Below are positions 1 to 64,000 of a stretch of 64,000 bases of DNA, in pieces. This stretch comes from Candidatus Schekmanbacteria bacterium (GTDB lineage: Bacteria; CSSED10-310; JACPHN01), in contig JACPHN010000032.1 in NCBI GenBank assembly GCA_016188575.1, positions 98,185-162,184 on the forward strand, in the 5' to 3' direction. The position numbers and the translations under genes are program-made. How positions within the stretch are numbered: the stretch's first letter is position 1; the number at the start of each line of letters is the position of its first letter. Below the pieces are notes generated by a model. The model worked only from the letters and a program-made list of their open reading frames with translations, ran no database searches and was not told the origin of the DNA.

Positions 1-2
1 TG

Positions 3-41
3 GAAGCCTATAGCGGCTTCCAGGTGTTCGTGACCCAGTAG
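3..41 (+). CDS. amt: C-terminal end of an ammonium transporter (partial)
   Basis: Only the last 12 codons and the TAG stop are in the window. They read [12 protein letters not shown], the type of tail that closes P-II-controlled ammonium channels, where the cytoplasmic C terminus meets the P-II T-loop. The gene stops 25 bases before a P-II gene, the standard amt-glnK arrangement. The call rests on this short tail and on context; the channel domain lies outside the window. Confidence 0.55.
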
Positions 42-66
42 GGCGGCCGGCCACGGGAGTGAAACC

Positions 67-408
67 ATGAAGCTCATCATTGCCTACATTCAGCCCGAGC
101 GCCTGCCTGCGGTCAAGCAAGCGCTATACGAACGTGAGATTTACAAGATTTCCGTCACCAATGCCCTGGGCTGTGGCCAGCAGCACGGCTACACGGAGAC
201 GTACCGGGGCGCCGACCTCGAGGTCAGCCTGTTGAAAAAAGTGCGCCTCGAAATCGCGGTCAATGAAGCGTTTGTGCAGCCCACCGTCGAGGCGATCACC
301 AAGGGGGCGCGAACCGGAAACATCGGCGATGGCAAGATTTTCATCATGAGCCTCGCCGACTGCGTTCGCATCCGCACCGGCGAGACCGGCTCGGAGGCAA
401 TCGGGTAA
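67..408 (+). CDS. glnK: P-II family nitrogen regulator (GlnK-like), lacks Tyr51
   Basis: A 113-residue protein with the full P-II fold. P-II trimers bind ATP/ADP and 2-oxoglutarate and gate AmtB or modulate nitrogen enzymes. Visible signatures are the T-loop segment around residues 37-55, the nucleotide loop [10 protein letters not shown] near residue 83 and RIRTGE near residue 101. The usual RGAEY is RGADL here: residue 51, the uridylylated tyrosine of enterobacterial P-II, is leucine, and Tyr46 is kept. GGGAG precedes the ATG. Placement straight after an ammonium-transporter tail favours the GlnK role. GlnD-type control through Tyr51 is therefore unlikely. Confidence 0.93.
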
Positions 409-559
409 CGCAATCTTCCTGCGCGTCGCGAAGGGCGCGCAGGCAGGCAGGCAGTTGGCGGCGATCGCCCCTCCCCGTTCGGCTCTACCTCACCGTCCAG
501 GTCCTTTGCGATCAGAGCAACCTCCGGGGAGGAGCAATCGCCGCGCTTTTTTGCTCTGC

Positions 560-1447
560 CTACGCCGCCGCCGCCACCGCGCCAGCTATCCCCAGAACGA
601 CCGCCGCAGCGCGTCTTCGCGTCAGGCGCTCACCCAGAAACAGGGCAGCAAACACGAGCACAAACACGGAGCTGGTCTGGTTCAAGACGCTGGCCAGGCC
701 GGCGAAGGTGTGTTGGAAGGCGCTAAGCCAGAGGATCATGGCGACGTAGCTGCTCATGATCGACGCCGGCACCATGAACCGCCACGCGCGCGTCGGCCGA
801 AAGTGCGCGAGAATTTCGCGGCGATCCCGCCGCAGGGCGCATTGAATCGCCAAGAAGACCGCTCCAGCAGCGAGCCTGGCGGTGGTCACCCACCAGACGT
901 CAGTGTGCGCCAGCACCGGCTTGGCCAGCGTCACGCCGAGCGCCATGAAAATCATCGAGAGGGCGCCGAGCACGACCCCCTCGGTAACCTCGCGCCGCGC
1001 CGGCTGACGCTCCCCGTCTCGCGCGTCAGCCGGTGTCCCCACCAGAATCGCCCCAACCATCAGCCCGATCGACAGCACGAGACGCCAACTCACATCCTCA
1101 TTCAAGAAAAAATAGGCGCACAGTACGACCGATGGGCTATAGAGGCAGTCCACGATGGCGTTGCGGCCTGCGCCAAGGCGATTCAAGCTGGCGAGAAAGA
1201 GAGTGTCCGCAACGCCAAGACCGAGCACGCCGCTGAGAATGACGGCAGCCCAATCGCCGCGTCCGACGCCGGCCGGCACGAGGTCGACGCCGAGTAGGAG
1301 CAGCGTGATCAAGAAAAGGGTCAGCGCCACGGTGTTCTTGAAGAGGTTCAGTGCCACCGGCGGGACGCCGTACCCGCAGATACGCAGCAGCACGACGGCC
1401 GCGGCCCATGCGGCGGCGCACAACAGGGCGTACGTTTCTCCAAGCAT
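560..1447 (-). CDS. EamA/DMT-family transporter
   Basis: A 295-residue, strongly hydrophobic inner-membrane protein with about ten predicted transmembrane segments arranged as two EamA halves (about 1-140 and 155-290). Each half ends in the typical motif of a helix, a short loop with FFLNEDVSW or LFLGERLT, then a last helix. Members of this drug/metabolite superfamily export amino acids, nucleosides or other small metabolites; nothing in the sequence fixes the substrate. It is convergent with glnK and is not evidently part of an operon. Confidence 0.85.
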   Translation of the reverse strand: MLGETYALLCAAAWAAAVVLLRICGYGVPPVALNLFKNTVALTLFLITLLLLGVDLVPAGVGRGDWAAVILSGVLGLGVADTLFLASLNRLGAGRNAIVDCLYSPSVVLCAYFFLNEDVSWRLVLSIGLMVGAILVGTPADARDGERQPARREVTEGVVLGALSMIFMALGVTLAKPVLAHTDVWWVTTARLAAGAVFLAIQCALRRDRREILAHFRPTRAWRFMVPASIMSSYVAMILWLSAFQHTFAGLASVLNQTSSVFVLVFAALFLGERLTRRRAAAVVLGIAGAVAAAA

Positions 1448-2666
1448 CGGAACCGGCTCCGGTGAGATTTCACGGATGGCGCGAGCAGCGCCTCCGTCAA
1501 TGATGCACCCGGCCGCTTTCTGCCGTCAACAAGGGGACGAGCCGCTCGGGTGTCGTGAGCAAGGTCGCGCGGACCAGCTATTGTACTCAGACCACGGGAA
1601 TGCGGCTACTCCGCCGGCGCCCTGAATCCTGTACCCTTCTGCGGAGAATCGATGCTCGAGGGAAAGTGCCAAGCGGTTCGGTACCTCCTGGGAACACCGC
1701 CAAAATCCTGCGGCCAGACCGCCTGCGGTGGATCTGTGTCCCGGGGGGTTACGACGACCTCGAGGTAGCCCACACAGGCCTCCAGCAACGCCGGGACCTC
1801 GGCCTCACACCTCACAGACGGAAAAACGTGCTCGCAGGATCTGGAGGAGATGCTGCGCGAAGGACTTCTCCTTCACCGAGCGTGCTTCGTAGCGGAGCTT
1901 GTGTTGTCTTCCTCGTTCACGTCCCGCGGCATCCTCCTTGGTTACGACATCCGCAACGCGGGTCACCTCGAAGTCCGATTGCACCCCGCATCGCCTCTCT
2001 CCCCGTCTTGACCGTTCGGACCGCCATCCGCGAGCATTCCTCCACCGCCCGAACGCCGCCCATGGACGACAGGCGGTGACGCGCGGCCGGCGCCACTCTT
2101 CGCCCTTGACAAGCCCCTGGCGAGCGGCTACAACTCCGGGCATGACTCGGCCGGGTCGGCGCATCTCCCGCAGCCGAACGCCGTCGCTCTCACTGTCTGA
2201 AGGCATGGCCCAGCAGCAGTCGGCGCCGGCGGTCCGACACGGATGGCGCCAGCAAGCCCTGTCTGCCGCTGGAGGCGTCCCCTAGCCCACGCTCTGGGGA
2301 GCGCTCGAGCGGGGTTGGCTCAACTGGGACGTGAATGCCGCGCCAAGGCGGCGAATGTAGTTGAGGACTACGGGGGAAGGTTCGAACGTGCGCGTTGGCG
2401 TTGGGCGAAAGCATGCGCTTTTCCCGGTCGGGCTTGGCCGGAGCGGCTCGAACGCCCCGGTGTTGCCTTGCAGCTTCGCGCCGAAAGAGCGCCGCCGTGA
2501 CGCAGCCACTGCCGATGCGCCCCACCCATGCCGGGGCGAGCAGGTGACCCGATACGGAGCTCATTTCTTCTTGCTCGCCGCCCTCCGGCCGCTTGCGAGT
2601 CGTTGCAAGTGGCACGCTGGAGGACGACCACGCTGGGCGCCGCAGTCGGAGGACGAGCTGTAGGAG
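1448..2666. other. 1.2-kb stretch without a recognisable gene
   Basis: No open frame here shows a protein family that can be recognised. Several frames are open because of high GC, including a long minus-strand one that continues through brxA. Two minus-strand pieces (about 1606-1815 and 1805-2206) abut in different frames and could be a decayed gene, but no motif supports that. The stretch precedes the BREX operon, where a BrxR-type regulator might have been expected; none is seen. Confidence 0.5.
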
Positions 2667-3455
2667 ATGGGCGAGCGAACCAACGGTCTTCGACAGCGCC
2701 TGGGGTTCCGCGACGGCGACAAAGGAACGCACTCGAGCCGCACGCTCATGCTCGCCGAGCTCGAGCAGGTGCTCGAAGCGACTCCCCAGACGGCCGACAT
2801 AGCCGATTACCGCCGCGCCGTCGTGAGCGAGAACGTCTTGGGCAAGCGAACGCACACGACGCGCGAGCACACCGTGCGCAAGCTCAAGGCCCTGTACGGC
2901 CTCGATCCGGCGTTCCCCGTCTTCCGCGCGCTGCGCTGGTTCTGGCAACTCGACATCGGGGGCCGCCCGCTCTTGGCCATGCTGTGCGGCCACGCCCGCG
3001 ACCCTTTGCTCCGCCTGACGGCCGACGCCATCCTCGTCGCCGAAGTTGGATCGAGCGTTCACCCGGATTTGATCGAACAAGTCCTGCGTGAACGAGCGCC
3101 CGGCCGCTTCAGCGAAAATAGCGAACGCTCCATTGCCCGCAACGTACTCTCGTCCTGGACCCAGTCGGGTCACCTGGCGGGCCACACCGAGAAGTCCCGC
3201 GCGCGGCCAAAGCCCACGCCGGGCAGCACGGCCTACGCGCTCTTTCTCGCCTACCTGGAAGGTCGCCGTGCGCAGCGGCTGTTCGATTCCCCCTGGGGCC
3301 GCATCCTCGACGCGCCAGAGGCCCACCTGATGGACCTTGCCGCGGCGGCCGGCCGCCGGGGCTGGATCGATCACCTGCGCGCCGGCGGCGTGATCGAGCT
3401 GCGATTCCCGAACCTGCTGAGCCGCGAAGAGCTGGAACTGATCCATGAGCAGTAG
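2667..3455 (+). CDS. brxA: BREX protein BrxA (DUF1819-like)
   Basis: A 262-residue soluble protein and first gene of the BREX operon. BrxA is a small DNA-binding component needed by many BREX phage-defence systems; its biochemical role is not settled. The assignment rests on gene order directly before brxB and brxC, on size, and on a general likeness to DUF1819 proteins, including a conserved-looking central part around NVLGKRTHTT and KLKALYGLD. An in-frame TAG lies two codons before the ATG, so translation cannot start further upstream. AGGAG abuts the ATG with no spacing, so the internal ATG at 2748 may compete. It overlaps brxB by 11 bases. Confidence 0.72.
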   Translation: MGERTNGLRQRLGFRDGDKGTHSSRTLMLAELEQVLEATPQTADIADYRRAVVSENVLGKRTHTTREHTVRKLKALYGLDPAFPVFRALRWFWQLDIGGRPLLAMLCGHARDPLLRLTADAILVAEVGSSVHPDLIEQVLRERAPGRFSENSERSIARNVLSSWTQSGHLAGHTEKSRARPKPTPGSTAYALFLAYLEGRRAQRLFDSPWGRILDAPEAHLMDLAAAAGRRGWIDHLRAGGVIELRFPNLLSREELELIHEQ

Positions 3456-4005
3456 AGTCGACCGCCTGATGCAGCGCTACGAGCGCTTCGTCGAGTTGCC
3501 TTGGGAACGCCGCCTCGCCGGAGCGCAACGCGTCTGGTTCGTGGTCTACGACAAGACGGACGAGCGACGCATCCGTGCGCGAAACGACGAGTTCGCGATC
3601 GCGACTACTCGCGCCGGCCACGGTTGGAAGCTGTGCGACCTGACCGACAGCTTTCCTCGGTGGATGGCCGGGCAGGACTACCGCGAGAGTTACTTCGAGG
3701 ACCCCGAGAGCCTGGCGCTTCTCCTCCCCGAGCTCCACGAGACCGTGGTCGACCAGGTGCGCGAGGCGCTCGAGGCCGACGCCGCCGGGCCCGATACCGT
3801 CGTCGCGGTAATGGGCATCTCGTCGCTATTCGGGTTCACCAGCGTGTCCAGGGTCGTGAACGCCGTCAGCGGCTGCATTCGCGGGCGGCTCCGGGTCTTC
3901 TTTCCCGGCGAGCACGAGGACAACAACTATCGCCTGCTCGACGCGCGAGACGGGTGGAATTACATGGCGGTTCCGATCACAGCACACGATGGAGCGGACC
4001 GGTGA
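3445..4005 (+). CDS. brxB: BREX protein BrxB (DUF1788)
   Basis: A 186-residue protein of the DUF1788 family, a constant but poorly understood BREX component. The family's C-terminal pattern is visible: LRVFFPGEHEDNNYRLLD followed by an aromatic-rich strand. Its ATG lies inside the end of brxA, and its TGA overlaps the GTG start of brxC, which indicates tight translational coupling. With brxA, brxC, pglX, pglZ and brxL it makes up the type 1 BREX core. Confidence 0.85.
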   Translation: MSSRVDRLMQRYERFVELPWERRLAGAQRVWFVVYDKTDERRIRARNDEFAIATTRAGHGWKLCDLTDSFPRWMAGQDYRESYFEDPESLALLLPELHETVVDQVREALEADAAGPDTVVAVMGISSLFGFTSVSRVVNAVSGCIRGRLRVFFPGEHEDNNYRLLDARDGWNYMAVPITAHDGADR

Positions 4006-7000
4006 TCAAGAATAGAGAGCTCTACGTCAAGGACCCTGCTGCGAACCTGCTGCTGAACGACGGCGTGGCCGAAGTCACGGACGGCCGGTCCGAGTCCGAC
4101 ATGCGCACGCTCCGCTACGAGCTCGAGACCTTCGTCTGCGACGGCGAATACGCCAAGGGGATGCGGCGCATCCTCGACACCTTCCTGCGCAACATCGATC
4201 AACCGACCCAGCCCGGCGTGTGGGTGAGCGGCTTCTACGGAAGCGGCAAGTCGCACCTCGTCAAGATGTTGCGAGCACTCTGGCTCGACATCGCCTTTGC
4301 CGACGGCGCCACCGCCAGGGGCATCGTTAACGTACCGACCGAGGTTGCCGACCAGCTTCGGGAGCTGAACACCGCCGGGCGGCGCCTCGGCGGACTCCAC
4401 GCTGCCTCGGGCAAGCTCGGCGCCGGGGCGGGCGACTTCGTGCGTATGGAGCTCCTGAACATCGTCTTTCGCTCGGTCGGTCTACCCGAGCAGTATCCTC
4501 TCGCCCGTTTCGTGATGTGGCTGCGCGATGAGGGCTATCTGGAGGAGGTCAAGGCCCGCGTCGAGGCCGCAGGCAAGGACTGGGACAAGGAGCTGCGCAA
4601 CCTCTACGTGTCGCCGCACATCGCCCAGGGGCTTCTCGAGGTCTACCCCGATTTCGCGGCCGGCCCGCGCGAAGCCCGGGCACTGCTCAAAGAGCAGTTT
4701 CCGACGGTCGGCGACGTCTCGACGGACGAGATGGTCCATGCCGTGCGCGAGGCACTCACCGTAGGCGGCAAGTTCCCGCTGACGCTGATTGCGCTTGACG
4801 AGGTGCAGCAGTACATCGGCGAGAACCAGGCGCGGAGCTTCCTGATCCAGGAGGTCACCGAGACGTGCTCGAAGCACTTCGGCGGCCGCCTGCTTTTCGT
4901 CGGAACGGGCCAGACCGCCCTCTCCGGCACCCCCATGTTGCAGAAGCTCATGGGCCGCTTCACCGTCAAGATCGAGTTGTCGGACACGGACGTCGAGACG
5001 GTCATCCGGCAGGTCATCCTCGCGAAGAGGCCAGACCACATGCCGGCGATCGAGAAGGTGCTCACCGAGCACCTCGGCGAAATCTCGCGCCACCTCGAGG
5101 GCAGCAGGGTCGCATACCGATCCGACGATCACGCTATCCTCGTTTCCGACTACCCGCTCTTGCCGGTGCGCCGGCGCTTCTGGGAGCGAGTCCTGCGCGC
5201 GGTCGATCCAGGCGGGACCGGCTCTCAGCTCCGCAGCCAATTGAAGGTTGTGCACGAGGCCAAACGCAGCACCGCAGACCAGGGCCTCGGGTGCGTGGTC
5301 GCCGGCGATTTCATCTACCACCAGATTGCCGCGAGCTTGCTCCAGACCGGAGGTCGGCCACGGGAGATCTACGAGTTCATCAAGGAGCTCTCGACCGGCT
5401 CGCTCGACGACCGCCTCAAGGCACGGGTCGGCGGGCTCATCTTCTTGATCGGGAAGCTGCCGCGCGACCCGGGGGCAAACCTCGGCGTCACCGGAAACCC
5501 GGATGCGCTCGCCGACCTGCTCGTGTGCGACCTGCGCGACGGCAGCGTCGAGCTGCGCAAGCGCCTCCCCGACCTGCTCGCCGAGCTCGAGGAAAGCGGC
5601 AAGGTCATGCGGGTCGGCCAGGAATATCGGATGCAGACCCGGGAGAGCAGCGCCTGGACGGAAGAGTACCGCAGTCAGATTGCCGCCGTGCTCGGCGATC
5701 CCCAGCGCGTGAATCACGAACGAGCCGACCTGCTGCGCAACGAGTGCGGCAAGCGCCTCAAGGGACTCAAGGTCTACCAGGGCCAGTGCAGGGAGCAGCG
5801 GACGATCACCCCCCACTTCGGCCCCGAGCCACCCAAGGAAGCCGACAAGGCGGTACACGTCTGGATTCGCGACGGCTGGGAGGAAGAAGAGAAGACGGTG
5901 ATTTCCGATGCTACGGCGACCGGCACCGAGTCACCGCCCATCTTCGTGTTTGTGCCTCGCCGCTCGGCTGACGAGATCAAGAAGACCCTCGGCAGCCTGC
6001 GCGCCGCCGAGGCGACCCTTCATGCACGGGGCGCTCCGAGCACACCCGAGGGAGACGAGGCACGCCTGGCGATGGACACCCGCAAGAGCGAGGCGGAACG
6101 CCGGCTTGCCGGCCTTGTCGACGAGGTCTTTGCGGGTGCCAGAGTTTTCCAGGCAGGAGGCCAGGAGCTATTCGCCGACGACCTGGCGTCCAAGGTAGCG
6201 GCGGCCGCCGATGGGTCTGTCGTGCGTCTCTACCCTCAGTTCGATGCGGCTGACCACCCGAAGTGGAACAAGGTCATCGACCGGGCACGTCAGGGCGACG
6301 GTGCCTCGCTCGAGGTGCTCGGGCACAAGGAAGAGATCGGCAAGCACCCGGTAACGGCCGCCATCCTCAAGGCGATCGGCAGCGGCAGGAAGGGCAGCGA
6401 GATCCAGAAACTTTTCACGGACAGCCCCTATGGCTGGCCGGCGGATGCGATCGAGGGGGGTTTCTACGCGCTCGTTCAGAGCGGTGACTTGTGGGCGACC
6501 GACGGCGATAACAGCGTTCTCGACGCGAAGACCCTGGACCGCCGCAAGATTGCCCAGACGCGCTTTCGGGTAGAGTCGGTGACAGTCAGCGCGCTCCAGC
6601 GCATCAAGATCCGCAAGCTGCTCCAGGACGTCGGAATCGCCTGCAGGGCGACCGAGGAGCTGACGGGGATTGCCGCGTTACTCGAGGTTCTCCGGCAGCG
6701 AGCGCGATCTGCCGGCGGCGACCCACCGCGGCCCGACGCTCCGTCGGTGGCCTATCTCGACGAGCTCGCGTTGAAGGTGGGCAACGAGCAGATCGTGGCC
6801 GTGTTCGATCGGCGCGAGGAGCTGGGTGACCAGGCCGAGAGCTGGCAGAAGACCGGTGTTCGGATCGCTGAGCGCCTACCGCGCTGGACGCGCCTCGAGC
6901 GGCTCCTGGCGCATGCCCCGCAGAGTGCTCACAACGACGGTCACAAGGCCGAGGTCGCGGCGCTGAAGACCCAGGCTGACGCCATCCGCGACCAGCGCCT

Positions 7001-7331
7001 TCTACTGGCGGATCCCGACCCGGTGCCTGGCCTCTGCGAGCAGGTCACCCAGTTGCTGCGGGACGCCCTGACTGCCAGTCAGAATGCCTACCAGGAAGCT
7101 CACGACGTCGGTATGGCCATGCTGCGGGCGGACCAGAACTGGGAGCAGCTTGCTCCGGAGCAAAAGCACGAGCTGCTTGCGGCGGAGAAGCTCACCAAGG
7201 TGCCGCCGGTGGACGTGTCGAGTGAAGTCAAGGTGCTGGAGTCGCTGGAGGCGATGTCGCTGTCCACCTGGTCTGACCGGATCGCTGCGCTTCCTGCTCG
7301 ATTTCAGAAGGGTGCGGTTGGCGGCTGCTGA
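4002..7331 (+). CDS. brxC: BREX P-loop ATPase BrxC (DUF499), frameshifted near the 3' end
   Basis: A very large ATPase, 1109 residues as written, and one of the three most conserved BREX proteins. The Walker A motif GFYGSGKSHL is at residues 77-86, and a Walker B-like LIALDEVQQ lies near residue 263. The start is a GTG overlapping the brxB stop (GTGA). The frame ends early with FQKGAVGGC. Shifting by one base at about 7308 restores a family-like tail (positions 7309-7476), giving about 1157 residues, near the usual BrxC length. This is either a real frameshift or a sequencing error; the last ~55 residues are lost if it is real. Confidence 0.93.
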   Translation: MIKNRELYVKDPAANLLLNDGVAEVTDGRSESDMRTLRYELETFVCDGEYAKGMRRILDTFLRNIDQPTQPGVWVSGFYGSGKSHLVKMLRALWLDIAFADGATARGIVNVPTEVADQLRELNTAGRRLGGLHAASGKLGAGAGDFVRMELLNIVFRSVGLPEQYPLARFVMWLRDEGYLEEVKARVEAAGKDWDKELRNLYVSPHIAQGLLEVYPDFAAGPREARALLKEQFPTVGDVSTDEMVHAVREALTVGGKFPLTLIALDEVQQYIGENQARSFLIQEVTETCSKHFGGRLLFVGTGQTALSGTPMLQKLMGRFTVKIELSDTDVETVIRQVILAKRPDHMPAIEKVLTEHLGEISRHLEGSRVAYRSDDHAILVSDYPLLPVRRRFWERVLRAVDPGGTGSQLRSQLKVVHEAKRSTADQGLGCVVAGDFIYHQIAASLLQTGGRPREIYEFIKELSTGSLDDRLKARVGGLIFLIGKLPRDPGANLGVTGNPDALADLLVCDLRDGSVELRKRLPDLLAELEESGKVMRVGQEYRMQTRESSAWTEEYRSQIAAVLGDPQRVNHERADLLRNECGKRLKGLKVYQGQCREQRTITPHFGPEPPKEADKAVHVWIRDGWEEEEKTVISDATATGTESPPIFVFVPRRSADEIKKTLGSLRAAEATLHARGAPSTPEGDEARLAMDTRKSEAERRLAGLVDEVFAGARVFQAGGQELFADDLASKVAAAADGSVVRLYPQFDAADHPKWNKVIDRARQGDGASLEVLGHKEEIGKHPVTAAILKAIGSGRKGSEIQKLFTDSPYGWPADAIEGGFYALVQSGDLWATDGDNSVLDAKTLDRRKIAQTRFRVESVTVSALQRIKIRKLLQDVGIACRATEELTGIAALLEVLRQRARSAGGDPPRPDAPSVAYLDELALKVGNEQIVAVFDRREELGDQAESWQKTGVRIAERLPRWTRLERLLAHAPQSAHNDGHKAEVAALKTQADAIRDQRLLLADPDPVPGLCEQVTQLLRDALTASQNAYQEAHDVGMAMLRADQNWEQLAPEQKHELLAAEKLTKVPPVDVSSEVKVLESLEAMSLSTWSDRIAALPARFQKGAVGGC

Positions 7332-7476
7332 GCTCATGGAGCCAGAGGCCGTCTACGTCATGATCCCGTCGCGCACGTTCAAGACGCCCGACGAGGTGCG
7401 CCAGTGGGTTCTTGATTTGGAGAAGACCCTGCTCGAGAAGCTCGCGTCGAGCTCCGGGCCGGTCGTGGTGCACTGA
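7309..7476 (+). pseudogene. Out-of-frame C-terminal segment of brxC
   Basis: In the frame one base off from brxC the sequence reads RVRLAAAELMEPEAVYVMIP, then a stretch with TLKT-like FKTPDEVRQW and a short helix ending at a TGA. This has the character of a BrxC C terminus: a helix, LMEP, two short strands, then a helix before a final GPVVV. It begins exactly where the main frame becomes non-family-like. Dropping one base in the CAGAAGG stretch joins the two frames. Confidence 0.75.
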
Positions 7477-7496
7477 GGCGGGGGAGGAGTCGAAAG

Positions 7497-10400
7497 GTGC
7501 CGGTACTAGCCGAAGGACAGCGACGGACCCTTGAGAGGGCGGTTCTGGCAGCTCGGCAGGTGGCCGAAGCTGGCGCACAGGCCGCGATTCGACAGCTCGC
7601 GGTCGACGCTGCGGAGCCGTTTCAGGCACTCTCCCCTGCAGATCGGGGTCTTCGCAAGCGGCTGCGTGCCCGCGCGCGCCAGCTCGGCGACACGCGCGAC
7701 GCCAAGACCGGCCGGCACGGCACCCGGCACCTGGTGGTGGAGTGCGCGTACGAGCACTGGCATCGGATGCTCTTCGCTCGCTTTCTTGCCGAGAACAACG
7801 TCCTCATGCACCCGGACGGCGTTCCGGTCACGCTCGCGGAATGTGAGGAGCTGGCGCCCGAGGAAGGCACCGCCGATGGATGGGAGCTGGCCGCGTCGTA
7901 TGCCGCTCAGATGCTCCCGCAGGTTTTCCGGCCGGACTCACCGATCTTCGAGCTGAAGTTGCCGCCCGAGAAGGTCCGCGAGCTCGAGCGACTCCTCGCC
8001 GACCTCCCGGCTGATGTCTTCACGGCAAGCGACAGCCTCGGCTGGGTGTACCAGTACTGGCAGGCCAAGAAGAGGGACGAGATCAACGCGAGCGAGGTCA
8101 GGATCGGTGCCGACGAGCTGCCGGCCGTCACGCAGCTCTTCACCGAACCCTACATGGTCCAGTTCCTCCTGCACAATACGCTCGGTGCCTGGTGGGTCGG
8201 AAGGCACGGCCGAGACTCACTGCCGTTGGAGATGCCGTTCCTGCGACTGCGCGAAGATGGCACGCCGGCCGCCGGGACCTTCGATGATTGGCCCGCGTTG
8301 GCTCGTGAGGTGAAGGTGCTCGATCCTTGCTGCGACTCGGGGCACTTCCTGGTCGCCGCCTTTGACATGCTCGTCCGTTTTCGGATGGCGGAGGAAGGCC
8401 TTGATGCCGTCGCTGCCTGTGACGCCGTCATCCGTGACAACGTTCACGGGCTCGAGCTCGACGAGCAGTGTACGCAGATTGCCGCTTTCGCGCTCGCGCT
8501 CGTGGCCTGGACGTTCCCGGGAGCTCCCGGATACCGCGCACTGCCGGAGATGCGCATCGCTTGCTCCGGTCTCGCGCCGCGCGCCGCCAGAGACGACTGG
8601 CTTGCCCTCTGCGGCAACGACGAGCGGCTGCGGGCCGGCATGGAACGCCTCTACGACGCGTTTGCACGGGCGCCCTGCCTGGGAAGCCTCATCGACCCGA
8701 GACGTCTGGGGCTGCAGGCGCGGCAGCGGCTCCTCGGCGTGCCCTCGCTGTCGGAGATCCGGCATCTGCTCCGCCAATCCATGGCGGGTGAATCCGGCCG
8801 CCCCGCCAACGATGAACCGGCACGAAGCGAGATCGGCGTAACGGCGAAGGGCCTTGCCCATGCCGCGGATCTGCTCGGCCGTTCGTTCACACTCGTGGCA
8901 ACAAATGTCCCCTTCCTCACCCGTGGGAAGCAGGATGATGTGCTCAAGGACTTCTGCCGCGAACATCACGACGAAGCCAAGCAGGACCTGGCGACCAGCA
9001 TGTTGCAAAGGTGCCTTACGTTCTGTGCGGGTGGTGGCACCGTTGCGGTCGTAACGCCGCAGAACTGGCACATGCTGGCGACCTACACCGAGCTCCGGCG
9101 CCAGCTTCTTGCCCAGGCGGAATGGAACCTGGTCGTCAATCTCGGCCGGGCTGCATTCCGTGACATGAACTGGTGGGCGATCAACACGGCGCTGAACGTC
9201 TTGTCGCAGAAGACTCCCGACGAATCGTCAGCGTGCGCTGCCATCGATCTCGAAAACCACCGGGTCGCGGACGAGAAAGGCGCGGCGGTCCAGACCTCCG
9301 AGCTGCGGGTGCTGCCCCAAAGCTCGTTCTACGAGAATCCCGACCACCGCATCGTCCTGGTGCCGACCGGGCGGGGCGTTCTGCTCGAGGCGTTTGCAGC
9401 CGGCCTTCAGGGTATCGCAACTTCAGACTACGCGCGCTTCGGCCGCTACTTCTGGGAAGTTGCCGTCGATGGCAAGACCTGGGTGTTTCAGCAGAGCACC
9501 GTGAGGGAAGTAATGCCATACGGAGGCCGCGAGTACGCGCTGCAGTGGGACAAGGGTCGAGGCGCCCTGGCGAGCTTCAGAGGCGCCAGAATTCAGGGCC
9601 TACAGGCATGGGGCAAGCTCGGCGTCGCCATCTCCCAGATGCGACACCTTCCGGCGACCCTCTACACTGGCGAAGCCTGGGACAACAACACGGCCGTGAT
9701 CCTTCCCCGTGATCCCGGCGACCTGCTCGCCATTTGGGCCTACTGCTCCTCGCCCGAGTACGCGGAGGAGGTCCGCAAGCTCGATCGGAAAGCGAACGTG
9801 ACGAACGCGACGCTCGTGAAGGTCCCCTTCGACGCCGAGCGATGGCGCACTGTGGCCGCGGAGACCTTTCCCGATGGCCTTCCTGAACCGCGCTCGAATG
9901 ATCCCACGCAGTGGTTGTTCCGAGGAGCGGTCTCGCCGTCCACCAGTCCCCTGCAAGTCGCCGTCGCGCGCCTGCTCGGCTACCGCTGGCCGGAGCAGGT
10001 CGGTGACAATCTCGACGACCTGATCGACGCGGACGGCATCGTATGCCTACCCGCCGTCCGTGGGGAGCAACCTGCAGCCACGCGGCTGCACCGACTCCTG
10101 GCCCGGGCCTTCGGCAATGACTGGTCGGCGAACAAGCAGGCTGAGCTCCTGAACGCACTAGGATGTGCCGGCTGGACACTCGAGCGCTGGCTCGGCGAGC
10201 GGTTTTTCCGGCAACACTGCGAGGTGTTCCAGCAGCGACCGTTCATCTGGCACATCTGGGACGGCGTCAAGAGCGGCGGCTTCGGCGCGCTGGTCAATTA
10301 CCACATGCTCGACCGTAAGCTCCTCGAAACTCTGACCTACAACTACCTCGGTAACTGGATTCGGCGTCAACAGGACGGCGCGAGTCGACGCGAGGACGGG

Positions 10401-10778
10401 GCCGACGATCGGTTGCTGGCGGCCCGCGCACTGCAAGAGAAGCTCAAACGCATTCTCGAGGGCGAGCCCCCGTGTGACATCTTCGTACGCTGGAAACCGA
10501 TCGAGCAGCAGCCGCTCGGCTGGGACCCCGACATCAACGACGGCGTCCGCATCGACATCCGGCCCTTCATGCTGGTGGGCGACGTCGGTAGGCGGGGGGC
10601 GGGCATTCTGCGCGACAAGCCCAACATCAACTGGGGCAAGGACCGCGGCAAGGACCCTACCGATGCGCCTTGGTTTGCCGAGCTCGGCGGTGAACGGATC
10701 AACGACCACCACCTGACCTTGGCCGACAAGCTCGCCGCTCGTGCCGCCGGCGTGGCAGAGTTGGCGGAGAAGGTCTGA
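7497..10778 (+). CDS. pglX: BREX DNA methyltransferase PglX
   Basis: A 1093-residue adenine-specific methyltransferase, the host-marking enzyme of BREX. The SAM-binding motif is DPCCDSGHFL at residues 276-285, where family members usually have DPxxGSGHFL. The catalytic motif is TNVPFL around residues 469-474, in place of the usual NPPY, and is followed by a RGKQDD segment. A long target-recognition C-terminal half follows. The GTG start has a strong GGGGGAGGAG ribosome-binding site at 7480-7489. It follows the brxC remnant and overlaps the next gene by one base (TGATG). Both variant motifs keep the essential Asp, Asn and Pro, so activity is plausible but unproven. Confidence 0.9.
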   Translation: MPVLAEGQRRTLERAVLAARQVAEAGAQAAIRQLAVDAAEPFQALSPADRGLRKRLRARARQLGDTRDAKTGRHGTRHLVVECAYEHWHRMLFARFLAENNVLMHPDGVPVTLAECEELAPEEGTADGWELAASYAAQMLPQVFRPDSPIFELKLPPEKVRELERLLADLPADVFTASDSLGWVYQYWQAKKRDEINASEVRIGADELPAVTQLFTEPYMVQFLLHNTLGAWWVGRHGRDSLPLEMPFLRLREDGTPAAGTFDDWPALAREVKVLDPCCDSGHFLVAAFDMLVRFRMAEEGLDAVAACDAVIRDNVHGLELDEQCTQIAAFALALVAWTFPGAPGYRALPEMRIACSGLAPRAARDDWLALCGNDERLRAGMERLYDAFARAPCLGSLIDPRRLGLQARQRLLGVPSLSEIRHLLRQSMAGESGRPANDEPARSEIGVTAKGLAHAADLLGRSFTLVATNVPFLTRGKQDDVLKDFCREHHDEAKQDLATSMLQRCLTFCAGGGTVAVVTPQNWHMLATYTELRRQLLAQAEWNLVVNLGRAAFRDMNWWAINTALNVLSQKTPDESSACAAIDLENHRVADEKGAAVQTSELRVLPQSSFYENPDHRIVLVPTGRGVLLEAFAAGLQGIATSDYARFGRYFWEVAVDGKTWVFQQSTVREVMPYGGREYALQWDKGRGALASFRGARIQGLQAWGKLGVAISQMRHLPATLYTGEAWDNNTAVILPRDPGDLLAIWAYCSSPEYAEEVRKLDRKANVTNATLVKVPFDAERWRTVAAETFPDGLPEPRSNDPTQWLFRGAVSPSTSPLQVAVARLLGYRWPEQVGDNLDDLIDADGIVCLPAVRGEQPAATRLHRLLARAFGNDWSANKQAELLNALGCAGWTLERWLGERFFRQHCEVFQQRPFIWHIWDGVKSGGFGALVNYHMLDRKLLETLTYNYLGNWIRRQQDGASRREDGADDRLLAARALQEKLKRILEGEPPCDIFVRWKPIEQQPLGWDPDINDGVRIDIRPFMLVGDVGRRGAGILRDKPNINWGKDRGKDPTDAPWFAELGGERINDHHLTLADKLAARAAGVAELAEKV

Positions 10779-11206
10779 TGTCCCGCTTGCGGCGGAGTAA
10801 CGGTGACGATCATCCCGACGCATCGGGCAAGCACCTTGCTGATGCCCAGGCGCTGTTGGCCGCAGGGCGATTTGACGGCGCGGCCTACCTTGCCGGCTAC
10901 GTCGTCGAATGCGCGCTCAAGTCGCTGATCCAGGTGGAAACGAAGAGTCAGCCGCGGTTCACTCATAAGCTGAAGGCGCTTCACAGCGAGGTGGCCGTTG
11001 CCTACCTGGTCGCAGGCGCGGCAACGGCCAAGTATGTCACACCCGCTGTGCTGGGAATCCCGTCGGCTCAGATCTCTGGCTGGACCGAACAGTTGCGCTA
11101 CCGCGGCCCGTCCTTCTCCAGCACCGACGCTCAGGCCTGGGTGGCCGAGGCGAGCCAGATATATGCTGATACCATAGCTCAAATGATCCACGACGGAGTG
11201 ATATGA
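10778..11206 (+). CDS. HEPN-domain protein inserted in the BREX operon
   Basis: A 142-residue helical protein. The first half (HLADAQALLAAGRFDGAAYL then a VVECALKSLI helix) is typical of HEPN domains, which are often RNases or toxin partners in defence loci. The R-x4-6-H signature of nuclease HEPN proteins is not evident; the RFTHKLKALH stretch does not match the spacing. It may therefore be a structural or regulatory HEPN. It is translationally coupled on both sides, to pglX by TGATG and to the ATPase by ATGA, so it is an operon member rather than a stray insertion. Confidence 0.75.
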   Translation: MSRLRRSNGDDHPDASGKHLADAQALLAAGRFDGAAYLAGYVVECALKSLIQVETKSQPRFTHKLKALHSEVAVAYLVAGAATAKYVTPAVLGIPSAQISGWTEQLRYRGPSFSSTDAQAWVAEASQIYADTIAQMIHDGVI

Positions 11207-12519
11207 TGACCTACAAGCACATGGATGAAGCATGGCTCAGTGCGGTGGCCTGCCTTCGAACATGGCTCGCAGGCAACGCTGGTGTTGCTCGTGTTGTCCT
11301 CGCGGCGGATCTGTTCGGTCGGCTCCGGGTGATCCTCTGGGTGTCGGGCGAGGCAAGTGAAGGTGCCGGCTCGGGTCTTGCCAAGCTGCTACAGGACGCT
11401 GCAGGCCGATGGTGGTCCGGCGATCTTTGGGTCGTTGGCGGCGAAGAGGAGCCGCTGCACGCACTGGCCTGGAGGGACGCGACGCCCGATCAGGATCTAC
11501 CAGAGCGGCTTCGTCTTCTGGAGCGTCATCGCAACCGTGGGGCCTGGTTTGTGGATTCGAGCGAGCCGCTCTGGCGAACCCGCGGCCAGGACAACCCCGA
11601 GGGCTGCCCGATCATCGTCTTTTACTCGTTCAAGGGCGGTGTCGGTCGCAGCACGGCGCTTGCCGCGTTTGCCATCAAACGCGCACGTCGCGGGGAGCGG
11701 GTTGTGGTGATGGATTTCGACCTCGACGCGCCAGGCATCGGCGTGCTCCTTGCCGCCGATGAGCAGGGAAGAACAGCCCAGTGGGGAGTCGTGGACTTCC
11801 TGCTGGAGCGCGAAGCCCCGGGACCGCTCTCGGACTACTACCACCCGTGCCGGCGTCCAGAAGTGGTGGGGTCGGGAGAGTTGCTGGTTTTTCCGGCGGG
11901 ACGCCTCGATTCGGCCTATGCGGGCAAGCTCGCTCGTGTCGATCTCGAACCTCCGCGGTCCCCCGGGGAAACCAGTGCTCTGCATCTCTCCCTGAAATCG
12001 ATACGTGACGACCTCGAGCCGGACTGGATTCTGCTGGACGCGCGGACGGGTTTGTCAGAACCTGCCGGCACGCTGCTCTCGGGGCTCGCCCACCTGCACG
12101 TGCTGTTCGGCTCCCAGTCCGAGCAGAGCTGGCTGGGACTCAGAGTCATCATCGAGCGCCTCGGTTCACGGGCTGTTGCTCAAGATCGACTGCAGTCGGA
12201 TTGCGTCCTCGTCCAGGCCATGGTTCCTGCGGACATCGAGGCAGCCAAGCAGGCAACTTCCTCTTTCGAGACCAGGTCTCGTGACGAGTTCTCGGACCAC
12301 TTCTACGCTGACTCACCGGCTGACGACGATCGCTTCTGGGATCTGCGCGACCTCGATACGGAGGATGCGCCTCACGTTCCGCTGCCGTTGTCCTATGAGT
12401 TGAAGCTGGCCCACTTCCGCGACGTCGCCGACGTGGCAGACCTGCTCGCCGACAGTACCGAGTACGACAGGCTTGCCGAGCGGATAGCGGGCCGCTTTGT
12501 CGAGGCATCCAATGAGTAG
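11203..12519 (+). CDS. KGGVGR-variant ParA/MinD-like ATPase
   Basis: A 438-residue protein with an N-terminal extension of about 135 residues (of no recognised family) and a SIMIBI-class ATPase domain. The deviant Walker A is SFKGGVGRST with Lys at residue 144. The second Lys/Thr of the ParA form (KGGVGKT) is replaced by Arg-Ser, the KGGVGR variant. A VVVMDFDLDAPG strand follows, as in ParA/MinD, and a WILLDARTGLSE Walker B-like strand lies near residue 275. Such ATPases typically switch or move partners on nucleotide binding. It is coupled to the HEPN gene upstream and overlaps the next ATPase gene by 8 bases, so the pair probably acts together. It is not part of the BREX core. Confidence 0.83.
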   Translation: MMTYKHMDEAWLSAVACLRTWLAGNAGVARVVLAADLFGRLRVILWVSGEASEGAGSGLAKLLQDAAGRWWSGDLWVVGGEEEPLHALAWRDATPDQDLPERLRLLERHRNRGAWFVDSSEPLWRTRGQDNPEGCPIIVFYSFKGGVGRSTALAAFAIKRARRGERVVVMDFDLDAPGIGVLLAADEQGRTAQWGVVDFLLEREAPGPLSDYYHPCRRPEVVGSGELLVFPAGRLDSAYAGKLARVDLEPPRSPGETSALHLSLKSIRDDLEPDWILLDARTGLSEPAGTLLSGLAHLHVLFGSQSEQSWLGLRVIIERLGSRAVAQDRLQSDCVLVQAMVPADIEAAKQATSSFETRSRDEFSDHFYADSPADDDRFWDLRDLDTEDAPHVPLPLSYELKLAHFRDVADVADLLADSTEYDRLAERIAGRFVEASNE

Positions 12520-13972
12520 CCTTCGAACCGAAGAACGCCTGGAGCTGCTGAGGGACCTGGCGCAGATGGGCAGTCGCGGGCGTGCCGAGGGCGAGGATCT
12601 CGGGCGAATGCCGCGGACTTTCCACCCCGTGAAAGAGCATCTGAGGATGCTTGACCCGGACGTCGTGCTGGTCGTTGGGCCTCGCGGAAGCGGCAAGACC
12701 GAGATGTTCCGTGCGCTGACCGACGCGAGCCTGGTACAGGAGGCCTTTGACGAGTCGGCCGTTCGACGGCTGCCCCAGGCTGAGAAGACGGAGTGGCTAA
12801 AGGGCCACCCGTTGGGCCGTGCCGGTTTCGATGCCGCCGGGCTGCGGCGCTTCATCAGTAGCCGCCCGGACCTCGATGCGATGCAGGAGCTCTGGTTTGC
12901 CTATCTCGTGCGCCTGTTAGAGCCGCATCTGGGGACCGGGGCGCAGGCACTGGACGCACTCCTCGATGCGCCCGGTGGCGCCGCGGCACAGGTGCATGAT
13001 GCGTGGTTGGCCGCCAAGGATGAGCCGCTCTTGGCGCTCGATCGCCTCGACGAGCGGCTGGAGAACGAGAACCGGTACGTGTTCGTCGCCTACGATGAGC
13101 TTGACGTCCTCGGCGGATCCGACTGGCGGGCGATGGCGGAGGGAGTGCGTGGTCTGGTCGCCTTCTGGGCGGCCTACGCACGGCGCTGGCATCGCATTCG
13201 CCCGAAGATCTTCTTGCGCAGCGACCTGTTCGAGCGCTTCGCGACAAGTGGCGGCGCAGATCTCGCCAAGCTCGCTGCCGGTCGCGTCGAGCTGAGCTGG
13301 AGCGACCGCCAGCTTTACGAAATGCTCCTGCGGCGCATCGCCAACACGAGCGACAGGCTTCGGGAGTACATCAGGGCGGGCCGCAGCGTGGTTAGTTGGC
13401 GGGACCACCCGGTTCTCGGCCTCATCCCGGCTCTGGAGCGATGGACGGACGCTCGCCCGCTGATCGAGCGGATTGTCGGTCCCTACATGGGAGCCAACCG
13501 CCAAAAAGGACTCAGCTATCGCTGGCCCCTTGCGCATGTCCGTGACGGCCTGGGCCGCGCCGTACCCCGGCCACTCGTTCGGCTGTTCGAAGAGGCAGCC
13601 CACCTGGAAGCCGACAGTCCCAGGCCCGTGGGTGGTATGCGTATCCTCCACCCGTCCTCACTGCGCAGGGCGATCGATGTGGTATCATCGGAGCACGTTG
13701 CCCATGCCCGTGACGAGTGGGCATGGATCGATACCCTCAAGGAAGCGCTGAATGGCGTGCTGATGCCCGCCAAGCAACGAGACGTCGAGCTCCGGCTCGC
13801 AGACGCTTCTCGCTGGAAAGCGCCACCGCCCTACGAGGATCCGCGCGAGCTACTGGGCTACGTGGTGGAAGTTGGCATCCTGCGCGAGCGCCCCGACGGC
13901 AGGATCGACTCCCCGGACCTCTTCCTCTACGGCCTTGGCTTGAAGCGCAAGGGCGGGGTTGGCCGGCGATGA
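12512..13972 (+). CDS. P-loop ATPase encoded with the KGGVGR protein
   Basis: A 486-residue protein with a clear Walker A, GPRGSGKTEMF, at residues 56-66 and an acidic strand YVFVAYDELDVLGG near residue 190 that fits Walker B. The mix of a P-loop followed by long helical regions is like STAND/KAP-type or DNA-related AAA proteins, but no family can be named with confidence. The ATG at 12512 lies inside the end of the preceding gene, and its TGA overlaps the pglZ start. It is the third member of the cassette lying between pglX and pglZ. Confidence 0.75.
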   Translation: MSSLRTEERLELLRDLAQMGSRGRAEGEDLGRMPRTFHPVKEHLRMLDPDVVLVVGPRGSGKTEMFRALTDASLVQEAFDESAVRRLPQAEKTEWLKGHPLGRAGFDAAGLRRFISSRPDLDAMQELWFAYLVRLLEPHLGTGAQALDALLDAPGGAAAQVHDAWLAAKDEPLLALDRLDERLENENRYVFVAYDELDVLGGSDWRAMAEGVRGLVAFWAAYARRWHRIRPKIFLRSDLFERFATSGGADLAKLAAGRVELSWSDRQLYEMLLRRIANTSDRLREYIRAGRSVVSWRDHPVLGLIPALERWTDARPLIERIVGPYMGANRQKGLSYRWPLAHVRDGLGRAVPRPLVRLFEEAAHLEADSPRPVGGMRILHPSSLRRAIDVVSSEHVAHARDEWAWIDTLKEALNGVLMPAKQRDVELRLADASRWKAPPPYEDPRELLGYVVEVGILRERPDGRIDSPDLFLYGLGLKRKGGVGRR

Positions 13973-16308
13973 AGGAAGCAACCGTCCTCGACGCCCTTCT
14001 CAGCTCGCTCGCGAAGGCGGCCGCCTACAACGCGGCCGTGAACGTCGCGCCCGCCGCCGTGCTGTGGCCCGACCAGGCCGGTCAGTGGAAGCCCTTGATT
14101 CCGGTGCTGCGCACCGTCCTTCCGCACTTGCTCACACTCGGCGACTACGACCAGCGCACGCGCACCGGCCCGGCCACTTGGCTCAAGTGCATGCTCGCCC
14201 GGATGCTCCCCGAGGCATCGTGGGGCGATGAAGTCGTGCCGATCCTCTACTTGCCCGGCGTGAGCCGGCTCGATCTCCGAGCGATCGAGAGCTGCCCGAA
14301 GCCGCTCCAGCCCCTCGCCGAGCTGCAGTACCGCGGCGTCCTCTGGACCCAGCAGAACGGTCGCGACTGGACCATCCTCGCATTTCTCAAAACCCGCAAC
14401 GGCACCGGCCTTGGTCTCGACCCCGCCCAGGACGCCAGGACCCAGGAGGCAATCGCGCGGGCTCTCGTTCAGCTTGCGGACACGGCGGTCAGCTCCCTCG
14501 AGGGCCGCCGACTGGAGGCCACGGACTTCGATCGCCTGCTGACGACCGACCCGGTGCGAGATATCCTGCGCTGGCTGGGCGACCCCGCCGGAACGCGCAA
14601 TCAGTGGGGGCCGCAGGTCTGGGGAGCATTCTGTTCGCTCTGCCGCTCGTCGTACGGCTTCGACCCCCAGACCGAAGGCGAGCTCGCCGGTGCAGAGAAG
14701 CTGGGCCACCAACAGGACAAATGGGCCGCGGTCTGGACGCGTTTTGCCGAATCCCCACGGCTCTATCCAAACGTCCCCGCGCTCCTGCGCAAGGCCGAGC
14801 AGCCGCGTCAGCCACGCCTGTTTCCCGACGGTTCGGCGTGGCCAGCGGTGAACGACAAGGACGAGGCCTCGCTTCGCAGCTCGCTGACCAGGCTCCAGTC
14901 CTCGGCGGCGCACGAGGCGGTTCCGCGCTTGAAGAACCTCGAGGAACAGCACGCCGTGCGGCGAAGGTGGGTCTGGGCCGAGCTCGGCATGTCGCCGCTG
15001 GCGCAGGCAATGGAACACCTGGCGACGCTCGCCGACGTCGCGTCACACGCGCTCGGCGGAGCGAGTGCGCACGACATGGGTGCGGTCTATTGCGCCGCCG
15101 CATGGCGAGCCGACGCCGCCGTTTGGCGGGCGCTGGCGTGCGTCGAGCGCAAGGCCGACGTCGCGGCGGTGACCGCCGCCGTGCGGGCAGTCTACCTCCC
15201 CTGGGTCGAAGCTGCGACCGAGCGACTGCAGGATATCGTCGCCAAGTCCGGATTCCCTGCCAGCGGCGAGGACGCGCGGAGACCCGTCACCCCGAGCAAG
15301 GGCGAGTGCATCCTGTTCGCCGACGGCTTGCGTTTCGATGTCGGGCAGGCACTTCGGGAGGAGCTCGAGAGTCGGGCAATGCAGGTCACTGTGGCGACGA
15401 GGTGGCAGGGGCTGCCCTCGGTTACCGCAACGTGTAAACCTGCGGTTTCACCCATCGCCAACCTGATTGCCGGATCGAGCGACGACGGGAACTTCCTACC
15501 GAGTGTCGCGAAGACGGGCGAGGCGCTGAGCACGCACCGCTTCCGCAAGCTGCTCGAGGACGCCGGCGTCGAGGTGCTGAGCAAGGAGGCAACGGGCAAC
15601 CCCAAGGGCAGTGCCTGGTGCGAGCACGGCGACCTCGACCGGGCCGGACACGACGAAGGCATCAGACTCGCCCGGCGCATCGGCGAGCAGATTCGGGTAT
15701 TGCGTGAGCGCATCATCGAGCTCCTCGATGCGGGATGGCGGCAGGTGAGAGTGCTCACGGATCACGGGTGGCTGCTGATGCCGGGAGGCCTTCCGAAAGT
15801 AGAGCTGCCGGCCTACCTGGCCGAGACGCGCTGGGGCCGGTGCGCGATCCTCAAACACAGCGCGGAGGCGACGTCGCTCGTCGTGCCGTGGCGATGGTCG
15901 GCCGACATCCGCGTCGCCATTCCACACGGGATCGGCGCCTACAGGCAGAGCACCGAGTACGCGCATGGGGGCCTGAGCCTGCAGGAGTGCTTCACGCCCG
16001 AGCTGGTGGTGAGTCGACCTGCCGGCCTCGCCGCTGAAGTGGCGATCGCCGGCGTCACGTGGGTGGGGCTGCGCTGCCGTGTCGAGGTAACCGGCGCGGC
16101 CTCCGGTATGACTGCCGACCTGCGAACCAAGCCAATGATAGCCAGCAGCAGCCTGGCGCAAGGCGGAAAGCCCTTGGGCGAGGCCGGCAAGGCCTCGCTC
16201 GCGGTGGAAGACGACAGCACGCTGGGCATGGTCGCGGTGCTCGTGGTCGCGGCGGCCGACGGCACCGTCGTGTGCAAGGCGACCACGACCGTGGGAGGCG
16301 AGAGCTGA
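13969..16308 (+). CDS. pglZ: BREX alkaline phosphatase-like protein PglZ
   Basis: A 779-residue PglZ-domain protein, a signature BREX component that partners PglX. Two metal-site segments of the alkaline-phosphatase superfamily can be seen: LFADGLRFDVG (Asp452, Asp457) and LTDHGWLLMPGG (Asp598, His599). The ATG at 13969 overlaps the TGA of the ATPase gene. An upstream in-frame extension to 13717 is low-complexity, Arg-rich and fully overlapped, so it was rejected. Members of the family act in methylation control and possibly as metal-dependent nucleases; the precise reaction is not fixed by sequence. Confidence 0.94.
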   Translation: MKEATVLDALLSSLAKAAAYNAAVNVAPAAVLWPDQAGQWKPLIPVLRTVLPHLLTLGDYDQRTRTGPATWLKCMLARMLPEASWGDEVVPILYLPGVSRLDLRAIESCPKPLQPLAELQYRGVLWTQQNGRDWTILAFLKTRNGTGLGLDPAQDARTQEAIARALVQLADTAVSSLEGRRLEATDFDRLLTTDPVRDILRWLGDPAGTRNQWGPQVWGAFCSLCRSSYGFDPQTEGELAGAEKLGHQQDKWAAVWTRFAESPRLYPNVPALLRKAEQPRQPRLFPDGSAWPAVNDKDEASLRSSLTRLQSSAAHEAVPRLKNLEEQHAVRRRWVWAELGMSPLAQAMEHLATLADVASHALGGASAHDMGAVYCAAAWRADAAVWRALACVERKADVAAVTAAVRAVYLPWVEAATERLQDIVAKSGFPASGEDARRPVTPSKGECILFADGLRFDVGQALREELESRAMQVTVATRWQGLPSVTATCKPAVSPIANLIAGSSDDGNFLPSVAKTGEALSTHRFRKLLEDAGVEVLSKEATGNPKGSAWCEHGDLDRAGHDEGIRLARRIGEQIRVLRERIIELLDAGWRQVRVLTDHGWLLMPGGLPKVELPAYLAETRWGRCAILKHSAEATSLVVPWRWSADIRVAIPHGIGAYRQSTEYAHGGLSLQECFTPELVVSRPAGLAAEVAIAGVTWVGLRCRVEVTGAASGMTADLRTKPMIASSSLAQGGKPLGEAGKASLAVEDDSTLGMVAVLVVAAADGTVVCKATTTVGGES

Positions 16309-16309
16309 C

Positions 16310-17692
16310 ATGGAGCTGGATGCACTCGACAAGCTTGGCACGCAGGCCTTCGATGGCTACCTGGTTCGCAAGGACCTGGTGCGCACCTTCAGTCGGCAGT
16401 TCCCCGTCCCGACCTACGTGGTGGAGTTCCTGCTCGGCCGCTACTGCGCCAGCACGGACCCCGAAGAGATCAGCGAGGGGATCGAGATCGTCCAGCGCCA
16501 GCTCGCCAACCGCACCGTTCGCGCCGGCGAAGAGGAGCTGTTCAAGGCCCGCGCGCGCGAGGAGGGTTCGGTCAAGATCATCGACATCATTACCGCGCGC
16601 CTCGACGCCAAGACGGACTCCTACGTTGCCACGCTTCCAAGCCTGCGCCTGACGCAGGTGCGCATCGACGTCGAAACTGTACGGCTGCACGAGCGCATGC
16701 TCACCGGCGGTTTCTATGCCGAGGTGACGCTCGTGTACGATGCCGCAATCGCGCAGGAGGCAAACGGCCGCCCGTTTGGCATCGAGGGTCTGCGCGAGAT
16801 CCAGCTCTCCAAGCGCGAGGTGCTCGACGTGCTGGTTCGTGGCCGCGAGCAGTACGGGACCGAAGAGTGGAAGCACTTTCTCCTGCGCAGCATCGGTCTC
16901 GAGCCGGAGCGATTGACTGCTCGGGCTCGGGACGTGGAGCTGCTGCGCATGGTCCCGTTCGTCGAGCGCAACTACAACATGGTGGAGCTCGGTCCGCGGG
17001 GGACCGGCAAGAGCCACCTGTTCCAGCAGGTTTCGCCCTACGCTCATCTTGTTTCCGGCGGCAAGGCGACGGTAGCCCGCATGTTCGTCAACAACGCCAG
17101 CGGGCAGCGCGGCCTGGTATGCCAGTACGACGTGGTGTGCTTTGACGAAGTGTCCGGCGTCTCGTTCGACCAGAAGGACGGCGTCAACATCATGAAGGGC
17201 TACATGGAGTCCGGCGAGTTCAGCCGCGGTCGCGAGAGCATTCGGGCCGACGGCGGGATCGTCCTCGTTGGCAACTTCGAGGTCGACGTCGAGCACCAGC
17301 AGCGCGTCGGCCACCTGTTCGGGCCGCTGCCGCCGGAGATGCGCAACGACACCGCCTTCATGGACCGGATCCACGCTTACCTCCCGGGCTGGGACGTTCC
17401 GAAGATGAGCCGCGAGCTCCTGACAGACCACTTCGGGCTTGTGAGCGATTTCCTCTCCGAGTGCATGTCGCGGCTGCGAAACCAGAGTCGGGCGTCCGTG
17501 CTGCAGGGCCGCGTGGCGTTCGGCGGCTCGTTGAGCGGCCGCGACGTGAACGCCGCGACGAAAACGATTAGCGGGCTCCTCAAGCTGTTGTACCCGTCGC
17601 CGGACGCCGTCGTGGCCGACGAGGACCTCGAGTGGGCGGTCCGCCTTGCGCTCGAGGTCCGCCGCCGGGTGAAGGAGCAGCAGAAACGATGA
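16310..17692 (+). CDS. brxL: BREX BrxL, ATPase half (split gene)
   Basis: A 460-residue AAA+ protein matching the N-terminal two thirds of BrxL, the effector-associated component of type 1 BREX. The Walker A motif GPRGTGKS is at residues 228-235. A Walker B-like VVCFDEVSG is at about 276-284, and an arginine-rich sensor region (FMDRIHAYLPGW) is near residue 350. Intact BrxL proteins continue into a Lon-like domain within one chain of nearly 700 residues. Here a TGA ends the ATPase and the Lon-like part starts as its own gene with an ATGA overlap. GGGAGGCGAG precedes the ATG. Confidence 0.92.
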   Translation: MELDALDKLGTQAFDGYLVRKDLVRTFSRQFPVPTYVVEFLLGRYCASTDPEEISEGIEIVQRQLANRTVRAGEEELFKARAREEGSVKIIDIITARLDAKTDSYVATLPSLRLTQVRIDVETVRLHERMLTGGFYAEVTLVYDAAIAQEANGRPFGIEGLREIQLSKREVLDVLVRGREQYGTEEWKHFLLRSIGLEPERLTARARDVELLRMVPFVERNYNMVELGPRGTGKSHLFQQVSPYAHLVSGGKATVARMFVNNASGQRGLVCQYDVVCFDEVSGVSFDQKDGVNIMKGYMESGEFSRGRESIRADGGIVLVGNFEVDVEHQQRVGHLFGPLPPEMRNDTAFMDRIHAYLPGWDVPKMSRELLTDHFGLVSDFLSECMSRLRNQSRASVLQGRVAFGGSLSGRDVNAATKTISGLLKLLYPSPDAVVADEDLEWAVRLALEVRRRVKEQQKR

Positions 17693-18375
17693 ACGAGGCC
17701 CAGAAACGCATCGGCGCCGCCGAGTTTCACAACACGCACTTGAGCTACGTGATCGGCGAGGAGGGCATCGAGAAGTTCGTCGCCACGCCCGAGTTGCAAA
17801 GCGAGAACAGCATCGGCACCGATCCGAGTCCGCCGGGCCAAGCGTGGACCATCAGCCCCGCCGGCCAGGACGAGCACCCGGGTCTGTATCGCATCGAGAT
17901 CAACACAGGCCATGGTTCAGGCGTCAAGATCCTCAACCGGCCCTCGCCGCAACCGTTTCAGGAGAGCGTTCGCTACGCGGAACAGAACCTGTACGCGCGC
18001 GGCCGCGAGCTGGTCGGCGACCGCGACCCGCGCGGCCACGAGTTCAGCGTGCAGCTCCGGTCCTTCGACGCCTCAAGGACCGGCCGCCAGGTCGGTGTGG
18101 CGGTGCTGATATCGTTGTGCAGCGCGCTGCTGCAGAAACACACCCGCGGCGGGCTGATCGTCGTCGGCGGGGTCAACTTGGGCGGGTCGATCGAGCCGAT
18201 CTACAACGCGGTTAGCATCGTCGAGCTCGCCGTCGAGAAAGGCGCGACCGCGGTGCTCATGCCAGTGAGCAGCCGCAAGCAGCTCTACGATCTCTCGGAC
18301 GACATGGCGACGAAGGTCGACGTGCAGTTCTACTCGGACGCGCGGGATGCGTTGTTGAAGGCGATGGCGGAGTAG
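17689..18375 (+). CDS. BREX BrxL, Lon-like half (split gene)
   Basis: A 228-residue protein matching the C-terminal Lon-protease-like part of BrxL: the segment VGVAVLISLCSAL, then GGLIVVGGVNLGGSIEP, then a VLMPVSS strand. It starts with ATG overlapping the stop of the ATPase half, so the two proteins are probably made in equal amounts and assemble. In Lon the catalytic Ser sits just before the G-V-A helix and Lys follows the LGG turn. Here the aligned residues are Gln and non-Lys, so peptidase activity looks unlikely. The N-terminal 70 residues may form a linker or an interaction patch. Confidence 0.85.
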   Translation: MNEAQKRIGAAEFHNTHLSYVIGEEGIEKFVATPELQSENSIGTDPSPPGQAWTISPAGQDEHPGLYRIEINTGHGSGVKILNRPSPQPFQESVRYAEQNLYARGRELVGDRDPRGHEFSVQLRSFDASRTGRQVGVAVLISLCSALLQKHTRGGLIVVGGVNLGGSIEPIYNAVSIVELAVEKGATAVLMPVSSRKQLYDLSDDMATKVDVQFYSDARDALLKAMAE

Positions 18376-18434
18376 CGAAGAAGCGTAGACACCTGAAATG
18401 CGCAGTGATTGTCGTGGGCGCAGGAGGGAACCAA

Positions 18435-19049
18435 ATGCCGCTGGACAAGGATCATCCGTGGTTTGTTCGTGGTGCGTCAATCGTAGCAAGTCTGTTTCCT
18501 GAGTTCGGCTACACGTACGCCTGCCCAATCTGCTTTGATTGCTTCGGACCCGGCCAAGTCGCCTCCAAACTCACTACGGAGCACGCCCCGCCGGAATCAA
18601 CTGGTGGCCACAGAGTAGCTCTTGTCTGCAGGCGATGTAATAGCGAAGCGGGCCACCGCCTCGACAGTCATGCCAGCCGTCAGACTCTGCTCGACAGGCT
18701 ACTCGTCGGCGCACCTGTGCCGCAGCAACGCGCCTCGGTCACGATCAGCGGTGACCTACTATTGACTGATACTATGGGGCTACTTCTGGCCGTTACTGTG
18801 CATAGCGCCTCGGTGCAGGATAGAGATGGAGTCAAGCTGTTGATGACAGAAAAAGTCCAACAGAACTATCCCGAGCTGAAGAAACTCTGGTTAGACAGGG
18901 GGTACGCTGGCGAATGCGAGCAGTGGCTCGAAACCCTTGGCTACGAGGTGGACATCACAACCACGAACGACGGACTTGCAGCCTGGGTCGCGGAAGGCGA
19001 GGAGCCGGCACCTCACACCCCAGGCTTCGTCCTTCAGAAGACCCGCTGA
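18435..19049 (+). CDS. Chimeric ORF: HNH nuclease N-terminus fused to IS5-type transposase C-terminus
   Basis: The 204-residue frame starts at an ATG with a strong AGGAGG six bases upstream. Residues 1-105 form an HNH-type zinc module: CPIC (Cys30, Cys33), LTTEHAPP (His50), a GG turn, then VCRRCN (Cys65, Cys68). From about residue 110 it becomes the end of an IS5-family DDE transposase (DTMGLLLAVTVHSASVQDRD, then KLWLDRGYAGE with the catalytic-type Asp). The HNH gene thus seems to have been cut by a transposon whose remnant stays in frame. The HNH half still has its metal residues and lies 60 bases after the BREX operon, so it could once have been a defence nuclease. Whether the fusion is expressed is unknown. 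Confidence 0.7.
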   Translation: MPLDKDHPWFVRGASIVASLFPEFGYTYACPICFDCFGPGQVASKLTTEHAPPESTGGHRVALVCRRCNSEAGHRLDSHASRQTLLDRLLVGAPVPQQRASVTISGDLLLTDTMGLLLAVTVHSASVQDRDGVKLLMTEKVQQNYPELKKLWLDRGYAGECEQWLETLGYEVDITTTNDGLAAWVAEGEEPAPHTPGFVLQKTR

Positions 19050-19184
19050 GTGGTCGAGCGCACGCCCCGCTGGCGCACCAAGTACCGCCGCCGCTCCAAG
19101 GACTATGAGCGAAGACGTGCTTCTCGCGGACTTGGATACTCCTCGCGGTCAGCGCCATCATGCTCAGCCGTCTGGCTGGGTAAC
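18756..19184 (+). mobile_element. IS5-family transposase remnant (3' part)
   Basis: The catalytic-domain end of an IS5-type transposase can be followed across a stop and a frame change. After GFVLQKTR a TGA replaces the usual Trp codon (TGG), and then VVERTPRW and RRRSKDYER follow in the same frame, the family's VVERT..W and RLSKDYE blocks. A last block ending AIMLSRLAG and TAA at 19184 is in another frame. The 5' part with the first Asp and both terminal repeats are not seen, so this is a dead fragment. Confidence 0.72.
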
Positions 19185-19198
19185 ATGTCAACACCTTC

Positions 19199-19558
19199 TC
19201 AGTCATCGTCCCTCCCCCCGCTGGCGGGGGGAGGCAAGGTGGGGGGCCGTCGTGACGCCTTTTCCGCGCCGCTTTCACCGGACCTCAGCGTGTAGGTTCT
19301 GCCGTCGCGCGTGCGCTCGAGATAGTGGCAATCCACCATCGCGCGCCTTAGCAGCGGAACGTCGCCGAAGTCGTGCTTTCCCGCGATGATCAGATTGACT
19401 TCAGTTTCGGCGTAGGCGCGAACGGGCTCGAAAAAGCTGGACAGGTACTCCAGAACCAGCCTCCTGGCTTCCTGCTTTCGCGGCCAGACCGAGATCTTGC
19501 CTTCAGCATTCACGAAATTGCGTAGCTGAGCTCGCGATCGCGGAGCCTCATCGCTCAT
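19199..19558 (-). CDS. DUF2087-domain protein with repeat-encoded tail
   Basis: A 119-residue protein. The first 95 residues match the DUF2087 pattern: a short helix, a GKISVWPRKQEARR segment, then YAETEVN, a DFGDVPLLRR turn, and YLERTRDGRTY. These small domains are often found with transcription regulators and look like winged-helix modules, but no role is proven. The ATG overlaps the stop of the upstream activator gene (ATGA). The last ~18 residues (from RRPPTLPPP on) and the stop come from a dispersed GC-rich repeat, not from the family. Confidence 0.78.
   Translation of the reverse strand: MSDEAPRSRAQLRNFVNAEGKISVWPRKQEARRLVLEYLSSFFEPVRAYAETEVNLIIAGKHDFGDVPLLRRAMVDCHYLERTRDGRTYTLRSGESGAEKASRRPPTLPPPASGGRDDD
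19210..19270 (-). repeat. Dispersed GC-rich palindromic repeat, copy 1
   Basis: Contains a perfect CCTCCCCCC/GGGGGGAGG inverted pair (19211-19219 and 19226-19234). On the plus strand this is followed by AAGGTGGGGGGCC and CGTCGTGACGCC. The same arrangement occurs at 23770-23830 and 60958-61020. Here it overlaps the 3' end of the DUF2087 gene and supplies its last residues. Confidence 0.8.
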
Positions 19559-21465
19559 TTTTCACTTTCCATCTGCATGAGCACATCACGGATCGTCAGG
19601 CCTGCCTTCCTGAGCTGCCAGACGAGGCTGTCCCGGCTAATACCGAGAGCGCGCGCCGCCGCGCTTCCTGAAGTGTGCGCGCGCACCGACGCCTTGATAT
19701 CCGCGAGCGTATGCCCGCCACACTGTGTTTGCCGCACCCGCAGGATCTCGTCCTGCAAACCCAGCTCACGAATCCTGAGCGTCAAGGTCGATACCGGCAT
19801 GGACTCGCGCCGGTAGCCAAACGCCGCACTAACCTCCGGATCCACCGCCATTGACGTTACCGTGCCGCCATGCTCGCGAATCTTGTTTCGCACTAGCGCG
19901 GCGAGCGTGTCGCTTTCTTCACCGGCGGCGCGTGCCGGTGCCTGAGCGGTCACGGCAAGCTCGCCGCTGCCTCCTCCGGACGCGGGGGCCAGCACCGGCA
20001 GCGTCGCTGTACCCAGCACCGGCGCCGACCGCACCGCCCCGTACTCGAATGGGCCGTGCAACATGATGTGCCGCTCGTCCAGCATGGTCGCCCCGGCCGG
20101 CGCTAACAGCACCGAGCGCTCGACGGTATGCGCCAGCCCCCTGATGTTTCCGGCGCGTGACCAGTCGTGTCGCATCAGCCTGGTCATGGCGCTTTCGCTG
20201 AAGGAGGCGATGGCGGTCCGCCCATATCGCTCCGCTGCCTTACGCAAGAACGACTCGGCAAGTCGCGGGACGTCCGCGGGGCGTTCGCTGAGTGGCGGCA
20301 GGCGCACCGTAACCAGGCTGACCCTCCAGAACAGGTCCTCGCGAAAGCGGCCGGCGCCGACCAGCGCTGGCAGGTCCTCGTTCGTGGCAGATAACACCTG
20401 AATGTCAACGTGGAGCCGCTCACTACTCCCGAGCGGAGAGTAAAACCCCGTCTCGATAAGCTGCAGCAGGCGCTGCTGCAGCTCCGGCGAAAGGCAGGCG
20501 ACCTCGTCCACGAATAGCGTCCCTTTGTCGGCGAGTTGGGCCTTGCCGGGTCTGCCCTTGGGCGGTGCCCCGGCGAAGCCTGAGCTCGGTGCATAGCCGA
20601 ACAGCTCCGCAGCAAGCGTTTCACCAGAGGTAATCTGCGAGCAATCCAGCACGACGAAAGGGCCATTCCGCCGCGGGCACTCGTAGTGGTAAGCCTGCGC
20701 CAGATGCGATTTCCCTGAACCCGTCGGCCCAAGAATGAGAATTCCCACCTTATCGGCAATCGCCAGTCGGCGCAGCGGTTCCAACACGTTCTCCGCAAAC
20801 CACGGGTCGCGCGACGCAAGGTTACCGAGGCGGTACGAATCGGCGGCGGCGGCGCGTAACTCCTTCAGCTCTTCGGCGAACGATTCCAGGTCCGTTTCTA
20901 CCGCCTTGAGATGATGCAGGAGGTTCAGGCTGCGGTGCGCGAGCTCGGTCAGGTCGAGCACCAGTGCCACGTCCGCGTCGGTGAAAGGCGACGTCAGGCC
21001 GCTGCGGTGCGCGTACAGACAGCCCCAAAAAGTGCGCCGCGGTTTTTGCTCGCGAACATCCCAGCGATAGAGCGGAACCGCCAGGACGCTCCTCACCGCG
21101 TGGCGAACGATGCTCACCGACGTGAGATCCAGCGGCACGGCCGTGGTCGTCAGCACGGGAATCCCCGAGCTGCGCACCGCCTCGAGCACCGAGCGTGAGC
21201 CGAAAAGCTGGATGCGGTCGTCGGTGAGGCGGTCCCCGCCACTCGTCGTCCCGCACCATTTCCCCGTTTCCGGGTCAAAAAACGCGACGATGGCCTCGGA
21301 AGCCTCCAGAGCCTGTCGCGCCATGACGGCGATATCCCGAGTCGCGGCATCCCAGTTCGCGGTCGTCAGGTAGTCTCGCTGCAACAGCGCACGAAGCACG
21401 GCCAGATGCCGCTGCGCCACCTGCGGAGCGGCCATTGATGTCGCTCCAGCCTCTCCACGTGACAT
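19555..21465 (-). CDS. GAF/AAA+/Fis activator of sigma-54 type with altered GAFTGA
   Basis: A 636-residue enhancer-binding-type regulator. Residues ~25-175 form a GAF sensor domain. The AAA+ ATPase has Walker A GPTGSGKS at 246-253 and Walker B TLFVDE at 316-321. A Fis-type helix-turn-helix lies at the C terminus (AAARALGISRDSLVWQLRK). The loop that contacts sigma-54, normally GAFTGA, reads SGFAGA (295-300) with an insertion around it, so normal sigma-54 remodelling is doubtful. There is no receiver domain. It lies 51 bases after a sensor kinase gene and overlaps a DUF2087 gene. The GAF domain probably senses the signal directly. Confidence 0.88.
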   Translation of the reverse strand: MSRGEAGATSMAAPQVAQRHLAVLRALLQRDYLTTANWDAATRDIAVMARQALEASEAIVAFFDPETGKWCGTTSGGDRLTDDRIQLFGSRSVLEAVRSSGIPVLTTTAVPLDLTSVSIVRHAVRSVLAVPLYRWDVREQKPRRTFWGCLYAHRSGLTSPFTDADVALVLDLTELAHRSLNLLHHLKAVETDLESFAEELKELRAAAADSYRLGNLASRDPWFAENVLEPLRRLAIADKVGILILGPTGSGKSHLAQAYHYECPRRNGPFVVLDCSQITSGETLAAELFGYAPSSGFAGAPPKGRPGKAQLADKGTLFVDEVACLSPELQQRLLQLIETGFYSPLGSSERLHVDIQVLSATNEDLPALVGAGRFREDLFWRVSLVTVRLPPLSERPADVPRLAESFLRKAAERYGRTAIASFSESAMTRLMRHDWSRAGNIRGLAHTVERSVLLAPAGATMLDERHIMLHGPFEYGAVRSAPVLGTATLPVLAPASGGGSGELAVTAQAPARAAGEESDTLAALVRNKIREHGGTVTSMAVDPEVSAAFGYRRESMPVSTLTLRIRELGLQDEILRVRQTQCGGHTLADIKASVRAHTSGSAAARALGISRDSLVWQLRKAGLTIRDVLMQMESEK

Positions 21466-21516
21466 TACTTCCTCGGCCTCGGGAAAAGGTCTGAATTCGG
21501 GTTTCGCAGGCTCTTA

Positions 21517-23616
21517 CTACACCTGAGACTTGCCTGACACAAGATGTTCGACCGTGGCCTGGAGCGCTTCCACCTTTCCGGGCAGCTCGATCACGAAGCA
21601 CGCGCCGCCACCGGGCGCGGGCTCGTAGCGAATCGCACCGCCATGTGCCGCGACGATGGACCGACAGATGGCCAGTCCAAGACCGGTTCCGTTGCGCTTG
21701 CCGAAGGTGGCAAACTCCTGAAACAGCCTGTCCCTGATCTCCTCCGGCACGCCCGGCCCGGTGTCCGCGCACGAAAGGCGCATGCCCGATGCGGTCCTGC
21801 GAGCCTCAATTGCGAGCTCCCCGCCTGCTGGCAGCGCGTCGCGAGCGTTGCTCGCGAGATTCAGGAGGACCCGTCGGATCCGATCCGGATCAAACCACCC
21901 ATAGAAATCCGTGTCGCCGCTCGCGCGCGCCCGGAGACCGGCGCTTCCGAAGAGCTCATCGATCGTCGCGATGATGTCGTCCAAGTATTCGGCAATTGCG
22001 ACTTCGCGCGGCTCCACGACCACCTCGCCGCGAGCGAAGGCCAGGATATCCTCGATCATGTCGGCGAGCCTCTGCGCCTGGCGCCGGATGTGCCCGAGCC
22101 CCGCTTGCGGGAGCGCCTCCTGATGCTCCTGGATCGACATGAGCTCCGCCCAACCTGCGATCGCGCACAGCGGGTTCTTGAGATCATGAACGATGGTCGC
22201 GGCCACCCGGCCGATGGCTGAGAGCTTCTCGGCGCGTACCAGGTCAGTATGCGCGCGCCGCAGCTCTTCACCGAGATCTTCCGCACGTGCACGCGCCGCC
22301 GTCTCCTGGACGAGCGCCGCCTTGAGGAGACCCGAGCTCTTCTCCAACTCCGAATAGACGCGGGCAAAGCGGTTCGAGAGCGTCATGCTCATGGAAAAAA
22401 CGAGCGCCGCAAAACCGTAGGGTACCAGCCGCGGGCTGTCGAGATAGCCCTTGTCGCGCCCGATATCCAGCAGCGATGCCACCGCAAAGCCGGCGATTCC
22501 AATCAACAGCGTGCGTGCATCGAGGTCCCCACTCCAGGCGCGCTTCGCCGTGGCGACAATGACGATGAAGATCATCGGTAGCACCCAGAGCTCCCAGACG
22601 TCCAGGCACCGCAGGTAGAAGTACTCCCCGGGTACCGCGAGCACCACCAGCGCCAGCGCCACGTGGGAGAGCTGATAAGCGCGCAGCAGTCGGCCGATCC
22701 GGCCTCCGAGCAGCGGCCAAAGAAACTGGATGAGCGACGGCACGAGCAGAAATAGCGCCAGTGCCTGCATTTTCACCAACGCCACGAACCAGTCCGTGAG
22801 CTCATACTTCCATTGAGTCCGCAGAATACAGTACGCGGCGCTGAGTAACGAGATCAGCCCAAACCAGAGATACTCCTTCCGGCCCGGCAATCGACTGAAC
22901 AGCGTCGTGAAATAAAGGCCGATCAGGAAATACATGCAGGAAAGAATGAGCTCGGGGAGCTCGTCCCACAGCAGGAGGCGACCAAGCGATGCGGTCTCGC
23001 CAATCAGGAAGCGGCCCTGGTACGGCCCGCCCTGCCACGATCGCTCGCCGGAGGCGCGCCACACGCGCAACGCCAGCACCAGCTCGTCATCTTCGCGCCA
23101 GCAACCAGGCGGTATCGAGTAGGTTGCGAGCCGGTCGTACTCGGCGCGCGGCCGCGGCGGCAAGCGCCCAACCCCCCCGAGCAGGCAGCCTCCCGCGTAC
23201 AGCTCGTAGCTGCTGGCAACGCGGCCGAGTGCGATCGCGAGCTGCTTCGCATCGCCCGCGGAGGCCGTCGCGGCCGCTCCAGGCAGGGCCACGCGCCGGC
23301 GGTACCAGGCGATCCCATGGTATCCGCTATGCCCCTGGCGACCCCACGGTTTCGGTACCATCAGCTCTTCCCAATCGCTGTCGTCGAGCTCCGGGGTCCG
23401 GTACTCCAGGTTGTCCCCGGTCCGGAATCGCCACTTGCCGGACAGGTCGATGAGCTCAGCAGCGTCGCGCCCGGACGGCCGGCTTGCGCGCGCCGGTGCG
23501 GCGAGCACAGTGAGCAAGACCGCCGCGATCGCGGCTGCCGGCATCATCATGGCCAGCGCCAACTGCCTGTCCCGCAAGTCGAAGCATGCGAGCCTTTCCC
23601 GTGAGGACCTCGTCAT
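21517..23616 (-). CDS. Membrane sensor histidine kinase with jelly-roll extracellular domain
   Basis: A 699-residue kinase. It has a signal peptide-like start, then a periplasmic beta-sandwich (residues ~50-205) resembling the sugar-binding fold before beta-galactosidases (DLSGKWRF, DDSDWEELMVPKPW). A block of about seven membrane helices (210-415) and a coiled coil follow. The HisKA motif IVHDLKNPL has the phospho-acceptor His477. The ATPase has an N box (NLASNARDA), DTGPGVP and GTGLGLAI. The layout is that of 7TMR-DISM kinases, which sense carbohydrate-like or other envelope ligands. No response regulator with a receiver domain is encoded next to it. Met23 is an alternative start. Confidence 0.88.
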   Translation of the reverse strand: MTRSSRERLACFDLRDRQLALAMMMPAAAIAAVLLTVLAAPARASRPSGRDAAELIDLSGKWRFRTGDNLEYRTPELDDSDWEELMVPKPWGRQGHSGYHGIAWYRRRVALPGAAATASAGDAKQLAIALGRVASSYELYAGGCLLGGVGRLPPRPRAEYDRLATYSIPPGCWREDDELVLALRVWRASGERSWQGGPYQGRFLIGETASLGRLLLWDELPELILSCMYFLIGLYFTTLFSRLPGRKEYLWFGLISLLSAAYCILRTQWKYELTDWFVALVKMQALALFLLVPSLIQFLWPLLGGRIGRLLRAYQLSHVALALVVLAVPGEYFYLRCLDVWELWVLPMIFIVIVATAKRAWSGDLDARTLLIGIAGFAVASLLDIGRDKGYLDSPRLVPYGFAALVFSMSMTLSNRFARVYSELEKSSGLLKAALVQETAARARAEDLGEELRRAHTDLVRAEKLSAIGRVAATIVHDLKNPLCAIAGWAELMSIQEHQEALPQAGLGHIRRQAQRLADMIEDILAFARGEVVVEPREVAIAEYLDDIIATIDELFGSAGLRARASGDTDFYGWFDPDRIRRVLLNLASNARDALPAGGELAIEARRTASGMRLSCADTGPGVPEEIRDRLFQEFATFGKRNGTGLGLAICRSIVAAHGGAIRYEPAPGGGACFVIELPGKVEALQATVEHLVSGKSQV

Positions 23617-23664
23617 GGTCTGTTCACGCTATACGCTCGCCGCCATCGGTGCAAGCCGCTCGCG

Positions 23665-23830
23665 ATCCCCCACCTCGCCTCCCCCCGCAAGACGCGTGCT
23701 GCACCTTGTCGCGCGCGACAGCGTCCCCCCTCCGTCACTCCCCCCGCCTGCAGAGGGAGGCGAACAGGTACCCTCCCCCCACTTGCGGGGGAAGGTGAGC
23801 TCGGGGGTCCTCGTGATGCGCTTTCGCGCA
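23665..23830. repeat. Dispersed GC-rich repeat, copy 2 (inverted pair) in the HK-hspR gap
   Basis: The 325-base gap between divergent genes (23617-23941) holds no gene. A plus-oriented core CCCCACCTCGCCTCCCCCCG (23667-23686) faces a minus-oriented core (23770-23830) with AAGGTGAGCTCGGGGGTCC and TCGTGATGCG. Between them is a CACTCCCCCCGCC stretch. The two ends resemble copies 1 and 3. Confidence 0.7.
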
Positions 23831-23894
23831 CTTTGCAGTCGCCCAAGCGGTGGATTCGGGGCACCACGGCGACATTTCGCTCTGCCCACGACTG

Positions 23895-23903
23895 TGCTAT
23901 AGT
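23895..23903 (+). promoter_or_regulatory. Extended -10 promoter element before the hspR operon
   Basis: TGCTATAGT is an extended -10 box (TGn plus TATAGT), with the ATG-proximal GTG 39 bases downstream. No good -35 box is seen, as is usual for extended -10 promoters. It would drive the hspR to tcdA run. The palindrome CTTGAGT-N7-ACTCAAG bound by HspR elsewhere was not found here. Confidence 0.45.
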
Positions 23904-23941
23904 GCCCCCATCTGGCGAGCCTGTGACAGTAAAGGAGCTCT

Positions 23942-24370
23942 GTGGTGGGAAAGAAAGGCGGACAGGACTCGGAAACCCCCGTCTACATGATCGGCGTCGC
24001 TGCCAAGATGCTCGATGTTCATCCCCAGACGCTGCGACTCTACGAGAGACAAGGGCTCGTTCAGCCTTCTCGGTCGGTAGGCAATACCAGGCTCTACTCG
24101 CGCGACGATATCGACCAGGCCAGGCTCGTCCTGCGCCTTACCCGTGACCTGGGTGTCAACCTCGCTGGCGCCGAAATCATTCTGAACTTGCGAAACCAGC
24201 TTTGCCGTACCCAGCGCACGCTCGAGGAAGTGGTGGACATCATCATGCAAGAGGCGCCAGAGGCGGTCGAGAAGATCCAGGCTCACTACCAAAAACACGT
24301 GTCCGAGACGGGTACCAGCGAAATCCTGAGCGTTCGCTTCGAACGGTCCGAACCAGAGGAAGATGAGTGA
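23942..24370 (+). CDS. hspR: MerR-family regulator, HspR-like
   Basis: A 142-residue regulator. An N-terminal winged helix-turn-helix is plain (YMIGVAAKMLDVHPQTLRLY, then NTRLYSRDDI). It is followed by the short HspR-type segment DLGVNLAGAEIILNLR and a helical tail. HspR usually represses dnaK/clpB-type genes, but here no chaperone gene is adjacent. It is the first gene of a salvage and microcompartment operon and overlaps mtnP by 8 bases, so it may control that operon instead. The start is the GTG with AAGGAG about 8 bases upstream. Confidence 0.85.
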   Translation: MVGKKGGQDSETPVYMIGVAAKMLDVHPQTLRLYERQGLVQPSRSVGNTRLYSRDDIDQARLVLRLTRDLGVNLAGAEIILNLRNQLCRTQRTLEEVVDIIMQEAPEAVEKIQAHYQKHVSETGTSEILSVRFERSEPEEDE

Positions 24371-25244
24371 CATGGCCAAGCGGAAGGCGCAGATTGGCGT
24401 CATTGGCGGGAGTGGACTATACGAGATGCCCGAACTGGTCAAGACTGGCAGGGTCGCCGTCAAGACGCCGTTCGGGCCCCCTTCCGACGACTATGAGCTC
24501 GGTGTCATCGAGGGCGTCAAGGTCGCGTTCCTCGCCCGCCATGGCGCCGGACATCGACTGCTCCCCTCGGAAATTAACTACCGGGCTAATGTCTACGGCT
24601 TCAAAAAGCTCGGCGTCGAACGCATCGTGTCGGTGAGCGCCGTCGGCAGCCTGCGCGAGCATATCCATCCTCTCGACATGGTCTTCGTCGACCAGTTCTA
24701 CGACCGCACCCGCGGGCGGGCCTCCACCTTTTTCGGTCAGGGGCTCGCGGCACACGTCAGCTTCGCGCACCCCACCTGCGCCGATCTCTCCGCCAGGCTT
24801 CTTGCAGGCGCACGTCAGCTCGGCCTCTCCCATCACGCCGGCGGCACCTACGTTTGCATGGAAGGCCCCGCGTTCTCGACCCGCGCCGAGTCCGAAGCCT
24901 ACCGGTCCCGCGGCGCGAGCGTCATCGGCATGACCAATCTCCCCGAGGCCAAGCTCGCTCGGGAGGCCGAAATCTGCTACGCGACCGTTGCCCTCGTCAC
25001 CGATTACGACTGCTGGCACGAGGAAGAAGAGGCGGTCAACGTCGAGGCGGTGCTCGAAAATCTGCGCCGAAACGCCGAAAACGCCTGCAAGCTGATCGCC
25101 ACCGTCGTGCCGACGCTGCCATCCGCACCTGGCGCGTGTGAATGCCCATCGGCACTCAGCCGAGCCATCATCACGCCGCCCGACCACGTGGCCGCGCCAG
25201 TAAGGAAGCGGCTGAAGGCCATTATCGGCAAGTACCTCCCGTAG
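24363..25244 (+). CDS. mtnP: S-methyl-5'-thioadenosine phosphorylase
   Basis: A 293-residue nucleoside phosphorylase of the MTAP family. It splits methylthioadenosine, the by-product of polyamine and other SAM-dependent syntheses, into adenine and 5-methylthioribose-1-phosphate. Family features are IGVIGGSGLYE (phosphate site) at the start, FLARHGAGHRLLPSEINYRAN, the base-binding VCMEGPAFSTRAESE, and MTNLPEAKLAREAEICYATV followed by VTDYDCW. The ATG at 24363 lies inside hspR; ATG 24372 directly after the hspR stop is equally possible. The neighbours, a PfkB kinase and a class II aldolase, suggest onward use of the sugar phosphate. Confidence 0.95.
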   Translation: MSDMAKRKAQIGVIGGSGLYEMPELVKTGRVAVKTPFGPPSDDYELGVIEGVKVAFLARHGAGHRLLPSEINYRANVYGFKKLGVERIVSVSAVGSLREHIHPLDMVFVDQFYDRTRGRASTFFGQGLAAHVSFAHPTCADLSARLLAGARQLGLSHHAGGTYVCMEGPAFSTRAESEAYRSRGASVIGMTNLPEAKLAREAEICYATVALVTDYDCWHEEEEAVNVEAVLENLRRNAENACKLIATVVPTLPSAPGACECPSALSRAIITPPDHVAAPVRKRLKAIIGKYLP

Positions 25245-25274
25245 CGATCACGGCGCCTTTGAAGGAGTCCCCAC

Positions 25275-26216
25275 ATGAGTTTGCTTGCGGTCGGGTCTGT
25301 CGCCTATGATTCGGTGGCGACTCCATTTGGCAGAGCCGATGATGTCCTCGGCGGTAGCGCCACCTACTTCTCGCTGAGTGCGAGCTACCTGACAACCGTG
25401 CACGTCGTCGCCGTCGTCGGGGACGACTTCAAGAGCGAGCACCGCTTCCTGCTCGAAGATCGCGGCATCGACCTGTCCGGTCTGCAGAGACAAGAGGGCA
25501 AGACCTTTCGGTGGGCGGGTCAATACGAATATGACATGAATCAGGCGCACACGCTGGAGACCAATCTCAACGTTTTCGCCACGTTCCGCCCGCAGATTCC
25601 CGAAGCGTTGCGCACCGCGGAATACGTCTTCCTCGGCAACATCGACCCCGATCTCCAACGCCACGTGCTCGATCAGATGGTCGCGCCCCGCCTCGTGGCG
25701 CTGGACACGATGAACTTCTGGATTGCCGGCAAGAAGGAAAGTCTCCTGGAGACGCTGGCTCGCGTGGACCTCCTCTTGATCAACGAGGCCGAGGCGCGGC
25801 AACTGGCAAACGTGCCGAATCTGGTCAAGGCCGCCCGCCTGATTCAAGAAATGGGCCCGCAGCGCGTCATCGTCAAGCGCGGGGAGTGCGGGGCGCTCGC
25901 CTTCATCGACGAGCACATCTTTGGCGCCCCCGCCTACCCGCTCGAAGTCGTCCGCGACCCTACTGGCGCGGGAGACACCTTCGCCGGCGGCGTGATGGGG
26001 TATATCGCCGCGAGCGGCTCCTTTGACGTCGACCACTTGCGGCGCGCCGTTGTCATGGGCAGCATCATGGCATCTTTCACGGTCGAGGACTTCAGTCTCC
26101 GCCGCTTGCTCGAAATTTCGCACCAGGACGTCCGCAGGCGCTACGACACCTTGCAGATCATGAGCGCCTTTGCAGAGCTGCCCCCGAATTTGATGGCGCG
26201 CTGGAATCACCAATGA
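25275..26216 (+). CDS. PfkB-family carbohydrate/nucleoside kinase
   Basis: A 313-residue ribokinase-fold kinase. The N-terminal signature is LLAVGSVAYDSVATPFG with a GGSATYFSL segment. The C-terminal ATP and catalytic-base motif is DPTGAGDTFAGG, where the Asp of GAGD abstracts the proton. Such kinases phosphorylate sugars, nucleosides or related alcohols. The substrate is not fixed, but the position between mtnP and a class II aldolase hints at a pentose or methylthio-pentose intermediate, or at adenosine-type salvage. GAAGGAG precedes the ATG, and the stop overlaps the aldolase start (ATGA). Confidence 0.88.
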   Translation: MSLLAVGSVAYDSVATPFGRADDVLGGSATYFSLSASYLTTVHVVAVVGDDFKSEHRFLLEDRGIDLSGLQRQEGKTFRWAGQYEYDMNQAHTLETNLNVFATFRPQIPEALRTAEYVFLGNIDPDLQRHVLDQMVAPRLVALDTMNFWIAGKKESLLETLARVDLLLINEAEARQLANVPNLVKAARLIQEMGPQRVIVKRGECGALAFIDEHIFGAPAYPLEVVRDPTGAGDTFAGGVMGYIAASGSFDVDHLRRAVVMGSIMASFTVEDFSLRRLLEISHQDVRRRYDTLQIMSAFAELPPNLMARWNHQ

Positions 26217-27019
26217 CCCTGATGGGTGGCACGTCCGAAATCGCCCTCCGCCGCGCCATCGTTGATGCGGGCAGGAAGCTCTATCAGCGCGGACTGATTG
26301 CGGCCAGTGACGGGAATATCTCGGCGCTCCTGGAGGGGCCTGATCGACACGGCGGCGCAGGAAGAGTGCTCGTCACCCCAAGCGCGGTCTGGAAGGGCGA
26401 GATGACCCCGGATATGCTGCTCGTGGTGGATTTCACGGGAAAGCGCCTGAAGGGCGACCGCGCCGCCACCAGCGAGCTCCCCATGCACCTCGCCGTGTAC
26501 CGGTGTCGCCCCGACGTTCGCGCTGTCGTGCACGCTCACCCCCCGCTCGCCACCGCCTACGCCGTCGCTCACACCCACCTCGGCGAGCCGCTGCTGTCCG
26601 AGGTTGTGCTCCGCCTGGGGGCGATCGAGCGCGTCGCCTACAACGCCCCGTCCACCGAGCAGCTCGCCACGTCGGTCGCCGCCTCCGTGGCGGACCACGA
26701 CGTCCTGCTGCTCGCAAACCACGGCGCACTGACCGTCGGCCACGACCTACCTGATGCCCTGGGACGAATGGAGACGCTCGAACACTTCGCCACGATCAGC
26801 CTCGCCGTCCGCCAGCTCGGTGGCGGCATCCGGCTTTCCGACAGTCAGGTGGCGGAGCTCCGCGCGCTCGCCTCCGCGGGTCGCTTTGCCGCGGACCAGC
26901 CGCAACCCTGGTCGCCGCCGGGCCAGCCGTGCACGACGTGCGATGTGTGGAGGCAGGCAGTCACCGCCAAGGTCGCCTCTGAAGTGGTCAAGCAGCTCGC
27001 CAAGGCGAACATTCCGTAG
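26213..27019 (+). CDS. Class II aldolase/adducin-family protein
   Basis: A 268-residue zinc-dependent aldolase-fold enzyme. The metal ligands are visible as HAHPP (residues ~104-108) and a later His in LEHFA. The catalytic Glu lies in TSELPMHLAVY near residue 85, and SDGNIS near residue 32 is the family's phosphate-loop motif. Fold members include fuculose-1-phosphate aldolase, the methylthioribulose-1-phosphate dehydratase MtnB and the DHAP-shunt aldolase. Proximity to mtnP and to microcompartment vertex genes fits cleavage of a 5-deoxy or methylthio ketose-phosphate to DHAP plus an aldehyde. A C-terminal CTTCDVW segment is an unusual addition. Confidence 0.85.
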   Translation: MTLMGGTSEIALRRAIVDAGRKLYQRGLIAASDGNISALLEGPDRHGGAGRVLVTPSAVWKGEMTPDMLLVVDFTGKRLKGDRAATSELPMHLAVYRCRPDVRAVVHAHPPLATAYAVAHTHLGEPLLSEVVLRLGAIERVAYNAPSTEQLATSVAASVADHDVLLLANHGALTVGHDLPDALGRMETLEHFATISLAVRQLGGGIRLSDSQVAELRALASAGRFAADQPQPWSPPGQPCTTCDVWRQAVTAKVASEVVKQLAKANIP

Positions 27020-27028
27020 GAGACCCTC

Positions 27029-27337
27029 ATGCTCATCGGCAAGGTGATCGGCCGCATCGTCGCCACCCGCAAGGACGCGCAGCTCACCGGAGCCAAGCTT
27101 CTGATCGTGCGGCCCGTCGATCTCGATGGCGCAGAGAAGCAGGGGTACGTCGTCTGCATCGATACCGTGGGCGCCGGCGCCGGGGAGACGGTTCTGGTCG
27201 TGAGCGGCAGCTCCGCCCGCATGGCCTCCACCTTCCGAAATGCGCCGGTCGATGCGACCATCGTCGCCATCATCGATGAGATCCAGCGCGATGAGGTAGC
27301 CGCGCCCCCCCCTATCCCGCGGGCCAAAACCCAATGA
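27029..27337 (+). CDS. EutN/CcmL microcompartment vertex protein 1
   Basis: A 102-residue BMC pentameric vertex protein. These pentamers cap the corners of bacterial microcompartment shells. The pattern is typical: GKVIGRIVATRKD, then LTGAKLLIVRPVD, a cofactor-like loop VGAGAGETVLVVSGSSAR, then VDATIVAIID. AGGAG lies a few bases before the ATG. The tail after residue 90 is proline-rich and extra. It is the first of three tandem vertex genes directly after the aldolase gene. Confidence 0.93.
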   Translation: MLIGKVIGRIVATRKDAQLTGAKLLIVRPVDLDGAEKQGYVVCIDTVGAGAGETVLVVSGSSARMASTFRNAPVDATIVAIIDEIQRDEVAAPPPIPRAKTQ

Positions 27338-27639
27338 AGGTCGGGCGCGTCATTGGACGAGTCGTGGCGACCGCCAAGGATCCCTCCCTGGTCGGCAAGA
27401 AGCTGCTCTTGCTGCAACCCATGGATGGCGAGCAACGCCCCAGCGGCGACCCTGTGGTGGGGGTCGACGCGGTCGGCGCCGGCGCCGGGGAGCTCGTTTT
27501 CTACGTCGGCGGCAAGGAGGCCACGTTTCCCTTTTTACCGCAAGAAGTAATCACCGACGCGGGTATCGTCGGCATCATCGACAGCCTCGAGCCCGACCGT
27601 GGGGCGGCCAGCGAGCGCGAAAGAGAGGAGCCGCGGTGA
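27334..27639 (+). CDS. EutN/CcmL microcompartment vertex protein 2
   Basis: A 101-residue paralogue of its neighbours: GRVIGRVVATAKDPSLVGKK, LLLQPMD, VGAGAGELVFYVGGKEA and a GIVGIIDSLE end. The ATG overlaps the previous stop. It has a charged C-terminal tail (after about residue 85) absent from the third copy. The three copies are clearly diverged from one another, so they probably fill distinct vertex roles or mixed positions rather than being a recent duplication. Confidence 0.92.
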   Translation: MKVGRVIGRVVATAKDPSLVGKKLLLLQPMDGEQRPSGDPVVGVDAVGAGAGELVFYVGGKEATFPFLPQEVITDAGIVGIIDSLEPDRGAASEREREEPR

Positions 27640-27911
27640 TTCTCGCGCGCGTCACCGGCAAGGCCGTCGCGACTCGGAAGGAGGCCTGCTTCGAGGGCAA
27701 GAAGCTGCTCCGCATCCAGCCAGTCGATCTTGACGGTTCTGCGGTCGGGTCTTCCTTTCTGGCGTTCGATTCCGTCGACGCCGGGCACGGCGACGTCGTG
27801 CTCGTTGTCCAGGAGGGAGGCTCCGCCAACAGCGTCGCCGGCACCGTCCGGAAACCTCTTGACGCGGTCATCGTGGCAGTGGTCGACACGATCGAGCTCG
27901 ACGCCACGTGA
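27636..27911 (+). CDS. EutN/CcmL microcompartment vertex protein 3
   Basis: A 91-residue third vertex protein, the shortest and closest to the core fold: ARVTGKAVATRKEACFEGKK, IQPVDLDG, then DVVLVVQEGGSA and VDTIELDAT. It starts at a GTG overlapping the previous stop (GTGA). No hexameric (BMC-H) or trimeric (BMC-T) shell gene lies in the window, so these vertices must pair with shell tiles encoded elsewhere. Confidence 0.92.
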   Translation: MILARVTGKAVATRKEACFEGKKLLRIQPVDLDGSAVGSSFLAFDSVDAGHGDVVLVVQEGGSANSVAGTVRKPLDAVIVAVVDTIELDAT

Positions 27912-28600
27912 CGTCCGAGGGCTGGACACGAGCATATACGGAGCGCCCCGACGTGTTCGCGGCTTTTGCGCAAGCAGAGGACCCCGACGAGCAGATCACC
28001 GAAGCGCTGCTCGGCCACGGCGCCGTCACCGGCTGCGTAGCTCTCGACGTCGGTTGCGGGACGGGGCGATTCGGCTCTCGGCTCGCGCCGCACGCCAAGT
28101 CATACGTTGCGGTGGACGCGAGCCCGCAAATGGCCCGGATTGCCGCTGAAAACCTCGGATGCCGGCGAACCGTCGCCATCGCGCGCGGCGAACGTCTCCC
28201 ATTTGCCGATGCGACGTTTGACCGCATCTTGGCCTCCTTCTTGCTCGCAAACCTGCCCCGGTCACTCCGGAACCAGGTGCTCGCCGAGCTCCTCAGGGTA
28301 GCGCGGAGCTCCCCAGAGGCAGCTATCTGGGCGGTCGAAAACCACTGGCACGGCGCGTTTCAGAAGCTGCGCGGCCGCGCGGGCGGTGTCGAGAACGCCG
28401 AAGTGCTGCCATTGCTTCGCGATCATGGATTCCGCGTTGTCGAGACGATCCGCACCCGCCTGCGCTTTCCCTCGCCCGAACACGCGCGCGTGGTGCTCGG
28501 CATGCTGTGCGGAGAGGCCGCGGCATGTGCCCTCACGGAGGAGCCATGCGCGGATATCGATCATCAGGTTGTCTTGCTGGAAAGGGCCGCGGCGCGCTGA
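27908..28600 (+). CDS. Class I SAM-dependent methyltransferase
   Basis: A 230-residue enzyme with the SAM-binding motif ALDVGCGTGRFG near residues 43-54, an acidic strand VAVDASPQM and the segment LPFADATFDRILASFLL of the UbiE/COQ5-like (Methyltransf_11) group. The substrate is unknown. The GTG start overlaps the stop of the third vertex gene (GTGA), so it is in the same operon. It could act on a small product of the salvage pathway, but nothing in the sequence shows that. Confidence 0.85.
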   Translation: MTSEGWTRAYTERPDVFAAFAQAEDPDEQITEALLGHGAVTGCVALDVGCGTGRFGSRLAPHAKSYVAVDASPQMARIAAENLGCRRTVAIARGERLPFADATFDRILASFLLANLPRSLRNQVLAELLRVARSSPEAAIWAVENHWHGAFQKLRGRAGGVENAEVLPLLRDHGFRVVETIRTRLRFPSPEHARVVLGMLCGEAAACALTEEPCADIDHQVVLLERAAAR

Positions 28601-28613
28601 GCCGCCAGATACC

Positions 28614-29408
28614 GTGCTGGATGCCCATTGTCATCTCGACGATCCGCGTTTCGCCGATGACCTCGACGAGGTGCTGGCCCGCGCCAGAGCGGCCGGCGTC
28701 CGGCGTTTCGTCGTTGCGGGCGTGGGACCGGCCCGCTGGCCGCGTCAATGCCAACTGGCTGAAAACTGCGCAGACATTTCGGTCACCTTCGGCATGCACC
28801 CCTGGCTTGCCGCCCAGTCGACTCCCGCGGAGCTTGAGCAGGCGATCGCGGGCCTCGTCAGCCGGATCCGCGGCGCCGGGATGAAGACGCCTGTAGGCAT
28901 AGGCGAAATCGGCCTCGATCGCTCGCCCCGGGTCCCCGCCGATTCACAGGCGCGACAGCGCTTCGCCTTTCGGATGCAGTTGGATGCCGCTCGCAGCCTC
29001 GACCTTCCCGTGGTCTTGCACGTCGTGCGTGCTCACGATACGGTACTGGAGATCCTCGGCGCCGACGGTGCTCCGACGCGCGGCGGCATGGTCCACGGAT
29101 TCAGCGCGAGCCCGGAGATTGCGGAGGCCTACCAGCGGCTCGGGTTTCACATCTCCCTTGGCGGCGCCATCACGGCACCGAACGCGCGCAAGGTGCGCGC
29201 CGCCGCCGCCCGCGTGCGGGAGCACTTGCTGCTCTGCGAGACCGACAGCCCGGACGGTGCGCCGTACGGCTCCGGAGGTAGGCGCAATGAACCCGCCAAC
29301 CTCCCCGAGATCGTGCGGGTGCTCGCCGATCTCCGCGATACCTCTCCGGAGCACATCGCGTCGCTAACGTACACGAACGCAAGATCGCTCTTCCTGCTGG
29401 AGAATTGA
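28614..29408 (+). CDS. TatD-family metal-dependent hydrolase
   Basis: A 264-residue TIM-barrel DNase/hydrolase. Metal-binding motifs are DAHCHLDD at the N terminus, GEIGLDRS (Glu) mid-protein, VLHVVRAHD (His) and CETDSPDGAP near the C terminus. Family members act as 3'-5' exonucleases or D-aminoacyl-tRNA deacylases. The chosen start is the GTG at 28614, which puts the metal-binding His at residue 5 and avoids a long overlap with the methyltransferase gene. The ribosome-binding site is weak, so an upstream start within the preceding gene cannot be excluded. Confidence 0.85.
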   Translation: MLDAHCHLDDPRFADDLDEVLARARAAGVRRFVVAGVGPARWPRQCQLAENCADISVTFGMHPWLAAQSTPAELEQAIAGLVSRIRGAGMKTPVGIGEIGLDRSPRVPADSQARQRFAFRMQLDAARSLDLPVVLHVVRAHDTVLEILGADGAPTRGGMVHGFSASPEIAEAYQRLGFHISLGGAITAPNARKVRAAAARVREHLLLCETDSPDGAPYGSGGRRNEPANLPEIVRVLADLRDTSPEHIASLTYTNARSLFLLEN

Positions 29409-29411
29409 GCC

Positions 29412-30329
29412 ATGTCCACGATGGCATTGTCGCCGTCCACTGGCCCCGACGCCGGTGATATCGAGGACGAATACCGCCTTCATCGCCGCTTCGATCGCAT
29501 CGGACGCCTGCTCGGCGACGCCGGCATGCGGCGTCTTCTCGATTCCTCGGTTGCCATCGTCGGGCTCGGCGGCGTCGGGTCCTTCGCCGCGGAGTCCCTC
29601 GCCCGCAGTGGAATCGGCCATCTCCGCCTCATCGACTTCGACCGCGTGTGCGTCACGAACACCAACCGGCAACTACAGGCACTGAAAGGAAAGATCGGCT
29701 GCTCCAAGGCCGAGGTCCTCGCCGAGCGCCTGCTGCTCGTCAATCCCCAGGCCAGGGTTGAGGCAGTTCCGCAGTTCTACAGCGCCGCGAATGCCGCTCG
29801 ACTTCTCCGCGATGACATTGGCTTCGTGGTCGACGCCATCGACAACGTGACCGCCAAGTGCCACCTCATTGCGCATTGCCGCCGTAACGGGATCCGCCTC
29901 GTCTGCTCCACGGGAGCGGCCGGTCGCATGGACCCGACCTTGATCCGCGTCGCCGACCTGGCCCAGACCCGAGTCGATCCACTTGCGCAAGCGGTGCGAC
30001 GCGTTCTGCGACAGGAGCACGGGTTTCCGGGGAACGGGGACTTTGGCATTCCCGCGGTCTTCTCCACGGAGTCACCCCAGCAGCCGCTACCACTCACCTA
30101 TGATCAGGGCAGGGGTTTCCGGTGCGTCTGCCCTGGCGGCAAGAACGACTTCCATTCCTGCGAGGGGCGCCGCGTCATCTACGGCACAGCTAGCTTCGTT
30201 ACGGGCTCGTTTGGCCTCACCTGCGCCAGCGTGGTCGTCCGTGCGATCGCGGGAAGCGCGCCAGGCAGTGCGCATGCCGAATGCGACACGCCGGATTCAG
30301 CGGTCGTAGGCAATACTGCCGATCTGTAA
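29412..30329 (+). CDS. tcdA: tRNA threonylcarbamoyladenosine dehydratase
   Basis: A 305-residue E1-like (ThiF/MoeB-fold) enzyme that cyclises t6A37 of tRNA to ct6A using ATP. Marks are the start segment RLHRRFDRIGRLLG, the nucleotide loop VAIVGLGGVGSFAAESLARSG, LIDFDRVCVTNTNRQ, and CVCPGGKNDFHSC with YGTASFVTGSFG near the end. The TcdA/CsdL form, rather than ThiF or MoeB, is favoured by the NRQLQAL segment and the absence of zinc-binding CxxC pairs. The tail overlaps the convergent radical SAM gene by 33 bases. Confidence 0.9.
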   Translation: MSTMALSPSTGPDAGDIEDEYRLHRRFDRIGRLLGDAGMRRLLDSSVAIVGLGGVGSFAAESLARSGIGHLRLIDFDRVCVTNTNRQLQALKGKIGCSKAEVLAERLLLVNPQARVEAVPQFYSAANAARLLRDDIGFVVDAIDNVTAKCHLIAHCRRNGIRLVCSTGAAGRMDPTLIRVADLAQTRVDPLAQAVRRVLRQEHGFPGNGDFGIPAVFSTESPQQPLPLTYDQGRGFRCVCPGGKNDFHSCEGRRVIYGTASFVTGSFGLTCASVVVRAIAGSAPGSAHAECDTPDSAVVGNTADL

Positions 30330-31115
30330 CGTCCCGCGCTGCAACCAGAAATACTCGACGCTGCTAGGGCGTCGCATATTCATGCGCCCGTAGATCGCCA
30401 CCCGCGGCGCGCTGGCGCGCGCCAGCCGGCAGGCGTTACTGAATTCTTCGCTCGTGATCGCGTGCGCGCCCGCGTTGCGGCTGCCGGCCCTGCCGACAGC
30501 GATGAAGCGATAGAGGTGCCACGCGTGCAAGCGCGCTCCCGACTGGGCAAGGCACAGCAAGAAGCGGCCAATTGCCTCGACCTCCTGGATGTTGCTGCGG
30601 GTGACGACCGTCGAGATCGTGAACGGCTTTTCGGCCTCGGTAAGCTGTCTCAAGCGCGTCAGGATTGCAGCATGGTGCCGCCCGCCGCCGCGCGGCCAGA
30701 TCCGCAGGCGGTCATGGAGCTCGGGATTCATCGCCTCCAGCGGTAAGACAAAGCGGTCTACGGCGCGGCTTTCCGCAAAATCGCTCGGTAGGGTCCCGCC
30801 GTTGGTGCAGACCTGGACGAAATGGCCAAGATCCTGGGCGAACTCACAGAGCTCGTGCAGATTATGGGGCCACAGGTACGGCTCACCGCCGCCGAATACC
30901 ACATTGCGAATGTTCCGCTGGCGGAGCTCCCTGAGCAGCAACCTTGCTTGCGCCGCTGCCATGGTATCGAGGTCGGTGTCGGCGGCGCAGAAGGGACAGA
31001 CCATGTCGCACGAGGGGACCAGAAAAATGGATGCGATTTGTTTGTGAGATGGCACCTCTTCCATCTGCCGCCACGCCGCTGGAAGCGGCTCGGACCACGG
31101 GTCGAGAAGCTGCAT
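30297..31115 (-). CDS. Radical SAM protein next to an ABC transporter
   Basis: A 272-residue radical SAM enzyme. The [4Fe-4S] motif CDMVCPFC is near residue 34, followed by the SAM-binding NVVFGGGEPYLWP. No auxiliary-cluster (SPASM) cysteines are apparent, and the end is short. The ATG overlaps the stop of the ABC permease (TAATG), which couples it to the NatAB-like pair. It could process or modify a transported peptide or metabolite, but no precursor peptide gene was found. The frame upstream of this ATG is a shadow of the permease. Confidence 0.83.
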   Translation of the reverse strand: MQLLDPWSEPLPAAWRQMEEVPSHKQIASIFLVPSCDMVCPFCAADTDLDTMAAAQARLLLRELRQRNIRNVVFGGGEPYLWPHNLHELCEFAQDLGHFVQVCTNGGTLPSDFAESRAVDRFVLPLEAMNPELHDRLRIWPRGGGRHHAAILTRLRQLTEAEKPFTISTVVTRSNIQEVEAIGRFLLCLAQSGARLHAWHLYRFIAVGRAGSRNAGAHAITSEEFSNACRLARASAPRVAIYGRMNMRRPSSVEYFWLQRGTLQIGSIAYDR

Positions 31116-32428
31116 TACGACTGTCCGCCGGCGACATCGGCAGGCGGGAGGCGCCGCACCGACCGCCACAGCGCCGCTCGTAGGGACGCACCGCCACCAA
31201 TGGATTCGCTCGTGAATGCGCGCATCGCCAGCCCTAACAGGAGCAGCGCGTACGCCGTGTTGGTGCCAATCACTCCGAGCACGCCAAGCACGGTCCCCTT
31301 TCCCACGAGGACATCCTTGAACAGGAGGCACAGATTGAGCACCGGAACGGGTATGAGCACGGGCGATAGCCGCGTGCCGGGTAGCATCATGGCAATCATC
31401 GGCAGCAACATCAGCAACATGATGGGCGACAGATAGGTCTGCGCCTCCTTGAAGGTCTTGGCAAAGAAGGAAATGAACAGCATGAGCGCGGAAAAGAGTG
31501 CCGAATACGGGATGATCATGAGCGGGATCAGCGCAAGCACACTCGCGTCGATGCGCAGCCCCAAGCCGCCGAGCGCATCGGCGCCCTGCTTCCCGAGCGC
31601 CAGCCCATACCGAAAGGTCGCCGCCAAGCTCAGCAGATTCAGCACCGCCGTGGCTGTGGAAAACGTAAACACGGCCAGGAACTTCCCCACGCAAATTTCC
31701 CACCGCTCAAGAGGTGATACGACCAGGGTTTCCAGCGTGCCCCGCTCACGCTCGCCCGCCCCGAGGTCAATCGCGGGGTAGTATGCACCCAGCATGGTGA
31801 CGAACAGCAGCAGGTAGGCAAACAGGCTGCCGAGCAGGTATCCTCCCATTTTCTCCGGAGTGGCCACGTTCTCCGTGCGCACCAGGAGAGGGGCGGCGGC
31901 AGCAGCGTCATGCCCCAAAGCCGTGAGGCGGCTCGTGAGCGCCTCCTTGCCCACGTCCCGTAGCAGCTCCGCGAGAAGCTTGCCGGCCTCGTTGGATCGC
32001 GACTCGGCCTCGTCGACAAACACGACGACTTCGGTCTGTTCGAGGCGGGCTAGCCGGTCAGCGAGATCGCGAGGAAATATCACCAACGCGTCCAACTTCC
32101 CGTCCACCACCTCGCCGCGCGCCTCGGCTTCCATCTCTGGGGCGGCTCGAGCCGCGACCTGTGGCAGCCCATCGAGGCGGCGAATCAGCGAAGCATCGAT
32201 TGCTGCGGCGGTCGCCGGTGGAGTAGGGTCGCGGACTGCATATCCGATGTTCAAGGTACGCTGGCGAGCGGATCGCGCGTGCATGCGGTGCATCTGAATC
32301 ACGGTCACGATCAGCAAGGGGTAGAGGAGGACCGGGAGAAACAGCATGGTGAAAATCGTGCGCCTGTCCCGGAGGGCATCTCGCATCTCTTTCAGGAAGA
32401 GGATCAGAATGCGCTCGCGCGAGGTCAC
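31115..32428 (-). CDS. ABC transporter permease (NatB/ABC-2 type)
   Basis: A 437-residue membrane protein. A helix follows residue 25. A large extracytoplasmic domain (about residues 45-190) comes next, and five to six helices fill the C-terminal half. The segment AIDLGAGERERGTLETLVVSPLER is the classic ABC-2 permease signature. NatB-type exporters move Na+ or antibiotics. It forms a unit with the ATPase gene upstream (4-base overlap) and a radical SAM gene downstream. Confidence 0.87.
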   Translation of the reverse strand: MTSRERILILFLKEMRDALRDRRTIFTMLFLPVLLYPLLIVTVIQMHRMHARSARQRTLNIGYAVRDPTPPATAAAIDASLIRRLDGLPQVAARAAPEMEAEARGEVVDGKLDALVIFPRDLADRLARLEQTEVVVFVDEAESRSNEAGKLLAELLRDVGKEALTSRLTALGHDAAAAAPLLVRTENVATPEKMGGYLLGSLFAYLLLFVTMLGAYYPAIDLGAGERERGTLETLVVSPLERWEICVGKFLAVFTFSTATAVLNLLSLAATFRYGLALGKQGADALGGLGLRIDASVLALIPLMIIPYSALFSALMLFISFFAKTFKEAQTYLSPIMLLMLLPMIAMMLPGTRLSPVLIPVPVLNLCLLFKDVLVGKGTVLGVLGVIGTNTAYALLLLGLAMRAFTSESIGGGASLRAALWRSVRRLPPADVAGGQS

Positions 32429-33156
32429 GATTCGGCTCCAGCGATCAGCGAGAGAAAGGCGTCCTCGAGCGTTTGCGCGCCGGTCTGCGTCTTCAGAGCT
32501 GAAGTCGTGCCGCCAAACACCGGCTTGCCCTGGTGGAGGAGCACGATCCGGTCACAGAGGCGCTCGGCCTCGGAGAGAATGTGCGTCGAAAAAAGGACCG
32601 CCCGGCCGCGATCCCTGCAACGTTTGATAAACGAAATGATCGTTCGCGACGAGAGCACGTCCAGGCCGGCGGTCGCTTCGTCGAGGATGAGGATCGGCGG
32701 ATCGTGGACAATGGTGCGGGCGATGGACACGCGTTGGCGCTGGCCGCTGGAAAGGCGGTCGCAACGCGTTCGGAGGAATGGGGACAAGTCGAGCAGGGCG
32801 GCGATTTCGGCCATTCGACTCGAGAGCTGGTGCCCTCTGATGCCGAACAAGCGAGCGAAAAAGCGCAGCGTCTCCTCGGCCGTCAGACGGCCATACAGGC
32901 CCGTGTCACCCGACAGGAATCCGACGCTGCGCCGCACCGCTCGGGCATCGGTGCGGATGTCGTGACCACCTACCCGCGCCCTCCCAAAGGTCGGAGCCAC
33001 CGCCGTGCTGAGAATGCGAAGTGCCGTGGTCTTGCCGGCACCATTGGGTCCGAGAAGCCCCACGACCTCACCCGCCCGACACTGCAGGTCAAAGTCGCTG
33101 AGCGCCGCGGCGCGGCAACCCTCGTAGATCTTACCTAGCCCCACCGCTTCGATCAT
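32425..33156 (-). CDS. ABC transporter ATP-binding protein (NatA-like)
   Basis: A 243-residue ATPase with Walker [10 protein letters not shown] (about residues 36-44), signature [15 protein letters not shown], Walker [14 protein letters not shown] and the H-loop STHILSE. It pairs with the ABC-2 permease encoded immediately downstream and energises export from the inner membrane. The family is that of NatA and multidrug exporters. Its stop overlaps the permease start (ATGA). Confidence 0.92.
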
Positions 33157-33210
33157 TTCGCTGGTTCGCCCTGTCTGATCCGACCGAAGCGAGAAGGAGC
33201 GCGCCTGGCT

Positions 33211-33669
33211 CTATCCCTCGGACGAAGTTTCCGGACCGCGCCGGCGCCGCACGATCAGATAGCGGAGGTGGCGGAGACGGCTGACCGGGTCACTGTAGGC
33301 CACGAGGCGCTCCTCGTAACGATCCAGGTACATGTCGTCGCCGCGGGCGCTGGCGTACCGTTCCATACATCGCTCGCATTGAAGCGTGTGCATGATCGAT
33401 ACGATCTTCTCGTTGATGCCCTTGTCTTTGAAGAGGTCTTCGTAGTACTCGGGGGGAGGGCATGTCGACACCTTTCCCTCGAGATCCTCCAAGTACTGGT
33501 TGAATACGACCTGGCAGTTCTTGCACCAGATGATATGCAGCTTTATTTCTTGCTGCCGGATGAGGTCGTAGTTTCCGTAAAAGAAGCGCGCCAGAACTTT
33601 GCGGTCAAGGCAGGGCCCAATAATATCGGAAAGCAGTTTGAGGGTCGTTTCGTCAAAATATGGCAACAT
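33211..33669 (-). CDS. Cysteine-containing hypothetical protein
   Basis: A 152-residue soluble protein of no recognised family. It has CxxC pairs: WCKNCQVVF (about residues 48-56) and LQCERCMERYA (about 97-107), and a single Cys in STCPPP. These could bind zinc, as in anti-sigma zf-HC2-type or rubredoxin-like modules, but the spacing fits neither well. The start at 33669 is supported by GGGAGGT nine bases upstream of the ATG; an upstream in-frame extension is not conserved in character. It lies on its own between the NatA gene and pspA. Confidence 0.55.
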   Translation of the reverse strand: MLPYFDETTLKLLSDIIGPCLDRKVLARFFYGNYDLIRQQEIKLHIIWCKNCQVVFNQYLEDLEGKVSTCPPPEYYEDLFKDKGINEKIVSIMHTLQCERCMERYASARGDDMYLDRYEERLVAYSDPVSRLRHLRYLIVRRRRGPETSSEG

Positions 33670-33791
33670 CCCCAGCCGCACCTCCCTCGCATGTCCCCGA
33701 GGTCGGAGAGGTAGGGCGTCCGCCTTCGCTCGCGGATGCTCCACGTCCCAACACGCGTAGTATCTGACGATATCCGCCTCGAGCGCGCCTC

Positions 33792-34478
33792 TCAGGAGGT
33801 GCTTTCGGGGAGCTCCTTCAGGCCCATCTTCGCCTTGAGGGCCAAGAGATCGTCGTCTACGCCGATCGGTCCCGCCTCGAGGGCTGCGAACTTGTCGTCC
33901 AGTGTATCTCCTGATACCTCCGTTACCGCGGCAGCGCGCGCTTCAATGTCGACTACCTTGGCCTCCAGCCTGGCGAACGTGTCGAAGGCGCTCGTGTCGC
34001 CGACCGAGGCCATCGTCGCGTGGATCTTCTGCTGAGCCGCCGCTCGCCGCGCTCTGGCTTGCAGGAGATTCTTTTTCCGCCGTGCCTCCTCGATCTTGCC
34101 CTCGAGCATTCGCAACTGGGTCTTGAGCTGTTCGACCATGTTCGACTGCTCATCGAGCTGCGACTTCCAGTTGTCAGCAAGCTGCTGGCCGCTGCGCTTG
34201 CGGGCCAATGCCTCGCGAGCCAGGTCGTCCTTGCCCGCCTCTACTGCCATCATGGCCTTCTTTTCCCAGGCCAGACTCTCTTCGGCCGCGTGTCGAAAAC
34301 TCAGCTCGAGCTTCTTCTTGTCCGCAATGGCCTTGGCGACTTCGGTCTTGGCCTTCTGATACGACGACTGCATGTCTCGAAGCGCCTGGTCCAGCATTTT
34401 TTCCGGATCCTCTGCGCGGTCGATCATGTCGTTGACATTCGCCCGGAAGACATCCGAAATCCGACTGAAAAACCCCAT
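33792..34478 (-). CDS. pspA: PspA/IM30-family membrane-stress protein
   Basis: A 228-residue almost wholly helical coiled-coil protein starting MGFFSRISDVFRANVNDM, with the amphipathic N-terminal helix that docks on the inner membrane. DRAEDPEKMLDQALRDMQ is the standard next segment. PspA/Vipp1 proteins form ESCRT-III-like rods or rings and protect the membrane from loss of proton-motive force. The ATG is preceded by GAGAGGA. A good sigma-70-type promoter lies about 78 bases upstream (34556-34585). No pspF or pspBC genes are adjacent. Confidence 0.93.
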   Translation of the reverse strand: MGFFSRISDVFRANVNDMIDRAEDPEKMLDQALRDMQSSYQKAKTEVAKAIADKKKLELSFRHAAEESLAWEKKAMMAVEAGKDDLAREALARKRSGQQLADNWKSQLDEQSNMVEQLKTQLRMLEGKIEEARRKKNLLQARARRAAAQQKIHATMASVGDTSAFDTFARLEAKVVDIEARAAAVTEVSGDTLDDKFAALEAGPIGVDDDLLALKAKMGLKELPESTS

Positions 34479-34555
34479 CAGATCCTCTCCTTCGCCAGAA
34501 TCCCGCGCCACGTCGGGACGGGTGCTCGCTGAGCATCCAACCAAAGCCTCTTATG

Positions 34556-34585
34556 ATCATACCATGCCTCCCGAGAATCGGTCAA
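34556..34585 (-). promoter_or_regulatory. Sigma-70-like promoter for pspA
   Basis: On the minus strand TTGACC (34585-34580) is followed after 18 bases by TATGAT (34561-34556), close to the consensus for the housekeeping sigma factor. The pspA start codon is about 78 bases downstream. A GG-N10-GC sigma-54 box, the enterobacterial pspA type, was not seen. Confidence 0.6.
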
Positions 34586-34705
34586 GAACATGGCAAGCGA
34601 TCGGCTGTCTTGCAACCGACATCGCGTCGCAGTACGATCTTTTGGCGGAAGCGGCGACAGCGCTTGCCGGGACGCCTCATCGGACTCGGTCGGGGTGCCG
34701 TCACA

Positions 34706-36331
34706 ATGATGTTTGCCATTGACAGGCCGGTCTTTCCGGCAGCGTTTGTCCGCACGGGGAGGCGGGGCCTGCCCGTCGATACCCGCGGGTACCTTCCCGA
34801 ACGGTTCCTGATTGATTCACCGGCAGCCGCTGCGGCACGTCTCGGCTCCTACGAGCAGCGAACGCGGGAAGCCGAAAACAAGGCGAGCGCCGACACGTCG
34901 ACGGTCCTGAGACTCGCCAGCTCCAGTTTGGACGTTCTGGATCGACAGGCCATCATCGACAAGCTTCGCGCCCTTGACGGCCTGGTGGCGGTCCTTCAGA
35001 ACAGCCACAGCGGGATTCAACCGCTCGCGCGCGAAGGTAGCTCGCTGCGTCAGGTTTCCGTCCTCTCCTCTCAGCCCGCTGTGCTCACGGCGGCCTCGAC
35101 TGCGGCCTCCGGCGGACATCAACACGCCGTGTCCGTGCTCGGCGTGGCAAGCGCCGAGCGGATCAAGTCCGACCCGCAAACGAACATCGCCGCCCCTCTG
35201 GGTGTAGCCGGTGATTTTCAGTTGGGGCAACACACGGTGAGCGTTTCAGCCGGGCAGTCGCTGCTCGACCTGGAGCGCCTCATCAACTATGGCGAGGACG
35301 CCGACCGGGACGGCGCGCTTGACGAAGGTGAGGACGCCGACGCCGATGGCGTGCTTGGCGGCGGAACCGCCCAACACGGCGTCATCGCCGCCATCGACAC
35401 CGACGGTGCGTTGCACCTGCAGGCCGGGTCCCCGGGCAAGGCCGGTCTCCGCATTCGCGACTCGGACTTGGTCCTGGAGCAGGTCGGGTTCTTTCAGACG
35501 ACACTTGCCGGCAATCGCATTATCAAGCATCCCGTTCAGCCGGGAGCGGATGCCCGCCTGCTTTTCGACGGCAAGGAAGTCGCCGCTCCTACAAACACGA
35601 TCGTAGACCACCCCGCACTTCCCCAAGGGTTGCAGCTTGCGGTACGCGACACGTCGCAGAAGCCGGTAACGTTGACCATACTCCCATCCCCTGAGCGCGC
35701 GGCAACCGCGATCGGCCGACTCGTGTCGCTGTACAACCAGGCGTCTTCGGCAGTCAGCGCGGAACAGGCGACCGGCGGACGCTTCCGATACGACGCCCCG
35801 GTCACCAACATGCGCTACGACCTGATCGGCGCAGCCACACCCAGCGCCGCGGGCTCGTCCGCCCCTGCCCCCGAGGAAATCGGACTGTATCGCGCCCAAA
35901 AAGGCCTTACGCCTGCGGACAAGGCGCGGCAGACCTTTCTGGATCCAAATACCCTCTGGGCAAGGCCGGAGCGAAGCTTGCCGGTGCCATTGACCAGCAA
36001 GCGGCTGGAGGACCTCGGGATCTACACCTCCAACGATGGTACGCTGATCATCGACACGCAGACACTGGCCGATCGACTTCGCCAGGCGAGCGCCGCCGTA
36101 AAGGAGACCCTGGCGGGCCCCGAGGGTTTTGCCGGGCGCGTCACCAGCGTCCTGGACCGGGCCATCTCGGATTCCGGCACCATGGATAGGCTCGCCGAAA
36201 GCCTGGGCTCAGCGCTGGCGACAATTGATTCGCCGTCGCGCCGCGCGGGCTCCGGTAGCCTCCTGGAAGCCTATCTTTCCCAGCAAGGAGTCACATCGGC
36301 GGGCCTGCTCGTCGACGAGCTGTTTGTCTAG
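34706..36331 (+). CDS. FliD-like protein with EF-hand-like insert
   Basis: A 541-residue secreted-type protein resembling the flagellar hook-associated cap FliD. Residues ~170-270 include QHTVSVSAGQSLLDLERLIN and GLRIRDSDLVLEQVGFF, as in the FliD middle domain. The C-terminal half ends with LTSKRLEDLGIYTSNDGTL and a helix pattern like the FliD coiled coil. An acidic insert GEDADRDGALDEGEDADADG (about residues 196-215) looks like two EF-hand/dockerin calcium loops. No other flagellar gene is nearby, so a role in a cap or adhesin is inferred only. The chosen ATG pair at 34706 lacks a strong ribosome-binding site. Confidence 0.55.
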   Translation: MMFAIDRPVFPAAFVRTGRRGLPVDTRGYLPERFLIDSPAAAAARLGSYEQRTREAENKASADTSTVLRLASSSLDVLDRQAIIDKLRALDGLVAVLQNSHSGIQPLAREGSSLRQVSVLSSQPAVLTAASTAASGGHQHAVSVLGVASAERIKSDPQTNIAAPLGVAGDFQLGQHTVSVSAGQSLLDLERLINYGEDADRDGALDEGEDADADGVLGGGTAQHGVIAAIDTDGALHLQAGSPGKAGLRIRDSDLVLEQVGFFQTTLAGNRIIKHPVQPGADARLLFDGKEVAAPTNTIVDHPALPQGLQLAVRDTSQKPVTLTILPSPERAATAIGRLVSLYNQASSAVSAEQATGGRFRYDAPVTNMRYDLIGAATPSAAGSSAPAPEEIGLYRAQKGLTPADKARQTFLDPNTLWARPERSLPVPLTSKRLEDLGIYTSNDGTLIIDTQTLADRLRQASAAVKETLAGPEGFAGRVTSVLDRAISDSGTMDRLAESLGSALATIDSPSRRAGSGSLLEAYLSQQGVTSAGLLVDELFV

Positions 36332-36659
36332 CCGTCAGGGTATCTTGGAGCGCACTGATGATCCGCCGCCGGCGCTCCTCCTCGGCCAGGTCGCGCCCGC
36401 GCAGGGACAGCACGACACCGACCTGTGCTATTTCTCTGGCCGCGCTCCACGGCAGCCACCGGCACACGTCAGTCACCAGCTCGTCGTGACTCTGCTCCTC
36501 CTCGACCGTCAGGATGCACCCCTCGCTGCCGACAACAGTCCAGCGCGGTGCGCGCACGATCTTTGGAGGGACCGGTGCAAATCCGGCGCTAACTGCCACC
36601 ATGCCGATACCCAGGCAGAGGGCTCCGATCCAGCCGCCTGCTCTTTTCTTTTTCGTCAT
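36291..36659 (-). CDS. Hypothetical small membrane or exported protein
   Basis: A 122-residue protein of no known family. A basic start (MTKKKRAGGW) and a hydrophobic stretch GALCLGIGMVAVSAGFAP form a signal peptide or anchor, followed by a mixed periplasmic part with two cysteines (Cys48, Cys66) and a basic tail. AAAGGAG before the ATG supports expression. Its end overlaps the end of the convergent FliD-like gene by 41 bases. Confidence 0.5.
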   Translation of the reverse strand: MTKKKRAGGWIGALCLGIGMVAVSAGFAPVPPKIVRAPRWTVVGSEGCILTVEEEQSHDELVTDVCRWLPWSAAREIAQVGVVLSLRGRDLAEEERRRRIISALQDTLTARQTARRRAGPPM

Positions 36660-36929
36660 TTCGCTCTCCTTTCTGATTCACGATGCCGCAAGATCCGGTT
36701 GCAAGCGCCACGCCAAGTCCGAATGCGCACCGATCACCTCGCCTCTGCCGCACCTGCTCTCATCGTCAACCGGCGGTTACCATTGGCAACTACAGTTGTC
36801 AGCGGCTCATCTCCCGCGGAGCGGTGGATTTAGGTCTCGGCGCCAAATTGACAAGCCGCCGCGCCGCGCTGTATGTTTCTCTCAGGCGGCGGCATAACAA
36901 GGTAGCGCGCCGGCCACCTTCATCACGCA

Positions 36930-37664
36930 GTGACGGCAGTGGTCCCCTGTTTTTTTCATGACATCGTACCGGCAGTCGTCGGATGTACAGGCTGCGGCAA
37001 GTTCCTGTGCGAATCGTGCAGGAACAAGATCGGCGGCCGCAACTTCTGTGCGGCGTGCTTGCGCGACTTTTTCCCGGCCGTCCACGAGACGTTTGCCAAT
37101 GCGCCGTCTGCGGCCGGCCAATCCGAGCCGCGCTGGTCTCCCAGGGGACCCACAATGCGCGAAACGGAAGGCGACACCGATGCCGGCGAGAGCGCGCCGG
37201 CATCGGCCGCTTATGCGCGCGGCCGCCAGGACGCGGCGCGGCAAGCACACGCGCTGGGTAGCACCATGGCCCTGCAGGGCGCTGTGCTCCTCATGATCAG
37301 CATGCCACTCGTCTTCATCGGCTCCCCCGTAGTTTCGGTCGCGGTCGGGGTCGCCGGCGCCGTGTCCCTGGCGCTCGGCATCCGCCATTTTCAGCGCGGC
37401 CGCCTGCTTGCCGAGCGCTCTCAGCAGGCCGAGCTCGAACAGCTCATACTCGCGGCCACCAGCGACTGCGGCGGGACCATCACGGCGGTCCAGGCGGCCA
37501 CGCGGGCCGGCGTCTCCGTCGCCGAGGCGCAAGAAACTCTGGAACGGCTCGTCATTCATGGCCACGGCGACGTGTCCAACGACGAGTCCGATGGCACCAT
37601 CGTGTACCGCTTTCCGTCCTGCGAAGAGCGACCGCGGAGCCTGCCCGTCGGAGACCACACATGA
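36930..37664 (+). CDS. Zinc-finger membrane protein (B-box-like), first of a pair
   Basis: A 244-residue protein. The N-terminal finger is CFFHDIVPAVVGCTGCGKFL then CESCRNKIGGRNFCAAC (about residues 7-44), a B-box-like zinc module. A linker rich in Pro/Ser/Ala and two transmembrane helices (about 110-155) follow. The C-terminal winged-helix-like segment (about 170-230) contains TAVQAATRAGVSVAEAQETL. The start is a GTG after a 270-base gap without other features. It overlaps the next gene (ATGA), which carries a very similar finger. Confidence 0.72.
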   Translation: MTAVVPCFFHDIVPAVVGCTGCGKFLCESCRNKIGGRNFCAACLRDFFPAVHETFANAPSAAGQSEPRWSPRGPTMRETEGDTDAGESAPASAAYARGRQDAARQAHALGSTMALQGAVLLMISMPLVFIGSPVVSVAVGVAGAVSLALGIRHFQRGRLLAERSQQAELEQLILAATSDCGGTITAVQAATRAGVSVAEAQETLERLVIHGHGDVSNDESDGTIVYRFPSCEERPRSLPVGDHT

Positions 37665-38425
37665 CCGTCCTGTGCACCGGCTGCGGCCATTCGCACCAGG
37701 TGGATCTCGCCTGCATCCCCGCCACGGGGGCGCGAATGCGATGCCGGGCCTGCGGGCAGACCCTCTACGTGGAGCCTCCGCCGTGGATAGAACCGCTCGA
37801 CGAGCTCCCGGCCGTGCCCCCCTCGGCGCCCGCCGCGGCTCCGTCGCCACCGGCGCCTCTGGACCAGGGGCTCGGCTGCTTCATTCACACGCGGCGACCT
37901 GCCGTAGCCATGTGCACGGGTTGCGGCAGCCCTGTTTGCGAAGCTTGCCGAAACAAGCTTGCCGGCCGCAACTTCTGCGATGCCTGTGCCCGCGAGGCTT
38001 TTCGCGGCATCCCCGCCGCTGGCCTTCAGCCCCCCTTGAGCCTCCAGCGCGGGGCACTCCAGCCGGAGAGCGCCACTCCCCCGTCTGTGGCAGGATCTCC
38101 TTCCGGAGCCGCGCGGAAGACTCCCATCAAGGACCCCTTTCTGGCAGGCCTCTTGAGCTTCCTCATGCCTGGCCTCGGCCAGGTCTACAACGGCCAGATC
38201 GGGAAGGGCATTGGCATGTTCTTTTTTTCCGCCCTGACGTGGGTTTTTCTCCTCGGGTGGGTCGTCATGATCTGGTCCATCACGGACGCGTTCCGCGCCG
38301 CGAAGCACCTCAACTCGGCGGCGGCGCTCCCGTCTATCGACGACGGGGAGCTCACGGCCCAGCGCCGGCTACCTCCGCGCGGTACGTTCCATCCCCCGAG
38401 CCGCCACTCGGACTACTTGCCGTAA
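37661..38425 (+). CDS. MJ0042-type ribbon plus B-box-like finger, TM2-like membrane protein
   Basis: A 254-residue protein. An N-terminal zinc ribbon (CTGCGHSH...CRACGQ) is followed by a proline-rich linker and a B-box-like finger (CTGCGSPVCEACRNKLAGRN then CDACARE). A membrane pair near the end (PFLAGLLSFLMPGLGQVYNG, IGMFFFSALTWVF) is the TM2-domain hairpin. The finger is a near copy of the one in the upstream gene, so the pair arose from duplication. The role is unknown. Confidence 0.72.
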   Translation: MTVLCTGCGHSHQVDLACIPATGARMRCRACGQTLYVEPPPWIEPLDELPAVPPSAPAAAPSPPAPLDQGLGCFIHTRRPAVAMCTGCGSPVCEACRNKLAGRNFCDACAREAFRGIPAAGLQPPLSLQRGALQPESATPPSVAGSPSGAARKTPIKDPFLAGLLSFLMPGLGQVYNGQIGKGIGMFFFSALTWVFLLGWVVMIWSITDAFRAAKHLNSAAALPSIDDGELTAQRRLPPRGTFHPPSRHSDYLP

Positions 38426-38491
38426 GGACCCGTAACGAAATAACTGTTGCATTCGGCCGGCTGCGAAGGCCGCCGGCTTCGTCTCTCCTCC

Positions 38492-39298
38492 TCACCGTAT
38501 CGCTCCATTGATACGCTTCGTCGTCGTTCCTCGCCAGCGGCCTTCTCGCTCGGCCTCGGTGCTTGACACAGTTATTTCGAAAGCGGCGCTCAGGTCCCGC
38601 GCCGCGAGCTCGGGATCGCTCGCCCGCATGACTGCGGAAATGACCGCAATCCCATCGGCACCTGATGCCGCAATCTGCGCTACAGAATCCAGGCCGATTC
38701 CCCCAATGACAAAGAGTGGTAGCGTGGTCGCAGCCCTCGTCGCCACCAGCTCCGCGAGCCCCACCGGCGGGTGATCTACGGCCTTGGCAATCGCCCGAAA
38801 CAGCGGCCCCAGACATACGTAGTCCGCACCCGCAGCCTCCGCGGCTTGCGCCTGATCGCGGTGGCGGATCGTGGCGCCGATGACCTTGCCTTTTCCCAGG
38901 AGCTGGCGCGCCGCCCGTATCGGGAGGTCGTCCAGTCCCAGGTGGACGCCATCGGCGTCAAGCGCTGCCGCCAGGTCGCACCGGTCATTGACGAGGAATA
39001 GCGCGTCGCGCTCCCCGCATGCTGCTCTTAGCGCGCCGCCGAGCTCGAGTTGCCGCGCCGCGCACACATCCTTGAGCCGCATTTGCACGAGCGCCGCTCC
39101 CCCTGCGAGCGCCTTGCGCACCTTCGCTACGGTGCACGAAGCCCACTCCTCCCAGCACTCTTGCTCGCCGGTGCCCGCAGACCACTGCCCCCTCGGAAGC
39201 GCGTCGGTGATGACGTACAGCCCGGTCAACCGGTCTCGGACTGAGCTCTCACCGCCGCGAGGAACACCCATTGCCGCTCTGCGAACGGGCGACTCCAC
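38492..39298 (-). CDS. thiE: Thiamine-phosphate synthase
   Basis: A 268-residue TIM-barrel enzyme that joins HMP-pyrophosphate and thiazole-phosphate to thiamine phosphate. Motifs are GLYVITD, VQMRLKD, the diphosphate site FLVNDRCDLAAALDADGVHL, LGLDDLP and ADYVCLGPLF. It ends with FVIGGIGLDSVAQIAASGAD, as usual. The N terminus is longer than typical, and the GTG at 39298 has no good ribosome-binding site; Met10 is an alternative. It is the last gene of a long minus-strand run starting at pilM. Confidence 0.88.
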   Translation of the reverse strand: MESPVRRAAMGVPRGGESSVRDRLTGLYVITDALPRGQWSAGTGEQECWEEWASCTVAKVRKALAGGAALVQMRLKDVCAARQLELGGALRAACGERDALFLVNDRCDLAAALDADGVHLGLDDLPIRAARQLLGKGKVIGATIRHRDQAQAAEAAGADYVCLGPLFRAIAKAVDHPPVGLAELVATRAATTLPLFVIGGIGLDSVAQIAASGADGIAVISAVMRASDPELAARDLSAAFEITVSSTEAEREGRWRGTTTKRINGAIR

Positions 39299-39304
39299 CG
39301 CCGC

Positions 39305-39862
39305 TCACCCGCGCTCCAGGTACTCCCGGCTCCGCGTGTCCACCTTGATGAGATCACCCTCATTGATGAATAGCGGCACCTGCACCGTGGCACCCGTCTC
39401 GAGGACCGCTGGCTTTGAGCCTCCCGAGGCGGTATCGCCACGAACACCGGGTTCGGTCCCGACTACGGCCAGGACGACCTGATTGGGTAGCTCGACGCTG
39501 ATCGCGACTCCGTCATGAAAGAGAATCGACAGCCGCGTATTCTCTTTCATCAGGTCCTTCGCATCGCCGACCTCGTTGGCGTTCAGGGCAAACTGTTCGT
39601 AGGTACCTGAATCCATCATGTGGAACAGATCGCCGTCCCGATAGAGGTACTCGACCTCGCGCTGTTCCAGGTTGGGCGAGTCTACCTTCTCGCCCGATCG
39701 GTACGTCCGTTCAATGACCTGGCCCGTCTTGAGGCTCTTGAGCCGGGTGCGCACGAACGCTCCGCCCTTTCCTGGCTTCACGTGCTGAAAGTCCTCGATG
39801 CGGTACGGGACGCCGTCAATTTCGATCTTGAGCCCTCTCCTGAACTCAGCGGTTGAGATCAT
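39305..39862 (-). CDS. efp: Elongation factor P
   Basis: A 185-residue EF-P with three beta domains. It relieves ribosome stalling at polyproline. The tip loop KPGKGGAFVRTR has the modifiable Lys at residue 32. Further signatures are TYRSGEKVDSP and, at the end, IKVDTRSREYLERG. An AGGAAAT-type site precedes the ATG, which lies inside the end of aroQ (17-base overlap). It is downstream of aroQ as in many genomes. Confidence 0.97.
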   Translation of the reverse strand: MISTAEFRRGLKIEIDGVPYRIEDFQHVKPGKGGAFVRTRLKSLKTGQVIERTYRSGEKVDSPNLEQREVEYLYRDGDLFHMMDSGTYEQFALNANEVGDAKDLMKENTRLSILFHDGVAISVELPNQVVLAVVGTEPGVRGDTASGGSKPAVLETGATVQVPLFINEGDLIKVDTRSREYLERG

Positions 39863-40319
39863 CGTAATTTCCTTTCACATCGACGCCGGCGATTGCCGCG
39901 ACGGCCCTGATGGCAAGACCGTAACCGGTCGGCCCGAGCCCGGCAATAAACCCGCTGGCAGCGCCCGCGGTAAGCGGTCGGCGAAATGATTCTCTTGCGT
40001 GTACGTTCGACAAATGAACCTCGACAACGGGGAGGCCCTGCTCCCGCACGAATTCTACTGCGTCGCGAATGGCAACACTCGTGTGCGAGTAGCCCCCGGG
40101 ATTGAGCACCACGCCGGAGAAGTCGTCGGGCGCCTTGCCTAGCATGTCGACGATCTCGCCCTCCGAGCTGGTCTGGTGGCATTCCACGGCGGCCCCAAGC
40201 TCCCGTGCGACTCTCTGCATCATGTCATCGACTTCCTTGAGCGTCGCGGTGCCGTATTGCGTGACGTTCCGGCGCCCGAGAAGATTCAGATTCGGTCCAT
40301 GCAGCACGAGAATACGCAC
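39846..40319 (-). CDS. aroQ: 3-dehydroquinate dehydratase, type II
   Basis: A 157-residue shikimate-pathway enzyme removing water from 3-dehydroquinate. The family's segments are all present: LVLHGPNLNLLGRRN at the start, QTSSEGEIVD, LNPGGYSHTSVAIRDA and EVHLSNVHARE. The chosen GTG start puts the first motif at residue 4. AGGAG lies 14 bases before it, rather far, so the true start may differ by a codon or two. Confidence 0.93.
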   Translation of the reverse strand: MRILVLHGPNLNLLGRRNVTQYGTATLKEVDDMMQRVARELGAAVECHQTSSEGEIVDMLGKAPDDFSGVVLNPGGYSHTSVAIRDAVEFVREQGLPVVEVHLSNVHARESFRRPLTAGAASGFIAGLGPTGYGLAIRAVAAIAGVDVKGNYDDLNR

Positions 40320-40324
40320 GGCGA

Positions 40325-40687
40325 TCAGGAGAGCTCCTTTCTGAACTGAGCTATCGCCCGCCGCAGCTCGTATCTCCCCTTGCCGTAATTCAGCTCCGCT
40401 CTTCCGATTGCCAGCACCAGGTAATACTCGTCGGTTACGGCGCACAGCAGTAACGCGAAGCTCTCCGTCACGACCGCGATTTCCTCCAGCACGCCGAAGC
40501 TCATGGCGTCGACGGCGCGCCGCGCATTCTTGAGGATCGTTGAATACTCCGCCGCGATCGAGGTCAAGTCGAGCTTGGCATCGCGCGACACCTCCGTCAC
40601 TGAGAGCCCATCGGCGCCGATAAGGCTAGCCCCCAGGCTCCCGGCCACTCTCTCCAGAATCTGCTCGAGACCGGACTTGAAGTCCAT
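40325..40687 (-). CDS. Roadblock/LC7-domain protein
   Basis: A 120-residue roadblock fold (about residues 5-110). Proteins of this group act with small Ras-like GTPases, for example MglB as GTPase-activating partner of MglA in polarity and motility, but no MglA gene lies here. It is between aroQ and a TPR protein in the pilus-side operon. The role is inferred only from the fold. Confidence 0.8.
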   Translation of the reverse strand: MDFKSGLEQILERVAGSLGASLIGADGLSVTEVSRDAKLDLTSIAAEYSTILKNARRAVDAMSFGVLEEIAVVTESFALLLCAVTDEYYLVLAIGRAELNYGKGRYELRRAIAQFRKELS

Positions 40688-40698
40688 AATTTGTCGCC

Positions 40699-41751
40699 CT
40701 ATGTCACCCGGCCGATACCGCGCTCGGCCTTTACCCTCAGGACGCCTTTCAAGAAGCGCTCGAGGTCAGGCAGCGCCCGGGCCTCGCTGGCGCTCATCGG
40801 CGGCACCCCTTCGGTGCGCGCCGACTTCTCGCCGAGCTTTTGCGTCGTCTGCGCTGCGAGGGCCGCGCGCAGCGCACTCTCCAGCGCGTAGTCTCCAGGC
40901 CGCTGCGCGACGAGCTGCCGAAAGATCTCGGCAGCCTGGACAAAATGGCCCTGCGACATGTACAGGTCAGCCAATGTCCGCGTCGCCAGCGGACTTTCGT
41001 CGTTCTGGTCCGGCGCTGCGTCGCCCCCGGGAGCCTCCAGGAAGATCTCCTCGTCCTCCTCGTCAACCTCAAACAGATCGTCGCTGTCGGGAAACCGTTC
41101 GGCGATATCTTCCTGCGACGACCGTGCCGTGGTGAGCACGTCTGCCCAGGGATCAGCGAGGAGCTCATCCGTCATCGTCCGGCTGTCGAGCTCCGGCGCG
41201 AACGGCAGCACGTCCAGAGCGTCTCGTGCGTCCTCGGACGCTGCCGCGGAGTCGTCCGCTGTCCGCCCCTCGGCGCTCGCCCTTTCCAGCTCCTCAAACA
41301 GCGGCAGGCGGGACAACCGCAGGGTGTCGGACAGGTTTTCCTCGCCTTCGCCTGCCTCCAGGTCGGTCTTGAGCCTTGGCCGTCTTGCGCCCACATCCGC
41401 CGCCGGCAGAGCCTCCGGGCGTGTTCCGGCTCTGGTCTCCACCGCTTCGTTGTCAGACAGCCTTTCGAGCTCTTCGTGCGCCTCTACGGAAAGACCCTGC
41501 TCCTCCAGCCAGCTCACCAGCGTCTTGAGCTCCCGCGCCGCCTCGTCGCGCCTGCGATCGCTGCGGAGCGCAACCACGAGACTGCGCCTGGCGGCGGCAT
41601 AGTCCGGGTGATGCTGTAACCCGGACTGCAGGATCGCTATGGCTTCCCCGAGTCGGCCTGAAAGGCGGTAGGTCTCCGCGAGCGGATAGAAGAGCCGCGT
41701 CGACGGATGCTTTCGGTAGAAGTACTCGAGTCTATCTCCAAACTCGTCCAT
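40699..41751 (-). CDS. TPR-repeat protein
   Basis: A 350-residue soluble protein. Two or three TPR helices at the N terminus (residues ~15-90: HPSTRLFYPLAETYRLSG, then AIAILQSGLQHHPDY) and one more pair near 265-305 (RTLADLYMSQGHFVQAAEIF) flank a long acidic, low-complexity middle (about 100-260). It probably scaffolds a partner. It lies directly upstream of the roadblock gene in the same run. Confidence 0.75.
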   Translation of the reverse strand: MDEFGDRLEYFYRKHPSTRLFYPLAETYRLSGRLGEAIAILQSGLQHHPDYAAARRSLVVALRSDRRRDEAARELKTLVSWLEEQGLSVEAHEELERLSDNEAVETRAGTRPEALPAADVGARRPRLKTDLEAGEGEENLSDTLRLSRLPLFEELERASAEGRTADDSAAASEDARDALDVLPFAPELDSRTMTDELLADPWADVLTTARSSQEDIAERFPDSDDLFEVDEEDEEIFLEAPGGDAAPDQNDESPLATRTLADLYMSQGHFVQAAEIFRQLVAQRPGDYALESALRAALAAQTTQKLGEKSARTEGVPPMSASEARALPDLERFLKGVLRVKAERGIGRVT

Positions 41752-41767
41752 CGGGCAGTCCGCACCG

Positions 41768-42103
41768 TCACGCGCCGGGATTCGGCGAGAAGTGAGACCG
41801 CTTGTTCACGCGATCCTTGAACTCGTCGGCGTCCGGCAGTGCGTCCTTTTTTTCGGTGATGTTTGGCCATTCGCGCGAGTACTTGTCGTTGAGCTCCTTG
41901 TACTCGCTCCACTTGGCCGGCAGCTCCTGCTCGTCGAAAATCGCGTCCACCGGGCATTCAGGCACGCAAGCGCCGCAGTCGATGCACTCTTCCGGGTTGA
42001 TCGCGAGCATGGTCTCGCCCTCGTAGAAACAGTCGACGGGGCAAACCTCCACGCAGTCGGTATACTTGCATTTGATGCACGGTTCCGCCACCACGAAGGC
42101 CAT
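41768..42103 (-). CDS. fdxA: 7Fe ferredoxin FdxA
   Basis: A 111-residue electron carrier with one [3Fe-4S] and one [4Fe-4S] cluster. The N-terminal cysteines are CIKCKYTDC and VEVCPVDC, followed by [17 protein letters not shown], and the C-terminal extension [18 protein letters not shown] is diagnostic of FdxA. GGAAGGAAA precedes the ATG. It sits after a strong hairpin that probably insulates it from the lipoprotein gene upstream. Confidence 0.95.
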
Positions 42104-42170
42104 GAGATAGTTTCCTTCCCGAGCGTCAGGGCGGGATTTGGGTCATCCCGCGGTAATCGTTTCTGTAAGG

Positions 42171-42212
42171 GGAGAGGCCGTCCCGCGCCCGTGCGCCGGA
42201 GACGGCCTCTCC
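42171..42212 (-). terminator. Strong GC hairpin between lipoprotein gene and fdxA
   Basis: A perfect 12-bp stem, GGAGAGGCCGTC (42171-42182) with GACGGCCTCTCC (42201-42212), and an 18-base loop. It lies 31 bases past the stop of the minus-strand lipoprotein gene. No clear T-run follows on the minus strand (CCTTAC), so it may be an imperfect intrinsic terminator or an mRNA 3'-end stabiliser. Confidence 0.55.
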
Positions 42213-42242
42213 GGGACTCTCTACTCTATGAGACTATCGCTC

Positions 42243-43463
42243 CTATTCTTCAGTATCGCAATTCTCGTGTACCTCGGTGATGAACGAGACGAACACTCCG
42301 CGTCCATGAGCCGTGCTGTCGCGGGCACAGAAGTCACACACGGCATCCTTTCCGGCGGTGGCCGTCACGCCGATTACCGACCCGCAGGGTTCCCTGTCGA
42401 CCTGCAGCGACGCCCACGCGATGCCATCCCGGTCGGTGAGCAACGCCGTGGTCGGCCGGATCTCACCCGGTCCCTCGATTGCGAACGTCACCCAGACGTT
42501 GTCAACGGGCGCCTTGCGCATGCTGCGGACGCGTACGTAGATATTGCATACCTGCTCGGCACACAGCGCCGAATTGGGGTCGTTCAGGTTTGTGCACATG
42601 AGTGCGCCAACATTGTCGAAGCGGGTGACATTATTGCACTCGACATCAACGACATCGACGTATCCGATGTTTTCGACCCGCAGGTGGTCCACCGCATCCG
42701 GGGCCACGAAGTCCTCCGCCGGCGACACCTTGGCGATGACCGTGATGCTCTCGTCCTTGGTGCCGATTGGCAACAGCGGCATGACCAAGTTCACCGATGC
42801 TTGCCCGAACTCGTTGGTGTATTCCTCCACAGGGCAGATCCGGCCACCGGCGCTGTTCAGGTCATCGAAGCAACCGCGCGACGCTTCGAACAGGATCCTC
42901 TTGCCTGCCACGTATCTTCCCGAAGCTGTCAGCGTGGCGACTACCGGCACCGAGGTGTTGCCATCGGCGTACTTGGATTCGCCGCGGAACTCCACCGATA
43001 GCGCCGGTCCACTGCCCGTGAGCGCGAATTCCGTGCCGGCTCCAAGGAATCCTACCCGCGCCAGAAGGCTATATCGTCCGGGGGTCAGGCCCGCGACAAG
43101 CGTCGACGCAAACGTCCCGTTTCCGTCGGTCCTGCCCGAGATCGAGGTGCTCTTGTTCTGCTTGAACACCCCACCGCCGAGAGCCGAGAGGACGACGGAA
43201 GCGCCTTTTACGGCAACTCCCTTGTGCGTGACGCGCGCAGAGACGCTCGCCTCCGACTGGCCGTCCGCCGGCAAATCCGCCGGGCTCATGCTGACATTGA
43301 TTGCATCTACATCGGGGTTGACCTCGCTGTCTCCGGTCTCCCCGTATTGCTCATCGAGCGAGTTGTCGCAGGCGGAAAACAGCCCGACAAGCAGCACCGC
43401 GCAGGCCACCACCGCAGTGCCGCGCAGCGCCCAATAGAATCGTCCTGCTCCTGTGGTCGTCAT
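42243..43463 (-). CDS. Lipoprotein with bacterial Ig-like domains
   Basis: A 406-residue protein. The N-terminal hydrophobic stretch ends in GLFSACDN, a lipobox with Cys about residue 32. The rest is beta-rich: an Ig-like Big_1-type segment (DLPADGQSEASVSARVTHKG, then GASVVLSALGGGVF), then two similar units and a Cys-rich C terminus with ten or more cysteines. The start at 43463 is chosen for GGGGAGAGG upstream. It follows another lipoprotein and pilQ in one run, so an outer-membrane role with the pilus is possible. Confidence 0.7.
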   Translation of the reverse strand: MTTTGAGRFYWALRGTAVVACAVLLVGLFSACDNSLDEQYGETGDSEVNPDVDAINVSMSPADLPADGQSEASVSARVTHKGVAVKGASVVLSALGGGVFKQNKSTSISGRTDGNGTFASTLVAGLTPGRYSLLARVGFLGAGTEFALTGSGPALSVEFRGESKYADGNTSVPVVATLTASGRYVAGKRILFEASRGCFDDLNSAGGRICPVEEYTNEFGQASVNLVMPLLPIGTKDESITVIAKVSPAEDFVAPDAVDHLRVENIGYVDVVDVECNNVTRFDNVGALMCTNLNDPNSALCAEQVCNIYVRVRSMRKAPVDNVWVTFAIEGPGEIRPTTALLTDRDGIAWASLQVDREPCGSVIGVTATAGKDAVCDFCARDSTAHGRGVFVSFITEVHENCDTEE

Positions 43464-43474
43464 GGCCCTCTCCC

Positions 43475-44113
43475 CTAGTTTTGGCATGTACCTTCTGTCC
43501 TCTCTTCAGCTAAGCAATGCGTATCGAAGACTGAGGAGCAGACGCGAATCGGGACAGTCGCGCGGGCGACCAGGTCGTCTCCGGCGATGGTCCTGCCGTG
43601 CAGATAGAGCTCGGCGTCGAGCTGAATGTGCGTGAGGCCGGTAGCCAGCTCGACACCATAGGTGTTCAGGTCGGAAATCGGGGGGGTCAGCTTTTGATCT
43701 TCCGTCAGCAGCACCAGCCAATGGGCTACGTGCAAATCCCCGTTCGCCGGGACTTTTCCGGAAATGTTGAACACGGTATCTCCCGGAACGTCTGTTCCTC
43801 CGTCGGTTCGGCGGTACTTGATCCGGAGCTGCTCCAGGAGCACGTCGCCGTACTTGTCCGGGCCAGGGCATTCTGACTCGCTGCCCACGCACTTTTCCTT
43901 GCTTTCGATGATCACATCAGACAGGTACACCGCGCCAACCTCAAAGGCGTTGACGACATAGTCCGGAGGCGCGATACACTGCCACACCAGGTAGACAGGC
44001 GCCTCAGAGTTCCCTGCCAGGTTTGTCTGGCAGCTCGATGCAACAGACGCGACCGCCCCAGCTAGCGCAAGGAGGCCGATCTTCCCGATTCGAGAACCGA
44101 AGTCATACTTCAT
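43475..44113 (-). CDS. Hypothetical lipoprotein downstream of pilQ
   Basis: A 212-residue protein. A signal peptide ends in the lipobox VASSC (Cys28). The mature part has six more cysteines and mixed beta character but no recognised domain. The ATG lies 13 bases after pilQ, and the next lipoprotein gene starts 11 bases on, so all three are probably co-transcribed. It could be a pilus- or secretin-associated outer-membrane lipoprotein. Confidence 0.65.
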   Translation of the reverse strand: MKYDFGSRIGKIGLLALAGAVASVASSCQTNLAGNSEAPVYLVWQCIAPPDYVVNAFEVGAVYLSDVIIESKEKCVGSESECPGPDKYGDVLLEQLRIKYRRTDGGTDVPGDTVFNISGKVPANGDLHVAHWLVLLTEDQKLTPPISDLNTYGVELATGLTHIQLDAELYLHGRTIAGDDLVARATVPIRVCSSVFDTHCLAEERTEGTCQN

Positions 44114-44126
44114 TGCGCACCTCCCT

Positions 44127-46193
44127 CTAGTTCAGTACGGTCGGCTGCAGGCTGACCGCCTCGGATTCCATGATGTGGGGCGTGATGAAGACAAGCAAGT
44201 CGTCGAAGTTGTTCTGGACGCGCTTGCCCTTGAAGAGCCACCCGAGGACTGGAACGTTGGCGATCCACGGCACCTTGTTGTAAGCAGTGTCCTCCACACT
44301 CTGGTTCAGGCCGCCGATGACCAGCGTCTCGCCATCGCGGATCAGCACATCGGTCTGCGCCTGGTTCGTATTGATTGCCGGCGGATCGACGGAGAAGTCC
44401 GGAGAGTCCTTGGTCACGCGCGCGTCGAGCGAGATAAAGTTGTCGTTGGTGATGTGCGGGGTCACGGCCAGCGTGATCGACGCCTGCTTGAACTCCGTCT
44501 TTGGTCCATCACGGGTAATGACCTGATAGGCGATCTCCTTACCACTGGTGATCATGGCGGTGGCGTTGTCGGAGGTAGAGATACGCGGATTCGACAGCGA
44601 CTTTGCTACGCCCTCGATTTCGGCGGCTTGCAGGGCGACCTGCAGCCGGAACGTATTGAGGATATCGCTCATGCCGAACTGCACCAGGCTGCCGGGAGGC
44701 GGCGTCGTGGCGCCGTCCGCGGAACCGTCCCAACTAAAGCCCGAGCCCTCGTTGAAGGCGTTCGGGAACCGATAGCCGCTGGTGTTCCCGTGCTCCGCAT
44801 CCATGGTGAAGCTCTGGTTCCAGGAAATGCCGAGACTGCGCGAGAAAAGCTTTGTAGTGCGGACGATCTGGGCCTGAATCACGACCTGGCGGGTGCGCAC
44901 GTCGAGCTCGTCCACCAGTTGCTCGATCTTGCGCATGCGGTCGGGAATGTCCGCAATAATCAGCGAGTTCGTGCGCCGATCGACGATGAGCTCACCCCGC
45001 TTGGACAACTGCTTGAGCAGAATGCCACTCATTTCGTTGGGCTTGGAGTAGGATAGATAGAAGATCTTGGTCTCCAGCGGCACGCCGAGTCGTTTTGCTT
45101 CCTCGAGCTGCAGCCGCTCTTCCTCTTCCCGCTTCAGCTTCTCGACGGTCGCCACGCGCATGACGTTTCCTTCGATGACTTTCTCGAGGTTGTTGTTCTT
45201 GAGGGCGATTTCCAGGACCTGGTCCCAGGGCACGTCTACCATGTACAGAGTCACCTTGCCGCTGACACCTGGGTCGACGGAGATATTGAACCCCGAAATC
45301 TGGGCGATCTCGCGCAAGAAGTCGATGATGTCGAGGTCTTTCAGGTCAAAGTTGATGCGTTCGCCGGTGTATTGCTTGGCCGGTGCAGCCGCGCTTGGCG
45401 AGCCGGTGATGTTGCTGGTGCGGGCACCGGTCGCCTGGGCCAGCATCGGTGTCTCCTCGAGCAGCTTGCGAATCTCGGGGTCGTCGGCCGAGTATGTGCG
45501 GACATCGGCGCCGCTCTCGCGCGAGTCGGCTGCCTCCAGAAGCGCGGCATCGACGGGTTCCTCGGCCGTGGGTGCCGCCGGGTTTACCGCCGATGCGAGC
45601 AGGGCCTCATCTTGTGAGGGCGCCGCAGCGGGCGATTCTGTGGCCGCGGCCTGGGCAACCTCGGAGCTGGCCGGTTCCGGCACCACCGCTATTGCGGGCG
45701 ATCCGGCGCCGAGGTGCAGCACGAGATAATTGCCTTGCTCGCTGATTTCGTACGCCGTAGGCGCATCGAGCTCGATTTCCATCCTGGCCAGGGTGTTGCC
45801 GTCCTGGTTGTACTGAAAGACGCGTACGGAGTGCACAGACTCTACGGAGACCGCCTGGTCGCCGGCAACTTTCGTGGCGTCGGTGTTCGCGAGGTCCAGC
45901 ACAATGCGCGCAGGATCGCGAAGCTCAAACACCTCGTACTTGGGGAGTCGGCCAAACGCCACGAGCACGTCAGCTCCACCGCTTGACCCGGAGGCTTGCA
46001 CCGCCAGGCTTACCATCTCGTTGGCGTCGCCAGTGGCATCTGTCGCCGCGTTCGCGATGACGCCGGGCTCCTGCTCATCCGGGCCGGCAAAGGCAACTCC
46101 GGCCAGTGCCGGCAAGGTCCCGCAAACAACCAACAGCACAGCGGTTCCGCGAAGTGCCGCTCGCCCAGAGCCACCGCCACTTTGTTGCTTCAT
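44127..46193 (-). CDS. pilQ: Type IV pilus secretin PilQ
   Basis: A 688-residue outer-membrane secretin through which the pilus leaves the cell. The parts in order are a signal peptide ending AFAG, an AMIN domain (about 50-155), a low-complexity Ala/Glu/Pro linker, an STN/N0-like domain (INFDLKDLDIIDFLREIA, about 270-340), an N1 domain, then the secretin core with the VPWIANVPVLGWLFKG lip motif and a final ITPHIM strand. AGGAGGG before the ATG at 46193 fixes the start and excludes the 14-residue upstream extension. It is the last gene of pilMNOPQ. Confidence 0.96.
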   Translation of the reverse strand: MKQQSGGGSGRAALRGTAVLLVVCGTLPALAGVAFAGPDEQEPGVIANAATDATGDANEMVSLAVQASGSSGGADVLVAFGRLPKYEVFELRDPARIVLDLANTDATKVAGDQAVSVESVHSVRVFQYNQDGNTLARMEIELDAPTAYEISEQGNYLVLHLGAGSPAIAVVPEPASSEVAQAAATESPAAAPSQDEALLASAVNPAAPTAEEPVDAALLEAADSRESGADVRTYSADDPEIRKLLEETPMLAQATGARTSNITGSPSAAAPAKQYTGERINFDLKDLDIIDFLREIAQISGFNISVDPGVSGKVTLYMVDVPWDQVLEIALKNNNLEKVIEGNVMRVATVEKLKREEEERLQLEEAKRLGVPLETKIFYLSYSKPNEMSGILLKQLSKRGELIVDRRTNSLIIADIPDRMRKIEQLVDELDVRTRQVVIQAQIVRTTKLFSRSLGISWNQSFTMDAEHGNTSGYRFPNAFNEGSGFSWDGSADGATTPPPGSLVQFGMSDILNTFRLQVALQAAEIEGVAKSLSNPRISTSDNATAMITSGKEIAYQVITRDGPKTEFKQASITLAVTPHITNDNFISLDARVTKDSPDFSVDPPAINTNQAQTDVLIRDGETLVIGGLNQSVEDTAYNKVPWIANVPVLGWLFKGKRVQNNFDDLLVFITPHIMESEAVSLQPTVLN

Positions 46194-46368
46194 CTGTACC
46201 CTCCTAATTACTGGTGACAAGACGTGACGAACCATGCTGATCGTGCATCCCTAGTAACCCTCAGCACCATCCTCCTACGAGCAACACTCGCCGTGGTCAC
46301 TTCATAACGGCGTTTTCTTTGGCATCGTCCCTCCACGCGCCCGCGAACCCTGCATGACCAAGGCCGCT

Positions 46369-46968
46369 CTAGCGTTTCCCCGTCGACCGCAGCTTGACCT
46401 CGATCATTCTCGGGGTCTCCTCTTTCTGATCGATCGGATTGATGACCGCCTGCTCGAAAATGACCTCGTCCGCTTTGATCTCTGCCACGCGCCCATCCCA
46501 GACCTTGTCGCCAGCATAGATGCGGTGCGTCTTGGCATCATTGGCGACCATGAGCGCGTAGAACTTACCATTCTGGTCTTTCAAAATACCTTTGAGAACG
46601 AGCTCGTCGATATTGGTCCCGGCCGGACCCTTTTCGCGATCAATGCCTTCCTCTTCTTCACCCGCCTGCAGCAGCGACCGGAACGGATCGCGCCGCCCTC
46701 CCGGATCGTACAGAAAGTGCGGGGCGTCGGAAAGAATTCCCTCGAGATTCGTGTTCTCGGCTGCCCCGGCCGCTTCCGTGGCGCCGGTTGCTGCCCCGGT
46801 CACTTCGGGCGGTGCAGCGCTGTCCTCCGGCTGCGGTGTCGGTGTGTTCTCCGCAGCCGCTGCCGCCACGGTTATGTTGAGCACCACCAAGCTACCCAAG
46901 ATCAGACGAAGCCTCCAGCCGGCAGGGGACTGCGCTGCCCGCCGTGTGTCGACGAACCGAGGCATCAT
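46369..46968 (-). CDS. pilP: Type IV pilus assembly protein PilP
   Basis: A 199-residue inner-membrane-linked periplasmic protein that connects the PilNO complex with PilQ. It has an N-terminal hydrophobic segment (LILGSLVVLNITVAAAAAE), an acidic Ala-rich linker and a C-terminal PilP beta domain (GRRDPFRSLL, LKGILKDQNGKFYALM, VWDGRVAEIKADEVIF). The first of two ATGs overlaps the pilO stop. A 175-base gap separates it from pilQ with nothing recognised in it. Confidence 0.92.
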   Translation of the reverse strand: MMPRFVDTRRAAQSPAGWRLRLILGSLVVLNITVAAAAAENTPTPQPEDSAAPPEVTGAATGATEAAGAAENTNLEGILSDAPHFLYDPGGRRDPFRSLLQAGEEEEGIDREKGPAGTNIDELVLKGILKDQNGKFYALMVANDAKTHRIYAGDKVWDGRVAEIKADEVIFEQAVINPIDQKEETPRMIEVKLRSTGKR

Positions 46969-47531
46969 TTGTTCGCTCCCTGGAAAAAGAACGCCCGGGC
47001 CACAAATTCGCATTCAACGGAGGGGTCGAGCCGGCGCGTGCTCTTCATCGACAGATTGCCAATGTTCACAATCCGGGACTCGTTGGCGATACGCTCGAAG
47101 AACTTCCCAACCTGATGGTAGCCGCCCTGGGCATTGATCTGGACCGGGATCTCGCCGAAGAACTCGTGCGTGATCGTCGCTCCCGGCACAAACTTCCCGA
47201 GGTGCAGGCCCGACTGTGCGGCGAGTCCGTGAATCGCCGTGATCAGCGTTTCCATTTCGTCCTCGTGCGGTAGCACGTCCAGGGTGCGGTTGAGCTGGGC
47301 TCGCACCAGAGCGACCTTGTTGCGGAAATCGTCGTATTGCGCGGTCGTGGCCTGCGCTTCCTGGATCTTCGCCTTCAGCCATGCGGTTTGCTCGTCAAGG
47401 CGCGCGATCTCTTCTTCATTACCCTTGTAGCTCACGAAGTAGAACGCGGTAAGCAGAGCCACGATCAGGACAGCAGTCGCCGCGTACTTCTGCGTATCGG
47501 AGAATTTTTCGAGAAACTCGATCATGGTCAC
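46965..47531 (-). CDS. pilO: Type IV pilus alignment protein PilO
   Basis: A 188-residue bitopic inner-membrane protein: a single helix (AATAVLIVALLTAFYFVSY, about residues 17-36), a coiled coil to about residue 75, then a ferredoxin-like beta domain with IPVQINAQGGYHQVGKFFERI. It dimerises with PilN in the alignment subcomplex. ATGA overlaps on both sides couple it to pilN and pilP. Confidence 0.93.
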   Translation of the reverse strand: MTMIEFLEKFSDTQKYAATAVLIVALLTAFYFVSYKGNEEEIARLDEQTAWLKAKIQEAQATTAQYDDFRNKVALVRAQLNRTLDVLPHEDEMETLITAIHGLAAQSGLHLGKFVPGATITHEFFGEIPVQINAQGGYHQVGKFFERIANESRIVNIGNLSMKSTRRLDPSVECEFVARAFFFQGANK

Positions 47532-48088
47532 TTCCCCCGGTATCGGCAGCGAAGGCTGAAATACGAGAGCTGATAACCTCTCTTGATGTCACGATTCTCG
47601 ATTTTCGCGACGATCACGTCGGAGAATAGACGCTCTTCGGCAGGTCTCCCTTGGTCCTTGAGCGCCGCCACGAATTCGCTGATGAAGTTCCAGCTTACGC
47701 CGACGCCATCGATCGTGAGACCGTCTCCTCGCTGCACCATGCGGTCCAACCACACGCCGTCCGGGAGCTTTATGCTGATTTCGTTGAGCAGCTCCACGGA
47801 CGACCTCTGGCTTTCGCGCAGCGACTTGATCGTATTGAGCTTGGTTTCCAGCGTCTGACGTTCCTTTTCGAACTCCTGGATTTCCTGGAGAACCCGCTGC
47901 AGCTCCTGAAGCTTCTTTCTGCTTTCGGCGAGCAGTTGCCGCCGATCCTCGAGTTGGCGCGACTGCCGCACCGCCAAGAACGATATCGCCCCGAGCGTGG
48001 CAACCAGAAGCAGGATCGCACCCGCGATCTGAAAGTAAATTTTCTGCGAAGCCCCGCGCTCGACCGGCAGGACGTTGATCCTGATCAT
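47528..48088 (-). CDS. pilN: Type IV pilus assembly protein PilN
   Basis: A 186-residue inner-membrane protein. The conserved cytoplasmic start MIRINVLPVER binds PilM. It is followed by one helix (AGAILLLVATLGAISFLAV), a coiled coil (about 50-110) and a periplasmic domain with LPDGVWLDRM and WNFISEFVAAL. The ATG overlaps the pilM stop (ATGA), which sets the start; an upstream in-frame extension is not family-like. Confidence 0.93.
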   Translation of the reverse strand: MIRINVLPVERGASQKIYFQIAGAILLLVATLGAISFLAVRQSRQLEDRRQLLAESRKKLQELQRVLQEIQEFEKERQTLETKLNTIKSLRESQRSSVELLNEISIKLPDGVWLDRMVQRGDGLTIDGVGVSWNFISEFVAALKDQGRPAEERLFSDVIVAKIENRDIKRGYQLSYFSLRCRYRGK

Positions 48089-49152
48089 TTGTCGCCCAGC
48101 CTCCTCATCGCCAAACCGATAGCCACGGCCATGAATGGCGCCCACTCGGCAGCATCGCGTCCGGCAAACTGTTTCGGTGCCTCGATGCGCCGAAACGGGT
48201 CCAGAAACTCGACCGTCGAACCCAAGCGTGCCGCGAAATACCGATCAATTCCATGGATCTTGGTGCAACCGCCGGTCAGGTAGACCTTGTCGATCTGGTC
48301 CGTTCCGGTCGTGGCCCGAAAATAGTCGAAGGACCTCTGGATTTCCATCGAGATGTCCTTGGTCACCTGATCCAGGATCTCGGCAGTATCTTTCAGGGCG
48401 ACGCCGTCTACGTGATCGCCTCTCTTCAGCGCCTCTGCCTGTTCGTAAGATACGCGAAGCTCCCGTTGCATGGCGTCCGTGTACTGGTTCCCACCGACGG
48501 AAATATCGCGGTAGAGCATGTGAACGCCATCATGAAGAATGTTGATATTCATGACGGCCGCTCCGATATCGATCAGTGCAACAACTTCTCCCCGCTCGGT
48601 GTCGTAGTTCGCCTGAAAGCAGTTCTGCAGCGCGAAACCATCGACATCCACGATGACCGGTTGCAGACCCGACTGCGCTACAATTGCCGTATTCTCGTCA
48701 ACTTTCTCGCGTTTGACGGCGACGAGAATCAGGTCGACTTCCGGCGAATCCGCCGACATCGGGTTTTCAATAACTTCGTAGTCGATGTTGACGTCGTCAA
48801 TGTCGAACGGGATGTATTGCTCGGCCTCGAACGAGATCGATTCCCTCAGCTCCTGGGGGGAACGCCGCCCCACCTTGATGCGCTTCACAATTACGGAAGT
48901 GCCGCTCACCCCCAGTGCGACGTTTTTGATCTTGATGCCGGTCTTTCCAAAAAGGCGACCGATCGCCTCCACGACGACACCGGCATCCATGATGGTGCCG
49001 TCGACGACGACCTCTGGCGGCAACGGCTCCATGCCCATGGTGACCAGGTGGTACCCCTTGGAGGCCTCCTTGAGCAAGACCGCCTTTACACCCCAGGATC
49101 CGATATCGAGACCAACGACAGTCTTACTGGCAAAAAAATCCAGCAGGCCCAT
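48085..49152 (-). CDS. pilM: Type IV pilus assembly protein PilM
   Basis: A 355-residue actin/FtsA-like cytoplasmic ATP-binding protein that anchors the PilNO complex. GLDIGSWGVKAVLL is the phosphate-1 motif, VALIDIGAAVMNINIL is phosphate 2, and VYLTGGCTKIHGID the adenosine motif. The start ATG at 49152 leaves residues MGLLDFFASKTVVGLD as the usual N terminus. A good promoter lies upstream (49204-49232), so pilM heads the operon. Confidence 0.95.
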   Translation of the reverse strand: MGLLDFFASKTVVGLDIGSWGVKAVLLKEASKGYHLVTMGMEPLPPEVVVDGTIMDAGVVVEAIGRLFGKTGIKIKNVALGVSGTSVIVKRIKVGRRSPQELRESISFEAEQYIPFDIDDVNIDYEVIENPMSADSPEVDLILVAVKREKVDENTAIVAQSGLQPVIVDVDGFALQNCFQANYDTERGEVVALIDIGAAVMNINILHDGVHMLYRDISVGGNQYTDAMQRELRVSYEQAEALKRGDHVDGVALKDTAEILDQVTKDISMEIQRSFDYFRATTGTDQIDKVYLTGGCTKIHGIDRYFAARLGSTVEFLDPFRRIEAPKQFAGRDAAEWAPFMAVAIGLAMRRLGDK

Positions 49153-49203
49153 GCATCTTCCTATTCTTTGCAAGTATTGGCGGGACTCTTCGCAGTGCGG
49201 TAA

Positions 49204-49232
49204 CTTATAGCGCCCGGTCTGGGGGCTGTCAA
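49204..49232 (-). promoter_or_regulatory. Sigma-70-like promoter for pilMNOPQ
   Basis: On the minus strand TTGACA (49232-49227), a consensus -35, is followed after exactly 17 bases by TATAAG (49209-49204). The pilM start is about 52 bases downstream. It is one of the cleanest promoters in the window and back-to-back with the rpmB promoter. Confidence 0.72.
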
Positions 49233-49262
49233 GCCGCAAGCCATGGGCAATTTTCCGGCGAC

Positions 49263-49291
49263 TTGCATTCGCGCTCGCGATCGGGTATCAT
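49263..49291 (+). promoter_or_regulatory. Sigma-70-like promoter for rpmB
   Basis: TTGCAT (49263-49268) and TATCAT (49286-49291) are spaced by 17 bases. The rpmB start is 41 bases past the -10 box, with AAGGAGG at 49318-49324. It diverges from the pilM promoter only about 30 bases away. Confidence 0.65.
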
Positions 49292-49331
49292 CTGTTCCTC
49301 GCAAAGTTAGCTGTATCAAGGAGGATTCGAA

Positions 49332-49523
49332 ATGGCTTGCCGATGTGAAGTCTGTGGGAAAGGGCCGATTTACGGATGCGCCATTTCCCACTCTCATCGA
49401 GTCACTAACCGGCGGTGGGAGCCCAACCTCCACCGACTCAAGGTGATCATCAACGGCCAGCGCCGGCGCGCCAAGGTGTGCACGGCCTGTTTGCGCAGCG
49501 GGCGCGTCGAGCGCTACCTGTAG
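49332..49523 (+). CDS. rpmB: 50S ribosomal protein L28
   Basis: A 63-residue zinc-type L28. The start MACRCEVCGKGP, a basic middle (SHRVTNRRWEPNLHR), and a CTAC pair near residue 50 form the C+ zinc ribbon (CxxC...CxxC). A strong ribosome-binding site AAGGAGG and a promoter precede it. It is convergent with rel, with only one base between the stop codons. Confidence 0.96.
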   Translation: MACRCEVCGKGPIYGCAISHSHRVTNRRWEPNLHRLKVIINGQRRRAKVCTACLRSGRVERYL

Positions 49524-49524
49524 C

Positions 49525-51747
49525 TCATCCGGAAAAAGCGCGCTCAACCGCCGTGACTCCTTGCACCTTCTCGAGCGCGGAGATCACTTCCTCGAGCTTG
49601 TCCGCGTCCGGAATCTCGATCACGAAATAACCCATGAACTTGTTCCCGTCGATCACTTCCATTTTTCCCGTCAGAATGTTGATCTTCAGGCGCGAGATTG
49701 CTGCGGTAGTTTCTGCAAAGAGCCCGGGGCGATCGGCTCCATGCACCGTGATCTTGACGGCGTAGGTCTCGGCCTGCGTGATGTCCCACTCGACTTCGAC
49801 GCGCCGATCGGGATCATAGTCCAGGTCCTGGGCGTTGGGGCAGTTGGCCGTGTGAATGCTCACCCCCCTGCCTCGCGTGATGATGCCGACGATTGCGTCA
49901 CCTGGTACTGGGCTGCAGCACTTCGCAAAGCGCAGCCCGGGTTCCAGGGCGCCGTGGATCCGCACCTGGGCTTCGATCCTGGGCGTCTCCTCCCTTTCCC
50001 TGGCAGGCGTCTCGCTCGCGCCGTTGCCGGCGTTGCCGTCGCCGGACGGCGCCACGAGATCGTCCCACCCAAGCCAACGCGTCACGTGCTCCGGCTCGAT
50101 CTTGCCGACGCCCAGTGCGCTGAAAACCTGCGTCCACTGTGAAAAGCCCCCTTGCTTGAGCAGCTCCGTGCTATTCTTGTCGCGCGTCACGGCCTCCGCA
50201 TTCTGACCGAGGCGCGCCATTTCCCGCCGAAACAGGATCTCGCCAAGCACGACGGCTTGCCGCTGCGCCTCCTGCTTCAGGTAGAGCTTGATCTGGTTGC
50301 GGGCGCGGCTCGACTTGACGAACTTGAGCCATTCGTGCTTGGGAACCGCCCCCGGTTTCGTGAGGATTTCCACGATGTTGCCGTTTCGCAGCTCCGTTCG
50401 CAAGGGCACGAGCTTGCCGTTGACTTTGGCACCAACGCACCGATTGCCGATCTCCGTGTGCACGGCGTACGCGAAATCGACGGGCGTCGCCCCCCGGGAG
50501 AGCGCCTTGACTTCTCCTGCCGGCGTAAAGACGTATACCTCTTCCCCAAACAGATCCAGCTTCATTGCTTCCATGAACTCGCGCGGATCCTCGACCTCGC
50601 GCTGCCACTCCAGAAGCTGGCGCAGCCAGGCGAACTTCTTTTCGTAGTCCTCGCTCGAAACCTCGCCGCCTTCCTTGTAGCGCCAATGAGCGGCAACACC
50701 GATTTCCGCCGTGCGGTGCATCTCCGAGGTGCGGATCTGGATCTCCAGCGGATGCCCCCGCAGCGCGAAGACGGTGGTGTGAATCGACTGATACATGTTC
50801 GGTTTCGGCAAGGCGATGAAGTCTTTCAGCCGTCCCGGCACCGGACGCCACAGGGTGTGGATAACGCCCAGAGCGGCATAGCAATCTTTTTGCACCTTGG
50901 TCACCAGGCGAATCCCGGCGAGATCGTAGACTTCCTCGAACGGGATCTCGTTTCGCTGCATCTTTTGCCAGACGGAGTACAGGTGCTTCATCCGCACATG
51001 AATGTCCGCGTCGACACCCATTTCTACCAGCCGCGCCTTGATAACGGCTGCACACTCCTCCAGGTGTTTCCGCCGTTCGGCCTCACCGTGCTTGACCAAC
51101 CGCTCGACTTCGGCATATTCGTCTGGATGGCTATAGCGAAACGCCAGGTCCTCGAGCTCGCATTTGAACTCGTCAATACCGAGCCGACTCGCGAGCGGCG
51201 CATAGATATCCATGGTCTCCTTGGCGATGCGCCGGCGTTTCGCCGTGGGCAAAAACCCAAGCGTCCGCATGTTGTGGATGCGATCCGCGAGCTTGATCAA
51301 GATGACGCGGATGTCTTTAGCCATCGCCAGGACCATCTTGCGCAGGTTCTCGGCCTGGTGCTCCTCAAGCGAGCGAAAGCCCAGCTTGCTCAGCTTGGTC
51401 ACCCCCTCGACCAGCCTGGTGATTTCCTCCCCGAACTTGTCGGCAACGTCCTGCCGCGTCAACGCCGTATCTTCCATCGTGTCGTGAAGGATTGCCGCAG
51501 CGATCGTCGGTGGATCCAGACCGTAGGAGGACAGGATGCGCGCGACCTCGAGCGGGTGAATGCAGTACGCCTCACCGCTCTGCCGGGTCTGACCCCGGTG
51601 AGCGGCGAGTGCGACTTCGGCGGCTCGCACCACCAACTGCAGCCCGGCAGGACCGCAGTACTCGCGCATGCTGTTCAGGATCTTCTCCAGCAGCGCTGCA
51701 ACTTGCGGTTCTGAAAGTGCGACGCTCGGGCCGGGTTCGTCGCTCAT
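49525..51747 (-). CDS. rel: RelA/SpoT-family bifunctional (p)ppGpp synthetase/hydrolase
   Basis: A 740-residue stringent-response enzyme. The N-terminal HD hydrolase has HRGQTRQSGEAYCIHPLEVA, HDTMEDT and KLADRIHNMRTL. The synthetase has YDLAGIRLVTK and PNMYQSIHTTV. A TGS domain (VYVFTPAGEVKALSRGATPV) and a C-terminal ACT domain (TVHGADRPGLFAETTAAIS) follow. The intact HD residues favour a bifunctional SpoT/Rel enzyme over a synthetase-only RelA. It is the last gene of the run from the MBL hydrolase through secF. Confidence 0.95.
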   Translation of the reverse strand: MSDEPGPSVALSEPQVAALLEKILNSMREYCGPAGLQLVVRAAEVALAAHRGQTRQSGEAYCIHPLEVARILSSYGLDPPTIAAAILHDTMEDTALTRQDVADKFGEEITRLVEGVTKLSKLGFRSLEEHQAENLRKMVLAMAKDIRVILIKLADRIHNMRTLGFLPTAKRRRIAKETMDIYAPLASRLGIDEFKCELEDLAFRYSHPDEYAEVERLVKHGEAERRKHLEECAAVIKARLVEMGVDADIHVRMKHLYSVWQKMQRNEIPFEEVYDLAGIRLVTKVQKDCYAALGVIHTLWRPVPGRLKDFIALPKPNMYQSIHTTVFALRGHPLEIQIRTSEMHRTAEIGVAAHWRYKEGGEVSSEDYEKKFAWLRQLLEWQREVEDPREFMEAMKLDLFGEEVYVFTPAGEVKALSRGATPVDFAYAVHTEIGNRCVGAKVNGKLVPLRTELRNGNIVEILTKPGAVPKHEWLKFVKSSRARNQIKLYLKQEAQRQAVVLGEILFRREMARLGQNAEAVTRDKNSTELLKQGGFSQWTQVFSALGVGKIEPEHVTRWLGWDDLVAPSGDGNAGNGASETPAREREETPRIEAQVRIHGALEPGLRFAKCCSPVPGDAIVGIITRGRGVSIHTANCPNAQDLDYDPDRRVEVEWDITQAETYAVKITVHGADRPGLFAETTAAISRLKINILTGKMEVIDGNKFMGYFVIEIPDADKLEEVISALEKVQGVTAVERAFSG

Positions 51748-51787
51748 CTCAAGTCATCGTTCCGGAAGAGCATGTTCGCCTCAGCGG

Positions 51788-52768
51788 TCACGCTCGTGCG
51801 GCCTCGGTGCGGTCGGCCGCGGTCTTTCCATCCTTGGTCCCCTTCTTCGTACCAAAACGCGCCTCCCAAAACAAGAGGATCGGGCTGGCGATGTACACGG
51901 TCGAGTACGTACCGGCGATCGTTCCCACGATCAGCGCAAACGCGAAGTCGTGAATTACGGGGCCACCAAAGGCGAACAGCGCCACGACCACGACCAACAC
52001 CGTAAGCGCGGTAAGCAGCGTCCGCGACAACGTCTGGTTGATGCTGCGGTTGAGAATTTCCGCGCGACTCTTGGTGCGCATCGGGCGAAGGTTTTCACGC
52101 ACGCGGTCGAAGATGACGATCGTGTCATTCAGCGAGTAGCCGATGATCGTCAAGACCGCGGCGACAATGGGCAGGTTGAACTCCTTATTCAAAAGCGAGA
52201 AGACGCCGACCGTGACCAGGGTGTCGTGCACCAGAGCCATGATGGCGGCGACACCAAAGGAAAACTCGAACCGCAGGGTAATGTAGATGAGCAGTCCGGC
52301 CGTGGTTGCCAGAATCGCCCATACTGCCGACATGCGCAAATCCTTGCCCACCTGCGGACCGACCATCTCCACGCGCCGAATTTGGAACGGGTTGTCGGTG
52401 AAAGCATTCTTCAGGCTCGCTTCGATCTCCTTCGCGGCGGCATTGGCATCTCCGGCGCTCTCCTCGCCGTCCGTCTCCTCCTGGACCTCGCCCGTGCTGC
52501 GCACCAACACTTCGTTCTCTTCGCCAAACCGCTGAATGATCGCCGTCTCGTGGGCTGTCCCGCGGAGTGCGTCACGCACCGCCTGCACGACGACCGGCTT
52601 TTCGAACTGGAGCTGCACCAGCGAGCCACCGGAGAAGTCGATGCCGTAGTTCGGTCCACCTTTCACGACCAGCGAGACCAGGCCGGCCGAGATCACCAGC
52701 GCCGACACGCTCAGCGCCAGCGCCTTGTATTTGAAGAAATCGAACTTCGTTTCTCTCATCGCGTCCAA
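51788..52768 (-). CDS. secF: Protein translocase subunit SecF
   Basis: A 326-residue membrane protein of the RND-type SecDF motor, which uses the proton gradient to pull proteins out of SecYEG. Features are a first helix, a periplasmic loop with GIDFSGGSLVQLQFE, and a C-terminal five-helix block containing IVAAVLTIIGYSLNDTIVIFDRVREN and NQTLSRTLLTALT. The periplasmic part has an acidic insert near residue 100 that is longer than usual. It starts 19 bases after secD. Confidence 0.97.
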   Translation of the reverse strand: MDAMRETKFDFFKYKALALSVSALVISAGLVSLVVKGGPNYGIDFSGGSLVQLQFEKPVVVQAVRDALRGTAHETAIIQRFGEENEVLVRSTGEVQEETDGEESAGDANAAAKEIEASLKNAFTDNPFQIRRVEMVGPQVGKDLRMSAVWAILATTAGLLIYITLRFEFSFGVAAIMALVHDTLVTVGVFSLLNKEFNLPIVAAVLTIIGYSLNDTIVIFDRVRENLRPMRTKSRAEILNRSINQTLSRTLLTALTVLVVVVALFAFGGPVIHDFAFALIVGTIAGTYSTVYIASPILLFWEARFGTKKGTKDGKTAADRTEAARA

Positions 52769-52787
52769 CCTTTCCTTCGCGGCGCCA

Positions 52788-54389
52788 CTAGATCGAAAGG
52801 CGCTGCAGCCGCCACTTCACCAGAATGAGGTCATAAATCAGGCGAGAAACCACGATCGCCGCGAACAAAGTCGAGAGGATGCCAATGCAAAGCGTCACGG
52901 CAAAACCCCGGACAGGCCCCGTGCCGAACTGCAGCAGCACGAGACCCGCGATCAGCGTCGTGACGTTTGCATCCATGATCGTCCAGAACGTTCGCGAGAA
53001 CCCCGCCTGGATCGCAGTGCGTACCGTCTTGCCCAGGCGCAGCTCTTCCTTGATCCGTTCGAAGATCAAGATGTTCGAGTCGACGGCCATACCCACCGTC
53101 AGGATGATGCCGGCGATGCCGGGAAGCGTCAGCGTCGCCGAAAGGCCGGCAAGGGCGCCCGCGATGATCAGGAGGTTGGCCGCCAGCGCCACATTGGCGA
53201 CCAGCCCTGACGCCTTGTACAGCACCATCATTAATAGTACGACGAGTGCACCGCCGGCGGCCACCGAAAAAACCCCCTGGCGAATCGAGTCCTGTCCCAG
53301 AGAGGGGCCGACGCTGCGCTGCTCGAGAACCGACAGTGACGCCGGGAGGGCGCCCGCGCGGAGCACCAGCGACAGGTCCTGGGCTTCCTCGGTCGTAAAG
53401 CTCCCCGTAATCTGGCTCCGGGACCCGAGTGCGCTGCGGATAACGGGCGCGCTGTGCACCTTGCCGTCGAGCACGATCGCCAGGCGGTCGCCAACGTGCT
53501 TCGCGCTGAACTCTCGAATCCGGCGCCCGCCGTCGGCCATGAGCATGAAATCGACGGCGGGGAGGCCAATCTCATCCGAGCCCATGCGCGCCGTTTCCAG
53601 GTCGGCGCCCGTAATCGGCGACTCTCGCTGCACGACGTAATACGCGTGCGGCGGCGTATCCGGCGCCTCCTTCTTGTCCAAAGACTGAGGAAACAGCTCC
53701 AGATCGCGCTCGAGCTTGTCCCGATACTTCTGCCGCAAGACCGCTTCCTCCGGGCCTTCGTCCACCACCAGACGAAACTCGAGCCGAGCCGTCTTCTTGA
53801 TCACGTCCAGCGCCCTCTTCGGATCCTCTACCCCAGGCAACTGCACGATCAACCGTTGGCCCGCCAGGCCCTGGCGCTGGATGATCGGCTCGGAAACGCC
53901 GAGCTCGTCGACACGCCGCCGAATCGTCTCAAGGGCCTGATTGACTGCCTCCTCCCGAATCTGCCGGTCGCGTCTACTGTCGAGCACGAAGGACAGGCCG
54001 ACACCCGCATCGCCTACCGTTCCGGCCTCGGAGAAGACCGGGAAATCCTCTTCAACAACCTGCCGCAGCTTGTCAAGGTGTGCCGCTTGCTCAACTGTGG
54101 CCTCTATCGTGGTGCCTGTGGACTTGAGCTGCGCCTTGTACACCCCAGCATCCTCCAGGCGACTCTGAAGCGATCGGCGCATGATGTCCACTTCGGACTG
54201 CACGGCCTCCTCCGTATGCACGGTCAACACCAGGTGCATGCCGCCCTGAAGATCGAGTCCCAGGTTGATTTTACCCTTTACCTTGGCGCCGGACTCATCA
54301 ACGTGATCGTAAGGAGGCCACGCCTTGTAAAAAGAGAATGCCAAGACAAAGATAACAATAGCAATGTTCGTCCAGAGGCGGCTCGTCAT
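52788..54389 (-). CDS. secD: Protein translocase subunit SecD
   Basis: A 533-residue partner of SecF: a helix at the start, a large periplasmic region (P1 domain about 40-330) beginning INLGLDLQGGMHLVLTV, then six helices with AGIILTVGMAVDSNILIFERIKEE and FSRTFWTIMDANVTT. Order yajC-secD-secF with an ATGA overlap to yajC is the common arrangement. Confidence 0.97.
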   Translation of the reverse strand: MTSRLWTNIAIVIFVLAFSFYKAWPPYDHVDESGAKVKGKINLGLDLQGGMHLVLTVHTEEAVQSEVDIMRRSLQSRLEDAGVYKAQLKSTGTTIEATVEQAAHLDKLRQVVEEDFPVFSEAGTVGDAGVGLSFVLDSRRDRQIREEAVNQALETIRRRVDELGVSEPIIQRQGLAGQRLIVQLPGVEDPKRALDVIKKTARLEFRLVVDEGPEEAVLRQKYRDKLERDLELFPQSLDKKEAPDTPPHAYYVVQRESPITGADLETARMGSDEIGLPAVDFMLMADGGRRIREFSAKHVGDRLAIVLDGKVHSAPVIRSALGSRSQITGSFTTEEAQDLSLVLRAGALPASLSVLEQRSVGPSLGQDSIRQGVFSVAAGGALVVLLMMVLYKASGLVANVALAANLLIIAGALAGLSATLTLPGIAGIILTVGMAVDSNILIFERIKEELRLGKTVRTAIQAGFSRTFWTIMDANVTTLIAGLVLLQFGTGPVRGFAVTLCIGILSTLFAAIVVSRLIYDLILVKWRLQRLSI

Positions 54390-54757
54390 TTGTCTTCCTC
54401 GGTAGGTTCAGTTCGAGCACCAGGTTGAAAGCCCGCTATGGCGCTGCGGTTAACCGTCACGCGGACCTTGTCGGCGATGCGGACGTGAACCACGCTCTCC
54501 TCGGTTCCCACAATCGTTCCGTGTAGCCCCCCGGTGGTGATGATCCGATCGCCACGCGTCAGGTTTGCGATCATCTCATCGTGTACGCGACGCCGCTTGG
54601 ACTCGGGGCGCAAGACTACCCAATAGAAGATCAAGAAGATCAGAACGATGGGGAGAAGCTGAATCAATCCCGGAATCCCGCCCCCTTCGGGGGATGACGG
54701 ACCGGCCATCAGCGGGGCGAAAAGCCCGTGGCCAAAAACCGCGTGCCACGTTGCCAT
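54386..54757 (-). CDS. yajC: Preprotein translocase subunit YajC
   Basis: A 123-residue small membrane protein with one helix (LIQLLPIVLIFLIFYWVVLR), followed by PESKRRRVHDEMIANLTRGD and the GDRIITTGGLHGTIV motif. It associates with SecDF. AAAGGAG before the ATG at 54757 chooses this start over an upstream in-frame one. It is placed between tgt and secD, as usual. Confidence 0.95.
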   Translation of the reverse strand: MATWHAVFGHGLFAPLMAGPSSPEGGGIPGLIQLLPIVLIFLIFYWVVLRPESKRRRVHDEMIANLTRGDRIITTGGLHGTIVGTEESVVHVRIADKVRVTVNRSAIAGFQPGARTEPTEEDK

Positions 54758-54796
54758 CTGTGAGCTCCTTTCCAACAAACAAGCCGTGGGCCAACC

Positions 54797-55912
54797 TTAC
54801 TGTTTCCAGCTCTGGGCTTCTCGCTTCAGGTCCGAGAATGTGCCCGCTTCGATCGCTTGCCGAATGCGCGCGAAAAGGTGAAGGTAGGTGCAGACGTTAT
54901 GCTCTGTCAACAACATCATCCCAAAAATCTCCCTGGCCATGCAAAGCTGCCGCAGGTACGCGCGCGAGAACCGCGCGCACGCGCCGCACGTGCAGACCGG
55001 GTCCAGAGGCGCCGGGTCGTCCCGGAACCGGGCATTACGAAGGTTCAGCTCGCCACAGCTTGTGAGCGCCCGGCCGTTTCGCGCCATGCGCGTCGGTAGG
55101 ACGCAGTCCATGAGGTCCACTCCGGCGTCCACCAGCTCAACGACCTCCCAAGGCCGCCCCATGCCCATGACGTAGCGCGGCCTGTCGGCCGGGAGCGCCG
55201 CTGCCGTCAGGCGCGCCGTGTCGATCGTGCGCGAGCGCTCCTCGCCAACGCTCAGCCCGCCGATCGCGTGACCGTCAAAACCCAGCTCCGCAATCGCACT
55301 GGCGCATTCCAGGCGCATACTCTCCTCAAACCCACCCTGCACAATGCCAAACATCGCTTGCTCGGGCGAAAGCGGGCACTGTCGCGTCCGCTTCGCCCAG
55401 GCGACGGTCCGGTTCATGGCCAGGCGTTGTTCCGCGGCGGTCGCCGAGCCGGCAGCACATACGTCGATTGGTAAGACGACGTCAGATCCTAGAGCGGACT
55501 GAATGTCCACCACAATCTCTGGCGTAAACAGATGCGCGCCGCCGTCGAGATGGGATCGAAAGCTGATTCCCTCGTCGCCGATCTTGACGAGCTTTCCCAG
55601 GCTCATGCTCTGAAAGCCGCCGCTGTCGGTCAGGATCGCGCCGCCGAAACCCATGAAGCGGTGAAGCCCGCCGAGGCGACGAATCAGCTCGTGCCCCGGC
55701 CGCAGGAAAAGATGATACGTATTGGAGATGATGGCCTGACCACCCAGCTCCACGTAGCGTTCCGGATCCAACGCCTTGACCGTGGCCTGGGTTGCCACTG
55801 CCAAAAAGGCGGGTGTCTGCACGACCTGACCGCGGGGAAAGCACATCGTGCCCCGGCGAGGGCCCCCTGCCGCGAGCGGACCGAAGAGGTCGAAGCGAAA
55901 ACCGGGGTTCAT
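54797..55912 (-). CDS. tgt: tRNA-guanine transglycosylase
   Basis: A 371-residue TIM-barrel enzyme that swaps G34 of certain tRNAs for preQ1 in queuosine synthesis. DSGGFQSMS holds the general acid/base Asp. FGIVQGGFEESMR, GLSVGEERS and the nucleophile region DLMDCVLPTRMARNG follow. The zinc site is CTCGAC with further Cys and His. Its start overlaps the queA stop (ATGA), which puts both queuosine genes in one unit. Confidence 0.95.
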   Translation of the reverse strand: MNPGFRFDLFGPLAAGGPRRGTMCFPRGQVVQTPAFLAVATQATVKALDPERYVELGGQAIISNTYHLFLRPGHELIRRLGGLHRFMGFGGAILTDSGGFQSMSLGKLVKIGDEGISFRSHLDGGAHLFTPEIVVDIQSALGSDVVLPIDVCAAGSATAAEQRLAMNRTVAWAKRTRQCPLSPEQAMFGIVQGGFEESMRLECASAIAELGFDGHAIGGLSVGEERSRTIDTARLTAAALPADRPRYVMGMGRPWEVVELVDAGVDLMDCVLPTRMARNGRALTSCGELNLRNARFRDDPAPLDPVCTCGACARFSRAYLRQLCMAREIFGMMLLTEHNVCTYLHLFARIRQAIEAGTFSDLKREAQSWKQ

Positions 55913-57051
55913 TGTCGGCCTTCCTCCGGTCCCGGCGCCAGCAACATGGCGTCTCCGTAGCTATAAAACCGGTACCGACGCTCGACTGCGACATCGTAGG
56001 CGATCCTGGTCTGCCTTTCACCCGCAAATGCGGTGACCAGCAGCAGAAGAGATGAACGAGGAAGATGAAAGTTGGTCACCAACAAGTCGACGAGCCGGAA
56101 CCGATAGCCGGGGGTGATTGTGACGTCGGCCCAGCCCTCGAGCGCCGCGTCGCCGAGGGTGCGCGAAAGCGCCTGCAGGCCAGCGCCGAGATGCCCGCCG
56201 TGGTCGCGGAGGACGTGCGCCGCCAGCGCCTCCAGGGCGCGGACCGACGTTGTGCCGATCGCAACGATACGGCCATGCCACTTTTCGCCGGCAGCATCGC
56301 CGCGTGCGGACGCCATCCGGCCAAGCCGATCCAGCGTTTCCGCGGGAATGGAAAAACGTTCCGGCGGCAGCTTCAGGCTCCCAGCCTGCTCCGCGCCCAC
56401 CGGTCGAAATGTGGCGGGACCGACGTCGAGATGCACAAACGCCCAACTCACGCCGCACGCGCGCAGGCGCTCAAAGAGCTCCTCATCGAAATGTAGACCC
56501 GCGGTAGGAGCAGCGACTGAACCACGTCCCGGCTCCCTGCATGCGAACACCGTCTGGTACGAGTTCTCGTCCTCGGCAGTCAGCAGCGGTTCTCCACGCC
56601 GTCGCCGTTGGGCGAGAATATAGGGGGGCAGCGGCACGATACCCGCATCGCACCTGTCCACATCGGCGGCGAACACGAGCTCGAACGTATCCTCGACGCG
56701 TCCGGCAATGGTCGCGTCCACCGTGCCAGAAGGTCCGGCAAATCGCAGTGGCGTCCCCGGCCGCAGCCGCCGCGCCGGCTTCATCAGCGCGCGCGCCGTG
56801 CCGGCAACCGGCGGCGCCAGCAACAAGGCCTCGACCTTTCCGCCAGTATCGGTGCGATGGCCGACGATACGCGCATGAAAGACATGCGATGCGTTGAGGA
56901 CCAGCAAGTCCCCGGCCTGGAGCAGCTCAGGCAGATCTGCAAACTTGTGATGGGACAGCCGGTCGGCGCGCGCATCCAACAGCCGACTGGCACGCCGCGG
57001 GTGCGCCGGCGCAGTCGCGATCAGCTCAGGGGGGAGCTCATACTCAATCAC
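55909..57051 (-). CDS. queA: S-adenosylmethionine:tRNA ribosyltransferase-isomerase
   Basis: A 380-residue enzyme adding the epoxycyclopentane ring from SAM to preQ1-tRNA. It begins IEYELPPELIATAPAHPRRA with the typical SRLL next. TAGLHFDEELFERL and GTTSVRALEAL are its later family blocks, ending with NFHLPRSSLLLLVTAFAG. It lies between ruvB and tgt, a standard bacterial linkage. Confidence 0.96.
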   Translation of the reverse strand: MIEYELPPELIATAPAHPRRASRLLDARADRLSHHKFADLPELLQAGDLLVLNASHVFHARIVGHRTDTGGKVEALLLAPPVAGTARALMKPARRLRPGTPLRFAGPSGTVDATIAGRVEDTFELVFAADVDRCDAGIVPLPPYILAQRRRRGEPLLTAEDENSYQTVFACREPGRGSVAAPTAGLHFDEELFERLRACGVSWAFVHLDVGPATFRPVGAEQAGSLKLPPERFSIPAETLDRLGRMASARGDAAGEKWHGRIVAIGTTSVRALEALAAHVLRDHGGHLGAGLQALSRTLGDAALEGWADVTITPGYRFRLVDLLVTNFHLPRSSLLLLVTAFAGERQTRIAYDVAVERRYRFYSYGDAMLLAPGPEEGRQ

Positions 57052-57063
57052 GCCAGCACCGCG

Positions 57064-58086
57064 TCATCGAGAAAACAATGTCCGCGGCTCGGTCCGCCGG
57101 AGCGACGGTGAGTCCAGGTGCGCGCGCGACGAGGCGGTCGCCACGCGTCCCCGCGGCGTACGCTCGATGAAGCCCTGCTGCAACAGAAACGGCTCGACGA
57201 TCTCCTCGAGCGTGTCCCGCTCCTCGCTCAGAGCTGCCGCAAGCGTCTCCACGCCGACAGGTCCGCCTCCAAACTTCTCGACCAGGCTCGTCAGATAGGC
57301 ACGATCCAGCGAGTCGAGGCCGAGGTCGTCCACACCAAGCGAGGCGAGAGCGGTACGCGCCCGCGCCAGTCCTAGCGACTCGTCCCCCGAAACGACGGCG
57401 TAGTCACCGACGCGCCGCAGGAGCCGATTGGCGATGCGCGGATTGCCGCGCGACCTGCGGGCGATCTCGATGAGCGCCTCACCGTCCGCCCGCAGTCCGA
57501 GAATGCGTGCGGATCGCTCGAGAATCCTGGCCAGGTCCGCCGCCTTGTAAAACTCGAGGCGTTCCTGGATGCCGAAACGCGTCAGCAGCGGGGCGGTCAA
57601 CAGACCGGCTCGGGTCGTCGCCCCTACCAGCGTGAAGTTCGGCAGTGGCATGCGTATGCTGCGCGCGGCGGGTCCACGGTCAATGACGAGGTCGAGCGCA
57701 AAATCTTCCATCGCGGCATACAGGAGCTCCTCCACCGACCGATTCAAGCGGTGGATCTCGTCAATGAACAACACTTGCCCTGCGACCAGATTCGTCAACA
57801 ACCCCGCGAGATCACCCTGTCGTTCAATCGCCGGGCCAGAGGTCACGCGAATCTCGGCACCAAGCTCCCGCGCGATAATCTGCGAGAGCGTCGTTTTCCC
57901 GAGCCCCGGCGGCCCGTATAGCAACACGTGATCGAGCGCTTGGTGGCGCCTGCGGGCGGCTTCGAGGTATACCTGCAGGCGGCCCGTGACCTCGTCCTGC
58001 CCGATATAGTCGGTCAAGCGGGACGGACGCAGGCCTTCTTCGAGCACCTCGTCCTTCGCAGCGTGTGGATTCGGCGCCCTGTTCAC
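57064..58086 (-). CDS. ruvB: Holliday junction DNA helicase RuvB
   Basis: A 340-residue AAA+ motor for branch migration. It begins [20 protein letters not shown]. Walker A is [10 protein letters not shown], Walker [11 protein letters not shown], sensor 1 [10 protein letters not shown] and the arginine-finger region [11 protein letters not shown]. The C-terminal winged helix ends [13 protein letters not shown]. The GTG at 58086 overlaps the stop of the MBL hydrolase gene (GTGA). Upstream in-frame sequence is antisense-like and was not included. ruvA and ruvC are not next to it. Confidence 0.96.
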
Positions 58087-59123
58087 GGGGTACGGCACTC
58101 CTGCTGGCGGTGCACGCGCGGCATCCACAGCGTTTGCGCCTGGGCTCCCTCGCTCCGGCACACGGCGCCGTCCGCCTCCAGATGCATCAGGCCGGCAATT
58201 GTCTCGTTTACCGCCATCAGCGTCGCTTCCGGCTTCAGGCCGGGAAAGAGGCGATGAGCCACGCCGAAGGCCGTGTCGGCCTGCTGGTCGAGCAACGCCG
58301 CAATTCTGCTCGTGCGCCGCCGATGCTGCCGCGTGATCCGTTCCAGAACCCGAGCCGCGTCGTCGAAGGCCGCGCCGTGCCCCGGAAATACGCGGCGCAC
58401 GTCCAGGCAAGCCAGCCGCTCGAGACTGTTCAAGTATCGGCTCATGGGTCCGGAGTCACCCACCGGCCGCGTTTCCAGGTCGCTCGCGGGAGTGCCGCCA
58501 GGCTCCAGTAGCGCATTCGGGGTCGCCACGCGCAACACCGTATCGCCGGCAATCAGGGTTCCCGTGGTCTCTTCCCAGAAGCAAACCGATCCCGGTGTGT
58601 GTCCTGGCGTGTGCAGGACACGAAGCCTGCCGTGCGCAAAGATCAGCTCCTCCCCGTCAGCAAGCGGGACGCCGGGTTCACAGGGAAGCGCCATGCTCCA
58701 GTTGTCGGCGGCCATCTGCTCGACCCTGGATACTTGCTCGGGGGGAACACCGTGCGTGGCGGCGATGCTGCGAAAGAACGATCTTGCCTGGTCCAGGCCG
58801 AGCTCGGGGCGCGCGAGCCGCCAGGCGTCGGCAACGTGCATCCGCAGCGCCGCAGACGACCCATCCTGAATGAGCCCGGCCAGGCCAACGTGATCGACGT
58901 GTCCGTGCGTGGCGAGGATTATCTCGATGCGGCGGATATCGATGCCGTGCTCGCGAAGCCCGGCGCGCAACGCCGATTCCGCTGCCTGGGTCGCCGGGCC
59001 GGCGTCGATCATCACCAGAGGATCGGTATCCAGCACGAATGCGTTGACCGGGCCAATGGGAAATGGCGTCGGTAATGAGATGCAGACAATCGGAATGCCG
59101 GCTTCGTTTGCCACACGGGTCAT
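58083..59123 (-). CDS. MBL-fold metallo-hydrolase
   Basis: A 346-residue enzyme. The metal motif THGHVDHVG, a later [12 protein letters not shown] and an AGDTVLR strand mark the metallo-beta-lactamase fold. A C-terminal winged-helix part (about residue 270 on) is like that of LACTB2-type proteins. The role may be a hydroxyacylglutathione-like hydrolase or a nuclease; neither is certain. The ATG at 59123 is where the family region begins; the longer upstream frame was rejected. Confidence 0.85.
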
Positions 59124-59161
59124 TGCTTGTCCTTCGCTCGCTTCTGCGTGTCGGCGCGCAG

Positions 59162-60778
59162 CTAACGACCCAGCCAACCCCAATCGTCGTCCTCGCCTGG
59201 TCCGCCCGTCCCCCAATACTGGAGTGCCGCGACAGGGTTCACCAGGCCGTTGCCATACAAGTCGTCTCGCCCCTTGTCGCCGAGATCCCAGGCCGTGGCG
59301 AGCAGCGCCTCGATGATCTTCGCACGGTCCTGGATGCCAGCCGAGATCAAGAGCCCCGCGATTCCGGCCACGTGGGGTGCCGCCATCGATGTTCCCTGGT
59401 AGTAGGCGGGGTAGTCGAACCAGTTCGGCAGTTGTGGGAGGAAAAAGGTGTTTTGAAAGATGCCGTCCCCCAGGCGATCGCCGTTTTGATCGACCGTTGC
59501 GTCTCCACCGGGCGCGACGATGTCGACATCCGGGCCATAGTTGGAATAGCGCGTAAGGGTCTTGTCGTAGCGGACGGCACCAACAGCCACAACCTCGGGG
59601 TACGCCGCGGGAAAGAGCGCCTCGGCGTCGCCGACGCCGTCTTCGCCGCCGTTGCCAGCGGCCGCGATGATCACCACCCCCTGGGCCGCGGCGCGGGCCA
59701 CCGCATCGCGCAGCGGCGCAGCATCGGTCGGGCCGCCCAGGCTCATGTTGATTACTGCCGCGCCGTGCTCCGTCGCCCAAAGGACGCCATCGGCAACGTC
59801 CAGCTCGGTGCCTTCGCCGTTGGCGTTCAAGACGCGCACCGGCATCACCGAGCACGCGAAGCAAATCCCCGCCACCCCTTCAGCGTTGCCGGTGCTCTGC
59901 GCAATCGTCCCGGCGACATGGGTACCGTGCCCGTACAAGTCTTGCGGATGGGTATCCCGATCGACGAAATCATACCCGGCGGCGAACGAGGTCTGTGCCA
60001 GATCAGGTGCTTGGAGGAGCTGTCCATAGTTTTCGTACGCCACTCCCGTGTCGATGACCGCGATAACAGTGGACGGTGCACCTCCGGGGACAAGATCCCA
60101 GGCTTCCTCCATGCGCAGAATCGCGAAATGCCACTGGCGGCCGTAGAGTGGATCGTTTGGCTGGAGCAGCGCCCACACCTTGCCGTTCGGCTCGGCGACA
60201 GCAATCTCGGGTCGGGCCTGTAACAAGAGGGACAGCTCAGGTTCGGTCCACGTTCTGCCAGATGTTGGGGCGGCCGCAAGCTGCGGGAATCCGATACGAT
60301 AGTATCTGCCGTCAAGCGAGCGCCCCAGCTCCCGGGCGCCGAGCTCCCGCGCGAGCATTCGGAGGCCTTCCTCGTCAGCTCCGCTCCCCGCCGCGGCACC
60401 GGGCCGCACGTCACCTGGCCAACCATCCGCAAAACGCACGACGAGCTCACCAGCAACGTAGGATCCGGGCGGTCCGAACTGCCTGCCGCGGCCGCTGCGG
60501 AAGATGAGCAGATCGCGCTCATCGACAGCGCCGGAGCGATCGATGTCCGCGCTGCGCGTGTATCCCGGCTCGGGCCAACGCGAGCCCACCGCGCCAGCAA
60601 CGCTTTCGATCACGGCCTCATCGACCGTCCACAGAGTTGACCGCTGCGGGGCGCGCGGCGGTGCCTGCGCCGGGGATTCGGCGGCAACGATATCTGGAAC
60701 CACGACGGTCACGCAACATAGCACCGCTCTCGCCGCGACGCCCACCGCCCAGATAGCGCCCTGTTCACGTCTGCTCAT
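59162..60778 (-). CDS. Secreted subtilisin-family (S8) serine peptidase
   Basis: A 538-residue preproenzyme. An export signal (about 1-33) is followed by a dockerin/EF-hand-like calcium loop, DIDRSGAVDERDLLIF (about 75-90), and a proregion with LVVRFADG. The catalytic domain has Asp in VIAVIDTGV, His in GHGTHVAGTI and Ser in GTSMAAPHVAG, so the triad is complete. A short acidic tail ends the protein. The ATG at 60778 is preferred because GAGG lies ten bases upstream. Confidence 0.92.
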   Translation of the reverse strand: MSRREQGAIWAVGVAARAVLCCVTVVVPDIVAAESPAQAPPRAPQRSTLWTVDEAVIESVAGAVGSRWPEPGYTRSADIDRSGAVDERDLLIFRSGRGRQFGPPGSYVAGELVVRFADGWPGDVRPGAAAGSGADEEGLRMLARELGARELGRSLDGRYYRIGFPQLAAAPTSGRTWTEPELSLLLQARPEIAVAEPNGKVWALLQPNDPLYGRQWHFAILRMEEAWDLVPGGAPSTVIAVIDTGVAYENYGQLLQAPDLAQTSFAAGYDFVDRDTHPQDLYGHGTHVAGTIAQSTGNAEGVAGICFACSVMPVRVLNANGEGTELDVADGVLWATEHGAAVINMSLGGPTDAAPLRDAVARAAAQGVVIIAAAGNGGEDGVGDAEALFPAAYPEVVAVGAVRYDKTLTRYSNYGPDVDIVAPGGDATVDQNGDRLGDGIFQNTFFLPQLPNWFDYPAYYQGTSMAAPHVAGIAGLLISAGIQDRAKIIEALLATAWDLGDKGRDDLYGNGLVNPVAALQYWGTGGPGEDDDWGWLGR

Positions 60779-60868
60779 CAAAGCCATTCCTCGGCCATCG
60801 CTTTTCACCTCGCGCGAGATCATTGCACCGCCCGGCTCTCCGATGCAAGGCGGCGACAGCCCCTGAGT

Positions 60869-61020
60869 CCACCGCCCCCCTCCCTATCCTCCCCACACCG
60901 CGGGGGAGACAGCAGAGGGGAGCAGGACGCCGTTCGCCCTGTGTGCTGGTGGATCCACCTCACCTCCCGCCGCCGGTGGGGGGAGGTGAGGTGGGGGGCC
61001 TTCGTGATGCCCATTCCGCA
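60869..61020. repeat. Dispersed GC-rich repeat, copy 3 (inverted pair)
   Basis: A plus-oriented C-rich core (60869-60906) faces a minus-oriented core at 60958-61020 containing GGGGGGAGGTGAGGTGGGGG followed by GCC and TTCGTGATGCC. The second arm overlaps the 3' end of the TPR gene and gives its last residues and stop codon. The arms resemble copies 1 and 2. Confidence 0.78.
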
Positions 61021-62213
61021 AGGTGCTCGGCGGTCGCCAACCGGCGTTTGACCTCAGGTTCCGCGGGGATATCCTGCGCCGCAAGTTTCCAGCACTGGAC
61101 CGCACGGGATAGATCCCCCAGGCGCTCATGAACATCTCCGAGACGGAGATTGCCCCAGCCACGCCAGCGCGCCGTGGGGGGGCGGGCGACGAATCCCTCG
61201 AGGTAAGCGCGCGCGCGGTCCAGCTCGATACCCGCGGCAAGCCGAAAGCGTCCGGCGAAGAACATTGCCGGTCGATTCGTCGCGTCGATCGCCAGCACTT
61301 CGTCAAAAAGCTCCAGCGCCGTGAGGTACCGCCCGGAGTCTCCCAGAGCGCGCCCCATGAGGAGCCGCACGAGGATGTTTTTGGGGAAGCGCGCGAGCAC
61401 CTCCGCGCCGGTCCGCAGGCAATCGTCGGACCGCTGCTCGTGGCCATAGACAAAGGTCAGGATCACCTCACTGATATACGGGGTGTATACGCTTCCGTGC
61501 CGCGACGTCTCGATCTCGGCAATGCCTTCCTCCCGCCGATCTGGAAAGAAGGGAAGCCAGGGCAGCTTTCGCGTGACCATGGACCGAAAATAGACGTAGA
61601 CGCCAAGGCCCATGTGCAGATCCGTGAAGTCGCTCGCCAGCTCGCGCGACGCTTTGATGGCGCTCATCGCCTTCAGACCCGCGCCCAGAGCGTGCCAGTA
61701 GCGCTCGCAGCGCATCGAGTGCAGCCCATCGATGCCGAAGATTGCGCCTTTGAGAAACAGTCCCCAGGGTTCTGCACCGCTCTGCGTCAGCGCTGCCTCC
61801 GCGCGCTTCCTGGCCTCGTCGGCGGCGGCGACAAAGGCCTCCGATTGGTCGAAGTCCAGGTTCTCCAGCATCTGCGTCTCATACAGAAGCATCCGCCCTA
61901 GCGGTCCAATCGGCGACTTCGGGTACCGCCTTTCCAGCGCCATAAAGATCTCCAGCGCATCGCCGTAGCGCCGGCCGAGCAGCGCATTGCGGCCAGCATG
62001 CAGGTGAACCTGCAAGTCAATGGGCACGCGAAGCGCCCCAGGCAGCAGCGGCAGTGGCCCGCTCAACTCCGCGGAGCTCACCAACGGCGCGCGCTCCTGC
62101 GCGCCCACCGCCACCGGCAGGGTCACCAGCATCACCACCGCACAGAGCGCGATGCCGGCGACATGCACCGCGGACGCTCGCAGCGAAAACCTCAGGAAGC
62201 CGCCCGTACCCAA
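60960..62213 (-). CDS. TPR-containing exported protein with repeat-encoded tail
   Basis: A 417-residue protein. A hydrophobic signal (AVHVAGIALCAVVMLVTLP) ends near a VGAQE cleavage-like site. It is followed by helical repeats, such as HAGRNALLGRRYGDALEIF and LVRLLMGRALGDSGRYLTAL, typical of TPRs. The end RRPPTSPPPTGGGR is coded by a dispersed repeat. The start is uncertain: the TTG at 62213 with GAGGAAG upstream is the choice, and GTG codons inside the signal are possible. It overlaps the upstream radical SAM gene by 22 bases. Confidence 0.72.
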   Translation of the reverse strand: MGTGGFLRFSLRASAVHVAGIALCAVVMLVTLPVAVGAQERAPLVSSAELSGPLPLLPGALRVPIDLQVHLHAGRNALLGRRYGDALEIFMALERRYPKSPIGPLGRMLLYETQMLENLDFDQSEAFVAAADEARKRAEAALTQSGAEPWGLFLKGAIFGIDGLHSMRCERYWHALGAGLKAMSAIKASRELASDFTDLHMGLGVYVYFRSMVTRKLPWLPFFPDRREEGIAEIETSRHGSVYTPYISEVILTFVYGHEQRSDDCLRTGAEVLARFPKNILVRLLMGRALGDSGRYLTALELFDEVLAIDATNRPAMFFAGRFRLAAGIELDRARAYLEGFVARPPTARWRGWGNLRLGDVHERLGDLSRAVQCWKLAAQDIPAEPEVKRRLATAEHLAEWASRRPPTSPPPTGGGR

Positions 62214-63811
62214 ACTTCCTCGGCGCGATCGACGGCCCGCGGAACGTGCTGTGCCTCGCGAGCCGCGGGCGTATGGCCGACGTCTGCAACGTCCGCGGGA
62301 TTCGCCACGACAAAGCCCTCTGTCAGGCGCTCCGTGTGTCGGTACATGTGTTTGTGCACGATAACGTGCGACAATACTTCGTCGAGGTAGGCTGGTTTGC
62401 GACGTAGACATGCCACGATCACCTTCCAGAACATGCGCTGCCGTCGCCAATCGGTCGTCAGGGCATAGTAGCGCAACGTCTTCAGAAGCGTCTTGACCTG
62501 TTTCCAGGTCGGCAGACCCCGCGTTCTCACCGGCCGGTCTGCTGGTAGCAGATCAATCATCCCGAGCAATCGCTGCGTGTAATTTTCGTAGGTGTACTGC
62601 TCTGCCATGATCCAGTGATATCCGGCGTAAAGCTGCTGCCGGGTCATGTTTTTCGGAATGATGTTCGTCGAGCCGTGGTCGGACCAGGTGTCGTCGATCA
62701 GCCGACCTTCCTCCCGCAGACGCTGCCACAACGGCGTGTTGATCGGTGCGGAAAGCGGTCCGGTGATACTGCCAATGATCTTGTTCTTCTGGATGAAGTC
62801 GAACATTTCGCGAAATACGTGGACATCATCGTGATCAAAGCCAACGATCATGCCGGCCCAGATGAAGATCCCGTGGGATTGAATCTTCTCGATGGAACGT
62901 TCCATGTCCCAGCGCGTATTCTGAACCTTCGCAACTTCGTTGAGGCTTTCAGTTCGCGGCGATTCTATACCAACAAAAACACGCGTGAAGTTTGCCTGCA
63001 CCAGGAGATCAAGAAGATCCTCGTCGTTTGCAAGCGTTATCGTCAGCTCTGTCATGAAATGAATCTTTCTTGACAGGCTATTATTAAACGATATGATCTC
63101 CTTCAGCAGTTCTTTTGCGAACTTCTTGTTTCCGATGAAATTATCGTCGGTGAAAAAAATATCCTCGCGACCTGCTCTTTCGAGAAGCGGTTGCAGGAAG
63201 CGGAGCTCCGCCATAACCTGCTCAACCGTCTTGGTGCGCACCTTCCGACCCAACATGACGATGATGTCACAAAACTCGCAGTTGAACGGACAACCCCGCG
63301 TTGTCTGCACGCCAACTGAACCGTATCGGTCGATCTTCATGAGATCCCATCGCGGGATCGGCGTATCCTTGATGTCGACCTTCTCTACCTGCTCGTACAG
63401 ATTGCTGTAGGTTCCCGCGCGATATTCCTGAAGGAATCGCGGCCAGGTGAGCTCGGCCTCGCCGACGAAGAGGACGTCGACGTGGTCACGACAATGTTGA
63501 GGGACAAGAGTAGCGTAGGGGCCTCCCATGACGACGAGCTTGCCGCGTTTGCGGAATTCCGCCGCGATCTCGAAGGCGCGATTGGACTGGATGTTGAACG
63601 ACGTAAGGCCAATGATTTCCGCATCCGTTTCGAAGTCGACCGCCTCGACATTCTCGTCGCAGATCTCCACCTCGACGTCCGCTGGGGTCAACGCGGCAAC
63701 TGTCGGCACGGAAAGATTGGCGATGCAATACTGCATTCCGTTGAGATCGTTGACGTGGCGAAATCCCCAGAAGGTATCCGGGTAACGCGGATTGACGAGG
63801 TAGACTTTCAT
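62192..63811 (-). CDS. B12-binding-domain radical SAM protein
   Basis: A 539-residue enzyme. The N-terminal ~130 residues form a Rossmann-like B12-binding-type domain (IIGLTSFNIQSN, MGGPYATLVP, VLFVGEAELTWP). The radical SAM core has the motif TTRGCPFNCEFCDI near residue 170 and a long C-terminal helical part. Related enzymes perform methylations or lipid modifications such as hopanoid and isoprenoid chemistry; the exact substrate is unknown. The lack of a B12-ligating DxHxxG motif suggests cobalamin may not be ligated. It precedes the TPR gene. Confidence 0.87.
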   Translation of the reverse strand: MKVYLVNPRYPDTFWGFRHVNDLNGMQYCIANLSVPTVAALTPADVEVEICDENVEAVDFETDAEIIGLTSFNIQSNRAFEIAAEFRKRGKLVVMGGPYATLVPQHCRDHVDVLFVGEAELTWPRFLQEYRAGTYSNLYEQVEKVDIKDTPIPRWDLMKIDRYGSVGVQTTRGCPFNCEFCDIIVMLGRKVRTKTVEQVMAELRFLQPLLERAGREDIFFTDDNFIGNKKFAKELLKEIISFNNSLSRKIHFMTELTITLANDEDLLDLLVQANFTRVFVGIESPRTESLNEVAKVQNTRWDMERSIEKIQSHGIFIWAGMIVGFDHDDVHVFREMFDFIQKNKIIGSITGPLSAPINTPLWQRLREEGRLIDDTWSDHGSTNIIPKNMTRQQLYAGYHWIMAEQYTYENYTQRLLGMIDLLPADRPVRTRGLPTWKQVKTLLKTLRYYALTTDWRRQRMFWKVIVACLRRKPAYLDEVLSHVIVHKHMYRHTERLTEGFVVANPADVADVGHTPAAREAQHVPRAVDRAEEVWVRAAS

Positions 63812-64000
63812 CGTCGGGTCTCCGGCGCGGAAACCACCGGGTTCAGCCGGTGGAAGAAACGCCTCTTTCTCTGGCTGTAGGTGTAGCCATCCGCTCGCTG
63901 GAGCAGACGACAGTGTTTGTGCGAAATGCCTTGAACCGTACCCGCGTCTGTTTGAACGTTGAAGCTACCCGAGGCCCTTACGGCGACGCGCCCTACGTAC
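63808..64000 (-). CDS. iscB: C-terminal end of an IscB-type (RRXRR/HNH) protein, partial
   Basis: The frame enters from beyond the window on the minus strand and ends TGA at 63808. It reads YVGRVAVRASGSFNVQTDAG, then TVQGISHKHCRLLQRADGYT, followed by a basic tail. The VAVR.SGSFNVQT and HCRLLQRADGY segments look like the end of IscB-family RNA-guided nucleases carried by IS200/IS605-type elements. The nuclease domains and the guide-RNA region would lie outside the window. Its stop overlaps the start codon of the radical SAM gene (ATGA), which is odd for a mobile-element boundary. Confidence 0.62.
   Translation of the reverse strand, partial: YVGRVAVRASGSFNVQTDAGTVQGISHKHCRLLQRADGYTYSQRKRRFFHRLNPVVSAPETRR
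63834..63853. mobile_element. IS200/IS605-like terminal hairpin
   Basis: CCACCGG (63834-63840) and CCGGTGG (63847-63853) form a 7-bp stem with a six-base loop, the kind of subterminal imperfect palindrome found at the right end of IS200/IS605 elements. It lies within the last codons of the IscB-like gene, just before the radical SAM start, so it probably marks the element's end. Confidence 0.55.

What the first reader, a model, noticed from the sequence alone, without database searches (positions are those of the whole stretch)
24363..27911. Three microcompartment vertex proteins in a methylthioadenosine-phosphorylase operon
Seen: mtnP, a PfkB kinase, a class II aldolase and three tandem EutN/CcmL genes are linked by ATGA/GTGA overlaps, headed by an HspR-like regulator. 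No BMC-H or BMC-T shell gene is in the window. Known: class II aldolase microcompartments in some Planctomycetes, Verrucomicrobia and myxobacteria carry several vertex genes, with shell genes sometimes at other loci. Inference: a compartment that processes methylthio- or deoxy-ribose phosphates and confines a toxic aldehyde, with the aldolase as signature enzyme. The link of mtnP to BMC genes is unusual to me.
Basis: partly seen in the sequence, partly recalled or inferred. Interest (0 to 1): 0.75.

Follow-up and report, generated by a model that had tools for sequence, protein, structure and literature searches.

The report
Acetaldehyde organelle linked to nucleoside salvage
The operon joins a common nucleoside-salvage gene pair to the aldolase cargo and vertex caps of a scattered bacterial organelle that probably processes acetaldehyde; the linkage is rare and hints that such aldolases salvage 5-deoxy sugars, but the substrate is untested.

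Summary
In detail: an HspR-like regulator, mtnP, a PfkB kinase, a class II aldolase, three EutN/CcmL vertex genes and a methyltransferase run in one tight array. Shell tiles lie at four other places in the genome (two BMC-H, a PduT-like BMC-T, EutL plus EutS); these are its only vertex genes. The aldolase ends in a linker plus a terminal helix resembling encapsulation peptides on DeoC, EutC and an acetylating acetaldehyde dehydrogenase elsewhere, so it is probably cargo of one dispersed acetaldehyde metabolosome. The mtnP link is not a conserved BMC feature: mtnP-PfkB occurs without BMC genes in relatives, aldolase-EutN occurs without mtnP in about 30 Acidobacteriota and one relative, and none of 70 mtnP-bearing Myxococcota genomes places mtnP near a listed EutN gene. 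Best model: the aldolase ends a DHAP-shunt-like route (MtnP, MtnA, aldolase), releasing acetaldehyde or methylthioacetaldehyde into the shell. For it: this is the genome's only class II aldolase (so no MtnB), two MtnA genes exist, and DeoC and EutBC feed the same aldehyde. Substrate is inferred. Closest known: ACI/HO/FRAG microcompartments and the DHAP shunt; I found no paper joining the two.

The parts
23942..24370 (+). HspR-like MerR-family regulator; overlaps mtnP by 8 nt
   Evidence: NF047375 HspR 105.2 bits vs cut-off 105; Pfam MerR_1. An HspR-sigma70-mtnP-PfkB array without BMC genes occurs in relative G014
24363..25244 (+). mtnP, methylthioadenosine phosphorylase family; no encapsulation-peptide-like tail found
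   Evidence: TIGR01694 315 bits, cut-off 275
25275..26216 (+). PfkB-family kinase, conserved neighbour of mtnP
   Evidence: PF00294; PDB 3kd6 345 bits; adjacent to mtnP in L099, L100, L111, L112
26213..27019 (+). class II aldolase, the only PF00596 gene of the genome; active-site residues E88, H107, H109, H170 kept; probable BMC cargo
   Evidence: PF00596 156 bits; single copy; conserved columns; fold like YgbL, DrdA and FucA
26933..27016 (+). C-terminal encapsulation-peptide-like helix of the aldolase (residues 241-265 in the model, to the end of the protein) after a linker
   Evidence: AlphaFold model: core mostly about 95, linker 50-62, terminal helix 241-265 at 57-78 pLDDT; resembles DeoC and AldDH EPs (7 and 21 of 2000 shuffles as good)
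27029..27337 (+). EutN/CcmL vertex protein 1 (BMC-P)
   Evidence: PF03319 107 bits; best PDB match 5v74/6mzx
27334..27639 (+). EutN/CcmL vertex protein 2 (BMC-P)
   Evidence: PF03319 94 bits; best PDB match 5v74
27636..27911 (+). EutN/CcmL vertex protein 3 (BMC-P)
   Evidence: PF03319 84 bits
27908..28600 (+). class I SAM-dependent methyltransferase, GTGA overlap with EutN3; role in the system unknown
   Evidence: Pfam Methyltransf_25 63.5 bits

Best explanation
The operon supplies the vertex caps (three BMC-P) and one cargo enzyme (class II aldolase with a C-terminal encapsulation peptide) of a single metabolosome whose other parts are scattered over at least five further places in the genome. 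The cargo modules found all release, or oxidise, acetaldehyde: DeoC next to a BMC-H gene and a pyrimidine-nucleoside phosphorylase, EutABC next to EutL and EutS shell genes, and an acetylating acetaldehyde dehydrogenase. The aldolase most likely cleaves 5-deoxyribulose-1-phosphate and/or 5-methylthioribulose-1-phosphate made by MtnP and MtnA, as in the DHAP shunt, giving DHAP plus acetaldehyde or methylthioacetaldehyde inside the shell. Shown by sequence: gene identities, dispersed shell genes, EP-like tails, two MtnA genes, one class II aldolase. Inferred: one shared shell, encapsulation, the substrate, and a functional rather than accidental link to mtnP. The dispersed acetaldehyde metabolosome with encapsulated aldolase alone I would put at about 0.8; the confidence below is for the whole statement.
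For: Shell genes on four other contigs with annotated neighbours: BMC-H + DeoC + DeoA, PduS-like + PduT-like BMC-T, EutABC + EutL + EutS, lone BMC-H. Acetylating acetaldehyde dehydrogenase, TIGR02518 624 vs cut-off 620 and PDB 5j78 504 bits, with C-terminal EP. EP-like termini on aldolase, DeoC and AldDH, seen by eye on EutC; EP-like tails on relatives' aldolases even where they lie away from shell genes (G013, G014). The only class II aldolase of the genome, hence no MtnB, with two MtnA above cut-off. Aldolase aligns with DrdA (76 bits) better than with E. coli FucA (about 50 bits). The DHAP shunt with MtnP + MtnA + class II aldolase is established chemistry (PMC6079011, PMC10986504). PfkB-aldolase ATGA overlap suggests one transcript.
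Against: The mtnP-aldolase-EutN linkage was found only in this genome: relatives carry mtnP and EutN on different contigs, no mtnP near a listed EutN in 70 Myxococcota genomes, none in about 30 Acidobacteriota loci. The best structural and NCBIfam matches of the aldolase are YgbL-type (OtnC) enzymes, slightly ahead of DrdA. MtnP, PfkB and the MtnAs show no EP match. No PduL in this genome. EP helices are a prediction.
Confidence: 0.45

Rival explanations
1. Accidental operon fusion: the housekeeping HspR-mtnP-PfkB unit has landed upstream of an aldolase + BMC-P unit of a known kind. The aldolase is BMC cargo but acts on another sugar phosphate (fuculose-1-P, rhamnulose-1-P or unknown), unrelated to mtnP.
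For: Both halves exist separately: HspR-sigma70-mtnP-PfkB in G014, mtnP-PfkB in G015, L111 and L112, aldolase-EutN x3 in G015 and Acidobacteriota. PVM and GRM5 aldolases of this family act on fuculose/rhamnulose phosphates (PMC8217296).
Against: The BMC-type AldDH of the genome is an acetaldehyde rather than lactaldehyde type by curated model; the genome has two MtnA and no other class II aldolase to finish the route.
Confidence: 0.35
2. Nucleoside/ribose route: MtnP with the PfkB kinase and an isomerase makes ribulose-1-phosphate or a related sugar, and the aldolase yields DHAP and glycolaldehyde.
For: NCBIfam matches to haloarchaeal ribulose-1-phosphate aldolase (97 bits) and ribose-1-phosphate kinase (41 bits), both below cut-off.
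Against: Matches are far below curated cut-offs; both IF-2B proteins score as MtnA rather than ribose-1,5-bisphosphate isomerase.
Confidence: 0.1
3. The class II protein is a YgbL/OtnC-like decarboxylase of a tetronate-type pathway that happens to be encapsulated.
For: Top hits are NF043034 (127 bits, cut-off 250) and YgbL structures 6vop/6voq.
Against: Below the curated cut-off; no tetronate-pathway partner in the operon; the same gene in ACI loci has been read as an aldolase (PMC8217296).
Confidence: 0.07

Closest known systems
ACI microcompartment (Sutter et al. 2021, PMC8217296)
   Same: Class II aldolase with C-terminal encapsulation peptide followed by a BMC-P triplet; AldDH at a distant locus
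   Different: In the Acidobacteriota loci sampled here BMC-H sits between aldolase and EutN; here BMC-H is on other contigs, no hydroxyacid dehydrogenase is in the operon, and mtnP-PfkB is fused upstream; host belongs to a small unnamed phylum (8 genomes held), so not evidently Acidobacteriota
HO microcompartment (Haliangium ochraceum type)
   Same: BMC-P triplet, aldolase + BMC-P satellite, EP-bearing DeoC elsewhere, EUT-module satellite; EutN1 and EutN2 match 5v74, taken from memory to be the H. ochraceum shell
   Different: AldDH only 29% identical to an HO-like AldDH; BMC-T is PduT-like, no gated BMC-Tdp found; all three BMC-P sit in the satellite
FRAG microcompartments (same paper)
   Same: Shell genes spread over several loci with a BMC-P triplet as common feature
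   Different: Here several loci do carry candidate cargo enzymes; shell-protein type not assigned with the published HMM set
DHAP shunt / 5-deoxyribose salvage (PMC6079011, PMC10986504)
   Same: MtnP + MtnA + class II aldolase, the MtnP variant of the pathway
   Different: Neither paper mentions microcompartments; MtnA is not in this operon; activity untested

Membership tests
BMC-P vertex proteins (EutN/CcmL) | PF03319 domain above curated cut-off | tested here: met
   107, 94 and 84 bits vs 25
ACI BMC type | Class II aldolase with C-terminal EP plus BMC-P triplet | tested here: met
   (EP by sequence and model only)
ACI BMC type | BMC-H and hydroxyacid dehydrogenase in the main locus | tested here: not met
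   No PF00936 on the contig; operon genes annotated, none is such a dehydrogenase; rest of the genome not searched for it
ACI BMC type | AldDH on a satellite locus, related to the ACI AldDH | tested here: inconclusive
   AldDH is at a separate place, G000:C12; its relation to ACI AldDHs was not tested
HO BMC type | BMC-P triplet | tested here: met
HO BMC type | Gated BMC-Tdp and HO-type AldDH | tested here: not met
   Only BMC-T found are PduT-like and EutL; AldDH 29% to an HO-like query
FRAG BMC types | Shell genes at several remote loci with a BMC-P triplet | tested here: met
   Five contigs carry shell genes
FRAG BMC types | Shell-protein composition by the published HMM set | not testable with these tools
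   HMM set not available
DHAP shunt | MtnP (or Pfs + MtnK), MtnA and class II aldolase present | tested here: met
DHAP shunt | Aldolase cleaves 5-deoxyribulose-1-P or 5-methylthioribulose-1-P | not testable with these tools
   Needs enzymology; sequence is ambiguous between YgbL, DrdA and FucA

The most novel reading that the evidence does not exclude
A bacterial microcompartment that houses the terminal step of 5'-deoxyadenosine/MTA salvage (DHAP shunt), with a shared shell taking acetaldehyde from three cargo modules: DeoC, EutBC and the class II aldolase. This would give a substrate to the class II aldolases of the enigmatic ACI/HO-type loci.
Probability: 0.35. Interest if true: 0.75.

Novelty: new variant of a known kind. 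Interest (0 to 1): 0.5.

Why it matters
Sutter et al. 2021 list ACI, HO and FRAG microcompartments as lacking an obvious enzyme that makes the aldehyde. An operon that ties an aldolase and vertex proteins of this kind to a methylthioadenosine/5'-deoxyadenosine phosphorylase offers a concrete, cheap-to-test substrate, and would join salvage of radical-SAM and B12 by-products to organelle metabolism.

Tried and rejected
mtnP as a conserved BMC gene: not supported (the 70-genome contig comparison was read off the two listings by eye, and the EutN listing was truncated, so secondary EutN loci may be missed). The aldehyde dehydrogenase beside BMC-H on C35 as the BMC AldDH: rejected, its nearest structures are 5j6b (715 bits) and ALDH21, it has no EP match, and no AldDH hit was found in the matching relatives' loci L103 and L104. 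MtnB identity of the aldolase: rejected, TIGR03328 72 bits vs 137. HAIR-type HspR operator (consensus from memory): none in the window within 3 mismatches. MtnA about 1.8 kb from the BMC-P triplet in G014: opposite strand, not used as evidence. Tree of aldolases: the window sequence is a long branch with no firm place. No paper in the library joins microcompartments with methylthioadenosine phosphorylase, 5-deoxyribose or the DHAP shunt; the one paper found for 'methylthioadenosine' holds each word once and was judged by its title, not read.

Full report
What is there. The window carries, on the + strand, an HspR-like MerR regulator (23942-24370), mtnP (24363-25244), a PfkB kinase (25275-26216), a class II aldolase (26213-27019), three EutN/CcmL genes (27029-27337, 27334-27639, 27636-27911) and a methyltransferase (27908-28600), all assigned by curated models. 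Two of the junctions are short gaps, not overlaps (30 nt between mtnP and PfkB, 9 nt between aldolase and EutN1). PfkB and aldolase overlap by ATGA, so the two halves of the array are probably on one transcript.

Shell and cargo elsewhere in the genome. The genome (9.2 Mb, 275 contigs, 93.8% complete, 3.7% contamination) has seven PF00936 domains on four other contigs and no EutN outside the window. Neighbours: C35, a EutM-like BMC-H with DeoC and a pyrimidine-nucleoside phosphorylase; C195, a PduS-like protein with a PduT-like BMC-T; C37, EutA, EutB, EutC with EutL and EutS; C247, a lone BMC-H. A search with an HO-like AldDH finds one BMC-type enzyme, at C12: TIGR02518 acetylating acetaldehyde dehydrogenase 624 bits against a cut-off of 620, nearest solved structure 5j78. 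Base composition of these contigs matches the window (tetranucleotide correlation 0.96-0.99, against 0.73-0.76 for contigs of a relative), which argues against a binning artefact.

Encapsulation peptides. The aldolase ends in a Pro-rich linker and the helix VWRQAVTAKVASEVVKQLAKANIP. AlphaFold gives a confident core, a low-confidence linker and a helix at 241-265. The tail is similar to the N-terminal helix of DeoC (IATITAEVLRRL) and the C-terminal helix of the AldDH (IKAIVSEVLRQF); 7 and 21 of 2000 shuffled tails did as well. A simple regular expression, written after seeing these three sequences, matched only the aldolase among 69 called genes on five loci (the DeoC start was called too far downstream there); it is illustrative, not a test. 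EutC has a similar N-terminus by eye. Most class II aldolases next to BMC genes in other phyla, and those of relatives G013 and G014 that lie away from shell genes, carry comparable tails; those of L063, L086 and L139 do not.

Is mtnP part of the system? In the window's phylum (8 genomes held) three relatives with EutN triplets carry mtnP on another contig. mtnP-PfkB is adjacent, with no BMC gene in the fetched stretch, in G014, G015, a Vicinamibacterales and a Myxococcales genome, and G014 has HspR-sigma70-mtnP-PfkB in a row. Aldolase-EutN x3 without mtnP is found in G015 and in about 30 Acidobacteriota loci, where BMC-H lies between aldolase and EutN. In 80 EutN-bearing Myxococcota genomes, 70 have an mtnP match and none lies near a listed EutN gene; two share a contig but are 0.9 and 1.7 Mb apart (compared by eye, EutN list truncated). 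So this operon is a junction of two separately conserved units.

Substrate. This aldolase is the only PF00596 gene of the genome, so MtnB is absent at 94% completeness, while two MtnA enzymes score above cut-off. In the DHAP shunt, MtnP or a nucleosidase plus kinase, MtnA and a class II aldolase turn 5'-deoxyadenosine into DHAP and acetaldehyde and MTA into DHAP and methylthioacetaldehyde (PMC6079011, PMC10986504). The aldolase keeps the residues aligned with the catalytic glutamate and metal histidines of FucA (E88, H107, H109, H170; residue roles from general knowledge). By sequence and fold it lies nearest YgbL, then DrdA of Bacillus thuringiensis, then FucA, which does not settle the substrate. 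The argument for acetaldehyde is convergence: DeoC, EutBC and the AldDH all concern that aldehyde (reactions from general knowledge).

Comparison with the literature. Sutter et al. 2021 (PMC8217296) describe ACI loci (class II aldolase with C-terminal EP, hydroxyacid dehydrogenase, BMC-P triplet, AldDH on a satellite), HO loci (BMC-P triplet, aldolase satellite, EP-bearing pfam01791 enzyme elsewhere, EUT-module satellites) and FRAG loci (shell genes at up to six places, BMC-P triplet). The present system shares parts of all three. It fails tested features of ACI and HO; for FRAG the shell composition could not be tested. My full-text searches found no paper joining microcompartments with methylthioadenosine phosphorylase, 5-deoxyribose or the DHAP shunt; the library is incomplete.

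Verdict. A dispersed acetaldehyde-type metabolosome with an aldolase + BMC-P satellite is well supported and of a known kind. The link to MTA/5'-deoxyadenosine salvage is real as a gene array, rare in this survey, mechanistically sensible and untested.

Noticed in passing
L012:3247-6009 (G000:C247): A lone BMC-H gene lies beside an OrfB_IS605/TnpB-like gene, on a 6.4-kb contig that also carries a HepT-like gene.
   Followed up: no
window 30297-31190: A radical SAM gene (PF04055) lies on the minus strand about 1.7 kb downstream of the methyltransferase; its relation to 5'-deoxyadenosine salvage was not examined.
   Followed up: no
L096:8379-12176 (G014): An MtnA gene lies about 1.8 kb from a BMC-P triplet on the opposite strand, with a thioredoxin-fold gene between.
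   Followed up: partly
L095:8417-10489 (G013): A zinc-type alcohol dehydrogenase gene abuts the BMC-P triplet and PduL lies about 5.4 kb from it, so this relative has more of a classical metabolosome core.
   Followed up: partly
L088 and L089: Short contigs (an unnamed bacterium and an Actinobacteria MAG) carry three or more tandem EutN-like genes at low identity to the query.
   Followed up: no
genome G000: No PduL (PF06130) was found in the window's genome although two relatives have it.
   Followed up: no
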